DNA from: Romeriopsis navalis LEGE 11480
GTDB lineage: Bacteria; Cyanobacteriota; Cyanobacteriia; Leptolyngbyales; Leptolyngbyaceae
Assembly: GCF_015207035.1 (NCBI RefSeq)
Contig: NZ_JADEXQ010000032.1
Location: forward strand, 1-57,016
Reading direction: 5' to 3'
Length of the DNA: 57,016 nucleotides
The position numbers were made by a program, and so were the translations under genes. Positions within the stretch are counted from its first letter, which is position 1. The number at the start of each line of letters is the position of its first letter. Below the pieces are notes generated by a model. That model was not told the DNA's origin. It saw only the letters and a list, made by a program, of their open reading frames with translations, and made no database searches. Of this stretch, positions 1 through 57,016 are shown in pieces.

Positions 1-414
1 GTCAACGACAATGTGATTCGTCAGCAAGCCGAATACGAAGCACAACAACTGCGCACACAACTGGAAACCGAATGTAACGCGGCTCAGGATAAGACGATTG
101 CGGAAATCGAACAAATGCGCCAGCGCGCACAGCAAGATCTTGAAGGCATGCGGCAGATGGGCCTCCAGGAAGCGGAGGAGATCCAACGAGGAGCCGATGA
201 ATATGCTGATTCAGTCCTGCGGGATATGGAATCACAAATGTCAGAAATGCTACGTGTCGTCCGTAATGGTCGTCAACAACTAAAGATTAATCAGCCCGAT
301 CCACAAGCAGCCTATAGAAATGTCAACGGCAATAGTCCCACCCCAGCGCGCCCAGCGGATGAGCGCCCAGCGCGCAGTCAGCGTCGCCGTCGACCGCCAC
401 AAGAAACACTTTAA
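1..414 (+). CDS. Coiled-coil protein, DivIVA/ATP-synthase-b-like, 5' end outside window
   Basis: The frame is open from the first base, so the gene begins upstream of the window; a GTG at 13 is the first internal start codon and need not be the real one. What is visible is a long charged helix (about residues 1-95) rich in Glu, Gln, Arg and Ala with heptad character, followed by a Pro/Arg-rich tail. There is no membrane segment. The stretch with AEEIQRGADEYADSVL followed by LRVVRNGRQQL resembles short cyanobacterial coiled-coil proteins annotated as DivIVA-domain or ATP-synthase-subunit-b-like. A role in cell division or envelope organisation is therefore possible but is inference only. It is followed after 55 bases by another plus-strand gene, so the two may be co-transcribed. 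Confidence 0.75.
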   Translation, partial: VNDNVIRQQAEYEAQQLRTQLETECNAAQDKTIAEIEQMRQRAQQDLEGMRQMGLQEAEEIQRGADEYADSVLRDMESQMSEMLRVVRNGRQQLKINQPDPQAAYRNVNGNSPTPARPADERPARSQRRRRPPQETL

Positions 415-469
415 GTCATTGATGAATAACCCTCTACAATAATGCAGGTCTATTCGTCAGCGCAGCTCA

Positions 470-1507
470 GTGAACCAGATATTTCGATTTCGGCAGTTTT
501 TGATCGTTGGGTTCTTCGCAATTTTGCTCATTTGGGCCAATCAAGAGCTGTTGGAAGACTGGTTGAACGTCACACCGCGCCCACCCTCACCGTCCATTGC
601 ACGTCTCGCCACTGCCACCACAATGACGCGATCGGCGCAGCGGCTATTTTACCGCCAGTCCCCGAGTATCGAGTCCCAAGCCACCTTTTTGAGTCGGTGC
701 AAGGTGCCCGACAAGGCAATTATGTTGGGCTGCTATGTGCGACGAGGCAACGTTGGGAAGATTGTGATTCAAAATGTCACAGATCAACGACTCAAGGGCA
801 CGATGGAAGTCACCGCAGCTCACGAACTCCTGCATGCTGCTTACGAGAAGCTGCGCCAGTCTGAACGCCGTGATTTAGGCAGGCGTCTGTCAAAGGCAGC
901 TGCACGGGTCAAAGATCCAAGACTGGCAAAGGTGCTTAAAGATTACCGCACCAAGGATCGAGCACTATATTACAACGAACTACATTCCCACCTCGGCACT
1001 GAACTGGTCGACTTAGGCGATGCCAAACTCGAAAAGTATTATCAGCGCTATTTCACCGATCGCCAAGGTATCGTTCGCTTCGCAAAAAAATCTGGCGCAG
1101 TCCTCAAGAAACTCGATCGAGAGGCTGAAGTACTCAAACCGGAAATTGAACAACTTGAAGCCACGCTAACGCAGTTAGAACAACAGATCAAGCAAGCCGA
1201 AGCAACGCTAAAAGACAGCCATCAACAGCTGAATCGTCTAGAAAGCAACCTACGCCGCACCAAAGACTCAGCAGAAGATGCATTACGGACACGATCGCCA
1301 CAAGCACTCCAACTGGCAACTGAATTCGAACAGCGCAAATCTGAGTTTAATCGTTACGTCAATCAACATAACGAACGCGCTCAAATTCAAAAAGACCGTG
1401 TTGCAGATTTCAACACCAAGGTAAGAGAGTACAAACAGAAGATTAATAAGTACAACTCTGTTGCCCGGGAAAGCCGTAATATTCTCGATAGCCTTACCGC
1501 TCGATAA
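470..1507 (+). CDS. Membrane-anchored HExxH protein with long coiled coil
   Basis: This is a 345-residue protein of unknown function. It starts at a GTG. An N-terminal hydrophobic helix (about residues 10-25, sequence core FLIVGFFAILLIW) should anchor it in the membrane. Around residue 117 is AHELLHAAYEKL, an HExxH zinc-metallopeptidase signature preceded by a predicted strand. The second half (about residues 200-340) is a long coiled coil rich in Glu, Gln, Lys and Leu. The HExxH motif suggests a peptidase-like fold facing the periplasm. No downstream third zinc ligand could be assigned with confidence, so catalytic activity is uncertain. The gene is followed by a hairpin and faces apcC convergently. 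Confidence 0.8.
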   Translation: MNQIFRFRQFLIVGFFAILLIWANQELLEDWLNVTPRPPSPSIARLATATTMTRSAQRLFYRQSPSIESQATFLSRCKVPDKAIMLGCYVRRGNVGKIVIQNVTDQRLKGTMEVTAAHELLHAAYEKLRQSERRDLGRRLSKAAARVKDPRLAKVLKDYRTKDRALYYNELHSHLGTELVDLGDAKLEKYYQRYFTDRQGIVRFAKKSGAVLKKLDREAEVLKPEIEQLEATLTQLEQQIKQAEATLKDSHQQLNRLESNLRRTKDSAEDALRTRSPQALQLATEFEQRKSEFNRYVNQHNERAQIQKDRVADFNTKVREYKQKINKYNSVARESRNILDSLTAR

Positions 1508-1530
1508 GCCAGAAAACCAAACTCAGCTAA

Positions 1531-1609
1531 CCAAATAAAGCCAGGGAGACAAATAAAGCCAGGGAGCACAATGAATCCACTGCACTCCCTGATCAAGCAA
1601 TCTATTTGG
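1531..1609. terminator. Compound hairpin with tandem repeat between convergent genes
   Basis: Two copies of a 16-base unit AAATAAAGCCAGGGAG lie at 1533-1548 and 1551-1566. AGGGAG at 1561-1566 can pair with CTCCCT at 1585-1590, and the outer CCAAATA (1531-1537) can pair with TATTTGG (1603-1609). The region sits between the stop of the HExxH gene and the stop of apcC, so a bidirectional transcription end is the natural reading. There is no strong T run. Confidence 0.5.
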
Positions 1610-1633
1610 TTAACGCAACTCAACTAGTGAGAT

Positions 1634-1837
1634 TTAGGCCAAACCAGTATTACGACCTTGCTGACCGGTTGCCAGCTCAACTTTCACAATTTTGCCACCC
1701 ATTTTTTGGATGCGCTGTTGCTCACGGAACCAGTTATCGTAGGGCACTAGCTTCGTGAAGAAGGTGTTCTGCAACTCACGCTGGGTGCGAATCCGAGTCT
1801 GACTAGGCACGCAGGCAGTCACCTTAAACATTCTCAT
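1634..1837 (-). CDS. apcC: Phycobilisome core small linker ApcC (LC 7.8)
   Basis: ApcC is the small linker polypeptide that caps allophycocyanin trimers at the ends of the core cylinders. The 67-residue protein matches the family over its whole length: it starts MRMFKVTACVPSQTRIR, keeps the central LVPYDNWFREQQRI motif and ends with GGKIVKVELATGQQG. It has no chromophore-binding Cys role, as expected for a linker. It is the last gene of the apcE-apcA-apcB-apcC order on this strand. It lies 420 bases beyond apcB, separated by a region containing a large inverted repeat. It may therefore be made in lower amount through partial termination or from its own promoter; this is inference. Confidence 0.97.
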   Translation of the reverse strand: MRMFKVTACVPSQTRIRTQRELQNTFFTKLVPYDNWFREQQRIQKMGGKIVKVELATGQQGRNTGLA

Positions 1838-2257
1838 GATTTTAATTTCTCCTAGTTGGCAACCAAAGCAAGCTTGACTGTTGTTCTTAAACGCACTTCC
1901 CTACTTACAGCGCCATCAAACGCTATGGGTATTTGGGGTACCGCAGAGAAATGCTAATTTTTTCAAATGCGACCGGCATAAAGCTGCAAATCGACGAAGC
2001 ACACAGACCAAAATTCCCATCTGATCGCTAAACCAATTTTTCTAGCATTTAATCAATCGCTAACCAGATCAGTTGAACATCAACTAAGTCTGGATTTAAC
2101 ACAACGGAAGTCAAGAACCAAACCTTAGACCGCGAAAACCAGATATTACACCAGCCTTTGGCGAGCTAACTTTAGTGCTTGACTTCCGGTAAGATTGCGT
2201 TTTCAGTTTTCAGTGATTATCGCACCCAACTGAATTGACGCACCATCAACACACAAA
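1838..2257 (-). promoter_or_regulatory. Long apcB-apcC intergenic region with large dyad
   Basis: 420 bases with no credible gene. An 11-base perfect inverted repeat (CGGAAGTCAAG at 2105-2115 and CTTGACTTCCG at 2178-2188) encloses a 62-base loop, on the apcB side. No T run follows it on the minus strand. Attenuation or RNA processing between apcAB and apcC is plausible, because the subunits are needed in very unequal amounts. No convincing -35/-10 pair was identified. Confidence 0.4.
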
Positions 2258-2743
2258 CTAGCTCAAGCCAGAGCAGATGTAGTCGAAGTAAACGCCCATT
2301 TCACGGCCAGCGTCAGAACCAACCAAAGAAGCAGTTACTTCTTTCATCGCCTGAATGGCATTAACAGTGTTACCAGCAGGAACGCCCAAGGAGCTATAAG
2401 TTTCCTTCAAGCCGTTCAATACGCGCTCATCCAAGATGGAAGGATCGCCAGCTAGCATTGCGTAAGTCGAATAACGCAAGTAGTAGTCCATGTCACGGAT
2501 ACAAGCAGCATAACGACGAGTCGTATACATGTTGCCGCCGGGACGAGTCGAATCAGAGTACAACAAAGACTTCGCAACTGCGTCACGCACGATGGCTGCA
2601 GCGTTAGCGGAAATTGTGCTTGCCGCACGAACACGCAGTTCGCCAGTGACAAAATAGCCCTTGAGCTTCTCAAGTGCCGAACCATCAAGGTACTTACCTT
2701 GGACGTCGGAAGAATTAATTACAGAGGTAATTGCGTCTTGCAT
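2258..2743 (-). CDS. apcB: Allophycocyanin beta subunit
   Basis: ApcB pairs with ApcA to form the alpha-beta monomers of allophycocyanin, the light-harvesting trimers of the phycobilisome core. The 161-residue length is exactly typical. Cys81, in [18 protein letters not shown], is the phycocyanobilin attachment site. Asn71 in GGNMY is the residue methylated in this family. The C-terminus [14 protein letters not shown] is characteristic. The gene lies 100 bases downstream of apcA and is very likely co-transcribed with it. Confidence 0.98.
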
Positions 2744-2843
2744 GATTGAAAAATCCTTAAATCAGGTTTACGAAATGGGATGAATTAGCACAAATGTTGA
2801 AATTAGAAATCGCCACAAACCGTGGGACTCAAATCAAATTTGA

Positions 2844-3329
2844 CTAGCTCATTGCGCCGATAACGTAGTCAAAATATGCGCCAGCTTCAGCTGCATCTTC
2901 GCCAGACAACAAGGAAGTAGCAACAGTTTTCATTGCGCGAACGCCTTCGATCACAGCATCGATCGAGGTGCCCAAGGAGTTATACATTTCCTTCGCACCG
3001 ACAATGCCGATTTCTTCGATCGGAGTGACGTCACCAGCAACAACACCGTAAGTCACAAGACGCAGGTAATAGTCGAGGTCACGCAGGCAAGTTGCAGTCA
3101 TTTCTTCGCCGTATGCGTTACCACCAGGGGAAACCACATCCGGACGCTTCTGGAACAACTGGTCCCCAGCTTGCTTGATGATGCGCTCACGACCACCAGT
3201 CAAGGCTTCAGCAATGCGTAGACGCTGCTCACCAGAACCAACAAAGCCTTTGATACGATCGAGTTCGCCGGGGCTGAGGTAGCGCGCCTCGGCATCTGCG
3301 TTCACGATGGATTTCGTGACAATACTCAT
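2844..3329 (-). CDS. apcA: Allophycocyanin alpha subunit
   Basis: ApcA is the alpha partner of ApcB. It is a 161-residue phycobiliprotein starting [20 protein letters not shown]. The bilin-binding Cys81 lies in [18 protein letters not shown]. The ATG at 3329 is chosen because a strong GGAGG ribosome site lies just upstream and because the protein then has the exact family length and N-terminus. The reading frame stays open a further 29 codons upstream, but that extension has no family support. Together with apcB it forms the heart of the core operon. Confidence 0.98.
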
Positions 3330-3731
3330 GGATGGATTCCTCCAAAAAGGATGTAACCGATTATGTAATAAAAGCAGGAGTTCCCCAAAACGGCTCCCTA
3401 GCGGGTCAACGCTCACCTAACTTAGCTCAATCGCGATTCCAACAACACAGCAAAAGTTAATGCTGGCGATACACGATTGGGACAAGCTGCGACGAACGTG
3501 TTCGACCTTCCGTGTTTAATTTTGCGCTATGAAGCGGGCCTCTCCTGAGCCATTGCAATATTTTGTAACAAAGCCCCTCAGATTATCGGGAATTACTGCC
3601 CCATGGGGATCAAGCCACTTATGTCAAGAGAATTTTGCGGTATAAAATATACCCTTTTACTCAAACAATTTGGCCAATCAAATGCGCTCAAGTCATCGGC
3701 AATTTTGCGATCAGACATGGCCAACAGCCAT
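3330..3731 (-). promoter_or_regulatory. apcA upstream and leader region
   Basis: About 400 bases separate the terminator after apcE from the apcA start, and no credible gene lies here. Because apcE ends in its own terminator, an apcAB promoter should be in this stretch. A specific -10/-35 could not be chosen with confidence. The ribosome site GGAGG is present close to the apcA ATG. Confidence 0.4.
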
Positions 3732-3768
3732 CCAAAAATAAACCCCCTAGCAGACTCTACGAGGGGGT
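3732..3768 (-). terminator. Rho-independent terminator after apcE
   Basis: Read on the minus strand, ACCCCCT (3768-3762) pairs with AGGGGGT (3748-3742) around a 13-base loop and is followed by TTTATTTTT. It lies about 50 bases after the apcE stop. It should separate apcE transcripts from apcAB. Confidence 0.85.
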
Positions 3769-3815
3769 AAGTATGAGTGATTAAGCTATCCGTCAAACTA
3801 ATTTAATCAATCGCC

Positions 3816-7341
<3,526 letters not shown>

Positions 7342-8121
7342 CTAAACTGCTTCCGCGACCCAAGCCGCCGTAATCGTCAGCAACCCGATCGCCAAGATGA
7401 CCGGTCCCAGACGTTGCCCCCAGCCCAGCAAAGTGACAGCAATGCCAGAGAGTTGGAGCAAATCCATCACAACGATGGTTAGGAGAAACCCAAATGTCAG
7501 TAACAGCAGCAGTTTGAGCAGCTTCAAACAGCGCCGAACAAACGGAATTGATTGTTTCCGTTCCCACAGTGGTGTTTGGACATAGTGGCCCCGCCGACTT
7601 TGAGTCATCACGGGCGGCACCATCATTGGCAACATATCGTGGGTGCGCACTTTGTAGCGAGCGAGATCGCGTTTGACCGTCTGCAATTGGCTGGCTTGCC
7701 GATCATAGTCAATATGTAGCTGCTCCAACTCTGCCATCAGGTGGCTAATCTGATTGGTCGATCGCGCCTGTTGCTGTATGAGCCTTTGATTATGATGCTT
7801 CAACGCAATTATCTGGGCCACCATCCGCTGTAATTGCTGTTGATCCGTCGATTGTGGTACGTCGCAGTCAGCAGTCGCGGTCGCCATTGCCGTTTGCTCC
7901 GTAGTTGTTGTATCCATTGCATCAACGAAGTTCAATGGCGGCGACGACGACTGAAACCTCAGATTTAAACCAGGCATGGTCATCGATTCAGGCAACGGGG
8001 CAAATAGCTGTGGCGCATGCTCGTAGCGATCACCACTGACATCCTCCTCCGCCTGAGCGTGATTACGTAGGGTCGGTAGTAACGGTTGACTATTCGGGGG
8101 AACAACGTATTGCCAACGCAT
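7342..8121 (-). CDS. Hypothetical coiled-coil protein with two C-terminal membrane helices
   Basis: Family not recognised. The protein has a polar N-terminal part, a Gln-rich coiled coil in the middle (about residues 85-150, with repeated QQQLQRM, LIQQQ and LMAELEQL stretches), and a C-terminal hairpin of two hydrophobic helices ending TITAAWVAEAV. This is the plan of a membrane-tethered coiled-coil protein facing the cytoplasm. The ATG at 8121 is preferred because GGAG sits seven bases upstream; an in-frame ATG at 8166 would add 15 residues. It is divergent from the NTPase gene that starts at 8369. Confidence 0.65.
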   Translation of the reverse strand: MRWQYVVPPNSQPLLPTLRNHAQAEEDVSGDRYEHAPQLFAPLPESMTMPGLNLRFQSSSPPLNFVDAMDTTTTEQTAMATATADCDVPQSTDQQQLQRMVAQIIALKHHNQRLIQQQARSTNQISHLMAELEQLHIDYDRQASQLQTVKRDLARYKVRTHDMLPMMVPPVMTQSRRGHYVQTPLWERKQSIPFVRRCLKLLKLLLLLTFGFLLTIVVMDLLQLSGIAVTLLGWGQRLGPVILAIGLLTITAAWVAEAV

Positions 8122-8368
8122 ATAAGCACTCCATCGAGATGAGGGCAAACAACATATAGAATTCATCTCTCGATTACTATTGTTTTTACGTCACCCGTAA
8201 TTTGCCCGTTGGATTTTGTTGGATCTTGCGCTCAATCGTTAGAATTTCATCGTTGGATCTTGTGGGGTAAAACCGTAAAAACCGGTCTGCTGATCGGAGA
8301 AAACCATTAAACTCAAGGAAAATTCTGGCCAAAACCGCTACATTAAGCAAGGTTAATCGATTCATAGC

Positions 8369-10783
8369 ATGATGAATGCCAATCAAGCACTGACCTGGAT
8401 TGAAGCTGTCGTGTTTGAAGAAATGGGGGTGCAGTTTAACGAATTACAACAGAATATTTTCACCTTGGGTTGGGATGGCGCAACCTACGAAACGATCGCC
8501 CAACAACTCGACTATGAGGAAAGTTACGTCCGAGATGTTGGATCCCAGCTATTTAAACTGTTAAAGCCGGTCTTTGGCGCCAAAATTAGCAAAAGCACCT
8601 TCAAGCTAATTGTGCAGAAACGCAGCGAGAATCGCACAATTACCGATCGTCCTACCACCGTTGAACGGAACTTCCCCCTCCCAGTATCAGCGCCGGCCAC
8701 CCTCTATCCTGGTCGCAGCAACTTTCTCGGACGCCATGGCGACTTAGCCAGCCTCCAACAAAATTTAGTCAATCATCCAATGGTGTTAATCCATGGTGAA
8801 GGAGGCCTCGGCAAAACAACCTTGGCGCGGAAATACTTAGAAATGCATGATTTCCGTATCCTATCGATTTGGATGCCGGCAGAATCCCAGGCCATGATTA
8901 CCCCAGTTGAAGTCATTGTTGAAGAATGGCTACAGGTCGAATTCGAATTTGCCCCAGGTCGTAACTTTGGGATTAATCTCGATCGCTTACGCCGATGTTT
9001 TCAGCAATCCACCACCAAAATTGGCATTTTGATCGATAACTTAGAAGCGGCCCTCGATGGTCATGGACATCTCGCCCCAGCACACCGTGGCTATCTTGAA
9101 CTCTTGCGATTCCTAGCGGACCCAGCCTTATCGGTGGTCACATTAATTACGAGTCGTGAGCAACTCAAAGAAGGCAGTGTTACCCCCATCAACTATCGGC
9201 TCCCGGGACTCTCGCAAGCGATCTGGCAAAGCTATTTCCAAGCTCACCACATTGCCATTAGTGAGGCGACACTCCAGGAAATTTGGCAGGCCTGCGGGGG
9301 GAATCCCAAGGCCATGGAAATTTTAAAGGGCACAGCGATTAGTGAGTTTGAGGGCGATCTGGAAGCCTATTGGCAAAGCTGTGATCGCAACCTCTTGATT
9401 AATGGAGCAGTCCAGCATCTCGTGCGTAGCCAGTTTGATGCAATTGCCCAAACCAACCCTGCCGCCTATCAACTGCTCTGCCGTCTGGGCGCTTATCGTT
9501 ATCAAAATGTCCCTTCGATTTCCGCCCTCGGCGTCAAAGCGATGCTGTGGGATATCGACGAATCGCAGCAGCTGGAAACCATTCAATCATTACGTGGACG
9601 ATCGCTGCTGGAAGCCCGGCGCGATCAGAAATTCTGGCTACACCCAATGATTCAAACCGAAGCCCTGCAAAGACTACGACAGGCGCACGACTGGCAAGAG
9701 ACCCACTGCCAAGCCGGACAATTTTGGCTACGGGAAATCGCCTGTATCAATACCGTCGATGATGCACTGCAAATTCTGGAGGCCTATCACCACTATGTCG
9801 AAATCAAGGACTACGAACAGGCATGTGAAGTCCTAATCACCCCGAAGCCCAACCGCTGGAACTCCAACATTGAAGTCGGTTGGCTGTTCTATCGGTTCAG
9901 CCTCTTACAGCAGATGACAACCGCGATTACCCGCATCATCGATCATATTCCGATCGACAGTCGGGCGGGTCGCTTATACAATCTACTGGGCTACATCAGC
10001 CGACTGTGCGGCGAACCACAACAGGCGCGAAACCACCACAAAACGGCCCTGGATATTGCCCAATCACAGCGGACGCATCACCATGAGCCGCCCCATCAAC
10101 TGGCCCTGCAACGGCTAGAAATTTCTGCCCGGTTCAACCTCGGACTGTGTCATCGTGATCTTTGGGAAATTCACAAAGCAATCAATGACTTTGAACAAGT
10201 CCAAAAAATTGCCCAAGCAATCGATGCAACTGACTATGTGATCTATGCTAATTGCGGTTTGGCATACCTCTATTCCTGCACCAATAACCGCGACCAGGCA
10301 GTTGCCTATATCAATCAAATTCCGGTGCTTGATCTGCAACCCGAAATTACCGCCTGGGGCGAGGGCTGTAGCATGCTTTACCTCGCTAGCACCTACCGCA
10401 ATATTGGCGAGATTGAGGCAGCAACTGAGCTATACCAGGACACCATCCGCTTTGCTGAATCACATCAGTTTGTCCATATTGTCGCCAATGCTTGCCAGGG
10501 CATGGCACAAGTACACCGAATGCAACAACGCTACGATCAAGCGATCGCGCAACATAATACAGCCATCGATCGATTGCAACAGATTACGGCTAAATGTGAC
10601 CTGGCAGAAGCCTATATCCAACGCGGCATAACGCATCAGGCAACGAAAAACCTCACCCAACGTCAAGCAGATTTTGCCGAAGCAACGAAACTCCTGAAAG
10701 AAATTGACTCACCCCACCGCCTAGCGTGGCTCGCCTCAATCACCCAGGAATTTGCAGCAATACCAACTCAAGCCCAATATTAA
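8369..10783 (+). CDS. STAND/NB-ARC-type NTPase with C-terminal TPR-like repeats
   Basis: This 804-residue protein has three parts. Residues 1-90 form a small helical domain (TWIEAVVFEE, then YETIAQQL and YVRDVGSQLFKLL) resembling the N-terminal HTH domain of cyanobacterial vMAP-type NTPases. Residues 115-400 are the NTPase, with an FLGRHGDL lead-in, Walker A GEGGLGKT (143-150) and a Walker B-like strand IGILIDNLE. From about 430 to the end run helical TPR-like repeats. STAND proteins act as switches that oligomerise on sensing a ligand, and many are defence or stress sensors. No effector domain is fused here, and no adjacent effector was recognised, so a signalling or scaffold role is inferred. 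It ends 18 bases before the convergent AMIN-domain gene. Confidence 0.85.
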   Translation: MMNANQALTWIEAVVFEEMGVQFNELQQNIFTLGWDGATYETIAQQLDYEESYVRDVGSQLFKLLKPVFGAKISKSTFKLIVQKRSENRTITDRPTTVERNFPLPVSAPATLYPGRSNFLGRHGDLASLQQNLVNHPMVLIHGEGGLGKTTLARKYLEMHDFRILSIWMPAESQAMITPVEVIVEEWLQVEFEFAPGRNFGINLDRLRRCFQQSTTKIGILIDNLEAALDGHGHLAPAHRGYLELLRFLADPALSVVTLITSREQLKEGSVTPINYRLPGLSQAIWQSYFQAHHIAISEATLQEIWQACGGNPKAMEILKGTAISEFEGDLEAYWQSCDRNLLINGAVQHLVRSQFDAIAQTNPAAYQLLCRLGAYRYQNVPSISALGVKAMLWDIDESQQLETIQSLRGRSLLEARRDQKFWLHPMIQTEALQRLRQAHDWQETHCQAGQFWLREIACINTVDDALQILEAYHHYVEIKDYEQACEVLITPKPNRWNSNIEVGWLFYRFSLLQQMTTAITRIIDHIPIDSRAGRLYNLLGYISRLCGEPQQARNHHKTALDIAQSQRTHHHEPPHQLALQRLEISARFNLGLCHRDLWEIHKAINDFEQVQKIAQAIDATDYVIYANCGLAYLYSCTNNRDQAVAYINQIPVLDLQPEITAWGEGCSMLYLASTYRNIGEIEAATELYQDTIRFAESHQFVHIVANACQGMAQVHRMQQRYDQAIAQHNTAIDRLQQITAKCDLAEAYIQRGITHQATKNLTQRQADFAEATKLLKEIDSPHRLAWLASITQEFAAIPTQAQY

Positions 10784-10801
10784 ACGCAATTACCGCACCC
10801 A

Positions 10802-12814
10802 CTAGCGGTTCGAAAGGAAATCACGCAATAGCTTGACCTCGACAACTTGACCAGGCTGTAGCATCGTCTCTCGGGGCGACACCGCATAGGTAATTGCCGC
10901 ACCAGCCGCCGCACCACCTAGCACACTACCGTTCAGTCCACCAAGAATCGCACCGGCAACCGCACCAATCCCAGAATTTTGCAACAGGTTATTATTCGAA
11001 ATCCGCTTCGTCGATTTCAGCAGATCCGACTGCGCATTCAGTGATAAATTCCGATTCGCCAGGGACAAAACTTGGGTGGTAAATTGACTGCCTTCTTTAC
11101 CCGTTGCAAATTCACCCAGTACCAGGCTACCTTGGGCGGCAATGACCCGACCTTGGGTATCAACGATCGGGGATTGTAAACTCAAGAGACTTTGCTGGCG
11201 CTGCCCAGACTGGAGCTTCAGCGGCTCAGTTTGGTCGTAACGCAAACGAATTGTCGTCCCGGCAGGCACAACAACGCCACCCGTAGTCAGATTATCTAAT
11301 GCCACAATCGTGGCCCCAGCAGGGAAGCTTGTCGTTGCCGACGCAGCAAACCGTGAAGTTGCTGGCAAAGCGACTGCGGTACCAGGCAAACGTTGACCAA
11401 ATTCGACAACGCCCGTTGCCGGCTGTGGCGTAATCCGCGTCTGCGGTACAACAACGGCCGTCGAGGTCGACGGTGGCGGCGTAAACAAAGTTGAGGTCGT
11501 GGGTAAGGTAGTCGAGGGAAAAATCACGTTTGCCATTGCTGTCCGGCGAATTCCGGATCGCGGCGATACTGTCGGTAACGGTGGTAAATCATCCGTGGTC
11601 GTAGGGACGGAGACAGAAGCCGCCACTGGTGGCATAGCGGTACTGGTGACTCCAGCCACAGCACTTTGATTTGAAGTTTGCGGCAATGGTGGCAACCCGG
11701 ACGTCGGCAAGACCGAATCATTCGATGAGCGGGTAATCGAAGTGAGCGGCGGCACCGATACAATGGGCTGACGCAGCGGCAATGGCTGCGGGGAAGCCTG
11801 CAAATCTGGACGCATCACCGGCTGTGGCTGCACTAGCGCCGCGGGACTATTGGCGTTCGAGGGTGAAGTTGGCACCGCTACCGATCGATTCACAATCGAG
11901 GCTTGCAGCAAGGGTGGTGGCGGTGGCACAGTCAAGGTCGAAGAAGATTCTGGCAACCGTGCTACTGGGACAGAGGCTAAGGGTGGCGCTATCACCTCGG
12001 GCGAGGTTGATGGCGTTAAATCCGGCAGCATTTGCGCTGGGGCAGATGGCTTCGCGGGTGAGGCAATCGCCACATCATTCACCGGTGTCTGCGGCAGTGG
12101 CGGCAAAGTCGGTGTCCCCACTACGGCTTCCATACCCGGTGGTAGCTCAACTGGGGGTGCGGGCTTTGCGGTAATCCGCGTCACACGATCAAGCGATGGC
12201 GTCGGCGGTGCTTCAACGGGAATCGTTACGGCAGGCAACTCCATCGGGGGCAACGCCGATCGCGCCGGTAAAGTCGTTGGTGAAATCGCTGGCGCTGGCA
12301 CGGCCACTGGCACCGGAGTTTCTAGAACAGGTTGAGTCTCCGGCACTAATGGTGTCACCGGCTGGGCAACTGGTTTAACTGGCTTCGCCAATAACGGCTG
12401 CAAAACCCAGCGATCGTTGCCGGGCGAGGCATCACCCACATTTTGTAAACTCACTTGGCCACGCGCAAACACCGCATCCGGAGACATTTCTAAAATCACA
12501 CGCGCCAATTGTGGCTGAACCTGGGACAATTCCACTCGCTTAACGGCACCCGCAAATTGCTGCTCCGCCGGCAACTCACCAATCTGGACATCAGGAATAT
12601 CCAACACAATTCGCGCCGGTTGGGCCATCAGAAAGTAGCGCGGCTTCACGCCATCCGGCAGCACAAACGTCAGCTGACTGGATTGCGGACTATATTGAAA
12701 TTCTGCCAACTGCGCGGCCTGCGCGGCCTGGGCCGTCAATGCCACAACTGCACTTACCGCAGCAACTGCGCCGCGCCGAAAACTTTGTTGTACTGCCACC
12801 GTACTTCTTTCCAT
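10802..12814 (-). CDS. AMIN-domain secreted/periplasmic protein
   Basis: The protein begins with a signal peptide (hydrophobic AVAAVSAVVALTAQAAQA). An AMIN domain follows (about residues 35-120; motifs FQYSPQSSQLTFVL, RIVLDIPDV, VKRVELSQVQP). AMIN domains target proteins to peptidoglycan or to envelope machines. The middle 300 residues are low-complexity Pro/Val/Thr/Ser. The C-terminal 170 residues form a structured domain with several beta stretches, a Gly/Ala-rich segment (GIGAVAGAILGGLNGSVLGG) and a final QVVEVKLLRDF. The ATG at 12814 is chosen over an upstream GTG because AGG lies close before it and the signal peptide is then normal. An envelope or type IV pilus related role is possible. 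Confidence 0.8.
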   Translation of the reverse strand: MERSTVAVQQSFRRGAVAAVSAVVALTAQAAQAAQLAEFQYSPQSSQLTFVLPDGVKPRYFLMAQPARIVLDIPDVQIGELPAEQQFAGAVKRVELSQVQPQLARVILEMSPDAVFARGQVSLQNVGDASPGNDRWVLQPLLAKPVKPVAQPVTPLVPETQPVLETPVPVAVPAPAISPTTLPARSALPPMELPAVTIPVEAPPTPSLDRVTRITAKPAPPVELPPGMEAVVGTPTLPPLPQTPVNDVAIASPAKPSAPAQMLPDLTPSTSPEVIAPPLASVPVARLPESSSTLTVPPPPPLLQASIVNRSVAVPTSPSNANSPAALVQPQPVMRPDLQASPQPLPLRQPIVSVPPLTSITRSSNDSVLPTSGLPPLPQTSNQSAVAGVTSTAMPPVAASVSVPTTTDDLPPLPTVSPRSGIRRTAMANVIFPSTTLPTTSTLFTPPPSTSTAVVVPQTRITPQPATGVVEFGQRLPGTAVALPATSRFAASATTSFPAGATIVALDNLTTGGVVVPAGTTIRLRYDQTEPLKLQSGQRQQSLLSLQSPIVDTQGRVIAAQGSLVLGEFATGKEGSQFTTQVLSLANRNLSLNAQSDLLKSTKRISNNNLLQNSGIGAVAGAILGGLNGSVLGGAAAGAAITYAVSPRETMLQPGQVVEVKLLRDFLSNR

Positions 12815-13210
12815 GATGACCTGCCGCTTCACCCAATAACATTGTTTGCTGCGTCAGATAAGCTCAAAATTAACCCGATCGTGACCGCAATCAGTCATAT
12901 CTAGGGTCAAAGTGCTACCCAACGGACCAAACCTCAGTTGCAACTAACTAAAACACAGCTAACTACAGACATAAAATTGGCTGCCTATCAGCATAGTCGC
13001 AAGTCAAGATTTTGGACGACTTTTTTATCCTTCTTCATCAGCAAAAACGCCATCCGTAGAGTAACGGATCTTTAGAGCAATCTATCGGTAGCGCTAGGTG
13101 CTGTCTCATGATCGTCTCACCAGGCGATTCAGATATGACTAAATTGCCAAAGACCGACCATTGTGAGGATGCAGAATTTATGTCACCCCACCGACAGTCA
13201 TCAGCGGTAG
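12815..13210. other. Intergenic region without recognised gene
   Basis: About 400 bases between the AMIN-domain gene and the end of the DUF1802 gene. A 61-codon frame at 13038-13223 has no family features and overlaps the next gene. No clear terminator was seen. The region presumably holds the promoter of the AMIN-domain gene. Confidence 0.4.
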
Positions 13211-13771
13211 TTACGATTGGCAAATCGCGCGGATTTGCGCGACCCGCGCCGCATACTCAACATCGGATATAACAGCCGTGGCATCGGCAATATCCACAGA
13301 TTGATTCAGTTCAATCCAAGAGCGACATCCACCATACTTTGCGTGGTACGGAATAATTTGTGGTTCCGGTAAAGCGAAAACACGCAAACAAATGATCGAT
13401 AATGGGCGCTGCGGCTGCCAATGCAAGCGCTCATGCACAAAGTCATGATTCCAGACATGAAACGCCTGCAACGCATCAACCGTAGCCGCCGCAGTAAGAT
13501 AAAAAATATCGGTAATCTGCGCAAACGACCGCAACGTCACCTGGGTCGGATGCCAGCCAGAGGCAACGGGCTGCACCTGATGCGCATAGGCCGGTTTGAG
13601 TAGCGCACTTTTTTGATGCTCATAGGTCGGATAAAGCAACACCGATTTAACTGCTACGTCGAACTGACCGCGGGCTTCCCGAATGCCACCTTTACGCATC
13701 AATAGAATTGTTTCACCCGCAGTCAACGCATTGACCGCAACATCCCATTCTTTTAGGGCCTGCTTCAGCAT
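13211..13771 (-). CDS. DUF1802 family protein
   Basis: This 186-residue protein fits the DUF1802 family, found largely in cyanobacteria and without an assigned biochemical function. The N-terminal ALKEWDVAVNALTAGETILLMRKGGIRE and the later LLYPTYEHQ are the family's hallmark. It is cytoplasmic, with no signal or membrane helix. The ATG at 13771 places the conserved ALKEW motif at the very N-terminus; the frame stays open upstream to 13939 but would overlap the preceding gene. It follows the small membrane protein gene 13861-14217 by 89 bases, so the two may form an operon. Confidence 0.85.
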   Translation of the reverse strand: MLKQALKEWDVAVNALTAGETILLMRKGGIREARGQFDVAVKSVLLYPTYEHQKSALLKPAYAHQVQPVASGWHPTQVTLRSFAQITDIFYLTAAATVDALQAFHVWNHDFVHERLHWQPQRPLSIICLRVFALPEPQIIPYHAKYGGCRSWIELNQSVDIADATAVISDVEYAARVAQIRAICQS

Positions 13772-13860
13772 CGTTTTATCGATCCATGACCGTCCGTAGT
13801 AACAATCCGCCGGTCGGCCAGCACCAACCACCGCGCCCCGATGCAATGCGATCGTTCCAA

Positions 13861-14217
13861 CTAACTCGGCAAACCTTTTGTAAAAAACTCCCAGCAAACA
13901 ATCCACAGGGGATAGAGAATTCCAGCCAATGCGACCCAACCAGCAATGCCGGCTAAAACCGCAGCCAGGGTCTTCATCTGGTGCTCACGTTCTTGGTTAA
14001 AGACCACTAATCGCGATGAGGCAACCATCAACAGAATACCGCCTAAACCCAGGGGTAAACTTGTGAGAAACCAATTCCGCATCACACCGCCATCGACCCG
14101 CACAAGCTGCAGCAGGGGAAACATGACAAAACCCACAAATTCAGCCACAATCCACAAAACCAATGAGGTAATGAGATCCTTGCGCTGCACACTTTCTTTA
14201 TCTAACCAATTACTCAT
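13861..14217 (-). CDS. Small three-helix membrane protein
   Basis: Unassigned 118-residue protein. It starts MSNWLDKESVQRKDL and contains three hydrophobic helices at about residues 15-40, 48-68 and 82-108. There are no cysteine pairs or other obvious catalytic motifs. It lies directly upstream of the DUF1802 gene in the same direction. The function cannot be stated from sequence. Confidence 0.7.
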   Translation of the reverse strand: MSNWLDKESVQRKDLITSLVLWIVAEFVGFVMFPLLQLVRVDGGVMRNWFLTSLPLGLGGILLMVASSRLVVFNQEREHQMKTLAAVLAGIAGWVALAGILYPLWIVCWEFFTKGLPS

Positions 14218-14840
14218 AGGGAACGCTTAAGGCGAGACAACTGACACAACGACTAACTAACGAAACAGCGACAAACTAAACCCAACCAGCGCGACACCGC
14301 ACCTTAGAATTTAATACGACAATGGATTAATCTGTGGGATTTACGCTTGACACTTAGCATAAGCATAAACCAGGAACCCAGAATCCACACATAGCTTCAG
14401 CGAAATGCCTGATTGCCCCTACGACGATCGACTCAGGGCTCAACATTCCACGATCAGATTCAAGCCAAGGTGCGTGATGATCCTGACATCACCAGCGCCC
14501 GCCAACTGAGGAGCAGTCAAGCCCACGGAAATCAGGGAGCAACTTGCAAAGATCATGCACAATGTCCGCATATTTACTCGAAAAATATTTTTTTTGATAC
14601 ATCAGATGCTGCGCACACTCAGCCGCAACCGGAAGCAATTCGCCAATCAGCCACAAGCAGATTTCTTCTGAAAAGTAATTTCGCCGATCGAGAAGGAATC
14701 GAGAAAGTCGTGTTACTGGAGTAGCTAAAGCTACCTATCATAAAATCAGTGTAATCCATATAGTAGTCTTTGATGGCGACGTCGCTCATCGCCCTTAGCC
14801 TGCTTGAGATTTGTTGCTCTGAAGTAGAATCACATCGCAT
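14218..14840. other. Divergent intergenic region
   Basis: 623 bases between two divergent genes, with promoters expected for both. A small perfect hairpin, GTAGCT-aa-AGCTAC (14721-14734), lies about 110 bases before the response regulator. Frames at 14413-14724 (plus) and 14619-14873 (minus) have no family features and are judged spurious. Confidence 0.4.
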
Positions 14841-15974
14841 ATGAAATTGCTGCTCGTCGAAGATAATCGCCAACTGGCCGATCAGTTAGCCGATGCACTC
14901 ACCGACCAAAACTATGTTGTTGATGTCGCCCGCGACGGTGAGGAAGGTTGGGACTTAATGACCTATGGTCACTACGATTTGGTCATGCTCGACGTCACCT
15001 TGCCCAAAATGGACGGGGTCAGTCTTTGCCGGAAGATTCGCGCAAAAGGCTATCAAACACCGGTACTGATGCTGACGGCTCGGAGTAGCAGCACCGATAA
15101 AGTCACGGGGCTCGATGCCGGCGCTGATGATTATTTAGCCAAACCAGTCGCCCTCAATGAGCTGAACGCACGACTGCGCGCGCTCCTCCGGCGCAACCAT
15201 AAGGAATTGACCCCAGTCCTTGAGCAAGGCCTACTCAAATTAGATCCAAGCAGCTGCCAAGTCACCTATGATGGCAAACCCGTCAAACTATCTCCTAAAG
15301 AATATTTACTGCTAGAACTATTCCTCCGTAACGGTCAGCGGATCTATAGCCGGAAAGCAATTTTAGATCAATTGTGGGGCCTCGATGCCGAACTACCGGG
15401 TGAGGATACCGTCAAAGCACACATTAAAGGCTTACGACAACGCCTGCGGGCCGTCGGCGTCGATAATTTAATCGAATCAGTGTACGGCTTAGGCTATCGG
15501 TTGAACTCGGAATATGTCGATGCCAATTCTGCCGGTCCTGCCGGCAAGGTTACCGACACACCATCCTTAATCATCGTCACATCAGAAGGCACGCGGGCCG
15601 AGAAATTGCAAAATGCCATGCATGAATGGCGCTCGACACCAATGGGCCTAATCCCAGCCGCCGATTTAGCCACCCACCTCCATGCCATTCAACCCCAACT
15701 CTTACTCTTAGATTTAACTAACGATAATGAGTCGAGTTTAGCCCTCTGCCAAACCGCCCGACAACATAAGGCGTGGGCGTGGCTACCGATCATTGCCTTA
15801 GTCCGCCGGGATGATGCCAACATTATTCGCCAGGCCTATGAGGCCGGTTGCGATGATGTACTTGAGCAACCAATTCCGGTTGGCGATCTCCAGAGTCGGG
15901 TGCGCAACCGCCTGGAACGAGTTAACACCATGCGTCAATGTTTTACGCATAAACCAGTTAGTGCCGTAACTTAA
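14841..15974 (+). CDS. OmpR-family response regulator with degenerate second receiver
   Basis: This is a 377-residue transcription factor. The N-terminal receiver (1-115) has the acidic pair in LLVEDN, the phospho-acceptor Asp51 in VMLDVTLP and Lys101 in LAKP. A winged-helix DNA-binding domain (about 130-225) follows, with KLSPKEYLLLELFLRN and the VKAHIKGLRQRL...VYGLGYRL recognition segment. The C-terminal 240-365 folds like a second receiver: Asp291 in LLLLDLT is kept, but the conserved Lys is Gln343 in LEQPIP and the acidic pair is missing (IIVTSEG). The second receiver is probably an unphosphorylated interaction or dimerisation module. No histidine kinase gene is adjacent. Confidence 0.92.
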   Translation: MKLLLVEDNRQLADQLADALTDQNYVVDVARDGEEGWDLMTYGHYDLVMLDVTLPKMDGVSLCRKIRAKGYQTPVLMLTARSSSTDKVTGLDAGADDYLAKPVALNELNARLRALLRRNHKELTPVLEQGLLKLDPSSCQVTYDGKPVKLSPKEYLLLELFLRNGQRIYSRKAILDQLWGLDAELPGEDTVKAHIKGLRQRLRAVGVDNLIESVYGLGYRLNSEYVDANSAGPAGKVTDTPSLIIVTSEGTRAEKLQNAMHEWRSTPMGLIPAADLATHLHAIQPQLLLLDLTNDNESSLALCQTARQHKAWAWLPIIALVRRDDANIIRQAYEAGCDDVLEQPIPVGDLQSRVRNRLERVNTMRQCFTHKPVSAVT

Positions 15975-16095
15975 ATCACCGCATCAGTCGCTGTGCTCAA
16001 TATCCACGGTCCTCAGGCAAGTCAATTAACTAGCTGACGGTCTTCGGGCAGGATTGCGCTATCTGTACTAGCCGATCGCGACGACCGAAAACCGA

Positions 16096-17034
16096 CTAAA
16101 CATCAAGGCTAAAGGCTTTCCCATCTTCCACAATGCCCCCTGGTCGGGCAATATTTTGACGCAGTTCCCGCAACAAGCTGAAATAAGCCGCATGGGTAAT
16201 TTGATCATAAGCACGCAGCTTATCTTCCATCCCACGGGCAATGATTCGATCGGCAATTGTTGCCGCTGTGACCGTCAGTGGATCAACGGTTTTGGTTGCC
16301 AATACAAATCCCCAGGTCAATAAGAAGGAGGGAATAAACGCAGTATAGCTGCGGGCGATCGGGAATGCAGCGGCGATCGTTCGCGCAATCAGCGCATGCT
16401 CTTGCCAACGGTGAATTGTCAGAGTAAACGCCTGCACCGACATCACCCCCTGCGGGGTTAAATGCTCATGGCACAGACAATAAAATTCTTTGGTATACAG
16501 TGCCAGAATTGGACTGTCCGATAAACCATCGGTGATGTCAGTCAAAATCACATCATATTGTTCGTGCGTATTTTCCAGAAATGCCCGACCATCTTCATGC
16601 AATAAATTAAGGCGCGGATCATCAAAAGTCCCGGCATGCCAAGCGTGTAGATTTTGCTTACAAAAATCGACTAACTCCCCATCGATATCCACCATCGTCA
16701 CGGCTTCCACCGTATTATGCTTCAGTACTTCCCGTAAGGTCGCACCTTCCCCGCCGCCAATAATCAAAACGCGCTTGGGGCACGGATGCAAAAACATGGC
16801 TGGATGTACAAGTGCCTCATGATACAAATGCTCATCTAATTCGGCCGACTGCATCAGCCCATCCAACACTAGCGCATGACCAAAGGCAGTCGTCTCGACA
16901 TATTCAACTGCCTGAAAATCAGTCTTGAGGGCGACCATCGCGCTATCGCGCTTAAACATATGAATCTCATCTGGGCTAATTTGATCGACCAGCCAGCTTG
17001 TACATTCAATGCCCACAAGACTCATCCCCATCAA
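16096..17034 (-). CDS. speE: Polyamine aminopropyltransferase (spermidine synthase family)
   Basis: SpeE-family enzymes transfer the aminopropyl group of decarboxylated AdoMet to a diamine or polyamine. In this 312-residue protein the nucleotide-binding loop IIGGGEGATLREVLKH is at residues 91-106, VDIDGELVDFC follows, and the catalytic region is LTDITDGLSDSPILALYTKEFY-like (165-185). The usual bacterial spermidine synthase motif is DSSDPxGPA. The D-x-x-D pair is kept here, but the wording DITDG...LYTKEFY is closer to agmatine/thermospermine-type aminopropyltransferases, so the acceptor should not be assumed to be putrescine. It lies 189 bases downstream of speD on the same strand. Confidence 0.92.
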   Translation of the reverse strand: MMGMSLVGIECTSWLVDQISPDEIHMFKRDSAMVALKTDFQAVEYVETTAFGHALVLDGLMQSAELDEHLYHEALVHPAMFLHPCPKRVLIIGGGEGATLREVLKHNTVEAVTMVDIDGELVDFCKQNLHAWHAGTFDDPRLNLLHEDGRAFLENTHEQYDVILTDITDGLSDSPILALYTKEFYCLCHEHLTPQGVMSVQAFTLTIHRWQEHALIARTIAAAFPIARSYTAFIPSFLLTWGFVLATKTVDPLTVTAATIADRIIARGMEDKLRAYDQITHAAYFSLLRELRQNIARPGGIVEDGKAFSLDV

Positions 17035-17223
17035 CTAAATTTAATCAACAAAGTCCCCTGCAATCGCAATTAGGATCACAGTGATTGAACTATATCAATT
17101 AAGACCATACCAAGTATTAAGCGATGGAACACAGGATCGCGCAACGCATCGGCGAACCGCATGTGCATCCATAAGTAAATAGCCGGCACACCATCGGGGG
17201 GACCGGCTACGCGGTTAATCAGC

Positions 17224-17616
17224 CTAGGACCTTAAGGCCGGAATTGCGGGCAACTTCAGACTAGTCGGATCGAGCCGTTCATACATTTGGGTACTGGCCC
17301 AACGCGGTTGCCAACGTTCCTCTAACAATTCACCAAATGGCTTCACATCGATCGTGTGCCCACAGGTAAATACATCAAGAAAACAGGCTTTATGCTCGGG
17401 ATAAGTATGGACACTCGCATGCGATTCCGAAAGCATCAAGACAACCGAAACACCCATTGGATCAAACTGATGCTCCATATGGGAAAGAATAGTCGCGCCG
17501 ATGTGATTCACCGCATCCATCATGTCCTGACGAATGCGTTCCAAATCATTGAGGTCGGCTTCACAGCCCGAGAAGTTCAACAAGAGATGTCTCCCGTAGA
17601 AATCAAACTGTTGCAT
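17224..17616 (-). CDS. speD: S-adenosylmethionine decarboxylase proenzyme
   Basis: SpeD decarboxylates AdoMet to supply the aminopropyl donor used by SpeE. It is the short prokaryotic type, about 130 residues. The self-cleavage site Glu64-Ser65 (in MLSESHASVH) creates the pyruvoyl group. His70 and Cys85 (in DVFTCGH), both needed for processing and catalysis, are present. The N-terminal YGRHLLLNFSGC is typical. The ATG at 17616 is preferred over an upstream in-frame TTG because AAGGA lies eight bases before it. It is the first gene of a speD-speE pair. Confidence 0.93.
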   Translation of the reverse strand: MQQFDFYGRHLLLNFSGCEADLNDLERIRQDMMDAVNHIGATILSHMEHQFDPMGVSVVLMLSESHASVHTYPEHKACFLDVFTCGHTIDVKPFGELLEERWQPRWASTQMYERLDPTSLKLPAIPALRS

Positions 17617-17851
17617 AGAACGAATCCTTGCCGATGACGAAAGGTACAAGTTGTAGGCTGATTAACACCCGCCTTAATCAAAAAAGTTAGAGATTATGCG
17701 AAAAACGCACAGGCTCACTATGGTATCGAAAAAAAAATCGAATCGCAAGTGATGATTTCCCCCAAAGGACCCTCAAACTAATCTTTACTGGCACCATACT
17801 CGGCAAATTGCGTTGATCGCATCACAGTCAAATTCGGGACCAGCCGAACAC

Positions 17852-17887
17852 ATAAAGCCCCGTGAGATGAATCTCACGGGGCTTTAT
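17852..17887. terminator. Perfect 17-bp-arm terminator hairpin
   Basis: ATAAAGCCCCGTGAGAT (17852-17868) and its exact complement (17871-17887) are separated by only two bases. On the minus strand, the arm ends in the A/T-rich TTTAT. It lies 48 bases after the stop of the minus-strand gene that ends at 17935. It should terminate that transcript, and being symmetrical may work in both directions. Confidence 0.85.
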
Positions 17888-17934
17888 ATCAAGAAAAATT
17901 AGTCAGTCAGCTCAGCCAACCGCTAACCCTTCAG

Positions 17935-20316
17935 CTACAGAGTTACAGCTTGACCTGCAATGATTTTCATCAAAGAACGATGAGACTGATTGGGCGCAGT
18001 TTCATTGAGTGCCGTAGCCGGTTGAGGCGGCAATAAAATCAACTGACGCTGATAATCAATAAACCCGAATGGTGGCAAAACATTCGCTTGACGGCTTACC
18101 GAGCGGTAAGCCGCAATATAATCCTGCTGACTTAACTGCTGACGGGTAAATTCGCCCAACTGATCCGCACGCGCAGCAATCACCGCTTCACGCTGGGTCA
18201 GACTACGCCACTGTTCCTGGGCTGATATGGGCTGATAACCGCGGTTTTCCGGCTTCGCCAACAGCGTTTTTAACGGAGCAGGTAAGTCTGTAGTATCAGC
18301 TACCGGCTGACCGGCTGGCACCGTTGCTTGACTGACGGGAATCGGCATGGCCGCATCTGGTAATGGTGGCATTGCGGCAGGAGCGGCAGGCGAAATCACC
18401 GATATAGCTTTTGCAGCCGCTTCCGACTGCGCCTCAGGCACTACTGCCGTATCACGAGTAAAGACTCGATCAGCAGGCATCGTTGCTGTCGGCGTCGACG
18501 ATGGAACTTCTGGAGTCGCCACTTCCGTTGGTACAACCACATTCACGGGTGGTGCAACCGTTGCCGTCGCCGGTAAGTCCACTGGGCTAGTCGTCTCAAC
18601 GGTCGATCGCTCAGCCGCAATTGGCGAGACCGAAATCGTTTCAGCCTGACCCGCTGCCACCTCAGGCATGGGGTTAGTGCCAACCACCGGCTGCTTCGAC
18701 GGTGTTGTAGGTAATGCCTGATCAGCGACAACCGGCGTAGCAGTAGTATCTTGACCAACCGGATCAAGGGGCATTGAAGTATTTGGCTGCAGCTGCGGCA
18801 GATCCGACGAAGATTGCGGGGTGGTTTTCAATAATTCGGTTGCAGGCGAACTCACCTCCGCCTGGGGCTTAACGGTGTCAACCACAGGTACTTTTGGTTG
18901 AGGCAATGATGATGCCGGAACCGGGCTTACCTGCAACTGTTTCAACGGGGAAGTTGCGATCGAGTCATTACTAATTGATTCAGGTGCTGCAACAGCAGTA
19001 TTTAACCGACTAGGAGTAATGGTTTCAACCACCGCTGAACTCTGAGGTAAAGCCGCACCAGCATTACTAACCGGCGCCGCTGCAACCGCTAAAGGCGTGG
19101 TCGCACTAGCCTGACCCAAGGTCGGCAAATTAGCTAAAATTGGCTGCGTCGCAATGACTGTCTTGGGCTGTGGTAAAGCAACTTCCGGCTGCATAACCTC
19201 AGGTGAGACAACTTGCGGAACCGCGGCCGTTGCCACTTGATCTTTCGGTGACAAAGATTGCAACGGTGATGGCGTTTGCGGTTTTTTCACCGCTGTCAAC
19301 GGCTGCGTTTTCACCGTATCCGCAATCACAAAACCAGAGACTAAAGTCGCCCCCAAAACACCAGCACCAATTAAACCACCAGGCACGGAGGGCTGATGCC
19401 AAGGCGTGACGTACGGTGCCGGAACTTCGGCTTTGTCCGCGCCACCCGTCACATCTTCGTCTAAGTAATATTGAAAGTAAGTTAATGGACCGTTCTGCAG
19501 ACTCTCAACTGATGCATCGGCGTCCGTCGCAATCACGACGTCAGCCTCATCTGTCGTCACGACCTCTCCAGAAATATCATCCAGAGAAATCGATGATATC
19601 GCTAGATCTACCGCCACAGGCGCAGTATCAGCATCTGGCTCCACCGTAGCAACCATCAAATCGGATGATTCACGTCGCACCAGCGATGATTCCACCGCAA
19701 TGTCTTGCATATCTAATGTCATATCTATATTCATATCAACTGCAACATCTTGTGCTGCCTCTTCCAACTCAACAAGTTCAACTGCAGGTGATGAATTAAA
19801 CTCAGCGGCCAACTGCTCAAACGCATCGCTCGCAACGTTCGCAGCTAGCTCTGGCTCAGCCACCATTGGCATTGGCGCAAGACTTTCTGGCGTGGGGACA
19901 TTAGCCTCGTCATGCGAAACGCATTCTGAATCAGATGCCGTAACAGGCGCAGAAAGGTGTGAGGTCGTTGCTAAGGATTCATCCGCGGGCAACTCCAATG
20001 GTGTTGCCTCAACATCAAGGGCGAACGGCTCAAGTTGCGTCAGATCAAGCGGACTCGCTGTCAGCTCAACCGATTCAGACATCGCTGTGGGGGCGGCATT
20101 CGTTAGCACAGCCAAATCATCCAGCGCCGTGGCCTCTGATGTTTGCTGCTGGAACGCGCGCTGAATCTCAGCCGCTTCGTCATCAGTCAACGCGGTACTT
20201 TCTCCCGACCAATCATCGGCAACATCTGCGGTTGAATACACCGAAGAATGTTCAGTCACATCAACGGGAGGCTGTGACTTACGGCGACCACCTTTCGGCT
20301 TGAGGAAATGAATCAT
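17935..20316 (-). CDS. Long low-complexity single-pass membrane protein
   Basis: Not recognised. The roughly 790-residue protein opens with a short basic stretch (LKPKGGRRK). An acidic region of about 280 residues follows, rich in Asp, Glu, Ala, Val and Ser. A single transmembrane helix (about residues 315-335, GGLIGAGVLGATLVSGFVIA) comes next, then roughly 350 residues of Pro/Ala/Val/Thr/Ser-rich sequence. The C-terminal 110 residues look folded (EQWRSLTQREAVIAARADQL, YIAAYRSVSRQ, FIDYQRQLILLPP). The plan of cytoplasmic acidic domain, one helix, periplasmic linker and small domain resembles TonB- or SPOR-like envelope-spanning proteins, without sequence proof. The ATG at 20316 has AGGAG nine bases upstream. 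Confidence 0.65.
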   Translation of the reverse strand: MIHFLKPKGGRRKSQPPVDVTEHSSVYSTADVADDWSGESTALTDDEAAEIQRAFQQQTSEATALDDLAVLTNAAPTAMSESVELTASPLDLTQLEPFALDVEATPLELPADESLATTSHLSAPVTASDSECVSHDEANVPTPESLAPMPMVAEPELAANVASDAFEQLAAEFNSSPAVELVELEEAAQDVAVDMNIDMTLDMQDIAVESSLVRRESSDLMVATVEPDADTAPVAVDLAISSISLDDISGEVVTTDEADVVIATDADASVESLQNGPLTYFQYYLDEDVTGGADKAEVPAPYVTPWHQPSVPGGLIGAGVLGATLVSGFVIADTVKTQPLTAVKKPQTPSPLQSLSPKDQVATAAVPQVVSPEVMQPEVALPQPKTVIATQPILANLPTLGQASATTPLAVAAAPVSNAGAALPQSSAVVETITPSRLNTAVAAPESISNDSIATSPLKQLQVSPVPASSLPQPKVPVVDTVKPQAEVSSPATELLKTTPQSSSDLPQLQPNTSMPLDPVGQDTTATPVVADQALPTTPSKQPVVGTNPMPEVAAGQAETISVSPIAAERSTVETTSPVDLPATATVAPPVNVVVPTEVATPEVPSSTPTATMPADRVFTRDTAVVPEAQSEAAAKAISVISPAAPAAMPPLPDAAMPIPVSQATVPAGQPVADTTDLPAPLKTLLAKPENRGYQPISAQEQWRSLTQREAVIAARADQLGEFTRQQLSQQDYIAAYRSVSRQANVLPPFGFIDYQRQLILLPPQPATALNETAPNQSHRSLMKIIAGQAVTL

Positions 20317-20895
20317 ATCCCCCATCTCCTAAAATAATGAGCAAAGCATAAACTGATCTTGTATGGGCACACAGCATACCGAAGGCCGATTTAATAAGCC
20401 AACCACCTCTACCAAAAAGTAGAAACTGTCACGGCCACACACCACAAATAAAACAAGATTGATCGCCAAATTAACTTGACAACCGAACCAAATTCGTTGT
20501 TGGCATACAAAACAACGCGAACAGTTAGCGCTTCCTTACCCAACTCATTTGTCTAGGCATAAGGACCCATATCAGGACAATTTGTCGCGATCGCGATAAA
20601 AAATAGTCGTGATTCTCACAAAAACCTGGAAAGATTGCGAGTCTTACGACTCAATACGCCTGCTCAACAGCGGTTTCCGGACAGGCATGAAAATTACATA
20701 AAGCCCGCTTAAAGCTGCCATAAGTTCTTGCATGAAATCACTGTACAATCCGGAGAAGACTTTCGAAGTCTGTACATCTATCTACAGACGTATATATATC
20801 AAGTCTCAAGTTAGATAAATTTTCTGGCTAGCCACACCTGTTTCACTCACCTGGTCAGCTTCAAATATTTCGTCAAATTATTGATTAGGTTCATT
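20317..20895 (+). promoter_or_regulatory. Long divergent region with alternative hairpins before the export gene
   Basis: About 580 bases between divergent genes. Near the plus-strand gene, AGACTT-tcg-AAGTCT (20757-20771) and GTCTGTA...TACAGAC (20768-20774 with 20783-20789) overlap, so only one can form at a time. A/T-rich TATATATAT follows. Regulation of the polysaccharide operon by the leader RNA, or by a factor binding the dyad, is possible. A HIP1 site lies at 20587-20594. Confidence 0.4.
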
Positions 20896-22359
20896 ATGAG
20901 TTCTTCGAATCGTCCCGGATGGAATGCATCAAGCGTTGTTGGACCACTCGGCCTGATTGGCATATTGGCCGCACCCACCATCACCTTACCGGCAGTCGCC
21001 GCAACGAGTCTGGCACCATCCGTTCAGCCACCCGCAGCGGCAGCCGTTGATATCCAGAATGAGTATGTTTTAGGTGCTGGTGATCGACTTAAAGCCGAAT
21101 TTTTCGGTGTACCGGAATTTAGTCAAGACTATCAAGTTCTGCCCAATGGCTCATTAAACCTACCCCGAGTTGGGGGCGTCACTGTGGCGGGGATGACGCT
21201 GCGTCAAGCATCAGCCGTCATCGGCAACCGCTATCGCCGCTATCTGACTCGCCCCCTTGTGACACTCAGTCTGGTGGCTGGCCGGCCAGTCAATGTGGCG
21301 ATCGCCGGTGAAATTAATCGACCCGGAGCCTACGGCATGAGTAGTGCTCTATTAAATGGGAACTCAGTTAATAGTGTTGTCGTACCCACCCTCACGCAGC
21401 TGATCAAACAAGCCGAAGGCATTACTCAAGCAGCAGATTTAGCACAGGTAAAAATTACCCGGCGTCATGCGACCGGCACGAGCGTGCGTCAAGTAAATCT
21501 GTGGCAACTCTTACGGGCTGGCGATGCCTCGCAGGATATTCGACTACAGGACGGCGATAGCATCTATATCCCCGCAACTGCGAATATTGATTTGGCCGCT
21601 GCGCGAGAACGCACACGCACCAACATTTCCACCAATAGCAACCGCCCACTCCGGATTGCGATTGTGGGTGAAGTCAATCGGCCCGGGCCTTACACAATTT
21701 TTGAAGGGGCTCAAAATGCGGATGGACGGACAGCGACACCAAACTCGATCGCCCCAACGATTACGAAAGCGCTACAGATTTCCGGGGGCATTACTCAAAT
21801 GGCTGACCTGCGGAATATTCACGTGCACCGGCAAACACACAACGGTCAAGCCCAGCGGATTAAAGTCGATTTTTGGGAATTGTTAAAGTCCGGCGATGTC
21901 CTCCAGGATCTGCCCCTGCAAGATGGTGATCGCATTGAGATTGCCCGCGCCAGTACACCCAATAAAGCCGAATTAAGCGATCGTGCTAAAGCCAGCTTCT
22001 CCCCCGACAAAATTGCCGTGAATGTCGTTGGTGAAGTCGAGCGGCCGGGGAGTGTCTCCATCAACCCGAATGCCCCGCTGAATGAAGGTCTATTCGCCGC
22101 CGGTGGTTTTAATAAACGCGCCCGGAAACGCAATGTTACCTTAGTCCGGCTGGAACCCGATGGCACTGCCTCCAAACGCGAAATCGCCATCGACTTTAGC
22201 AAAGGGCGCAATGAACAGACCAATCCGTCCCTCCGAGACGGCGATACGATCATCGTTAAACGCAGTGGGCTCGCCGGTGTTGGTGATTCTCTCGGCATCT
22301 TAAGTGCTCCCATCACTGGCGCCTTTAGTGTCCTACGACTACTGGGCATCGTGCGTTAG
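20896..22359 (+). CDS. Polysaccharide export protein, Wza-like with SLBB domains
   Basis: This protein belongs to the outer-membrane polysaccharide export family. It has a signal-like N-terminus (GPLGLIGILAAPTITLPAVAA). The Poly_export domain follows (about residues 50-145; YVLGAGDRLKAEFFGVPEF, VLPNGSLNLPRVGGVTVAGMTL). Three soluble-ligand-binding beta-grasp (SLBB) units are marked by VAIAGEINRPGAY, IAIVGEVNRPGPY and VNVVGEVERPGSV. It would form the periplasmic/outer-membrane channel for an exported polysaccharide. The ATG at 20896 is chosen over an upstream TTG at 20881. It heads a plus-strand cluster with a glycosyltransferase and a Wzc-like kinase, which together form a Wzy-type export module. 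Confidence 0.92.
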   Translation: MSSSNRPGWNASSVVGPLGLIGILAAPTITLPAVAATSLAPSVQPPAAAAVDIQNEYVLGAGDRLKAEFFGVPEFSQDYQVLPNGSLNLPRVGGVTVAGMTLRQASAVIGNRYRRYLTRPLVTLSLVAGRPVNVAIAGEINRPGAYGMSSALLNGNSVNSVVVPTLTQLIKQAEGITQAADLAQVKITRRHATGTSVRQVNLWQLLRAGDASQDIRLQDGDSIYIPATANIDLAAARERTRTNISTNSNRPLRIAIVGEVNRPGPYTIFEGAQNADGRTATPNSIAPTITKALQISGGITQMADLRNIHVHRQTHNGQAQRIKVDFWELLKSGDVLQDLPLQDGDRIEIARASTPNKAELSDRAKASFSPDKIAVNVVGEVERPGSVSINPNAPLNEGLFAAGGFNKRARKRNVTLVRLEPDGTASKREIAIDFSKGRNEQTNPSLRDGDTIIVKRSGLAGVGDSLGILSAPITGAFSVLRLLGIVR

Positions 22360-22372
22360 TCAATCGCATTCC

Positions 22373-22414
22373 ATCCATCGGCTCTGGAGTCAGGCATATC
22401 CCAAGCCGATGGAT
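22373..22414 (+). terminator. Inverted repeat after the export gene
   Basis: ATCCATCGGCT (22373-22383) and AGCCGATGGAT (22404-22414) form an 11-base perfect stem around a 20-base loop, 13 bases after the stop codon. No T run follows. It could be an RNA-processing or stability element rather than a full terminator. Confidence 0.4.
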
Positions 22415-22484
22415 AATCCCATCGCACCTTAATCGATCAAGCCTTTTACTTGCAGCCTCAGCCAAGTTTTATTATCGATCAAAT

Positions 22485-23579
22485 ATGAAAATCGCCTTAG
22501 TGCACGATTATCTGACGCAAAAAGGAGGGGCCGAACGAGTCTTTGAATTACTCTGCCGCCACTACCCTGATGCGGATATCTTCACATCGCTATATGACCC
22601 CGATCGCACCATTGAGCTCGGTGATCGATTAGTCAATACGACTATTCTCCAAGGCGTTCCCGGCGCTCGAAAATACTTTCGACTGATGGCACCGTTCTAC
22701 TATCCAGCCTTCCGCTTATTGGATTTACAGGAGTATGACTTAATCATTAGCAGCAGTACCAGCTTTGCAAAATCCGTGCGGAAACGACCGGATGCCAAAC
22801 ATATCTGCTTTTGCCATAACGTCACCCGCTTTCTCTGGGATACTCAAACCTATTTACGCGAGTATAGTGATTTCCAAAATTTTTATCCCATTTTGGATAA
22901 GATTTTTCGGGTCATGCGGCAGCAAGATTTGAAGTATGCCCAAGAACCCGATATCTATATTGCGAATTCCAGCACTGTCGCAGAGCGGATTCGCAAGATT
23001 TACGGGAAGCCCGCCATGGTAATTAACTATCCGATCGATACCGATCAGTTTGAATTCTCTAACCAGAAAGACAATTACTATCTGGCATCAGCGAGGATGA
23101 TTAGTTACAAACGTCTCGATGTGATTATCGAAGCGTTTAATTGGCTCGGTTGGCCGCTCAAAATCACGGGTGAAGGGCCGGAGTACGATCGACTAAAATC
23201 CCAAGCCATGAGCAACGTTGAACTACTCGGTCATGTTAGTGATCACGAACGCAAAACCTTAATGACTAACGCCAAATCAGTGGTCATTGCCGCACTCGAA
23301 GACTATGGTTTAGTGCCAATTGAAGCCAATGCCAGCGGCACACCCGTGATTTCCTACGGCGCCGGTGGAGTGCTCGACACACAAGTTTCCGGCGAAACCG
23401 GCGTATTTTTTCAGCGGCAAACCCCTGAATCGTTACATAACGCCCTCATTAGCGCTAACACCATGAATTGGGACTATGCCAAAATTCGCAATCACGCAAT
23501 CGACAACTTTTCCGAAGCCACATTTTTTCAACGCGTTGAAAAAATGACCAATGAAATTGCCATGGACTTCATACGATAG
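22485..23579 (+). CDS. Glycosyltransferase family 4-type (GT-B)
   Basis: This is a 364-residue cytoplasmic glycosyltransferase of GT-B fold. The N-terminal acceptor domain begins MKIALVHDYLTQKGGAERV, the family's typical GGAE loop. The C-terminal donor domain has ARMISYKRLDVIIEAF, ITGEGPEYDRL and the E-x7-E type motif ALEDYGLVPIEANASGTPVISYGAGG. It most likely adds a hexose to a lipid-linked precursor of the polysaccharide exported by its neighbours; the sugar cannot be told. No clear ribosome site is visible before the ATG. Confidence 0.93.
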   Translation: MKIALVHDYLTQKGGAERVFELLCRHYPDADIFTSLYDPDRTIELGDRLVNTTILQGVPGARKYFRLMAPFYYPAFRLLDLQEYDLIISSSTSFAKSVRKRPDAKHICFCHNVTRFLWDTQTYLREYSDFQNFYPILDKIFRVMRQQDLKYAQEPDIYIANSSTVAERIRKIYGKPAMVINYPIDTDQFEFSNQKDNYYLASARMISYKRLDVIIEAFNWLGWPLKITGEGPEYDRLKSQAMSNVELLGHVSDHERKTLMTNAKSVVIAALEDYGLVPIEANASGTPVISYGAGGVLDTQVSGETGVFFQRQTPESLHNALISANTMNWDYAKIRNHAIDNFSEATFFQRVEKMTNEIAMDFIR

Positions 23580-23604
23580 TGCCAACGCATCAAATTTTGA
23601 TAAA

Positions 23605-23626
23605 CCTGATAAAACTATCAGGATTT
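23605..23626 (+). terminator. Short stem-loop terminator after the glycosyltransferase
   Basis: CCTGATA (23605-23611), loop AAAC, TATCAGG (23616-23622), then ATTTT. A seven-base stem with a T-rich tail is a plausible weak intrinsic terminator 26 bases past the stop. Confidence 0.55.
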
Positions 23627-23860
23627 TCCAGCTCACCAACGTAAAAAGAGAATAGGCGCATGGAATCTCGCTAATTTGAAATTGATGCCATATCAAAATT
23701 AATCTCTGTGGCAATCATCTAAAGGTTTCTCGTGATTTAACGCCGGCTATTTTCATTCACTGCCGTCCATGATGTGCAGTGCATTTCTAAACTAGGCACA
23801 AATGCTCGGAGCAATCTCAGCAATAGCCATCTAAGTTGTAATCCTTTACACGAACATCCT

Positions 23861-26089
23861 ATGGCGACTAATTCTATATCTACCGCAGCAGAAATCCAGG
23901 AGCCAGATCTCGGCTATGGACAGTTATTAGGCATTTTACTGCGCCGCCGCTGGTGGCTGATTAGTGGTGTGCTCGTTGGCATCACCCTGGGCGGAATCTT
24001 GGGCTATCGTGCCAAACCCACATTTACAAGTTCTTTGCAACTGCTGGTTGAACCCAACTACCGCAGTAAGAATAATGCCCGCGGGGGTGAGGCAGAATTT
24101 TCAGATGTGCAAGTTGAAGTCGATATCGCCACCCAAACCCAGCTCCTGAAGAGTACAAAACTGGTGCAACGGGCCATGCGATCGTTGCAATCACAGTTCT
24201 CTGAGCTAAATCCCGCTGACCCACGCGCTGTGGTCGATTTTAAGAAATCACTCGAAGTCGGACAAGTCGCCTCAAGCAATAAAAATGATAAGGGCGGCAC
24301 CAAGATTTTCCAGGTTTCCTATGTCGCCAATGATCCAAACAAAGCCCAAATTATTGTTCAGTCACTCCAGAAAATTTATCAGGAATATAACCTGGAGCAG
24401 CAACGCGAACGACTCGATAAAGGACTTGCGTTCGTTAATAAGCAACTGCCAACCACAATTAAAAAAGTCAAACAGGCAGAGAGTCGCTTAGAGAAATTTC
24501 GCCGCGATCAGCAAATGCTTGATCCGGCAGTCCAGGGACAAGCGCTCGAATCATCGATTAATCGGATCATTCAGGAGCAGCAAGTCAACCGGACACAGCT
24601 GAGCGAACTCCAAAATCGCTACGCCGATCTCCAACGGCGGATTGGGCTATCTCCCCAACAAGCACTACTCGCCTCACGGCTATCGCAGTCGTCGCGTTAT
24701 CAATCACTGCTGAATGAAGTGCAGAAAACCGAGCTGAGCCTCGCCCAGCAGCGGCTACGGTTCCAGCCAGGCACACCAGAAATTGAGCAAATTACGGATT
24801 TACGTCAGAAGCAAATTCAGCTGCTACGGACTGAAGTCAGCCGGGTGATCGGGGCGATCGGCAGCAACAATAGCCAATTGCTCCGGGCCGGACAGTTGGG
24901 CCAACTCGATTTAGGCTTAATCAATCAACTTGTGACCACACAGGTGGAACTGCAAGGGGCCGTTGCCCGGTCACAGAACCTGATCAACGAGGAACGCCAA
25001 ATTCGCAACGAATTACAGCGCTTCCCGAAATTACTCGCCGTCTATAATCAACTGTTGCCAGACATTACGCTCAACCGTAATACGATGAAGCAGCTGCTAC
25101 AAGCGAAGCAAGATATCGGCCTGGAGATCGCGCGCGGTGGCTATGACTGGCAAGTTGTAGAAGAACCCCAAGTCGGTTTACAAAACGATCCGAGCCTCAG
25201 TCGATTTCTCCTCCTCGGCTCCGTCGCCGGTTTAATGGTTGGGGGAATGATTGCCTTCGCACGTGAAGCGATCGATGATGCAGTGCACAGTTCGGAAGAA
25301 CTCCAAAAGCAAGTCACGTTGCCATTGCTGGGGATGGTACCAGGTCTGCGCGTCAGCCAAAACTTACCCCAGTTACCCTTTAACAAGCCGGCAACCCTCA
25401 CCGCAGAGGCGTCAGTTATTCTGAACTGGCAACCGTTCCGGGATGCGATCGATTTGCTGTATCAGAACATGCAGCTGCTACATCCCGACGGCGCACTCAA
25501 ATCTCTTGTGGTCACCTCGGCGCTATCGGGTGAAGGGAAATCGACCCTATCACTCGCGTTGGCCATGAGCGCCGCCCGCTTAAATAAACGGGTTCTGTTA
25601 ATTGATGCAGACTTACGCCGTCCCAGCCTCCATAAGCTACTGAATCTTCAGAATGAACAGGGTCTATCATCACTATTACGCAGCGATGTCCCCATTGCGG
25701 AATTAACGGAAGCCCAAGCGGCCGCGAACCGGAGTAATCTGGCGATCGTCACCGCCGGTCCCAGTCCCCACGACCCAGCCAAACTCCTCAGTTCCAAGCG
25801 GATGCAAGAACTGATTACGCGCTTTGAAGACAGCTACGACCTCGTTTTACTGGATGCACCACCAGTCTTGGGCATGGTTGACGCGGTTTTGTCTTCCGCC
25901 TGCACCTCTGGCACATTGCTGGTTGGGCGTTTGGATCAAGTGACGCGTAGCGAGCTCGATCAGGCCATGAGCGTCCTCAAACCACTGAATGTCGTTGGAG
26001 TTGTTGCGAATGGCGCCGAAGCGCCAAGTATCGATGTCAGTTATGTTGCAGAGGAGCGTTCAGCGACGCCCGCAGTAGCGACCGCTTAA
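23861..26089 (+). CDS. Wzc-like polysaccharide co-polymerase and tyrosine autokinase
   Basis: The protein is about 742 residues from the ATG at 23861; an in-frame start 29 codons earlier has no family support. It has a Wzz-type chain-length domain with a first membrane helix (about 33-50, WLISGVLVGITLGGILGY). A long periplasmic coiled coil (about 170-430) leads to a second helix (FLLLGSVAGLMVGGMIAF). The cytoplasmic BY-kinase domain carries Walker A SGEGKST (about 556-562), Walker A' VLLIDADLRRP and Walker B YDLVLLDAPP. Such kinases cycle phosphorylation on a C-terminal tyrosine cluster to control polymer length. Here only one tyrosine (about residue 728, DVSYVAEE) remains in the tail. It ends in a strong terminator. 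Confidence 0.92.
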   Translation: MATNSISTAAEIQEPDLGYGQLLGILLRRRWWLISGVLVGITLGGILGYRAKPTFTSSLQLLVEPNYRSKNNARGGEAEFSDVQVEVDIATQTQLLKSTKLVQRAMRSLQSQFSELNPADPRAVVDFKKSLEVGQVASSNKNDKGGTKIFQVSYVANDPNKAQIIVQSLQKIYQEYNLEQQRERLDKGLAFVNKQLPTTIKKVKQAESRLEKFRRDQQMLDPAVQGQALESSINRIIQEQQVNRTQLSELQNRYADLQRRIGLSPQQALLASRLSQSSRYQSLLNEVQKTELSLAQQRLRFQPGTPEIEQITDLRQKQIQLLRTEVSRVIGAIGSNNSQLLRAGQLGQLDLGLINQLVTTQVELQGAVARSQNLINEERQIRNELQRFPKLLAVYNQLLPDITLNRNTMKQLLQAKQDIGLEIARGGYDWQVVEEPQVGLQNDPSLSRFLLLGSVAGLMVGGMIAFAREAIDDAVHSSEELQKQVTLPLLGMVPGLRVSQNLPQLPFNKPATLTAEASVILNWQPFRDAIDLLYQNMQLLHPDGALKSLVVTSALSGEGKSTLSLALAMSAARLNKRVLLIDADLRRPSLHKLLNLQNEQGLSSLLRSDVPIAELTEAQAAANRSNLAIVTAGPSPHDPAKLLSSKRMQELITRFEDSYDLVLLDAPPVLGMVDAVLSSACTSGTLLVGRLDQVTRSELDQAMSVLKPLNVVGVVANGAEAPSIDVSYVAEERSATPAVATA

Positions 26090-26126
26090 GTCGTTCCGCA
26101 ACAAGCCAATACTCTAGTTCAATTAA

Positions 26127-26165
26127 CCGGATGCTGAGTCAGACTCAGCATCCGGTTTCGTCTTT
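26127..26165 (+). terminator. Strong rho-independent terminator of the export cluster
   Basis: CCGGATGCTGAGT (26127-26139) and ACTCAGCATCCGG (26143-26155) form a perfect 13-base stem with a three-base loop, followed by TTTCGTCTTTT. It lies 38 bases after the kinase gene and before a convergent gene. Confidence 0.9.
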
Positions 26166-26182
26166 TCAGACGCTACCTTGCC

Positions 26183-27718
26183 CTAGTTGACGGTTTGCAA
26201 CTGGCGAATTAAGGCAAATCGAATATCCTCACCAGTCTGCAATAGTTCAATTCCAGGCTGACCCAGTTTGAAAAATTCGAGATTTTGTTCATTTCCACTC
26301 ACTAAAAAATCATTCACCGCCACACGATAGATCCGCTGCGGCATTAATGGCTGCTGCTGAATCAACCAATCCCCCGATGGGGCTTTGGCCACATTCGCAT
26401 GCTGCAAATAGGCACCAGTTCCCCGGCTTTTGAGTCCGGCGTCCAACAACCGCTGTAAGACCGCGCCCTGCAACCCAATCGTTAAGACTTTGCCACCAAA
26501 AGGCAACACCCGAATCACATCGTACTGGGTCACAGCGCCTGGCGGCAGCACATCATCAATCCGTACGGAGCCACTATTAAAAATCGCGAGTTCTGCATTC
26601 GATGCCGAACGCAACATCGCTTGGGCGATCAAATTACTTAACCCTGTCGGCTGATTGCGAATACTAGCTTCCGTTCCATCCAACGGTTGCGTAATTGTCG
26701 CGACGCGTTGCTCCGGCGCAAACCCCTCCCGGCGGAAGCCCTCAAAGCCCTGCTTAACCCAATTCTGAACCGCTCGATCGGTCCGTTGATCGGCGGATAA
26801 AGCCGCCGTAATCAGTTGCAGCTCGGATTTAATCGCCAAACAGCGGGTTGTGGTGTCAAACTGCAAACGATGCACGTACACGGTTGTGGCATTCGCATCC
26901 GCCTTGAAAATCGGTGTTTGATTTTGCTGACATTTTGCCGTGGCGGGAAAGCGATTGACAAACCGCCATTGCTGAATATTTTCATGTTCATGCCCACCTA
27001 GAATCAAGTCAATTTCTGGGAAAGTTGCCGCCATCTGGCGATCTTGATCGATCGTTAAATGGGTAATCGCAACGAGAACATCAACTTGCGGCTCGAGCCG
27101 TTGAATCTCGCGCCGGGCCGCCGTGAGATAGTTCTGATATCGCACATAGACGGCGGGGTTTGAGGGTAAGGTGACGCCAATTAAACCAATTTTTACAGTT
27201 GCGCCTTGTAATCCTCTTGCCGTGATGATTTTCGATCGTGCAACTTGCTCAAAGGGCTTGCCATTGACTTGCGAAACGTTACTCGAAATCCACTGAAATT
27301 TTGATTCGGCGAGGCGCTTACGAAACAGGGACTCGGCAATATCAAATTCATGATTCCCAAAGGTGGCGTAGTCCAATCCTAAAAAATTTAATACATCGAC
27401 CATCTGCCGACCGGCGAGGCGCTCACCATCCACCTTTGCTGTCCCTAACGCCGATGGGCTCAAAAAATCCCCCCCGAGAATCGTATAGGTGCGCGGATTC
27501 TCTCGCACAAGCTGATTTCGCAACGTTGCTACCCGCGCTAAACCACCGCGCTGGCCCTCTTGCACCGGCGTAATTTCATAGACATCGTTTAACTGCAACA
27601 GATTAATTTTGACAATTTCCGCAGCTGCCACCGTGGACAATCCCAGCACCAACACGGTACTCAGCAAACCCGTAAGTGGCGCAGTTAAGCAACGGTGGGA
27701 AAAAGACGATAGTGGCAT
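26183..27718 (-). CDS. Secreted 5'-nucleotidase/UshA-like metallophosphoesterase
   Basis: This is a 511-residue exported enzyme. It has a signal peptide (LTGLLSTVLVLGLSTVAAAE). A calcineurin-like metallophosphatase domain carries GGDFLSPS, FGNHEFD, AITHLTIDQD and GGHEHE. A C-terminal 5'-nucleotidase domain has NQPTGLSNLIAQAM, AIFNSGSVR, YDVIRVLPFGG and YRVAVNDFL. It should hydrolyse nucleotides or other phosphoesters in the periplasm. The first metal motif reads NDVYEI (Asp45, Tyr47), where UshA-type enzymes have D-x-H. This may be a subfamily feature or may alter metal binding. It is convergent with the kinase gene. Confidence 0.9.
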   Translation of the reverse strand: MPLSSFSHRCLTAPLTGLLSTVLVLGLSTVAAAEIVKINLLQLNDVYEITPVQEGQRGGLARVATLRNQLVRENPRTYTILGGDFLSPSALGTAKVDGERLAGRQMVDVLNFLGLDYATFGNHEFDIAESLFRKRLAESKFQWISSNVSQVNGKPFEQVARSKIITARGLQGATVKIGLIGVTLPSNPAVYVRYQNYLTAARREIQRLEPQVDVLVAITHLTIDQDRQMAATFPEIDLILGGHEHENIQQWRFVNRFPATAKCQQNQTPIFKADANATTVYVHRLQFDTTTRCLAIKSELQLITAALSADQRTDRAVQNWVKQGFEGFRREGFAPEQRVATITQPLDGTEASIRNQPTGLSNLIAQAMLRSASNAELAIFNSGSVRIDDVLPPGAVTQYDVIRVLPFGGKVLTIGLQGAVLQRLLDAGLKSRGTGAYLQHANVAKAPSGDWLIQQQPLMPQRIYRVAVNDFLVSGNEQNLEFFKLGQPGIELLQTGEDIRFALIRQLQTVN

Positions 27719-27766
27719 AGCAAACTCACTTCCAATAGATCCAGAACAGCAATGCCATCAGCATAA

Positions 27767-28257
27767 ACTAAGGCGTATAATCAATTATTCGCTGAGCGGA
27801 ATATCGTTTTGAGTGGCACGCCCTCCGGCTCAAATACTTGGCAACTCGTTGTCATCTACCGAGGTAAACACTGCCCACTTTGCACAGGCTAATTGGCAGA
27901 ATTGAATGCGCTATTACCAGAATTTAAGGCTCTAAACATTGATGTTTTCACGGCGTCTGTAGACCCCGAAGCAAAGGCAAAGATTCAGCTCGACGAAGTT
28001 CAGCCAGGCTTTGACGTTGGAGTCGCGCTGTCCCTCGTACAAATGCAGATGCGGGGTCTGTATATCTCGCATCCCCGCTCTCCCGAAGAGCACGATCGGC
28101 CCTTTGCCGAACCGGGTTTGTTTGTCATCAACGCTGAGAGCGCAATTCAAATTATCGATATTTCCAATGCCCCGTTTACTCGGCCTGATTAGTCATGGGG
28201 CTGATGTTTATTCGCAACCCAGAGAATCACTACCCGATTTGTGGCACCTACCAATAA
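27767..28257 (+). pseudogene. Decayed peroxiredoxin-like gene
   Basis: Read in one frame from 27767, the sequence gives LVVIYRGKHCPLCTG, the CxxC peroxiredoxin-like active site, then a TAA stop at 27890-27892. It continues LAELNALLPEFKALNIDVFTAS to NAPFTRPD. There a second stop (TAG at 28190-28192) appears. Restoring one missing T near that point brings the normal family ending back into frame (GLMFIRNPENHYPICGTYQ, stop at 28255). The N-terminal part expected before the first strand is also missing, and an in-frame stop lies just upstream. The gene therefore carries a 5' loss, a nonsense codon and a one-base deletion. The intact family resembles AhpC/TSA-type redoxins. Confidence 0.85.
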
Positions 28258-28279
28258 ATTAGTTTTCAGGAGCATGCAA

Positions 28280-28429
28280 ATGTCCGTTTCTTCTCTATTT
28301 GAACCGATTAACACCGGCCCCTATGAGTTACCCAATCGCATCTTTTTTGCCCCCGTCAGTCGCAACCGAGCGAGTCGTGACGGCATCCAACCGGACTATG
28401 CCGCAGAATGCTACACCTATGGGCACTAA
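28280..28429 (+). pseudogene. Truncated Old Yellow Enzyme (alkene reductase) remnant
   Basis: An AGGAG ribosome site seven bases before the ATG leads into 49 codons starting MSVSSLFEPINTGPYELPNR with IFFAPVSRNRASRDG. This is the N-terminus of flavin-dependent alkene reductases of the OYE/NemA family, which are normally about 360 residues. The frame ends in TAA after CYTYGH, where the family continues into the barrel. No downstream frame resumes the family sequence, so most of the gene has been deleted. It directly follows the broken redoxin gene, as if one operon had decayed. Confidence 0.8.
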
Positions 28430-28834
28430 CCACTAAATTATTATTTCCAAACGATTCAGCACCACAGATTCATCGAGATCAAGATATAGCAAAGGCAACA
28501 CTAAAAGGCATGACAAAATTTCGCACTGGTATTACGCCCCTCGCCGCCACGATATTTGTAATGCATGGGGCGAAGCAGCAATTCATAGATCGCGGGCAAT
28601 TATCAGTCCATTATTTCCAGCGCTACTGGGCCTGCTTCTGGCAAGTTTTTCCAGCTCAGTAGGTAAGCTAAAATAAACCTGAAGAAATTGGGATAGAGAT
28701 ATACGCGATCAGCACTGAGACCCCAACCCGATTCCAAATCAGCTGGCGTGAAACTGGATCTGCCCTGAGGGAAAACGGCAAAGCCCCTTGTATAAGCCCA
28801 GTATTGCTTCTAAGCTTAGAGTCCTATCATTTGG
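28430..28834. other. Gene-free stretch after the remnants
   Basis: About 400 bases. An 84-codon plus frame (28408-28662) overlaps the OYE remnant and has no recognisable family or good ribosome site. No intact insertion sequence or terminal inverted repeat was seen that would explain the deletion. Confidence 0.4.
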
Positions 28835-29989
28835 TTATTCATCCATCGATCGATGCGATGGTAAATTTTGGGTTTTCACTTCCTCAACCAAACGTTTCAC
28901 TTCCCACCACCATAGCGATTGCCCCTGCCGTTTATGCCAATACCAATATTCACAACCCCATAGCAAAATATTGGTATAGCCGATATCGCATAAGCTGTGC
29001 ACCAATGTCCGCATCCGCAAAGGTGTCGCACTTGGATAATCCAGCTGGTCGATCGCCACCAACTTTTGAAGTTCCCACGGTTCCGCCTGCGCTTCGGCAA
29101 TCCAAGCCTCACGCTCATGATCACGTAAGGAAATTTGCCAATCCTGCAAGGTGCGCCAAAATTCCGGGGCAGGCTCTAAATACTCACCCGCAGTAGTAGT
29201 CGGAACTTTCGTATAAACATTCAGCCCGACCGCATCTGCCAAATCAACACTCGTCCAAAACGCCGGTTCATCCTCGCTGGGGTGGGGCGTTGGCAAATGG
29301 ATCGCATTCGTCAACAAAATCTTTTGAGCATTGCGCTTACGGGACTGCACTAAGGCAATTTCTTGACGCACAAACTCTGGACTAAGAAACCGACCACCCG
29401 CAATTTCCAACTGCGTAAAGGGTTCATTTTCCACCTGCCAATATTTCACTGCCGGTGCATCACGACAATGCTGCACCACACGATCGCTAAATTCCAGCGC
29501 AGCGGCGGCCACCTGAGGACTCCGCTGGTCCAAGGACTGACTGCCCGCACCAATATCCCCCAAATCCTTGACCCAATCGGGGAAATGAAATTCTGGCCAG
29601 CGAGGGACCTTCATCCCCACCGCTAACACCACATCCACATTATGTTGATCACAGCGATCGAGCAGCCAATCAATTTCACTAAAGTCATCCTGGCCGCGTT
29701 GTCGCTCAATCACATTCCAGTAAGCGCCGAGCCGGATTTGATCAAGACCGAGGGTACAAATTGCTTCGAAGGCTTCCCGAAAATCTAATCCCAGGTAGTA
29801 GCACTGCAAAGGACTAAATGTTGTCCCAAGGGCAATTGAGCGCCACGAGACAGGCTGATGTCGGGTTGGCGCCGCAAGCTGTACGACAGCGGGTTGAGTA
29901 TGACTGAATAGTGCAGCGGCAAAACCCGCCACACTGCTTTTGATCAAGCGCCGCCTTTGCGTGCGCCTCATCCACAAAACTTGCTTCAT
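28835..29989 (-). CDS. Glycoside-hydrolase-like TIM-barrel protein
   Basis: This protein has a Tat-like N-terminus (RRRLIKSSVAGFAAALF) and probably acts outside the cytoplasm. The barrel shows clan GH-A features: LGLDQIRLGAYWNVIE early, WQVENEPF with Asn-Glu as the likely acid/base, and WIAEAQAEPW with a Glu as the likely nucleophile. It resembles GH5/GH42-like beta-glycosidases, but the exact family cannot be set. The ATG at 29989 is chosen because it places the twin-arginine region near the N-terminus; a further ATG at 29971 is equally possible. Its substrate may be a surface polysaccharide, by inference. Confidence 0.75.
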   Translation of the reverse strand: MKQVLWMRRTQRRRLIKSSVAGFAAALFSHTQPAVVQLAAPTRHQPVSWRSIALGTTFSPLQCYYLGLDFREAFEAICTLGLDQIRLGAYWNVIERQRGQDDFSEIDWLLDRCDQHNVDVVLAVGMKVPRWPEFHFPDWVKDLGDIGAGSQSLDQRSPQVAAAALEFSDRVVQHCRDAPAVKYWQVENEPFTQLEIAGGRFLSPEFVRQEIALVQSRKRNAQKILLTNAIHLPTPHPSEDEPAFWTSVDLADAVGLNVYTKVPTTTAGEYLEPAPEFWRTLQDWQISLRDHEREAWIAEAQAEPWELQKLVAIDQLDYPSATPLRMRTLVHSLCDIGYTNILLWGCEYWYWHKRQGQSLWWWEVKRLVEEVKTQNLPSHRSMDE

Positions 29990-30180
29990 GCCGAAAACCG
30001 TAGCGATGGCAAAAATGATCGGATTACTACTATAAATCGCTTTTTTCGCCCGGGTAATGGGGCAGGTCAGCATTCAATGACAAGCGATCGCACCGGTCAA
30101 TCCAGGGCAAATCTTGCAATTATGCCAATTCACCTTAGAATTGATCTGCAAATTCCCGATGTGAGAGTGGCACAAATCCG

Positions 30181-30882
30181 ATGAGTGAGGAGCAGTTCAG
30201 CCTGTTTGATAGTGGCGAAATCGCAACGCCAGCAACCGCTGTTGATCCAGCCACAATTCCCACGAATGCTGATGTGCCAATTCCACCCGGCACCTACGCT
30301 GATATGGATGCCATTAGCACGGTCTGTAATCAATGCCACCGCTGTGGTCTGGGTGAGACCCGCAATCATGCCGTGATCAGTCGGGGTAACCCTGCAGCCA
30401 AACTGATGATTATTGGCGAAGGCCCGGGTGAAAATGAAGATTTAACCGGCAAACCCTTTGTTGGTCGGGCCGGACAGCTGCTGGACCGAATTTTAGCGTC
30501 CGTCAAGCTCACCGAAGCCGATGTGCTGATCTGTAACATTGTTAAATGCCGCCCACCGGGCAACCGTAAACCCAACAAGTCCGAAATGGCCGCTTGCCGC
30601 CCATACTTGATGGAGCAAATTCGGATGGTTGATCCACCCGTAATTTTGTTGGCCGGCGGCTCAGCGATCGAAGGCCTATTTGAAGAGAAAGGGGTAAAAA
30701 TCACCAAGATTCGGGGCGAATGGCGCGAGTGGGAAGGCCGACAATGTATGCCAGTGTTCCATCCCTCCTATTTACTGCGTAACCCATCCAAGGAGAAGGG
30801 CAGTCCGAAGTGGCTCATGTGGCAAGACATCCAAGAAGTTAAACGGAAACTCGATGAAATCAGCTTAGAAACCGAGTTTTAA
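30181..30882 (+). CDS. Family 4 uracil-DNA glycosylase
   Basis: Family 4 UDGs remove uracil from DNA and carry a 4Fe-4S cluster. In this 233-residue protein the cluster cysteines are most likely Cys52, Cys55, Cys123 and Cys139 (CNQCHRCGLG, NIVKCRPPGNRK, MAACRPYL). The uracil-binding motif GEGPGENED is at 79-87, and the catalytic HPSYLLR motif is at 194-200. The N-terminal 45 residues are a low-complexity extension beyond the core. The gene is alone on its strand between a minus-strand hydrolase and a MarR regulator. Confidence 0.93.
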   Translation: MSEEQFSLFDSGEIATPATAVDPATIPTNADVPIPPGTYADMDAISTVCNQCHRCGLGETRNHAVISRGNPAAKLMIIGEGPGENEDLTGKPFVGRAGQLLDRILASVKLTEADVLICNIVKCRPPGNRKPNKSEMAACRPYLMEQIRMVDPPVILLAGGSAIEGLFEEKGVKITKIRGEWREWEGRQCMPVFHPSYLLRNPSKEKGSPKWLMWQDIQEVKRKLDEISLETEF

Positions 30883-30919
30883 GCCTGGATCATTTCAATT
30901 CAGACCGTTAAAACCCTGT

Positions 30920-30968
30920 CACGGCTCTGTATTATGGGAAAAAATCACTTTATACAGCAACAGCCGTG
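30920..30968 (+). promoter_or_regulatory. Dyad overlapping the MarR gene start
   Basis: CACGGCT-CTGTAT (30920-30932) is mirrored by ATACAG (30952-30957) and AGCCGTG (30962-30968), with four unpaired bases in the right arm. The right arm includes the GTG start codon. It could be an autoregulatory operator, since MarR proteins bind palindromes near their own promoter, or an RNA hairpin hiding the start. Confidence 0.5.
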
Positions 30969-31463
30969 GCACGACCCTCGCGATTGCCGAAACCATCTAC
31001 ACCTAGGCAAACTTCCCAACTCACCTACAAAACGGCCGCCCAGGAACCCTTCCAGCCCTTGATGCGATCGTTAGCCACCAGCTATCAGGCGTTTTATAGT
31101 CATGCCGACAAGCACATTCGCTCCCTGGGCCTGACGGTGCCGCAGTTTGATGTGATTGTGACTCTGGGGAACACCGATGGGATGTTGATGAATGAGCTGG
31201 CCCAGAAAACCCTCGTCACAAAGGGCACATTGACCGGCATTATCGATCGGCTTGAGCAAAAAGATTATGTCCGACGCGAAATCCCACCCAACAATCGGCG
31301 ATGCTTTCGAGTGGTGCTGACCGCGAGTGGGGAAGTTCTATTTAAACAAATCTTTCCGGAGCATATTGAGTATTTGAAAGAGCGGTTTGATCGACTCAGT
31401 CCCGAAGAGCTGGAATCGATCCAAACCGCCTTGGATAAATTGCACAACGTGTTTAGCGATTAG
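30966..31463 (+). CDS. MarR-family transcriptional regulator
   Basis: This is a 165-residue protein with the MarR winged-helix plan. A helical N-terminal dimerisation region precedes LGLTVPQFDVIVTLGNTDGMLMNELAQKTLVTKGTLTGIIDRLEQKDYVRR (DNA-binding helices and wing start, about residues 55-105) and LTASGEVLFKQIFP. The GTG at 30966 is taken as the start. No good ribosome site is visible, and an ATG at 31062 would give a shorter protein that still keeps the winged helix. The last four bases overlap the convergent DUF3370 gene. The ligand and targets are unknown. Confidence 0.9.
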   Translation: MARPSRLPKPSTPRQTSQLTYKTAAQEPFQPLMRSLATSYQAFYSHADKHIRSLGLTVPQFDVIVTLGNTDGMLMNELAQKTLVTKGTLTGIIDRLEQKDYVRREIPPNNRRCFRVVLTASGEVLFKQIFPEHIEYLKERFDRLSPEELESIQTALDKLHNVFSD

Positions 31464-32857
31464 TCAGCTGCGATGGTTTTCACCGTCAACACCTGGGGCG
31501 GCGTCGAATCCGCCGGATAGATCACGTCAAATTTGACCAATCGCCGATCGCCCGCTGGCATCTTCAGCGTGACTAAGGGGGCACCTTGCTGTCCCCGCTT
31601 TTGAACCAAGTGGAAATATTGCGTCCGGGGAAGATTACGATCGTCGTTATACCGAAATCGCACTGTCCCACGGAAAAACGTATTTTTCGGCAATGGCGCA
31701 TAGAAGCGCAATCCAGCTTGCGTATCTTCGCGTTTCAACGGCGTTTCAAAGGTCAGTTGCACCGTTTGGGCTTGGTCCGTCGTATTCACCAACGGTAGCG
31801 TCAAGGCATATTGCACAGCATAGTTGCCATGGGATTCATAGGCCGTATCACTGTAACGATCGAGCATCTTCGCACTTTGATTTTGCCCGGTCCCCAATGT
31901 CCCCCGATAAAGGGTAGAAATTCCGTAGGAAAAGGCTTGACCGGCATTCGGAATTTTCAGATCAAGCTGACCTGGATCGGTGACATAGCCATTCCACTGT
32001 GAACCTTTCGCCACACCGGCAACCCGACCATAAATCAAATTACCTTTTGCCCCGATCGGCGTCGGCACCTTATCCCGGGGGCTGGAAAGTTTGCCCGTTT
32101 TAATTAAATCGAGCCATTCGGCCAAATTGGGAGCTCGTTCTGTCCCAGCAGCATCCGTCTTGGCAAATAGGGCCAAACTAGCGAGGTGAATGGGCCCCGT
32201 GCTGCGCATCCGCATGATCGTCGATCGACCGTTAATTGGCGGTTCTAGGTCCTTAATTGTGATCGGCAGATTGAAGATTAAACGACTTTCTCCTGGGGGA
32301 ATCACCAGCAATGGCGCAAAAATATCCTGCCGCCGCCCACGTAAAATATCACTCGCACCGCGCGATCCAGGCCCCGCATAGACCTTACCATTATTATTAT
32401 TCAGCACATCCGCTGGCAGTTGGATAAATGGCGCATCCGGTTGACTCAGGTAACTCGCAGCTTGCAAGGTATCAACCGTAACTGGTTGCTTACCAGGGTT
32501 ATGGGCCACAACCGCATGATATAACGTGCGCAAATCGCGCTCGCTGCCTTTCGCAATATGGTGGCTGAAAATATCAAAGCGACCGGAAAATGCACAATCG
32601 AGATGTGCCTGGGGCGTGGTTTTACCAGACTCTGGGAAACTCGATAGCAAGATGCCTTCTTGCAGCACCAACTCGGGGCTATTGCTATTGAAAACGAGGA
32701 CATCATCTAACTGCCCGGGTAATACCCGCATTTTCTGCTGGGGGCGAAGAATCTCTTGGGGCTTGGGCGCAACTTTTTGGGGGGTTTCAGCCACAGCATT
32801 CAGCGGGAGCAATAACAGGGCAAATGCAGCGGTAACGAGGTAAGCACGAGAAATCAT
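31460..32857 (-). CDS. DUF3370 family exported protein
   Basis: This 465-residue protein has a clear signal peptide (YLVTAAFALLLLPLNAVAE). The body matches the cyanobacterial DUF3370 family, with LPGQLDDVLVFNSNSPELVLQEGILLSSFPESG, NNNGKVYAGPGSRGASDILRG and LPITIKDLEPPINGRSTI. It is predicted to lie in the periplasm, cell wall or S-layer region; the function of the family is unknown. The gene starts 22 bases after the stop of the C15 peptidase gene on the same strand, so the two are probably one transcript. Confidence 0.9.
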   Translation of the reverse strand: MISRAYLVTAAFALLLLPLNAVAETPQKVAPKPQEILRPQQKMRVLPGQLDDVLVFNSNSPELVLQEGILLSSFPESGKTTPQAHLDCAFSGRFDIFSHHIAKGSERDLRTLYHAVVAHNPGKQPVTVDTLQAASYLSQPDAPFIQLPADVLNNNNGKVYAGPGSRGASDILRGRRQDIFAPLLVIPPGESRLIFNLPITIKDLEPPINGRSTIMRMRSTGPIHLASLALFAKTDAAGTERAPNLAEWLDLIKTGKLSSPRDKVPTPIGAKGNLIYGRVAGVAKGSQWNGYVTDPGQLDLKIPNAGQAFSYGISTLYRGTLGTGQNQSAKMLDRYSDTAYESHGNYAVQYALTLPLVNTTDQAQTVQLTFETPLKREDTQAGLRFYAPLPKNTFFRGTVRFRYNDDRNLPRTQYFHLVQKRGQQGAPLVTLKMPAGDRRLVKFDVIYPADSTPPQVLTVKTIAAD

Positions 32858-32878
32858 AGGGCAGATGCAAAGAGAAAA

Positions 32879-33391
32879 TTAAACAGCAGCTTTTAAGGAC
32901 TTGAGAATCGCCAGGAAATCTTGGGCAATCACGGCCCGGTTATCGTCATTCAGCACAGGTACATGGACAAAAATCGCCGACGTTTGGGGACGATGCTGGT
33001 GCAAATATCGCAACACTTGATAATAGAGGTAGTTACAGACAAATCCGCCAGCATCATGACTGATGACTGTTTCGGTCGCATGATACAGCAGGTTATCCAG
33101 GTCGATCGTGGCAAATTGCAAGTCACTTTGCCACCGACCGTTTGATTCAATAGAAAGTCGCGATCGACTTTCCGCCATGCCGCAGCAGACGACCCAGTCC
33201 GGCTGGAGTTCCACAATCTGCTTGATCACCACCACCGGTGCCTGGTGAAAATCGACCGGGACCTGACGCAATATATGGCAATTCTGCGGCAGTTGCTGCG
33301 TATCGTTGAGATCCAGAACCAAGTCATCGGAGCTATTGGAGGACTGATGTTCGAGCCAAGTTTGAAAGGTGGTAATCAAGATGCGGGGCAT
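32879..33391 (-). CDS. Peptidase C15 (pyroglutamyl-peptidase-like)
   Basis: C15 peptidases remove N-terminal pyroglutamate. In this 170-residue protein the likely triad is Glu74 (CGMAESR), Cys119 (GGFVCNYLYYQ) and His143 (FVHVPVL), in the order and context of the family. It is shorter than the usual 200-215 residues because the loop near the N-terminus is reduced. It is cytoplasmic. It lies 36 bases from the membrane glycosyltransferase upstream and 22 bases from the DUF3370 gene downstream, suggesting a three-gene transcript. Confidence 0.85.
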   Translation of the reverse strand: MPRILITTFQTWLEHQSSNSSDDLVLDLNDTQQLPQNCHILRQVPVDFHQAPVVVIKQIVELQPDWVVCCGMAESRSRLSIESNGRWQSDLQFATIDLDNLLYHATETVISHDAGGFVCNYLYYQVLRYLHQHRPQTSAIFVHVPVLNDDNRAVIAQDFLAILKSLKAAV

Positions 33392-33427
33392 GACAATTTT
33401 GCCGTCACTTAGTCGGCTGAGTCCAGT

Positions 33428-35719
33428 CTAATGATTAATCTGATAGAACAATACATTGGCGTCTTCATAAAGCAGTTTATAGTGTTGTTGGATAACCTGA
33501 GGTTGAGTGAGGACAAAGGCTTTATGCTCAGCCGCAAGTTGGCGACGATCGAAGATCACATAATGAATCCCATGCTTCGCTAAACACGCTAACGCTTCAT
33601 CCACTTGATCCATTTGGGTTGTAATAGCAGGACGCATTGGGAGAATGTAATACGCCCAAATTGCGCGCTGACTATGGAAATAATTGCCATTCACAAAACT
33701 CAGAATTTGAGCCGATGGCTCAACCATCGCATTCACATACTGCCAGGCAGCATAGGCTGACACTTGGCGCGTCAGATAAGCCTCCCGCGTTTCCATGCCC
33801 ACAACCACAGGCAAGGGAAGATGATAGATCACATTGGCAAACCAACCATCCCATTGCACACGATCACCTTCATGAAAAGCCGTAAACGGGGGCAGATTCA
33901 GTGGTAGCAACAACCCCAATCCCGCATAGAACGCGACCATACCCCAGCGGCTCGCCGCCTGAAAACTACGCCCGATATACGCTGTTGCCGCCGCTGCCAT
34001 CACAGCCAAGAAAGGCGTCACAATCAACACAAAGCGGATTTGGAAATTACTGAGCGGCGAGGCCCAAAAGATCATATACAGCAGCACAAACCCGGCTAAC
34101 CAGCGAATGCTATGAGTCAGGCGATAAAAACATAAAGCAGGAATTAATAATAAAAATAGCGGCCCTAAACTACCGGCATAACGAGCAGCGTGTATGGTCA
34201 TATCCCACGGTAAGGCCAGCAGATTGCCAAGAGAACGCGATCGCCCAAAGCTATCGAGAAAGTTGCGAAAAGTAATCTCAGCAATCGCATCCCACCGTTC
34301 CGGAGGTGCTCCAAACAGCCGAAACATGGCCGGGAAAACGGGATTTCCGGTCGCTAGCCAACTCCGCACATACCAAGGTAAGGCAAGGCATAACGCCAAC
34401 AAAATAAGACAGAGGAGCCTGCGCAGTAAGCGCTGCCGATTCTGCATTGGCACAACTGACGGTTGTGCCACCATCGATCTCACAACAAACCAGTGCTGCA
34501 AGATCACACCAACAACCATCAGGCCCAACACAGGGATCGCCAAGTGCTTAATCGACATCGCCCAGCCAATATTTAGTCCCGCCAGCCACAGCCATTGCCC
34601 TTGGGGAACCTCCCAATAACGCAACAACGCATAGATCGCGAGGGCCACATACATTGTTAAGGCTAGATCGACATAAGCCGTCGTCGATTCCCAAAAAATC
34701 GTCGGAACAGTGACGAATAGCGCCACCGCGAACCAAGGCGATGCCAATGGGACAAACCGCCGGGTCATTTGGTACACCACAATCGCGGTTGCGGGTAAAC
34801 AGACGAAATGTAATAACTTCGCCCCCGTCTCCGCCCCCAAGCTCAAACCCACCCCAAATAGCACGTCCCAAGTCATCGGCAACAGCGCATTCATCTCACG
34901 GGGAAAATCAACGATCGCCCCCTGCTCTAACCACAGACGGGCAAAACCGAGATGATACCACAGGGCATCGTACTGAGTTTCCGGCGCTAAGGCCGTGAGC
35001 CAGGCGCACACCATCGCCCATAAACCAAGCGCCTGCCACACAAATTCCATTTGAAATGGCACCGGTCGCGATTTGGCATCGATCGCTTCAACTGCTTTGC
35101 GTACAACTGATCGGCACCATTGGTAAAACGGCATTGCATAATGCCAACTGCCAATCACTAAAATGCCCACCACAAGAAATCGCACCCCAATCGCGGAGTA
35201 TTGATGCACGATACTTAATGCTGCCGCCAAATAAGCGAGCAACCCGCAGCCCAACATAACCTGATAAACCCACTGCTCCCAAGGATTCTCAAACTGCCAA
35301 CGCAGTCGTGAACCGACTCCAGCACCGCAAATTGCCGCAGCCAACAGCAGCCCGCCAGTACCACCCATCCCCCTGGCTAAATGCCCCATCGCCGCCGGTG
35401 CAGCTGGCATAAATTGCAACAACCATGAACCGGGCAAACAAACCGCACCAGCCAATATCACAACACTGCTAACCAGCACGATTACCAGACGCTGCTGCGA
35501 CCAACCCATCCACCGTGCACCACACCAAAATAGAGTAAATATCCCGCCCAAGATGATCGCCGGGCACGCCGACTGCCAATATAACTGAAAGGCTTCGCCG
35601 TCTTGCCACCACAACCCTAGGGTGCGCGGCACCTGACGATAGTAAATCACCAGAAATGCTACCGCCCATGTCGACCACGACATCAGAAAACACAACTGCC
35701 ACCGGCGAGAATTCGGCAT
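33428..35719 (-). CDS. Large GT-C membrane glycosyltransferase (GT39/ArnT-like)
   Basis: This is a roughly 763-residue protein with at least ten membrane helices. The first large loop has APETQYDALWYHLGFARLW, matching the acidic catalytic loop of GT-C enzymes that use polyprenyl-phosphate sugars. The C-terminal soluble part (about 620-763) has SAQILSFVNGNYFHSQRA and GIHYVIFDRRQLA. It would glycosylate a lipid, protein or glycan on the outer side of the plasma membrane. The ATG at 35719 has a GGGGG site six bases upstream; an in-frame GTG at 35740 is less likely. Confidence 0.85.
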   Translation of the reverse strand: MPNSRRWQLCFLMSWSTWAVAFLVIYYRQVPRTLGLWWQDGEAFQLYWQSACPAIILGGIFTLFWCGARWMGWSQQRLVIVLVSSVVILAGAVCLPGSWLLQFMPAAPAAMGHLARGMGGTGGLLLAAAICGAGVGSRLRWQFENPWEQWVYQVMLGCGLLAYLAAALSIVHQYSAIGVRFLVVGILVIGSWHYAMPFYQWCRSVVRKAVEAIDAKSRPVPFQMEFVWQALGLWAMVCAWLTALAPETQYDALWYHLGFARLWLEQGAIVDFPREMNALLPMTWDVLFGVGLSLGAETGAKLLHFVCLPATAIVVYQMTRRFVPLASPWFAVALFVTVPTIFWESTTAYVDLALTMYVALAIYALLRYWEVPQGQWLWLAGLNIGWAMSIKHLAIPVLGLMVVGVILQHWFVVRSMVAQPSVVPMQNRQRLLRRLLCLILLALCLALPWYVRSWLATGNPVFPAMFRLFGAPPERWDAIAEITFRNFLDSFGRSRSLGNLLALPWDMTIHAARYAGSLGPLFLLLIPALCFYRLTHSIRWLAGFVLLYMIFWASPLSNFQIRFVLIVTPFLAVMAAAATAYIGRSFQAASRWGMVAFYAGLGLLLPLNLPPFTAFHEGDRVQWDGWFANVIYHLPLPVVVGMETREAYLTRQVSAYAAWQYVNAMVEPSAQILSFVNGNYFHSQRAIWAYYILPMRPAITTQMDQVDEALACLAKHGIHYVIFDRRQLAAEHKAFVLTQPQVIQQHYKLLYEDANVLFYQINH

Positions 35720-35848
35720 AGACACCCCCAGAAATCCCACGTAATTCTAGCAGTCACGCAGGTATTCGAGTATCAAATTAGACTCGATCTAAACCGATTG
35801 CGGTATTTCAAATCGCGGTTTTGCGACTGACGTTCGGTACGATTTCAG

Positions 35849-36589
35849 CTATAGCGGCTTTTGCGTTGGTAGGCCCACGGCGCGGGGATAATCAGTTGAA
35901 GTGGGCGTAATTTTTTTGAGATAGGCACAGGATCGAGCCCCATTCGTTAAGGGGGTTTCAAAGGTTTCCACACGATCAACTTTGCCACCGAGTTCCGCCA
36001 TTGCCCGTTCACAAGCCTGGGCATCTTCATCCGTCCACTGTCCCCGATACAAAATCGCCGTACCGCCCACTTTCAGCAAAGGCAAAACATATTCCGCACA
36101 AACCGAAGGCTTCGATACAGCCCGAATCGTCGCCAGGTCATACTGGGCGCGGTAATACTTGGAATGCCCCAGTTGCTCGGCCCGATCGCTCAACGCATTC
36201 ACACCCTTAAGTTCTAAGTCCTCAGCAGTCTGCTGCACAAACTTGACCTTCTTCCGAGTCGAATCAACCAGGGTCAGCTGCCAATCTGGTTTAACAATGG
36301 CGATCGGAAGTCCCGGCAACCCCGCACCCGTGCCAATATCGACTAAGCTCAGGCTTTTCGGATCCGTAGTTAACCAAGCCTGAATCCCCCGCAGCGAGTC
36401 CCACAGATGCTTTTCCCAAAAGTCATTGGGTTCCGTGATACGAGTCAAGTTAAATGATTGATTGGTAATGACGATCGTTTGATAAAGTCGCTGAAATAGC
36501 TGCTGCTGCGCCTCCGTTGGCTGCCACCCCAGCGTTGACTGCCATTGGTCTAGCATTTGGGGGAGCAATGGGGGAGTCGTTTCAGCCAT
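35849..36589 (-). CDS. rsmG: 16S rRNA (guanine527-N7)-methyltransferase RsmG
   Basis: RsmG methylates N7 of G527 in 16S rRNA using AdoMet. The protein starts MAETTPPLLPQMLDQWQ. It contains the family motif FNLTRITEPNDFWEKHLWDSL and the AdoMet loop LVDIGTGAGLPGLPIAI. It also has LTLVDSTRKKVKFVQQTAEDL and the Rossmann strand followed by YDLATIRAVS. The ATG at 36589 has AGG eight bases upstream; the frame extends 15 codons further without support. In many bacteria loss of this enzyme gives low-level streptomycin resistance. Confidence 0.96.
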   Translation of the reverse strand: MAETTPPLLPQMLDQWQSTLGWQPTEAQQQLFQRLYQTIVITNQSFNLTRITEPNDFWEKHLWDSLRGIQAWLTTDPKSLSLVDIGTGAGLPGLPIAIVKPDWQLTLVDSTRKKVKFVQQTAEDLELKGVNALSDRAEQLGHSKYYRAQYDLATIRAVSKPSVCAEYVLPLLKVGGTAILYRGQWTDEDAQACERAMAELGGKVDRVETFETPLTNGARSCAYLKKITPTSTDYPRAVGLPTQKPL

Positions 36590-36759
36590 ATCTAAACCTT
36601 TTACTATTTGCGATCGCGGTTGTACGGGTCGCACAACCTACCTGCAAATTCTACGGTACTGCTGGACAGACAAGTCAATGCGAATCATCACTGTTACTCA
36701 CTGACAAGATGAGTTAACCAATGCCATCGGCAGATCGACACAAACCCTCGCAGAACAAT

Positions 36760-37431
36760 CTAGGAAATGACTGCTTGGCCAAACTGTTGACGCATATCAG
36801 CCGGCGCTACCGCAGTCATTTGCCCTTGATTAATCGTCCAACAGCGATCGGCAATCTCGACTAATTCCGAGGCATCATGGGACACCACCAGCAACGTCCA
36901 ATGCTCCTTCAGTTTCGCCAGTAAGTTCACCAACTGTCGTCGCATCGACCAGTCCAAACCAGCCGTCGGTTCATCTAACAACAGCAGATTTGGCTGACGA
37001 ATCAACTGCACTGCCAAGGCTAAACGTCGCTGCTGCCCACCACTCAAAGCATTGGGAGAGTTTTTCAAGGGAAGGTGTTCGAGCCCAACTTCCGTCAGGG
37101 CTGATTTAATGCGATCGGCACCCAATTCGGGATGGCCCAGACGCAATTCTTCGAGCACGCTACCACCACAAAAATGCCGCTCCGGAAACTGGAAAACCAA
37201 GCCACAGAGCTGCTGCATATGCAAATAGCTCAATTCCTGGTCACGCCAGAAAAGGCCACCACTCGTCGGCTCCGCTAAACCAGCTAGCAATTCTAATAAT
37301 GTACTTTTGCCAGAACCACTGGGTCCCACAATCACACCCAACTCCTGTGGCGCTAACTCGAGGCTTACATCTTGCAAAATTGGCTCCGAGACGGCCGTGG
37401 GATGGTAGCTCAAATTACGCAGGTACAGCAT
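36760..37431 (-). CDS. ABC transporter ATP-binding protein
   Basis: This is a 223-residue ABC ATPase with Walker A GPSGSGKST (about 37-45), signature LSGGQQRRLAL, Walker B LLLLDEPTAGLD and the switch His in VVSHDASEL. The Q-loop region FQFPERHFCGGSVLEEL is like that of ECF/CbiO-type ATPases for vitamin or metal uptake. It is a single domain with no permease or substrate protein next to it. Its membrane partner is therefore encoded elsewhere, and the substrate is unknown. Confidence 0.92.
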   Translation of the reverse strand: MLYLRNLSYHPTAVSEPILQDVSLELAPQELGVIVGPSGSGKSTLLELLAGLAEPTSGGLFWRDQELSYLHMQQLCGLVFQFPERHFCGGSVLEELRLGHPELGADRIKSALTEVGLEHLPLKNSPNALSGGQQRRLALAVQLIRQPNLLLLDEPTAGLDWSMRRQLVNLLAKLKEHWTLLVVSHDASELVEIADRCWTINQGQMTAVAPADMRQQFGQAVIS

Positions 37432-37538
37432 GAAAATTCGCCTTTAATTCGGCTTCTATTGTAGGGGAATAAAAATCAATCTGGGGAATATTCACACCGA
37501 CTGGCAAGTGCCAAAATGGATTACCCCACAGTCCGGTG

Positions 37539-37703
37539 TTAGCTCAAGCGACGGTGCGCCTCCCAACGATGTTGAAACATGCGACAGGCCATGGTCATCA
37601 TCAGCAAAAATGGATGCAGCGCTTCACTATGACGCACTTCCGGATACGTTAAACCATGCAGCATGTGAACACATTCACTATAGGAATAAACCAGTTGGCC
37701 AAT
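37539..37703 (-). pseudogene. Short frame, possible gene remnant
   Basis: Between stop codons there are 54 codons on the minus strand. The translation includes YSECVHMLHGLTYPEVRHSE followed by a Met/Leu-rich segment and ends HRWEAHRRLS. The composition looks protein-like (balanced, His/Met-rich helix), but there is no convincing start or ribosome site, and the family was not recognised. It may be the C-terminal remnant of a lost gene. It lies in a gene-poor region downstream in sequence coordinates from the ABC ATPase start. Confidence 0.25.
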
Positions 37704-37820
37704 TTAAGGTCGGATGCGTGACCAGTATTCCAGCCATCGCGAATACACTGTCACCCCCCACCAACTGTCAAGCTAGAACATAAGCCAACGGAACGGTCAA
37801 AGCACCAACAAAGGCTTGAA

Positions 37821-37858
37821 CGGACAATACTGACGCATACGGACAATACTGACGCATA
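37821..37858. repeat. Perfect 19-bp tandem duplication
   Basis: CGGACAATACTGACGCATA occurs twice in direct contact (37821-37839 and 37840-37858) in non-coding DNA, followed by a TATATATTTATTTT tract. It is a recent-looking slippage duplication. Confidence 0.9.
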
Positions 37859-38071
37859 TATATTTATTTTAACAAATAAAAATGGGATACTTATAGAGCT
37901 TACCCGGCTGACTTTACAACGTAAAGTCAAGCGTTCGTTGAACAAGATATATTTTTTGGCCCACGCCATTTATACAAAGAATTTCAGCCCGACTAAATTA
38001 CCTCATCGTCAAGCCTGTTCCACATAATCGGGAACTTTTTACCGCTGGTTGGGCGTCTAGTGGAGCACTGA

Positions 38072-38203
38072 AATATTCTAGAAATTACTCGCAAGCAATT
38101 TGACTTCGCACGGAATATCCAACTGTGCTGTGAACAAATTAAAGCCGGGTATCGTGTGGTGAAGCAATTCACCAACTTGGTCCCCCGCGCGCTAAAACAG
38201 TAA
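38072..38203 (+). pseudogene. Short frame, possible C-terminal gene remnant
   Basis: 43 codons on the plus strand between TGA and TAA read ILEITRKQFDFARNIQLCCE, then IKAGYRVVKQFTNLVPRALKQ. The composition is that of a folded helical protein end, yet there is no start codon region or ribosome site. With the frame at 37539-37703 it suggests that 37432-38244 once held genes now eroded. The family is not recognised. Confidence 0.25.
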
Positions 38204-38244
38204 TCACACTTGTCCCACTACGCTACGAGCATCATTTTACGGCT

Positions 38245-39183
38245 ATGGCTGGATTTGCAACTCGACTTCTAACCACCTTCGGTATCAGCGCGATCGCCCT
38301 CAGCAGCCTGGCTAATCCAGCCTTCGCTGGCGATCCCTTCCGGGCAAATAATCCCAAGCCGATCGGCGACCAAACAGAAGCCGCATTCAAGGCGTTATTC
38401 CAAGATGGCGACTACAACAAGGCCAAAGACCTGGTCAAAAAAGCCGAATCCCAGGAAGCGGACGAACCCCTACTCCATGCATTGAAGGCATCTCTGGCAT
38501 TCAATGATGGCGATGCCGCCACGTTCTCGACCGCCGCAACCACCACCCGCGAGACAGCCGACAAGTTAATGGCCAAAGACAAACTGCGGGGCAATCTCTA
38601 TCTCGCAGTTGGCAACTTCCTCGAAGGCGCCGCGATCGTCAAAAAGGATGGCATTGTCCGGGGTGCGGTGAGTGCTTTGGGTAAAGTCCAAGCAGCGTTC
38701 AAGAACCTCGACGCCGCCGAGAAAATTGATGCTCAGGATCCAGAATTAAATCTAATCAAAGGCAATATCGATTTGATGTTGGCCGTCAATGTGAAGCTCC
38801 CGCTTTCAGATTCGGGTAAAGCAATTAAGCGCCTCGAAGGCGCAGCAGCACCGCGTTACATCGCCGATCGCAGTCTAGCTTGGGGCTACCGCGATCTCAA
38901 GGACCTGGATAAAGCCATGGGCTTTGTTGATAAAGCACTACAGCAAAACGCGGACAATCCGGATTTTCAATATCTCAAGGCTCAAATCTTCGTTCAGAGG
39001 GGGCAGGTCGCTAAAAAAGCGAAGAACTTCAAACTCGCAGCCACCGAATATCAAACCGCGATGGACTGGTTTGCCAAAGCGCTGGAACAGCGCGAACAGC
39101 TACCCGAGGCCCTTGCCAACCAAATTTATCGGGAAAGCCGGGGGGCAGAAAAGAACCGGAATGAGTCGAACAACGCCACATAA
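38245..39183 (+). CDS. Exported TPR-repeat protein (Sll0314/Alr1548-like)
   Basis: This is a 312-residue protein with a signal peptide (LLTTFGISAIALSSLANPAFAG). An alpha-helical body of TPR-like repeats follows: FKALFQDGDYNKAKDLVKKA, LSDSGKAIKRLEGA, YRDLKDLDKAMGFVDKAL and FKLAATEYQTAMDWFAKALE. It resembles the cyanobacterial Sll0314/Alr1548 family of uncertain function. It is likely periplasmic and protein-binding. It is followed by a strong terminator at 39246 and preceded by a gene-poor region. Confidence 0.85.
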   Translation: MAGFATRLLTTFGISAIALSSLANPAFAGDPFRANNPKPIGDQTEAAFKALFQDGDYNKAKDLVKKAESQEADEPLLHALKASLAFNDGDAATFSTAATTTRETADKLMAKDKLRGNLYLAVGNFLEGAAIVKKDGIVRGAVSALGKVQAAFKNLDAAEKIDAQDPELNLIKGNIDLMLAVNVKLPLSDSGKAIKRLEGAAAPRYIADRSLAWGYRDLKDLDKAMGFVDKALQQNADNPDFQYLKAQIFVQRGQVAKKAKNFKLAATEYQTAMDWFAKALEQREQLPEALANQIYRESRGAEKNRNESNNAT

Positions 39184-39245
39184 CCGGGCAAGGTAAACGC
39201 CACGCCACGCATTCTCAAACACGGATGCTCAATTCCTTCACATCA

Positions 39246-39283
39246 GGCGGTAGACTTGTCTAGCACAAGCCTACCGCCTTTTT
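39246..39283 (+). terminator. Rho-independent terminator after the TPR gene
   Basis: GGCGGTAG-a-CTTGT (39246-39259), loop CTAGC, ACAAG-c-CTACCGCC (39265-39278), then TTTTT. A long stem with a single mismatch and a T run, just before the DUF3531 gene. Confidence 0.9.
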
Positions 39284-39296
39284 CGTTGCGCCAATT

Positions 39297-39752
39297 ATGA
39301 GAGTTAGCTTTCGCGAATTTGACCCATTTAACGTTTGGTTTTGGATTGAGTTTCCCTTAATGCCAAGCGAACAAGAAAAGCAGTACGTTGAAGAAGTCTT
39401 CGACTCGTGGTTTTTCCTGGGCAAACTGGGGGGCTTCGATGCCGAAAATCTCCAAATCCAGGACACAGGACTTGAGATTGGTTACATGGATTACGACCCC
39501 GATCGCAAAGACGCATCCTTGGTATCGCTGATGCACAACATGGGCGAGTTTGAGTACGAAGGCAACTGGGCCCGTTGCTGGCTCGATCTGGGCACCAGTG
39601 ACGCGATCGCCCTGGATGTTTTGGTCAATACCTTGATGCGTTTGAGCCAGGAATTTGTGCCCTTAGAGCAACTCATTATCGGCGGTGAAAATGAAGACTG
39701 GCGGGTGCCAGAGCACGAAAAGCCAGAATTCGTTCAGGATGAGTGGAATTAA
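39297..39752 (+). CDS. DUF3531 family protein
   Basis: This is a 151-residue acidic cytoplasmic protein of the DUF3531 family, found in cyanobacteria and plastid-bearing eukaryotes. The opening REFDPFNVWFWIEFPLMPSEQEKQY, then DSWFFLGKLGGFDAENLQ, and the ending with a repeated acidic DWRVPEH stretch are characteristic. There are no catalytic motifs. It has its own terminator at both sides and so appears to be monocistronic. Confidence 0.9.
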   Translation: MRVSFREFDPFNVWFWIEFPLMPSEQEKQYVEEVFDSWFFLGKLGGFDAENLQIQDTGLEIGYMDYDPDRKDASLVSLMHNMGEFEYEGNWARCWLDLGTSDAIALDVLVNTLMRLSQEFVPLEQLIIGGENEDWRVPEHEKPEFVQDEWN

Positions 39753-39845
39753 TCACCGCTGAGCCCACGCCGCGCTAATCAATGATCATGGGCAGCGGGT
39801 GATCATGACGAAACAGCATTAGAGCCTGAATTAACACATCATCAT

Positions 39846-39894
39846 CCGCATCACGATCGCTGTCCCAAAATGTCGATCGTGATACGGATTTTTT
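39846..39894 (+). terminator. Rho-independent terminator after DUF3531 gene
   Basis: CCGcATCACGATCG (39846-39859) pairs with CGATCGTGATaCGG (39874-39887) with one mismatch, and is followed by ATTTTTT. The rest of the 353-base gap up to 40105 holds no gene. Confidence 0.85.
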
Positions 39895-40105
39895 AGGCGG
39901 AATCAACTTTTGTAACCGAAACCTTAAGCAAATCTAAAGAAGCCCTAAGATAGTACCTATAAGAACGCGCTTTGCCATTGCGGCAGTGGGGAAATGACAT
40001 CGCACTTTCCCACACCTTTTTGATATGTCTGGTTAATTTGCAGTACTTGAAATAATCCACCACGCCGAACTTTTACTTCTTCGGTGGGGTCATGAGGAAT
40101 CCGCT

Positions 40106-40339
40106 ATGTCTGGCCATTACAACAGTTCATTACTCCGTTTACTGTGGAATCTGATTGAATCCCATGCCCCTTTTCTCCGCAGCCTCAATGATGAAGCAAT
40201 TGGGCTATGGCTGCTCGAAACCATCCAGGATCAAGCCTGCATCAACTCGGATGATACTTGCGCGCTACGAACTTACGTATCCGAGCGCAGCTGCTTAATC
40301 CGCGACATGGTTGAGCCTCAAACATTCATTCTGCTCTAA
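40106..40339 (+). CDS. Small hypothetical protein
   Basis: This is a 77-residue soluble protein. A GAGGA ribosome site lies eight bases before the ATG, and a hairpin follows the stop, so it is probably a real gene. It is helical at first (LLRLLWNLIESHAPFLRSL, AIGLWLLETIQDQ) and contains three cysteines. The family was not recognised. Confidence 0.65.
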   Translation: MSGHYNSSLLRLLWNLIESHAPFLRSLNDEAIGLWLLETIQDQACINSDDTCALRTYVSERSCLIRDMVEPQTFILL

Positions 40340-40359
40340 CACCAATAATGACAAACAAG

Positions 40360-40394
40360 CGACCGCGATCCAAGCAAACGTTCAATCGCGGTCG
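40360..40394. terminator. Hairpin between convergent genes
   Basis: CGACCGCGAT (40360-40369) pairs with ATCGCGGTCG (40385-40394). The tail TTGATAATTT is only moderately T-rich. It separates the small plus-strand gene from the convergent redox operon. Confidence 0.6.
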
Positions 40395-40440
40395 TTGATA
40401 ATTTAGTGGCGATCACAGATCTAACACCACGGGATAATCA

Positions 40441-41220
40441 CTAGAGCCGCTGGTACGTTGATGGATCGGCTTTAATTAAAAACAAATCGCCATACTGCGT
40501 CACTTGACCCGTAATCTGGATCGGATCAGCCACTAGGTCAAGCACCTGCTTACTGACCGATTTACCATTGCTATCTGCTAACAGAAAATACAGTGGATCG
40601 CCCTGCTCATTATGGGATAAGAAGACCGCTGGTACGCCGCCGCTAATACAGCGAATTGCGCAAGCCCGGTGAGTTTTTCCCTGACCTGGCTTCATGACGC
40701 CGGGATAACATTTGCCATCCAGAATTTCACCCTTCAGTGAGAATTCACCCAGAGGCACCCCCGGCTCGGGCTGCAACGGTGCCCCGGCAGGCCGCTCAAT
40801 CGGTTTGGCGCCCCCAGTCGCAACGACCGTTAAGTTATTGCGATGTACAGCCGCACCTTTGATCTGCACCCATTTGCCGATTTGGTCTGTCACTTTCGCG
40901 GGAACAGATGATTTGCTAAAGCCGGAAAGCAGATAACGGGAAAACTGCGATCCCGATTCAATCTTGCCTTTACGCGGTACGAGCAAATGGGGCACTGGCT
41001 CGCCTACAAGTAAGCCTTCAAACTGTCCACGACTAAATTTGCCCGGATTAAATTGGTCATGGACTCGCGGTACAAATATGCCAAATAGGACAACCCCAAC
41101 AAACAGCAAGGGAATAAACTTCAAGAGAAAGCGTTTGATCCCTTTCGGCAGACGACTATAACCGCTGAAAAATTCGTCGTCGGATCGCTTCGCCGGTTGC
41201 GAATCAGAATGATTATTCAT
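40441..41220 (-). CDS. Membrane-anchored periplasmic protein with Cys/His motif (redox operon gene 4)
   Basis: This is a protein of about 259 residues. A basic N-terminus leads to one membrane helix (about 30-50, FLLKFIPLLFVGVVLFGIFV). The rest should be periplasmic and mostly beta. The striking feature is GKCYPGVMKPGQGKTHRACA with Cys171, His184 and Cys187, followed by Cys191 in IRCISGG. The spacing suggests a metal- or cofactor-binding site or disulfides. The ATG at 41220 overlaps the stop of the upstream Rieske gene by eight bases, indicating translational coupling. It is the last gene of a four-gene operon, and its function is unknown. Confidence 0.8.
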   Translation of the reverse strand: MNNHSDSQPAKRSDDEFFSGYSRLPKGIKRFLLKFIPLLFVGVVLFGIFVPRVHDQFNPGKFSRGQFEGLLVGEPVPHLLVPRKGKIESGSQFSRYLLSGFSKSSVPAKVTDQIGKWVQIKGAAVHRNNLTVVATGGAKPIERPAGAPLQPEPGVPLGEFSLKGEILDGKCYPGVMKPGQGKTHRACAIRCISGGVPAVFLSHNEQGDPLYFLLADSNGKSVSKQVLDLVADPIQITGQVTQYGDLFLIKADPSTYQRL

Positions 41221-42337
41221 AGGATTGGGCGCCATCGGCATCAGGGTATATCCGGGCCGGTATCGTTTCAGTACCAGGCGGATTGGGAATTGTGCTTACG
41301 AAAATTCGATCGTCTCGGAGTTGGACATTAAAGGTGGGTACCGATTCGATAAACGGTGGCGGGGAAGCACCCGTTTCCGGTAAATACTGATAGCCATGCC
41401 AAGGACAAGTCACACAGCCATCGATCACTTTACCTTCGCCCAACGGACCGTTCTGATGTTGGCAAACATTCGAAATTGCCGCAATTTTGCCGTCGTACTT
41501 AAAGATCGCGACCCGCTCGCCAGCGATCGTCACTATTTTCGCCCTTGTATCAGGAATTTCATTGATACTGCCGATATCAACATAGTGATCAGTCGCGGTT
41601 GCCGGTGGTGCAACGGCTCGATCACGCCGCCGCTCTTGCAATGCGGCCAGTAAGTGGATCACCGTAATCCAGACCAACCCAAGGCCGACCGCAATTGTCA
41701 AAAATGGATGGCGATTGGTCTGAATTGCCCCAAGGGTGACATGTCCGACTAACGCCGCATAGGCGACGTAAACCGACATGTGCAGGGCTTTCCAAATCGG
41801 CGCAGTCAAATTTGCCAACCAAAAATCGTGACTGGTAATTGCCATCAAAAACAAAATCGCCAGACCAATCACGCCTAAGGTTTCAAAGGGAAAACGCACT
41901 AAGGAACCATAATGGGTATTCCCTGCAAACAAACTGACAATCGGCTCGACGTTACCAAAGTCGTGATACCAGTACAGCGCCCCATCTGCCTTATAGGGAA
42001 TATTCGACAACACCGGGATATCCGAGAGATTAAACCCAATGACATGGATTAACCCTAGGAAAAACATCGTCACACCCATATGTCGGCGATTGTAAAGCAA
42101 TGGGAGAAACCGCCGATCGAAGCGACAAAGCGGCCCGATCGACAAAATTACATGGAGCAAAATAAATGCCGCTGAGCCAAACGCCCGAATATCAAGCCCA
42201 CGCATTTCCAAATCTGGACTCACCAGTTTCGCAGAGTACGTAAACAGAAACAGGTAAATGCCAATGGCGGCAAACAACAACAAATCGTAGATGATTTTTG
42301 TGCGATTCCATTGAATCGACTTATAAGCAACACTCAC
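41213..42337 (-). CDS. Ferric-reductase-like membrane domain fused to Rieske [2Fe-2S] domain
   Basis: This is a 374-residue fusion. Residues 1-235 are a membrane domain of about six helices with several helix-placed His residues (for example His62, His98, His186 and His199), suited to b-type haem binding as in ferric reductase/MsrQ-type proteins. Residues 250-350 form a Rieske domain with Cys292-x-His294 (VCQHQNGPLGEG) and Cys311-x2-His314 (CPWHGYQY). The Rieske part follows the last helix. This is a one-polypeptide electron path between a haem pair and an iron-sulfur centre. It lies five bases from the preceding gene and overlaps the next. The partner and direction of electron flow are not known. 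Confidence 0.9.
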   Translation of the reverse strand: MSVAYKSIQWNRTKIIYDLLLFAAIGIYLFLFTYSAKLVSPDLEMRGLDIRAFGSAAFILLHVILSIGPLCRFDRRFLPLLYNRRHMGVTMFFLGLIHVIGFNLSDIPVLSNIPYKADGALYWYHDFGNVEPIVSLFAGNTHYGSLVRFPFETLGVIGLAILFLMAITSHDFWLANLTAPIWKALHMSVYVAYAALVGHVTLGAIQTNRHPFLTIAVGLGLVWITVIHLLAALQERRRDRAVAPPATATDHYVDIGSINEIPDTRAKIVTIAGERVAIFKYDGKIAAISNVCQHQNGPLGEGKVIDGCVTCPWHGYQYLPETGASPPPFIESVPTFNVQLRDDRIFVSTIPNPPGTETIPARIYPDADGAQSYE

Positions 42338-42342
42338 TTTGT

Positions 42343-42873
42343 TTAAGACTCCCGATGCGAAAGGGTCGTCATATCCGCAGCCAAGGGCAGCACTGACAAC
42401 ACAGTATCTTTAGCTTGGCTATAAATCAGCAAATTCCCGGCTTTACCTTGCATGGCCGCCGGTATCGTAAACTCCCGACGCGACTGACCAGCCAATGAGC
42501 CCAGTAACAGGGCATTTGCCGGTAAGGTATCCGGCGCGGCAGACTTGCCAGCCAGCCAGTAAAGTAGGACATCCGGCTGCCGTAGCGGCACCGTTGGCGT
42601 CACGGCCAGAATACTCTTACCTTCTGACACGAGCTGCAATATTTCGCCTTCGATCGGCACCACAGCATTCTGCCAAACCATCGTTTTAATTACCTTGGCA
42701 TTCCGTTGCTGATCAGCCGACGCAAATCCGGCCGCATCAAATAAGCCGTTCGCCTCAGCTCCCGCCGGAGCATAGGTTGGACGGCATAATAATGCCACCA
42801 GAAAGCCCAGGGGGAGCAGTCCGATCAAAGCGACCGATGACCAGAAGTGGGCTTGCCGACGTTCATAAATCAT
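42343..42873 (-). CDS. Membrane-anchored periplasmic protein, possibly DM13-like (redox operon gene 2)
   Basis: This is a 176-residue protein with one N-terminal anchor (about 10-30, FWSSVALIGLLPLGFLVALL). The periplasmic part ends with DVLLYWLAGKSAAPDTLPAN, LLLGSLAGQSRREFTIPAAM and GNLLIYSQAKDTVLSVLPL. That order of strands (LLGSL, then FTIP, then LLIYSQ) resembles the DM13 domain, which elsewhere occurs with haem-binding redox domains. The match is by eye and weak. It is five bases upstream of the Rieske fusion gene. Confidence 0.75.
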   Translation of the reverse strand: MIYERRQAHFWSSVALIGLLPLGFLVALLCRPTYAPAGAEANGLFDAAGFASADQQRNAKVIKTMVWQNAVVPIEGEILQLVSEGKSILAVTPTVPLRQPDVLLYWLAGKSAAPDTLPANALLLGSLAGQSRREFTIPAAMQGKAGNLLIYSQAKDTVLSVLPLAADMTTLSHRES

Positions 42874-42897
42874 CTTCTCTATTCTCCTGACAGCATT

Positions 42898-43170
42898 TTA
42901 TGAAGCATTCTGATGGGCTCGTAAGCGATGAATATTCCGTTCAGTCGGAGTTTGTTGGCCCCGAATTAAACGCCAAACAAATAGGGGCCAAAAGACCGAA
43001 ACACCCGGCAAAATTATTAAGCGAAATCCAATCGCCCAGCCCCTTACCGATGGGTCAACCCGCTGGATGAGAAAAATGACAAACAGGACAGCAAACACTG
43101 CACCGATTGTGAAGTAGATTTGGAGACAGAGAAGGAGTACGGGAATAACCGCAATTGCAACGCTATTCAT
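42898..43170 (-). CDS. Small two-helix membrane protein (redox operon gene 1)
   Basis: This is a 90-residue protein with two hydrophobic helices (about 5-35 and 45-68) and a basic C-terminal tail with RQQ/RNIHRLRAHQN-type composition. It is the first gene of the operon, 24 bases before the next gene. It is probably a small subunit or assembly factor for the Rieske-haem membrane protein. It has no His or Cys ligands of its own in the helices. Confidence 0.7.
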   Translation of the reverse strand: MNSVAIAVIPVLLLCLQIYFTIGAVFAVLFVIFLIQRVDPSVRGWAIGFRLIILPGVSVFWPLFVWRLIRGQQTPTERNIHRLRAHQNAS

Positions 43171-43597
43171 GGTTAAACCAAATCCAAAAAATAATTAGAA
43201 AAAGCAGCCAGCCCAAAGCCCCAATCTCAGGACGATTAAAGCGGACGATGCGCGGCTCAAGCATTCACACACAATGCACAAAACGGCAATTTCAGTTGAT
43301 GCCAGTGGTGCTCAACTCTGAAATTCAAGCAGCATAGATGGCTTAGTCATCAGAGACTACTTCAGCCTAAGCCGATCACTGCCAATTCTGAACCATCGGT
43401 TTTCGTTTCTTCACATCCGTTGAAGGTGGAGCAGCTTGAGTTCCAGGCTGAGATCATCAGAATTGCCGCATAAGCAGTGATCAATGACAATCGCACCAGC
43501 CCGTTAGTTGAATCTCCAGCCTAGCCGCGACTGCACTAACATAAGAACAAAACTCAAGATGGGCAAACTACGCCCAGCAAGTGATCGTACAAACCCG
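43171..43597. other. Divergent intergenic region
   Basis: About 430 bases between the redox operon and the Rof-like gene, and likely to hold promoters for both. No clear promoter motif, terminator or additional gene was identified. In-frame codons from 43508 to 43597 could belong to a longer Rof-like protein but have no family likeness. Confidence 0.35.
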
Positions 43598-43885
43598 ATG
43601 ACGAAATTTATGCAACCCTATATCTCGCCTGGCTGCCATTTTATTGATCGACTAGAATCCGCGGCAGTACTACGTCAAACCTGTGACATCACCTACAAAA
43701 ACACCAACGGCGAGCGGATCAAAACCCAGAGCAAAATCATCGATGTCCATACCACCGATGGCGCCGACTGGTGCAAACTTACGGATGGGATGATCGTGCG
43801 GCTTGACCAAATTATTGCTTTTAATGAAATCCGATCGACGGACTCAGATTGGATAGATATTAGTCAGTCAACTTCCGCAAAATAA
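43598..43885 (+). CDS. Rof/YaeO-like (Rho-binding antiterminator family) protein
   Basis: This is a small beta-rich protein. The core YISPGCHFIDRLESAAVLRQTCDITY, then KIIDVHTTDGADWCKLTDGMIVRLDQIIAFN, follows the Rof family pattern: CxFxDxLE, a central strand, a D(V/L)xT turn and a IRLDxI end. In Escherichia coli Rof binds and inhibits the Rho terminator. Cyanobacteria are known to lack Rho, so this homologue must do something else, perhaps bind RNA or another protein through its Sm-like fold. The start is uncertain; ATG codons at 43508, 43559, 43598 and 43610 are all in frame and none has a clear ribosome site. Confidence 0.75.
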   Translation: MTKFMQPYISPGCHFIDRLESAAVLRQTCDITYKNTNGERIKTQSKIIDVHTTDGADWCKLTDGMIVRLDQIIAFNEIRSTDSDWIDISQSTSAK

Positions 43886-44033
43886 CCAAGGATGCTGCCC
43901 CTATGAACTGCCAAACCCTACTCAGCGAACAAACTGCAATATCACAACACCACTTGCTCAACTCTCGGTGCATTCGGTTCGGATCACGTCAGTGAGCCAC
44001 CGTTTAAAGAGTCATCATTCACAAAATCGTGAT

Positions 44034-45713
44034 TCATACCGACTCAGACGGCGGCCAAGCACCGGCGACAAAATAACGATCGCGCCCCAAGCGCTTGGCA
44101 TTATAGAGTGCCTGGTCTGCTTGCTGAATCAACATCTCCGGGGCAAAATCCGTCACTAACGCGGTCGAAATTCCGAGGCTAATTGTCACAATCCCTAAGC
44201 CGGGCGCACTTGGATGTTGCAGCGCCAATTTTGCTAAAGCGGCTTGAATTTGTTCCGCAATCTGCACCGCACCATTGAGTGAAGTATGGGGCAGCACAAT
44301 CGCGAATTCTTCGCCCCCATATCGCGCCACAAAGTCTTCCGGCCGCTTGAGACATTGGTGGATTGTCTGCGCGACTTGGTAGAGACAACGATCGCCAGCT
44401 TGATGCCCCTGGCTATCGTTATAAAGTTTGAAATAGTCGATGTCACACATAATTAATGCGACTTCGCCCCGCTCACGCATTAATCGTTGCCATAGCAAAT
44501 CAAAGGCCCGTTCTAAGAAATAGCGATTTTTGACTTGCGTCAAGGCATCGATCGTCACTTGTCGCTGCAAACGTTGATTGGCTTGATCCAATTGCAATCG
44601 ATCGCGACATAACATCGCGGTACTAATGGCGATCACTAAAATCACTGGCAACACGAGGGGTAAGCGATAGTTAAAGCTCAAGACAAGACCACACATCACC
44701 ACCCAAACCCACGGGCCAAGACACATAATGGGGAATTGTAATTTGGTTGGCAAACGATTTAATAAGGCCCCCCAAAACAGCCCCAGGGTCACAATCAGAC
44801 CCGGCAGCCAATTCACCGAAAAAACCCGTAGACTATTGCTTTGGAGCAGGTTATTAATCGCTGCCGCATGGAGATGCACGCCATATATCGTGGACTGACC
44901 GAGCGTCATATTCAGTTGGTCAATCCCTGGAGCTGTCGCACCAATCAGAATAATCTTGTCATCAAATTGGTGTGGCGCAATCTTACCTTGCAATACATCA
45001 ACCAACGAATACTGCTGTAGCGCTTGCAAAGAACGCGGCCAATTAATGATCAAAGGTCGATACCAACGCATCTGCGGCACCCAATCACCACCACCCAACA
45101 GATAGGCCTGCAAGGAAGCCAAAGACAAGGCCGGAAGATTCCGGAATACTGGCGAAATTTGCACGAGTTGGGTATCCAAGGGATGTGAGGCTTTCGCGAT
45201 ATGTCCGACAGCAATCGCAGCCTCTTGCAATTGTGGTGTCGGTTTCCAGACCTTACCTTTCGGGGTCCAGGCCGCTCCCAAAACGACATGCCCATGCTGC
45301 TGCATCGCTTCCTCGAAATCAATATCGTCCTCTGATTCTTCCGAGAATACCAAGTCAAATACAACGGTATTTTGGCCCGATTGATTCAACCGATCAAGCA
45401 ATCGGGCATAGTGAGTACGACTCAACGGAAACCAGCCCAAAGCATCCAGTGTGGGCTGATCGATATTGACCAGTACAATCCGCTCGTCCCAAACTGGTAC
45501 AACCCGAAAGTGCTGCAAAGCATCGTTCGCGATCGCCTCTAAATTTTGGCTCAAGCTACCGTAGGATAAAAACAGCGTCAGCACAATACCCGCAAACATC
45601 GGCCACCATGGCGACCCATAGCGCACAAAATGCTGAATAAACTGCTCCCAGCGGCGGGACTGATGCAACCGTCGCCAAAATATCATCGTTTCATGCAATA
45701 ACTGGGAGTTCAT
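44034..45713 (-). CDS. CHASE2-sensor diguanylate cyclase
   Basis: This is a 559-residue inner-membrane signalling enzyme. A first helix (about 35-55) is followed by an extracytoplasmic CHASE2 domain (about 60-290; VLVNIDQPTLDALGWFPLSR, VVFDLVFSE, KIILIGATAPG). Three more helices (about 300-375) lead to the GGDEF domain. The active site is RYGGEEFAIVLP. The product-inhibition I-site RPED lies exactly five residues before GGEEF, as in PleD, so synthesis of c-di-GMP with feedback control is expected. The start codon lies 23 bases inside the upstream FecR gene, so the two are translated together. Confidence 0.93.
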   Translation of the reverse strand: MNSQLLHETMIFWRRLHQSRRWEQFIQHFVRYGSPWWPMFAGIVLTLFLSYGSLSQNLEAIANDALQHFRVVPVWDERIVLVNIDQPTLDALGWFPLSRTHYARLLDRLNQSGQNTVVFDLVFSEESEDDIDFEEAMQQHGHVVLGAAWTPKGKVWKPTPQLQEAAIAVGHIAKASHPLDTQLVQISPVFRNLPALSLASLQAYLLGGGDWVPQMRWYRPLIINWPRSLQALQQYSLVDVLQGKIAPHQFDDKIILIGATAPGIDQLNMTLGQSTIYGVHLHAAAINNLLQSNSLRVFSVNWLPGLIVTLGLFWGALLNRLPTKLQFPIMCLGPWVWVVMCGLVLSFNYRLPLVLPVILVIAISTAMLCRDRLQLDQANQRLQRQVTIDALTQVKNRYFLERAFDLLWQRLMRERGEVALIMCDIDYFKLYNDSQGHQAGDRCLYQVAQTIHQCLKRPEDFVARYGGEEFAIVLPHTSLNGAVQIAEQIQAALAKLALQHPSAPGLGIVTISLGISTALVTDFAPEMLIQQADQALYNAKRLGRDRYFVAGAWPPSESV

Positions 45714-46524
45714 AACGACGTTCTGTGCCCAGCGGCGTAATCACCTTGACTCGGACCACATTACCCCGCCACTGCGCAATCAAATAGTTGAAAGCACCAT
45801 TGGATGCGGTACTCTGCGGCACATCCTCAATCAGCAAGACATTCACAGGATCAACCTTGCCCATTAACTGCACTCGTTTACCCTGCAGTTTCGCGACCTG
45901 TAAATAGAGTCCCGGATCATCTTTGAGGGGTTGTGCAGACGTCGGGGGGGATTGCGGTGCAATCAGCGTCTGCTGCGCGTTCGAAATATCCACAGTTTGG
46001 GATTGCGCGATCGCGGCCACGCGGCCAGACCGCGTCGCAATCCCAGTTTGCCCACTCGGCTGCGTGCTCACACCAAACTCAGTCCCACGCACACCCGCAA
46101 TTCCAGCAGGGGTGAGAATCTCTAACCGCGACGACGGATTGGTAAACTTACGGACTTTAAGCCGGATTTGGCCCTGAGTCACATGCAGCTGAGTCACAAT
46201 TCCCCCATCCTTGGTCGTATACCGCTGCTTCAAGGAGAATTTTGTACTTTCGCTCACATAGATTGTCCCAATACCCGATTCAAGTCGAAGCACCGCCGAT
46301 GCGCCTTTCGTCGTCTCAAATCGATCGCCAACCGTCTGAAACCGTAAGCCCACCCAAGCCCGCCAGCGACCACGCCGGTCTTGATAAATTGCTTTGCCCT
46401 TCAGCTTACGAACTTCCAGCCAACTTCCTGTACGAATCCGCATAGGCCGGGCCCAAGCGGCTTTACGGCTACCAGCAAATGCCCCCAACAAGAAAAATAA
46501 AGCTAGAAAACGTCGCCTCAGCAT
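45691..46524 (-). CDS. FecR-domain exported protein
   Basis: This is a roughly 277-residue exported protein with a signal sequence (LALFFLLGAFAG). The FecR domain (about residues 70-180) carries VGDRFETTKGASAVLRLESG, SLKQRYTTKDGGIVTQLHVT, LEILTPAGIAGVRGTEFGV and TRSGRVAAIAQ. FecR-domain proteins with CHASE2 partners are common in cyanobacteria; the FecR part is thought to sense or bind an envelope signal and pass it to CHASE2. The ATG at 46524 gives a compact signal peptide; an upstream start at 46548 is possible. Confidence 0.88.
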   Translation of the reverse strand: MLRRRFLALFFLLGAFAGSRKAAWARPMRIRTGSWLEVRKLKGKAIYQDRRGRWRAWVGLRFQTVGDRFETTKGASAVLRLESGIGTIYVSESTKFSLKQRYTTKDGGIVTQLHVTQGQIRLKVRKFTNPSSRLEILTPAGIAGVRGTEFGVSTQPSGQTGIATRSGRVAAIAQSQTVDISNAQQTLIAPQSPPTSAQPLKDDPGLYLQVAKLQGKRVQLMGKVDPVNVLLIEDVPQSTASNGAFNYLIAQWRGNVVRVKVITPLGTERRYELPVIA

Positions 46525-46666
46525 AACAAGATCGATAAAAAGAGCCACCCCATTAAAACATAGGGTTTTGGATCATCCATATACGTTACAGCAAAAGTCT
46601 TGTTAGAAAACGTAACAACCGACATTCTTGGGGATAATAGAGATATCTTTTTTGGGAGTCTTCTCG

Positions 46667-47137
46667 ATGAATCATCCGTTTGCCACACGCACTCGCTGGA
46701 TCAAGTCCCTCGCCAGCATCCTCGGGGCGTTACTATTCGGGCTCTTGCTCAACATCCCAGCGGCGGCTGCGATCGCGCCACTATCCCACGCACCGGAAGA
46801 TGCGCGGGCGTATCTGATTGAACCGAGTAATGGCCAAACCGTATCCCCAGAATTCACCGCCAAATTTGGTTTAGTCGGGATGCAAGTGGCGCCCGCTGGC
46901 GTCGATCAAGCGGGAACGGGACATCACCACTTACTGATTGACTTGGCCGAACTGCCGCCACTGACTGAGCCACTCCCCGCAAACGAGCACATCAAACACT
47001 TTGGCAAAGGTCAAACCGAAGCGCAGCTCACGCTGACACCGGGCAAACATACATTGCAATTGCTCCTGGGAAACTATAGCCACGTTCCACATGACCATCC
47101 TGTGATTTCCGAACCGATCACAATTACGGTCAAGTAA
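46667..47137 (+). CDS. DUF4399 exported protein
   Basis: This is a 156-residue protein with a signal peptide (LASILGALLFGLLLNIPAAAA). The DUF4399 domain has ARAYLIEPSNGQTVSPEFTAKFGLVGM, GTGHHHLLIDL, EHIKHFGKGQTEAQLTLTPG and HTLQLLLGNYSHVPHDHP. The conserved His residues suggest metal binding. GGAG lies nine bases before the ATG; the frame extends upstream without support. It is probably periplasmic, with unknown function, and is followed by a long perfect inverted repeat. Confidence 0.88.
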   Translation: MNHPFATRTRWIKSLASILGALLFGLLLNIPAAAAIAPLSHAPEDARAYLIEPSNGQTVSPEFTAKFGLVGMQVAPAGVDQAGTGHHHLLIDLAELPPLTEPLPANEHIKHFGKGQTEAQLTLTPGKHTLQLLLGNYSHVPHDHPVISEPITITVK

Positions 47138-47147
47138 GTTCCGACTC

Positions 47148-47200
47148 GCTGGAATTGCGGATGAGGCGTTAAACCATATTGCCTCATCCGCAATTCCAGC
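47148..47200 (+). terminator. Perfect 20-bp-arm inverted repeat
   Basis: The 20 bases at 47148-47167 (GCTGGAATTGCGGATGAGGC) are exactly complementary to 47181-47200, with a 13-base loop. It lies 11 bases after the DUF4399 stop. There is no T run, so it may be a factor-independent stall, an RNA-stability hairpin or a dispersed repeat element. Confidence 0.7.
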
Positions 47201-47367
47201 TAAGTTAACCTGCAATTCACGTGATTCACAACAATTCAGCAACCCGTTGGCCAACATCGGAGACCACAGCAAACGTGGGGTGTTAGGGCATTACTTTAAA
47301 TCGCTATAGTGCTTTCCCAAAAGATGATACAGCACCAACCATACGACCGGTCTTAACCCATTAGTCC

Positions 47368-48405
47368 CTATAAAGTCCGGCGATATAACGCAACATAAAT
47401 CAGATACCAGATAATTGATGCCAACATAACTGGTACAGCAACGATACTGAGATAAACCATAGAAGCCGCGATCGCCGTTTCATCCGTTACACCAAACGGC
47501 ATCAAACCCGCCATAAAGCAAATTTGCATCGTGCCAAGATAAGCCGGAGCCGAAGGCAATGTCAGCCCAGCGAGCGTCAATGGCAAGACAACCAACGCCA
47601 CCCAGAACGGCAAATTCAGACTAAACGCGACCAGGCTAAAGTAAATACAAGTTGCGATCAACAGCCATTGCACAATTGACAACAGGAAGATGATCGGCAG
47701 TTGCGAGTTGGAGAAAGCAGAACGAATACCAGCACTCAGCTCCTGAATCTGCCAGACCACCTTGATTCCAAGCTGCTTGGGCAGTAAACGCGCCAGCAGA
47801 TTAACGAGGCCCACCATCAGCGGATTTTCAAACGCCAGAGCAATCAACGGCAACAACACCACACTCGCCATCACGGTAATCGCCACTAAGGCATCAGTTA
47901 AAACAGGCGGCGCATCGGCCATCAAAAACAATGTCGTCGCCGTCACCAAAATCACCGCAGCGAAGTCATACAGGCGCTCAGCCGCGATACTGCCAATAAT
48001 GGAGCTAGCCGATAACGACAAGTGTTTGCGGGTGGCAAAAGCGCGCAATAATTCCCCGGAATGAGGAATCACCGCATTGGCCGCCGTGCCCCAAGTCACC
48101 GCCCGAAACAGTGGGGCAAATGGACGACGATCAGTCCGCTCTGACAGGAGGAAACTCCAACGCCAAGCCCGCATGAGCAAATAGAGTGCATACACACCAA
48201 TGCCGTACAGAATAAAGACTTGGTTAACGGCCTGAATCGATGCTAGGACAGAGTCCCAAGAAGTACGGCGAAAGGCCAAGGTGAGAAAAAATGCGCCAAC
48301 GACTAAGCCCAGAAAAAGACTGCGGATGGAACCGCGCAGATTTGTTGGTGTTTTCTCAGCGGACTGGGCGACTGAATGATCAGTCTCGGGCATAGGAGTT
48401 TTCAT
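47368..48405 (-). CDS. Flippase-like membrane protein (UPF0104/AglD type)
   Basis: This is a 345-residue protein with about eight membrane helices. The family features are the N-terminal LRGSIRSLFLGLVVGAFFLTLAF, the loop WSFLLSERTDRRPFAPLFRAVTWGTAANAVIPHSGELLRAF, and the later LTLPSAPAYLGTMQICFMAGLMPFG. The family includes lysylphosphatidylglycerol-synthase-type membrane domains and AglD-related proteins thought to move lipid-linked sugars. Its place beside a GT2 enzyme, an oxidoreductase and a deacetylase supports a role in lipid-linked glycan transport. Confidence 0.88.
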   Translation of the reverse strand: MKTPMPETDHSVAQSAEKTPTNLRGSIRSLFLGLVVGAFFLTLAFRRTSWDSVLASIQAVNQVFILYGIGVYALYLLMRAWRWSFLLSERTDRRPFAPLFRAVTWGTAANAVIPHSGELLRAFATRKHLSLSASSIIGSIAAERLYDFAAVILVTATTLFLMADAPPVLTDALVAITVMASVVLLPLIALAFENPLMVGLVNLLARLLPKQLGIKVVWQIQELSAGIRSAFSNSQLPIIFLLSIVQWLLIATCIYFSLVAFSLNLPFWVALVVLPLTLAGLTLPSAPAYLGTMQICFMAGLMPFGVTDETAIAASMVYLSIVAVPVMLASIIWYLIYVALYRRTL

Positions 48406-48448
48406 AATTCTGACAATTAAGGCTGTGCATTACACAACCGGATATAAG

Positions 48449-49735
48449 TTAGACGCTCTCACTCAAGGATTCAAGACATTCGTCCGCGATCCGGACGCTG
48501 GAATTCCAGGAAGTGATATAGGGGTACACCTGAGCACTTGCGGCCAAATAAACATTGGAATGCCCCAGCTGAATCTGGGGTTTACGCTTCGTATAACCCA
48601 AGGGATAAATGGGTTCAACGAAAGGTGCTTTAAATACAAAGCGATCGACCACATTTGCGGCGGTGATTCCGCGTGAGGCATAGACTCGCAACAATTGTGC
48701 CAACCACTCATCCGCAATTTCATCCGCATCACGGCGATAAAGTTCGGAGTCGCGATGCGTATACTTCATCACATAGGCAGCATGACAGCCATTGTAATGC
48801 GCCGGATCAATCAAAGCCGAGGATTCAACTAAACCGTCAAATCCGGTCTCCGACTGCAAAATTGGGGTCCAATAATAGCCATCGACGGGCCGATCGAGAA
48901 ACACCATCATATTGACGACGCCTTGGTAGGTCAGCTCCGGCAACCATTCCACACCGTCAATATCCTGAGCGATCTGGGTCAAAATATTGATCGGCACGGT
49001 GGAGATCACCCGATCGAACTCAAACTGCTGACCATCCTGAGTCACAAGACTAACCATTGCCCCTGACTGCGCCAGTCGCTTGACCCCGGTTTCCAGTCGA
49101 ATTTGCCCCCCGGCCGCTGTAATTTTTTGGGCAATGGTTTGGATAAAGTTGTGCAATCCGCCTTTGAGATAGCCGCGCGGACCAACATTACTTTCACGCC
49201 CCATACGCTTTTTAATATAAAGGGCCGGCAGCTCCCCTGCACTATCCCCAAATTTGGCAGCAAACATCGGTTGCCAAAAGGTTTTCCAGAGTTTTGGGCC
49301 AAATAAACGCGCCAACCAAGCCCCAATCGGCGTATAGTCCAACTTTTCATCATTACCGAGATAGCGTAGCAAAAGCGTCATCACCCCCAATCGCAAGCGC
49401 TGTAGAAACGCTAGGGGCTGATAACGCAGCAAATCCAACGCCGTATTAAACGGATAGTGCTGTTCGCGATTGACCATCCCCATTGTGGTGTGACGCCAGT
49501 AGAGCTGGTCTTCCAGCCCCAGATCGCGAATCAACTGCAACAAATAATCATCACTGGGCATGATGCAGTGATAAAATCGATCGACTTGATGACCGTTGTA
49601 ATCAAAAAAGGTACCAAGCCCGCCGAGCTCATGACTCGATTCGAACAGTGTGACTTGATGACCTTGGGACGCCAAACGATAAGCCGAAGCAAGTCCAGCA
49701 ATACCCCCGCCAATAATGCCGATACTTAATGTCAT
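48449..49735 (-). CDS. FAD-dependent amine-oxidase-like oxidoreductase
   Basis: This is a 428-residue flavoprotein. The dinucleotide-binding motif is IGIIGGGIAGLASAYRLASQGHQVTLFESSHELGGLG at the N-terminus. The middle has GPKLWKTFWQPMFAAKFGDSAGELPALYIKKRM, and the second FAD contact near the end is AASAQVYPYITSWNSSVRIADEC. It belongs to the NAD(P)/FAD-dependent protoporphyrinogen-oxidase/UDP-galactopyranose-mutase-like group often found beside glycosyltransferases. Its substrate may be a lipid or sugar intermediate. It lies 13 bases downstream of the GT2 gene and 44 bases before the flippase-like gene. Confidence 0.88.
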   Translation of the reverse strand: MTLSIGIIGGGIAGLASAYRLASQGHQVTLFESSHELGGLGTFFDYNGHQVDRFYHCIMPSDDYLLQLIRDLGLEDQLYWRHTTMGMVNREQHYPFNTALDLLRYQPLAFLQRLRLGVMTLLLRYLGNDEKLDYTPIGAWLARLFGPKLWKTFWQPMFAAKFGDSAGELPALYIKKRMGRESNVGPRGYLKGGLHNFIQTIAQKITAAGGQIRLETGVKRLAQSGAMVSLVTQDGQQFEFDRVISTVPINILTQIAQDIDGVEWLPELTYQGVVNMMVFLDRPVDGYYWTPILQSETGFDGLVESSALIDPAHYNGCHAAYVMKYTHRDSELYRRDADEIADEWLAQLLRVYASRGITAANVVDRFVFKAPFVEPIYPLGYTKRKPQIQLGHSNVYLAASAQVYPYITSWNSSVRIADECLESLSESV

Positions 49736-49747
49736 TGATTGTCACCC

Positions 49748-50644
49748 TTAAATTTCACGCGCGGGCGGCGGACTAATACGATCGCGCAGCGCCAGTTTGA
49801 GATATTGCATAATTGTCCGCACAATCCGGATTTTGCTGGTGCTGAGTTTGCGATCGTACTGCAATCGGAACGGCACCTCAACAATGCGCGGTTTGCAGAA
49901 ACGCAGTTTTAGCAAAAGCTCAACCATGCAGGCAAAACCACTTTCCTCAATCAATCGGTAACCCCAGTGGCTCACCGCCCGATCAAGGAGTGAAATTCGG
50001 TAGGCCCGAAAACCACTGGTAAAGTCATTCACTTGGCGATCGATCGGCAACACCGTTTTAAAGCAGACCGCCGCACCACGAGATAGCAAACGCCGGAAGA
50101 AGGGTGCAGTTTTATCGTTACCACCAGCCACAAACCGCGAGGCAATCGCAATATCCGCCCCATTTTCGATCGCGGCCGCCAAATTCATGACCAACTGTGG
50201 GTCATGGGTATCATCCGCATCCATAATCACCAACAGATCGTTGTGATTGGCAGCTCCGGCGATTGGTTGTGGCGATGGGGGCGCTAATTCTGATCCAGGC
50301 GGTTGGGCTAACTGGACTGACGACTCACCAGTGGCAATTGTTGCCGCCAGGCGCAGGCTCGATCGCGCGGGTCGCAAAATCTGTTTACTGGCATCAACGA
50401 CGGCTCGAATCCCAGTCTGGACTGCCTGCCCCAGGCCCATATTGTAAGGATGATCAACCACGGTCAACTGCAAACCCGCCGCATTTTCTAAGGCAACACG
50501 CTTGGTGGCATCGGTGGAACCATCATTCACAATGAAAATCCGCAGATTTTCCAGTGTTGAAGGTGATAATAAAGCAAATCGTCGAAGCAAATTGGGTAGA
50601 GAAGCTTCTTCATTGAAAGCTGGTAGGACTATATAAATAGTCAT
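49748..50644 (-). CDS. Glycosyltransferase family 2 with internal insertion
   Basis: This is a GT-A enzyme of the dolichol-phosphate-mannose-synthase-like group. The N-terminal IVLPAFNEEASLPNLL, IFIVNDGSTDATKRV and NMGLGQAVQTGIR, the catalytic VIMDADDTHDP, and SGFRAYRISLL are all present. Between about residues 84 and 135 is an extra, low-complexity segment rich in Ala, Ser and Pro, absent from typical members. It likely makes a polyprenyl-phosphate sugar used by membrane enzymes, with the neighbouring flippase moving it across. The ATG at 50644 is used; a GTG 15 bases upstream is also in frame. Confidence 0.9.
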   Translation of the reverse strand: MTIYIVLPAFNEEASLPNLLRRFALLSPSTLENLRIFIVNDGSTDATKRVALENAAGLQLTVVDHPYNMGLGQAVQTGIRAVVDASKQILRPARSSLRLAATIATGESSVQLAQPPGSELAPPSPQPIAGAANHNDLLVIMDADDTHDPQLVMNLAAAIENGADIAIASRFVAGGNDKTAPFFRRLLSRGAAVCFKTVLPIDRQVNDFTSGFRAYRISLLDRAVSHWGYRLIEESGFACMVELLLKLRFCKPRIVEVPFRLQYDRKLSTSKIRIVRTIMQYLKLALRDRISPPPAREI

Positions 50645-50973
50645 TGCACTAATTCCCACTTAGATTAAGTGTAGTTATGAACAGGAAACCCTAAACTTGT
50701 ATTTTCACTATATTGGGAAACTGCTAAAACTTAAGTAATTTTACGATGAATTTTTCTGCGTCAAAGGCTTCGCCATGATGTTGATGTTCAGCCTACGGCA
50801 ATGGATCAAAAATTCATTATGCGAACAGACAGGAAGCGCTGGTAGCATAGAAGACACTAATCGACCAAGCTCGCTTAGAATACTCAGTGTGAGCATATTC
50901 AAAAAGCAGGGTATTTGTAGCATTTAGCACTAGAAACCTATTCGACCAATCCATTAATTTAGGTGATATTAAA
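50645..50973. other. Divergent promoter region, no gene seen
   Basis: 329 bases between the divergent GT2 and deacetylase genes. It is noticeably A/T-rich (for example ACTTGTATTTTCACTATATTG). No credible gene or hairpin was seen. It should carry the promoters for both directions. Confidence 0.4.
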
Positions 50974-51927
50974 ATGCGACAGATCGCAAGTATTTCGTTG
51001 GATTTAGACAATAAGTGGTCTTATCTGCGGGCCCAAGGAGTTGAAGGATGGGAACAATTTCCGTCATATTTTTCGCTAGTCGTGCCCAAAATACTTGCGA
51101 TTGCTGACCAATGCCGCTTAGCTTTGACCGTATTTGTCGTCGGGCGGGATGCCGAAATTGCCGACAATGTGCCATGGCTTCAGCAGATTGTGGCAGCAGG
51201 CCATGACATCGGTAACCATAGCTACATGCATGAGCCATGGATGCAGGAAAATCCGATCGAGGAGATTGAGATCGAGTTGCACAAAGCGGCGAAGGCGATC
51301 GAATCTGCTACCGGGCAAAAGACCAATTCGTTTCGGGGACCGGGGTTTGCGGTTTCGACGAACTTGCTAACAGTACTTCAAGATCAAGGATATGTTTATG
51401 ACGCTTCAGTCTTCCCAACATTTTTAGGATCGATCTTACGGAAGGCTGCCTTAGAAAGAGCCGAGGTGCCCGATGCAATTAAGAATGCGCCAAATCCTGA
51501 ATTTGGTCGGTTTGGCGATGGGTTTCGATCGGTCACACCACACCGATGGAGTGTGAATGGCGGGAGTATTTTAGAGATTCCCGTCACAACCATGCCAGTG
51601 TTTCGAGTACCGATTCATTTAACGTACTTGCACTTTCTCGCAAGCAAGTCAAAACTATTGGCAAAACTATATCTCTGGTTCGCCTTAACGATGTGCAAAA
51701 TCTTTCGGGTCGAACCATCGATCCTGCTGCATCCACTAGACTTTATTGCGGCTGATACTGTCCCAGAATTAGGGCACTTTCCTGGCATGGGGGGCAGCAC
51801 CGAAGAAAAATGTGCTTTGACGATCGAGTTTTTACAACAGATTCAGAAAGGGTTTAAGCTGATGTCTCTCTCCGAATATGCCACGTTGGTTCAGCATCGC
51901 CAACGACTTAAGGTTATGACGCCATAA
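50974..51927 (+). CDS. Polysaccharide deacetylase (NodB-like)
   Basis: This is a 317-residue enzyme of carbohydrate esterase family 4. Motif 1 is SISLDLDNKW (modified from TFDDGP, with Asp residues kept). Motif 2 is HDIGNHSYMHEPW, an HSxxH metal site. Motif 3 is FRGPGFAVS. The C-terminal half has LLHPLDFIAADTVPELGHFPGMGG. No signal peptide is visible, suggesting a cytoplasmic substrate such as a lipid-linked aminosugar. It is divergent from the glycan cluster and is likely functionally tied to it. Confidence 0.9.
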   Translation: MRQIASISLDLDNKWSYLRAQGVEGWEQFPSYFSLVVPKILAIADQCRLALTVFVVGRDAEIADNVPWLQQIVAAGHDIGNHSYMHEPWMQENPIEEIEIELHKAAKAIESATGQKTNSFRGPGFAVSTNLLTVLQDQGYVYDASVFPTFLGSILRKAALERAEVPDAIKNAPNPEFGRFGDGFRSVTPHRWSVNGGSILEIPVTTMPVFRVPIHLTYLHFLASKSKLLAKLYLWFALTMCKIFRVEPSILLHPLDFIAADTVPELGHFPGMGGSTEEKCALTIEFLQQIQKGFKLMSLSEYATLVQHRQRLKVMTP

Positions 51928-52145
51928 AAGCCGCCGTCAAACAGTCGATCGGCACCGAAAATATCCAGCCTGGCTTGCCGCAGCGGTGAGCCATTTTTAT
52001 GGTCAAGCAATTTTTCTTTCAAGAAAAGATGAAGAGGTTATGCAAGTTTGGCAAAGTTGGCACAATCCGAATCTCCGGGATTACACTGAGATATTCGACG
52101 ATCCGATATCTCACAGTGATGCACTCGCATTCCGCGCCCGATCAG

Positions 52146-52493
52146 ATGAACAGCCGCATGACAAACCAAGATCTAGAGACATTGGAAAATTTTGAGCTGT
52201 GGCTTCGATCGCAGCAACCAACCACTGTCGTGGGCAAATCAGCTACGACTTGCGGCTGCCCGCTAGCAAATTGGGGTAAGTCCGTGCTGGGCGGTCAGAC
52301 TTTTGTGGACGGCGGTGAGCTATGGGCTGAATCGAGCCAGGGCACCGTCAGCTTTTATCTATCGGAAATGTGTGCGCTGTTTGTCCAGAAAGTTGATGGT
52401 TTTATCGCATCCGACATTACAGCCAGTGAGGCGATCGAGATTTTGCAAGAATGCCGCTGGGAAATTGCGGCCACAACACTAGGCGTTGAGTAA
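52146..52493 (+). CDS. Small hypothetical protein
   Basis: The frame is open from 51999, but the part before about 52122 is unlike a natural protein (basic, no domain). From 52146 or 52158 it reads MTNQDLETLENFELWLRSQQ and ends with ASEAIEILQECRWEI. It contains CGCPLANW and one further Cys. The family was not recognised, and no clear ribosome site was found. A hairpin with one mismatch (GAGcCAGTTG at 52505-52514 with CAACTGaCTC at 52521-52530) follows the stop. Confidence 0.55.
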   Translation: MNSRMTNQDLETLENFELWLRSQQPTTVVGKSATTCGCPLANWGKSVLGGQTFVDGGELWAESSQGTVSFYLSEMCALFVQKVDGFIASDITASEAIEILQECRWEIAATTLGVE

Positions 52494-52690
52494 ACCAGTT
52501 GAATGAGCCAGTTGAGTAAGCAACTGACTCGCACAGCAATTGCCATACATGCTCTCTGGGGAAAAAACCCTAAATAAACTATTCAGACGACAAGTTACGG
52601 AATTCGTCAGAACCTGAGTCACGATCAACACCACCTCCAGTAAGCTGAAGGCAGGAACGATGGCGCAACGGTAAGCTGATTCATAATCCA

Positions 52691-53398
52691 ATGGCGACTA
52701 AATTTAAGTTTGATTGGGGTAATTTCTTACAGGGAGGGCTATTGCTTTATGCCATGGCTAGTCTGTTAATGTTTGACCCAATAAAATCGCTAGGCATTGC
52801 CCTATATGAGTTTTCATGGGTGCCCACAACGGCGATCGTCACGCAAGCGGCAACACGGAATAAAGCAACTTTCACCTACCAATACACAGTCAATAATCAA
52901 GTATTTCAGAGTCAGCGCTACGCGATCGCCCCGCGGCGAAAGACAGCGATCGAGGCCATTCGCGAGTTTGAATTGGGGCAAGCGGTGAATATTTACTACA
53001 ACCCCAGGAACCCACAGCAAGCGATCGTGATGAAACGGAAATTAGCGCCGATATTCATTTTATTTCGCCTGTTATTCGGGGGCATATTCGCTTGGATGGC
53101 AACGGGGCTGACTTTTTTCGAGGATGTGGGGGGATTAATCAATTACCGCATGGAGAAAGAAGACCAAGCCGCACTGAAGTTTGGCGCACAATACCAGGAG
53201 CGGCTGGATGAACCCGTGGAGCAGTTAGTTCCAGAAATCATCCGACATCTGCCCAAAGCACTGAGGCGATCGCTGGGTAAATACCTGAACCAGCAGAAAC
53301 GCCAGGGTGGAGCAAGCTATCTACGCTCAAAGACTGGTTTACCACCCAAACTATGTGAGCAGATCATGGAGCAGCTTGAGCATGAGCGCAACCAATAA
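52691..53398 (+). CDS. DUF3592-type membrane protein
   Basis: This is a 235-residue protein. An N-terminal helix (about 14-34, LQGGLLLYAMASLLMF) is followed by a periplasmic DUF3592-like region (WVPTTAIVTQAATRNKATFTYQYTVNNQVFQSQRYAI ... QAVNIYYNPRNPQQAIV). A second helix (about 118-138) and a C-terminal cytoplasmic charged tail follow. The YxYxVNxxxxxSxRY and VxIYYNPxNPxxAIV patterns are typical of DUF3592. The function is unknown. No strong neighbour link was seen. Confidence 0.8.
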   Translation: MATKFKFDWGNFLQGGLLLYAMASLLMFDPIKSLGIALYEFSWVPTTAIVTQAATRNKATFTYQYTVNNQVFQSQRYAIAPRRKTAIEAIREFELGQAVNIYYNPRNPQQAIVMKRKLAPIFILFRLLFGGIFAWMATGLTFFEDVGGLINYRMEKEDQAALKFGAQYQERLDEPVEQLVPEIIRHLPKALRRSLGKYLNQQKRQGGASYLRSKTGLPPKLCEQIMEQLEHERNQ

Positions 53399-53798
53399 TC
53401 CCCAGTAATTTGCCGAGTTAAGTAATTCGCCGAATTAATCGATCGCCATAGTTATTTAAGATTCGACAAGTTTTCCAGATTGCGGCTTCTGCACTGAGAA
53501 ACCACAGACACAGTGATTTGAAAGCTACAAACGTCATCACGAAGCAGTATCGCACTTCTGCATTTTCGGGCGTAAAACACAACGCCGTTAGCCGTTAATG
53601 AAACACCACAACTTGCTCAAAACTCTGTGATGTTTGGGACGCCTCGATCGGACATGGGCAGAAGCAAGCGGTATGACCGACTAAAATATGACCGACTCAA
53701 GTGCCGCGTGAGTGACAATCATCGCTGATATTAACGCGATGCGAATTGCCCAATCGAGGACATGATAAAGCGCTATTGGGAAACGGGCAAAACACAGC
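53399..53798. other. Intergenic region without gene
   Basis: 400 bases. A near repeat (TAATTTGCCGAGTTAAG / TAATTCGCCGAATTAAT, about 53407-53440) lies near the beginning. No hairpin with a T run, RNA gene or credible ORF was seen. It precedes the acyltransferase gene. Confidence 0.4.
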
Positions 53799-54893
53799 AT
53801 GGGACAACGCGTTCGATATTTAGATAATCTGCGAGCAACAGCAACAATCTTGCTACTGCCGTATCATGCAGCGCGCATCTTCGACTGGGTACCGTATTAC
53901 CTCAAAGCCGCTAGACTGGATGGCTTTGAGCTATTTTGCCGATTTGTTGATGTTTGGTTTATGCCGTTATTCTTTGTGATTGCGGGGGCGGCAGCGAGCT
54001 TTTCACTACGCCAGCGATCGGCCACGCAATTTATCTTCGAACGGTTACAGCGGCTAATGCCGCCGTTTATTTTGGTCGGTCTGTTTTTGATGCCACTGAA
54101 TGGCTATTTTGCTTACCGGCATCAGAAGCAAGCGCAACTGAGTTTTTTGCAGTACTTGCCAACGTTTCTCGAACTTGACCCCAAGGATTTAGCTGGGTTT
54201 AACGGTGGATTTGCATTTGGTCATCTCTGGTTTTTACTATACTTGATGGCATTTTCGATTTTGATGATTGTGCTACGCTTCTGCGTATTTCAGCCTTTAT
54301 CCAAGCAATTGGGAAAAGCCCCCCAGTCGATTATCGTCATGGGTTTTACCCTAGGCGTTCCGCTGCTACTGAGTGCAGCGCGGAGTCTGCGTTGGGCTTA
54401 TCCGAGCTTGGTGTATTTCGCCCCATTTTATGGTTTGGGCTTTGTCTTATTTCAAACCAAATCACAGCGGATAGTATTTCAATACTTTGGGCCATTTCTA
54501 GGGGGATTAGGGATGATTAGTATGCCGATAGTCTTGGGACTACGGTTTTGGCAGCCGGAACTATCGGGGGATATTTGGTATGAGAGCCTACGGTCGTTGA
54601 ATGCGTTTTTTTGGACGATCGGACTGTTGTATTTGGGAGAAAAGTTTTTCGATCGAACCTCCCGAATTTTAGATTGGGTAAATCAGTACGGATTATCCGT
54701 ATATGTCCTGCATATCCCAATCATGACGGGCATTGGCTATCTCACACTGCCTCACATCAAGAATGCATTTCTCGCTTGGTTAGTCATTAGCCTATTAAGT
54801 ACAATTGCAACGCTGTTAGGTGCTGTTTTGGTCAATCAGACTTGGCTGAATATGCGGCTGTGGCTAGCCCACCAATCAAGATGGTATCGATAA
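53799..54893 (+). CDS. Acyltransferase family 3 membrane protein
   Basis: This is a 364-residue protein with about ten membrane helices. The N-terminus VRYLDNLRATATILLLPYHAA carries the family's conserved Arg/His (YLDNLRA and PYH). FMPLFFVIAGAAASFSL follows, with the RLQRLMPPFILVG loop. It resembles OpgC/acyltransferase-3 proteins that transfer acyl or succinyl groups to glycans at the membrane. A short hairpin follows. Its glycan substrate may come from the clusters in this window, but there is no direct evidence. Confidence 0.88.
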   Translation: MGQRVRYLDNLRATATILLLPYHAARIFDWVPYYLKAARLDGFELFCRFVDVWFMPLFFVIAGAAASFSLRQRSATQFIFERLQRLMPPFILVGLFLMPLNGYFAYRHQKQAQLSFLQYLPTFLELDPKDLAGFNGGFAFGHLWFLLYLMAFSILMIVLRFCVFQPLSKQLGKAPQSIIVMGFTLGVPLLLSAARSLRWAYPSLVYFAPFYGLGFVLFQTKSQRIVFQYFGPFLGGLGMISMPIVLGLRFWQPELSGDIWYESLRSLNAFFWTIGLLYLGEKFFDRTSRILDWVNQYGLSVYVLHIPIMTGIGYLTLPHIKNAFLAWLVISLLSTIATLLGAVLVNQTWLNMRLWLAHQSRWYR

Positions 54894-54908
54894 TATGGCG
54901 GCACATGG

Positions 54909-54930
54909 GTCAATAAAGAGATTGACTTTT
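54909..54930 (+). terminator. Short hairpin after the acyltransferase gene
   Basis: GTCAAT (54909-54914), loop AAAGAG, ATTGAC (54921-54926), then TTTT. It is a weak intrinsic terminator candidate between convergent genes. Confidence 0.45.
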
Positions 54931-54962
54931 GCGTGATAACACGTCAAGTCCTCGGCAACTGA

Positions 54963-55421
54963 CTATCTCACAGTGTCCTTGGGCCGATCGGACTCAGCAA
55001 GACCAGCTGTCCGGCTTTGATACCAGCGATGCGCCAAGGAACCGACGATAAACGCACCCAGAAATAGCACTGGATTCCAAACGCCCAAGACCAATGCGGT
55101 AATTCCTGGCCCCGGACAATATCCCGAAATTCCCCAACCAATCCCAAAAATCACAGCACCGAGGATTAAGGGACGATCGATATCTCGGCGCGTGGGCAAC
55201 CGAAATTCATTAGCAAAGATCGGCTGACTGCGACGCAGCACAAACCGAAAAGCAATCACCGTGACGGAAACGGCCCCACCGAGTACAAACAATAAGGTTG
55301 GGTCCCAAGTGCCCGCAACATCGAGGAAACCGAGTACCCGATCGCGATCGACCATTTGCGATAGGCCCAAGCCAATGCTGAATAAAACACCCGTGAACAA
55401 CGCAACTAAATTCTGGTTCAT
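54963..55421 (-). CDS. YeeE/YedE-type transporter, second half (DUF6691/PmpB-like)
   Basis: This is a 152-residue protein with four membrane helices. It contains GLGLSQMVDRDRVLGFLDVAGTWDPTLLFVLGGA and the Cys-bearing GIGWGISGYCPGPGITAL. In the YeeE/YedE family such paired small proteins correspond to the two halves of a single thiosulfate/sulfur-compound channel. The stop of the upstream gene and this start are 12 bases apart, so they are one operon. The substrate is likely a reduced sulfur species. Confidence 0.88.
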   Translation of the reverse strand: MNQNLVALFTGVLFSIGLGLSQMVDRDRVLGFLDVAGTWDPTLLFVLGGAVSVTVIAFRFVLRRSQPIFANEFRLPTRRDIDRPLILGAVIFGIGWGISGYCPGPGITALVLGVWNPVLFLGAFIVGSLAHRWYQSRTAGLAESDRPKDTVR

Positions 55422-55433
55422 GACTTCCTCGGG

Positions 55434-55883
55434 TTATTTAACGATCGCCAACAGGCCATGTCGCAAGACAAAGACTGTCAATATGGCAGTGGACAAAAAG
55501 GTACAAACGGCAACAAACGATCGTACGGACAAGCGACCTAAACCACAGACACCGTGGCCACTGGTACAGCCATTTCCCATCCGCGTACCAAAGCCAACCA
55601 GCAAACCGCCGATTAACATCGCAACGGGCGCAAAGGTCGAGCGGGGGGTCGGTTGCGTCGCGATGCCAAATTCATATAGCAATCCCCCGAGCAGCATGCC
55701 CGCCAGAAAATACCAGCGCCAGACTTCTGATCGAGCCGCATTGGTGGTGCGATCAATCCTGGCTGCCCCATTCAAAATACCGCTTATCCCCGTAATCCGA
55801 CCATTGAAGGCCAACATCAAGGTGCTACTGAGGCCGATTAAAACACCCCCCAACAAACCCGTTACCCAATTAAACTCGGCCAT
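55434..55883 (-). CDS. YeeE/YedE-type transporter, first half (PmpA-like)
   Basis: This is a 149-residue protein with four membrane helices. The signature GTRMGNGCTSGHGVCGLGRLSVRSF contains two Cys in the pore motif, typical of YeeE/YedE sulfur transporters. The N-terminal GVLIGLSSTLMLAFNGRITGISGIL is also typical. It forms an operon with the adjacent second half. No sulfur-oxidation or rhodanese gene lies next to it in this window. Confidence 0.9.
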   Translation of the reverse strand: MAEFNWVTGLLGGVLIGLSSTLMLAFNGRITGISGILNGAARIDRTTNAARSEVWRWYFLAGMLLGGLLYEFGIATQPTPRSTFAPVAMLIGGLLVGFGTRMGNGCTSGHGVCGLGRLSVRSFVAVCTFLSTAILTVFVLRHGLLAIVK

Positions 55884-56151
55884 TATTACCTCGCTCCATC
55901 ACGGCACCAACCATCTCTCATCATTAAACCAGACTAGACGGGCATAAATGAGCTGACCACAACCAATCAACGTTTCAGCGGTCAGCAAACCGGTCGCAGA
56001 TAAAAATGTGGGTACTGTTTATCCATCCGAATCGATGCGATTACAGAAGTAACGATTACGAGATGAAAAGCGATCGCGATTTTGCAAGTATGCCGCGAGG
56101 AAATGATGGCGTGATGGCGATGAAAAATTAAGGGAGTTATGACGATCGAGC

Positions 56152-56517
56152 CTAACGTTGGAGCCATGAGACAATTACCATCAATGGCAGAATCGCTATC
56201 CACTGGTAAACCGGCAATACCACAAAGACTAGACCACTCTGCGGATCGGGGTTGGCGATTAAGCTTTCATGTAACAGGAATGCCGTGGAACCGGTGAGGA
56301 GAACAGCCGCAAGTGTGAGGAGAAGTTGCGATTTTGGCTTTTGGCGCAACCAATAGAAAACGGTGATGACCGTACCGTAGGGGAACAATGACCAAGTGGC
56401 CAAGGCAATAAAAAATGGCCACCACCAGAGTTGGTCTGGTTCTCCCGCATATAGCATGAAGCCAATGTTAATCAGGGTTCCAGCGGCGAGGATGGCATAG
56501 GTGATGAAGGGTGGCAT
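56152..56517 (-). CDS. Four-helix hypothetical membrane protein
   Basis: This is a 121-residue protein with four hydrophobic helices (FITYAILAAGTLINIGFML, WWPFFIALATWSLFPYGTVITVFYW, LLLTLAAVLLTGSTAFLL, VFVVLPVYQWIAILPLMVIV). No family was recognised. It lies between the YeeE/YedE pair and the partial flavodoxin-like gene, all on the minus strand but widely spaced. Confidence 0.7.
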   Translation of the reverse strand: MPPFITYAILAAGTLINIGFMLYAGEPDQLWWWPFFIALATWSLFPYGTVITVFYWLRQKPKSQLLLTLAAVLLTGSTAFLLHESLIANPDPQSGLVFVVLPVYQWIAILPLMVIVSWLQR

Positions 56518-56820
56518 TTAGTGAGCCCACTAAGAGATTAGTCTTAAGTATGACGTAGCAAGCCCGAATCTTTGATAAGACTTCAATAAACTCGCTTATG
56601 GCAGCAAAACTGAAGGCCCAAATTGCCAAGCTAGAACATGGAAAATACCATCGAGAGTACGAGACTTCACGTTACTGAAGAGGGGTATAAACTCAAGATT
56701 TTGTCGCAACGATGAGTGTTGAACAAGTATGTTTTCAGCCACTAGAAAAACACTTCACATATCACGATCAACAACACTAAAATACACAATCAACTGTTTG
56801 CAAAATCAAGGCTTTATTGA
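56518..56820. other. Intergenic region without recognised gene
   Basis: 303 bases. A 26-codon plus frame starting at 56599 has no good ribosome site and no family. No terminator or repeat was identified. Confidence 0.4.
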
Positions 56821-57016
56821 TCAATTCCGCAATTTCTCCACCACCCCGACAATCCGCATCCCATATTGCTTCGCCGTCAACAGATCACCATCATCCATCT
56901 GAGGCGGACCACCAGTCATATCCGGATCACTCTGCCCCATCGCCCCCATAAATGAACCCAACCGATTTACCCCATCATCCTTGCCAATAAACTCACTCGG
57001 CAAGTCACCCAACCCC
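56821..57016 (-). CDS. WrbA/flavodoxin-family protein, C-terminal part only
   Basis: The gene runs out of the window, and only about 64 C-terminal residues are seen. These read GDLPSEFIGKDDGVNRLGSF, then GQSDPDMTGGPPQMDDGDLLTAKQYGMRIVGVVEKL. The order Gly/Ser-rich loop, then LLTAKQYGMRIVGVVEKL helix, matches the end of WrbA-like NAD(P)H:quinone oxidoreductases and related flavodoxin-family proteins. It probably binds FMN. The start and most of the protein lie beyond base 57016. Confidence 0.7.
   Translation of the reverse strand, partial: GLGDLPSEFIGKDDGVNRLGSFMGAMGQSDPDMTGGPPQMDDGDLLTAKQYGMRIVGVVEKLRN

Follow-up and report, generated by a model that had tools for sequence, protein, structure and literature searches.

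FRD proteins move electrons from the cytosol to the outside, and Fre, a flavin reductase, reduces MsrQ in E. coli, according to the passages on this fold in PMC11031084; acceptors other than metals are served by it as well. A likeness to the locus reported here is found in flavinylation-linked transmembrane cytochromes (MsrQ-, PepSY- and DUF4405-like), in which a haem-binding membrane core is used modularly to reach redox proteins outside, but the word Rieske is absent from the main text of that survey (PMC11334425). The fusion of FRD and Rieske, the same two domain types as in protein 3 of our locus, appears in PMC3591440 as domain model M4 of one figure's legend and in a single sentence, with no operon, partners or function given at these places. 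In the searched passages of open-licence PMC papers (preprints lay outside the scope) this was the only mention of FRD-Rieske, and no description of the four-gene set was found. The terms Rieske and MsrQ occur together in PMC10715153.

The window is the whole analysed stretch of 57,016 nucleotides (positions 1-57,016 of NZ_JADEXQ010000032.1, assembly GCF_015207035.1) from Romeriopsis navalis LEGE 11480, with the gene set at 40441-43170 (Table 1). The first-pass annotation had described four tightly packed minus-strand genes, and their coordinates were confirmed. All four reading frames are open; genes 1 and 2 are separated by 24 nt, genes 2 and 3 by 5 nt, and genes 3 and 4 overlap by 8 nt (ATG at 41220). 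A possible alternative in-frame ATG of gene 4 is located upstream at 41241, giving a 29-nt overlap with gene 3. No sigma-70-like promoter was found at the operon (0 vs 3.5 in shuffles), and the one terminator-like site lies within gene 1 (vs 4.8 in shuffles). These signals do not exceed the shuffles and therefore give no claim of a transcription unit. The haem c motif CxxCH is absent from all four proteins and from those relatives of proteins 2 and 4 that were retrieved.

Table 1 Location and predicted features of the four genes in the window
Feature	Coordinates	Strand	Length	Description
Protein 1	42898-43170	minus	90 aa	small membrane protein, hydrophobic segments and basic C-terminal tail
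Protein 2	42343-42873	minus	176 aa	one N-terminal membrane helix and predicted periplasmic/lumenal beta-sandwich
Protein 3	41213-42337	minus	374 aa, GTG start	ferric-reductase-like haem domain and C-terminal Rieske domain
Protein 4	40441-41220	minus	259 aa	one N-terminal membrane helix and two OB-like beta-barrel domains

Conservation was examined in the best 80 of at least 551 protein 3 matches, which represent about ten phylum-level groups as read from the record titles. By profile, families 1, 2 and 4 each occur in 74-78 of these best 80 of at least 551 loci: relatives of protein 1 in 78, of protein 2 in 75 (including the misassigned L049) and of protein 4 in 74; protein 3 was recovered by ORF profile in 79. 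The first-pass annotation had made its reading depend on conservation of the gene order in other genomes. Within this sample of the best 80 of at least 551, the one-strand order 1-2-3-4 is kept in 65 of the 68 loci having all four families, with fused ORFs in L027, L033 and L058 scored as ordered, and the median gaps between the genes are -4, 6 and -4 nt. The three remaining loci look like ORF-calling artefacts. Proteins 3 and 4 form one ORF in L027 and L033, both from Nitrospirales. Since the same family order recurs in about ten phylum-level groups, the four-gene set is more than a chance arrangement. Residue conservation was counted over all rows found, minus L049 for protein 2; the alignments drew on part of the rows (A1 49, A2 47, A3 32 and A4 29).

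For protein 3 the suggested fusion of a ferric-reductase-like haem domain with a Rieske centre was borne out, both Pfam domains being well above cut-off: Ferric_reduct (PF01794) at residues 54-196 with 48.4 bits (cut-off 28) and Rieske (PF00355) at residues 253-324 with 56.3 bits (cut-off 20.3). Besides Ferric_reduct, no membrane haem domain exceeds its cut-off in any of the four proteins, and a cytochrome b/b6 subunit, as in the cytochrome bc1/b6f complex, is absent from them. Hydropathy indicates six hydrophobic segments, and a ferric-reductase-like b-haem domain is predicted. Five histidines of the membrane domain (H86, H98, H170, H186 and H199) and all four residues of the Rieske ligand motif C292xH294...C311xxH314 are present in 80/80 rows from the best 80 of at least 551 loci; R84 and R85 are also invariant there. 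The Rieske domain is of the soluble-ferredoxin type and, from the six segments and the charge bias, is predicted to be cytosolic. Candidate haem ligands sit in helices 3 (H86/H98) and 5 (H186/H199), placed by hydropathy. In MsrQ (YedZ) a b-haem domain of the ferric reductase kind likewise carries histidines in helices 3 and 5, and its outward electron flow from a cytosolic flavoenzyme is presumed for the protein 3 complex too. However, protein 3 scores only 32.3 bits against the NCBIfam MsrQ cut-off of 130, and the locus adds a Rieske domain and three further subunits. No match to an MsrP-type molybdoprotein was found among the four operon proteins. NADPH oxidase and FRE proteins share the membrane domain family and the fusion of a cytosolic redox domain to the haem domain, but theirs is an FNR-type flavin domain instead of Rieske. 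R84, 14 residues before H98, sits where NOX2 has its first haem histidine, His101; an arginine at this place is a further trait in common with MsrQ.

The three other subunits gave nothing above cut-off in Pfam and NCBIfam, and for the relatives of proteins 2 and 4 nothing above chance level was obtained. Protein 1, formerly described as a two-helix protein, is a membrane protein, with two or three membrane segments according to hydropathy; its conserved residues are Y19, D39 and W61, and its C-terminal tail is basic. In protein 2 the motif MIxxxRxxH precedes the membrane helix, R6 and H9 being invariant in 75/75 rows (among the best 80 of at least 551 loci), and the large domain is predicted to lie outside from the charge bias. 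The resemblance of this protein to DM13 could not be established. A Pfam scan of 47 members at E <= 0.1 returned no DM13 (PF10517), and comparison with genuine DM13 domains by hhalign gave a weak match (probability 1.2, E 0.042, 68 columns; two other pairs E 0.21 and 0.14). In this weak alignment Cys98 of DM13, invariant in the 15 rows of its alignment, corresponds to Ser152 of the window protein. Furthermore, 16 short homologues have no beta-domain. Foldseek found no PDB match at E <= 0.001, VIA-align listed assorted beta-sandwiches (Z <= 7.5), and a sequence search of solved structures returned no rows. With protein 2 as profile, 22 rows were obtained from solved structures, the best (E 0.017) being a single-helix subunit of photosystem II.

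The Cys171/His184/Cys187/Cys191 motif reported for the anchored protein 4 is present and conserved: C171, H184 and C187 in 75/75 rows and C191 in 74/75 (among the best 80 of at least 551 loci). It lies in the second OB-like domain, and both domains are predicted outside. This Cys-His-Cys-Cys site could be zinc-binding and structural. Of 49 members scanned with Pfam at E <= 0.1, three matched DUF5818 weakly, none better than E 0.042. By structure, a single SSB entry came up in Foldseek (E 2.2e-4, TM-score 0.22-0.27) and OB-fold rows in VIA-align (Z <= 7.2); these matches show the fold type only. Searches of solved structures by sequence gave either no rows or rows at chance level, the lowest E being 0.28.

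Beyond the first-pass annotation, Rieske-fused cytosolic enzymes were found to co-occur with the operon. A pyruvate-oxidase-like TPP enzyme with a Rieske domain fused to its N-terminus (Rieske-TPP) accompanies the four-gene set, often unlinked, and is also encoded in the window's own genome. Among 50 carrier genomes, hand-picked for spread from the 80 loci with their neighbourhoods already seen, the full-length fusion was detected in 24 and was missing from 26. From the raw tally of 29, five genomes (G197, G198, G203, G204 and G239) were dropped, their 30-31% matches starting past the Rieske stretch; G195, where the match is a fragment cut by the end of a contig, and G221, with the gene in two pieces, were kept. 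In the Acidobacteriota draw Rieske-TPP was present in 14/24 carriers vs 1/223 non-carriers (Fisher p about 1e-14, centre genome left out, relatedness ignored by the test). The raw tally was 16/247 with at most four candidates per genome scored, G336 (36%, from residue 116) being dropped; four of the carriers (G403, G419, G431 and G485) have partial protein 3 matches, and G415 has Rieske-TPP and no protein 3 match. In the cyanobacterial draw 1/194 genomes has the fusion, namely the window's own, so that only one of the three carriers drawn has it. Here the raw tally was 52/194 with at most six candidates per genome scored, and the 51 dropped were 29-35% matches beginning at residue 93 or later. 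In one Fisher test, relatedness again ignored, cyanobacterial carriers entered as 9/15.

Among solved structures, the TPP part scores best against 3ey9/3eya, a pyruvate dehydrogenase [cytochrome] (PoxB of E. coli), with 236 bits aligned to residues 3-528 of 572. PoxB docks on the membrane through its C-terminal end. As the alignment stops at 528 of 572, Rieske-TPP is without this docking end; the TPP enzyme fold is shared, but a Rieske domain is added at the N-terminus. The pyruvate-oxidase-like enzyme seems to have gained a Rieske domain in place of docking on the membrane. In NCBIfam it stays below the cut-offs for pyruvate oxidase (410 of 742 bits) and PoxB (300 of 792 bits).

Two further fusions adjoin the operon in some loci. 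A glutamate-synthase-type fusion (Rieske-GltS), the solved relatives of which are glutamate synthases, occurs in 18 of 53 carrier genomes and is missing from 35; a 65% match to its GltS part was seen in the non-carrier cyanobacterium G175. Rieske-FMN_red is located next to the operon in L037, L068, L071 and L085 (Pfam was run on L037 only), and the L037 type is missing from 50/53 carrier genomes at E 1e-30. In the window's genome neither was detected at the thresholds used. Because many carriers lack each of the Rieske-fused enzymes, none is the sole donor. In a tree of 25 chosen fusion domains and 13 other Rieske domains of the window genome, the domains of protein 3, the TPP fusion and the FMN fusion group weakly (91/83), with one unrelated long branch inside. 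Other neighbours are a ZIP-like membrane protein following the operon in L006 and L007, a 60%-identical relative of which lies beside the Rieske-TPP gene of the window's genome, and, close to the operon in nine loci (among the best 80 of at least 551), a cluster of proteins with one member that matches YHS. Across the loci seen, no periplasmic enzyme is a constant neighbour of the operon.

From the domain hits, the invariant ligands, the topology prediction, the Rieske-TPP co-occurrence and the FRD precedent we infer that the operon probably encodes one MsrQ-like membrane complex, which carries electrons outward from Rieske-linked cytosolic flavoenzymes via haem b to periplasmic domains. It would span the cytoplasmic (or thylakoid) membrane and function in the manner of MsrQ, or of the membrane part of NADPH oxidases, but be fed through a Rieske cluster. 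A cytosolic flavoenzyme would reduce the [2Fe-2S] cluster at the C-terminus of protein 3, from which electrons would pass to one or two haems b, with H86/H98 and H186/H199 as ligands, and on to the periplasmic or lumenal side. There, protein 4 with its Cys-His-Cys-Cys site and protein 2 may receive them or relay them to an acceptor. A structural role, or a part in holding the inner haem, may fall to protein 1 and to the protein 2 helix with its R6/H9 at the cytosolic face. As likely donors we see the co-occurring pyruvate-oxidase-like TPP enzyme, the glutamate-synthase-type FMN enzyme and the FMN reductase, each Rieske-fused. The first-pass annotation had proposed a dedicated electron-transfer complex with no known name. 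Membership of all four proteins in a named complex was not found: proteins 1, 2 and 4 have no family above the Pfam and NCBIfam cut-offs, and the open-licence papers searched gave no account of the set. The gene order over many phyla and the invariant putative ligands add to this proposal, electron transfer itself being predicted.

The opposite direction of flow, in which electrons taken from an external substrate by the periplasmic domains run inward to the cytosolic Rieske domain to feed GltS-type enzymes, appears unlikely to us. Glutamate synthases consume electrons, and the presence of Rieske-GltS in a third of the carriers (18/53) would fit. However, the commoner partner is pyruvate-oxidase-like and another is an FMN reductase, both more natural as donors; moreover, a periplasmic dehydrogenase is not constantly linked in the loci seen, and FRD proteins are described as outward movers in the passages cited above (PMC11031084). 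Similarly improbable is a metal reductase or metal-handling system, which would reduce external Fe(III) or Cu(II) and bind the metal at the Cys-His-Cys-Cys site of protein 4. The ferric reductase fold of protein 3, the ZIP-like neighbours and the YHS-matching member of the nine-locus cluster (best 80 of at least 551) speak for it. But the ZIP matches stay below the Pfam cut-off (19.6 and 23 of 35.1 bits), the ZIP-like copy of the window genome has no Pfam match at all, and the FRD fold also serves the non-metal acceptors described in PMC11031084.

We regard it as very improbable that the complex is quinone-linked or sensory, its cytosolic Rieske domain and cytosol-facing residues sensing or exchanging with quinol while no electrons cross the membrane. 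The invariant polar residues that cluster on the side predicted to face the cytosol (R84, R85, H86, H170 and H186 of protein 3 with R6/H9 of protein 2) would suit such a role, but the equally invariant H98 and H199 lie deeper in the predicted helices, as in FRD proteins conducting through the membrane, and large domains of proteins 2 and 4 are predicted to lie outside. The outward conduit is our preferred reading. As a tentative extension, which we think possible but doubtful, its cytosolic Rieske socket might serve several flavoenzymes, each having gained a Rieske domain of its own as a plug. Electrons from carbon, nitrogen and NAD(P)H would then enter one outward haem conduit and bypass the quinone pool.

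If the outward reading is true, the operon would represent a new bacterial way to send electrons across the membrane, spread over about ten phylum-level groups and including three unnamed subunit families. The co-occurring Rieske-fused enzymes make its electron source directly testable.

The first-pass annotation had read four packed minus-strand genes as a membrane redox operon with a haem-Rieske fusion. Both the packing and the fusion were borne out: the four ORFs were recovered in the window, which is part of a genome of 6.47 Mb (G000) judged cyanobacterial from phycobilisome-like ORFs and from the named records containing its nearest relatives, and protein 3 matched the Ferric_reduct and Rieske domains, each above the Pfam cut-off. 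No Pfam or NCBIfam match above cut-off was obtained for protein 1 (small membrane protein), protein 2 (helix with predicted outside beta-domain) and protein 4 (anchored protein, predicted outside). That the gene set has no recognised name was supported, as no account of the operon or its partners was found in the paper library searched. A fusion of the ferric-reductase-like haem domain (FRD) with a Rieske domain is listed as one domain architecture in a 2013 paper (PMC3591440).

Coordinates of the operon and of its candidate partner gene
Feature	Coordinates	Strand	Remarks
Four ORFs	40441-43170	minus	gaps of 24 and 5 nt, then 8-nt overlap
Rieske-TPP gene	G000:C4:108364-110316		window's own genome, contig other than the operon's

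In a scan with protein 3, using one genome per species, at least 551 stretches encoding relatives were detected, and the best 80 were used as loci. According to the groups named in the genome records, these 80 span Cyanobacteria, Nitrospirales, KSB1, Acidobacteria, Planctomycetota, Verrucomicrobia with Kiritimatiellae and Lentisphaerae, Bacteroidetes with Rhodothermia, Krumholzibacteriota, Calditrichia and one Chromatiaceae bin. Iterated profiles of proteins 1, 2, 3 and 4 matched ORFs in 78, 75, 79 and 74 of them. The order 1-2-3-4 on a single strand is kept across many phyla, in 65 of the 68 loci with all four families; the three exceptions (L049, L035, L057) look like artefacts of ORF calling. 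Median intergenic gaps in these 68 loci are -4, 6 and -4 nt, and all gaps are at most 100 nt in 54 of them. Proteins 3 and 4 form a single ORF in two Nitrospirales loci (L027, L033); in L058 a single ORF is matched by both families 1 and 2. A PD-(D/E)XK nuclease gene sits between genes 3 and 4 in L037 (7193-8038), and genes 2 and 3 are about 2.57 kb apart in L009 (3432-6000), compared with about 0.2 kb in L010, a related locus. In a draw of cyanobacterial genomes the gene set is rare, with protein 3 in 3 of 194; protein 4 was matched in 4 of 194, once weakly by a free-standing, apparently secreted domain. Protein 3 was found in 24 of 247 genomes of an Acidobacteriota draw.

Protein 3 has six hydrophobic segments by hydropathy. 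Charge bias puts both ends in the cytosol, and hence the Rieske domain is predicted to be cytosolic. The residues R84, R85, H86, H98, H170, H186 and H199 and the putative Rieske ligands C292, H294, C311 and H314 are identical in all 80 rows. The Rieske domain is closest in sequence to soluble dioxygenase ferredoxins. The first haem histidine of NOX2 is number 101. The spacing of 13 between H186 and H199 equals that of His209 and His222 of NOX2, both named in PMC3591440, and R84, 14 residues before H98, stands at the position where, according to that paper, Arg replaces the first haem His in YedZ and STEAP. H86 could substitute for the first ligand, thus one or two haems are possible.

The motif Cys171/His184/Cys187/Cys191 of protein 4, noticed at first pass, proved to be conserved: C171, H184 and C187 occur in 75 of 75 rows and C191 in 74. 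It lies in the second of two beta domains, OB-like by weak structure matches, that follow a membrane helix in the model (mean pLDDT 87.8). A similar D..C...H..C...C motif occurs in a free-standing and apparently secreted protein encoded at L005:1474-1971, in a genome without protein 3 match. For protein 2 the model gave a helix and a beta-sandwich (mean pLDDT 90.6; structure matches with Z of 7.5 and below). Sixteen homologues of 51-112 residues, some possibly frameshifted, have hardly anything beyond the helix and a MIxxxRxxH start (the L049 row, a misassigned protein 1, is omitted), and all 75 rows share R6 and H9. Thus, the beta-domain is not the conserved core of protein 2; that core consists of the helix together with H9 at the predicted cytosolic face. 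The proposed resemblance of this protein to DM13 fared less well. DM13 was absent from the Pfam matches of 47 family members, and comparison with an alignment of 15 genuine DM13 domains gave a weak alignment over 68 columns (E 0.042, probability 1.2; E 0.21 and 0.14 for two other profile pairs as rough control), in which the invariant DM13 Cys corresponds to Ser152. The sequence likeness is suggestive at most.

Rieske domains fused to cytosolic enzymes were found near the best 80 loci, the fusion partner being a TPP enzyme (a cluster seen in 7 loci), a glutamate-synthase-type FMN domain (Rieske-GltS, 7) or an FMN reductase (4). In G000 the Rieske-TPP gene stands behind genes for a ZIP-like membrane protein and an FMN-reductase-like protein (L104:3584-7320); what looks like a LysR-type regulator lies on the opposite strand. 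The same trio follows the operon directly in L006, the closest relative among the best 80, with 60% (ZIP-like), 86% (FMN-reductase-like) and 88% (Rieske-TPP) identity. Queries with Rieske-GltS and the Rieske-FMN reductase of the L037 type gave no match in G000 at the thresholds used. By sequence, pyruvate oxidases come closest to the TPP part, with 410 bits for a pyruvate oxidase model, 300 for PoxB and at most 274 for acetolactate synthase models, all below the cut-offs. The best solved relative of this part is pyruvate dehydrogenase [cytochrome], the PoxB of E. coli, with an alignment that covers residues 3-528 of its 572. PoxB docks on the membrane via its C-terminal end; thus, the fusion seems to have a Rieske domain in place of the docking end. 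A tree built from selected Rieske domains showed every fusion class as coherent (for TPP at just 72/89) and united the classes of protein 3, TPP and FMN at 91/83, a value that is not strong, with one long unrelated branch inside.

Full-length Rieske-TPP was detected in 24 of 50 tested genomes with a protein 3 match (carriers), after removal of 5 weak matches and including one fragment and one split gene. About half of these carriers are without this candidate donor, hence other donors must exist. Among the 194 cyanobacterial genomes only G000 itself has it (51 weak matches dropped). It occurs in 14 of 24 Acidobacteriota carriers versus 1 of 223 others (Fisher p ~1e-15, and ~1e-14 once the chosen centre is left out, for genomes related by descent). 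In 5 of the 14 (G242, G251, G276, G325, G473) the two genes share a contig, within about 15 kb of each other; for the remaining 9, separate contigs or distances of hundreds of kilobases were found, so linkage alone is insufficient to explain the co-occurrence. For cyanobacteria the counts are 9 of the 15 carriers among the 50 tested genomes versus 0 of the draw's 191 non-carriers, two differently sampled groups of genomes related by descent. Rieske-GltS was present in 18 of 53 carriers, 17 of them also with Rieske-TPP; the cyanobacterial draw gave just two matches, both partial and lacking the Rieske stretch, and one of these (65% identity) is in a non-carrier. The L037-type Rieske-FMN reductase was found in 3 of 53 carriers and adjoins the operon in L037, L068, L071 and L085, of which L071 and L085 are outside this count.

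Further genes were observed near the operon. One cluster occurs in 21 loci, in some directly behind gene 4 (L043:7929-8777, L067:7814-9462, L078:10180-11832 and others), and its single scanned member matches Acetyltransf_5. Other common neighbours are a PlsC-type acyltransferase, whose cluster occurs in 6 loci, and VTT/DedA proteins, which occur in 19; together these neighbours hint at an aminolipid link. Around the operon, relatives of a cysteine-dioxygenase-like cupin and of further genes (ATP-grasp, GNAT) occur in both Nitrospirales and Moorena (L027:538-7606, L033, L018-L020), as though a larger cluster had passed from one phylum to another. Elsewhere in the window, two small membrane ORFs lie side by side at 54963-55883, presumably resembling YeeE/YedE sulfur-transport halves.

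Beyond the observed gene set, invariant residues and co-occurrence, we infer complex formation, the cofactors, the direction of transfer, the donors and the acceptor. Electrons would enter at the Rieske domain of protein 3, some of the Rieske-linked flavoenzymes being the donors, and would leave through those domains of proteins 4 and 2 that are predicted to lie outside. According to PMC11031084, FRD proteins pass electrons from the cytosol to the outer side, and in E. coli the flavin reductase Fre supplies them to MsrQ. The operon would work like a known kind of system, the transmembrane conduit of FRD proteins, but its input domain (Rieske) and its set of partners are new, and three of its subunit families are unnamed.
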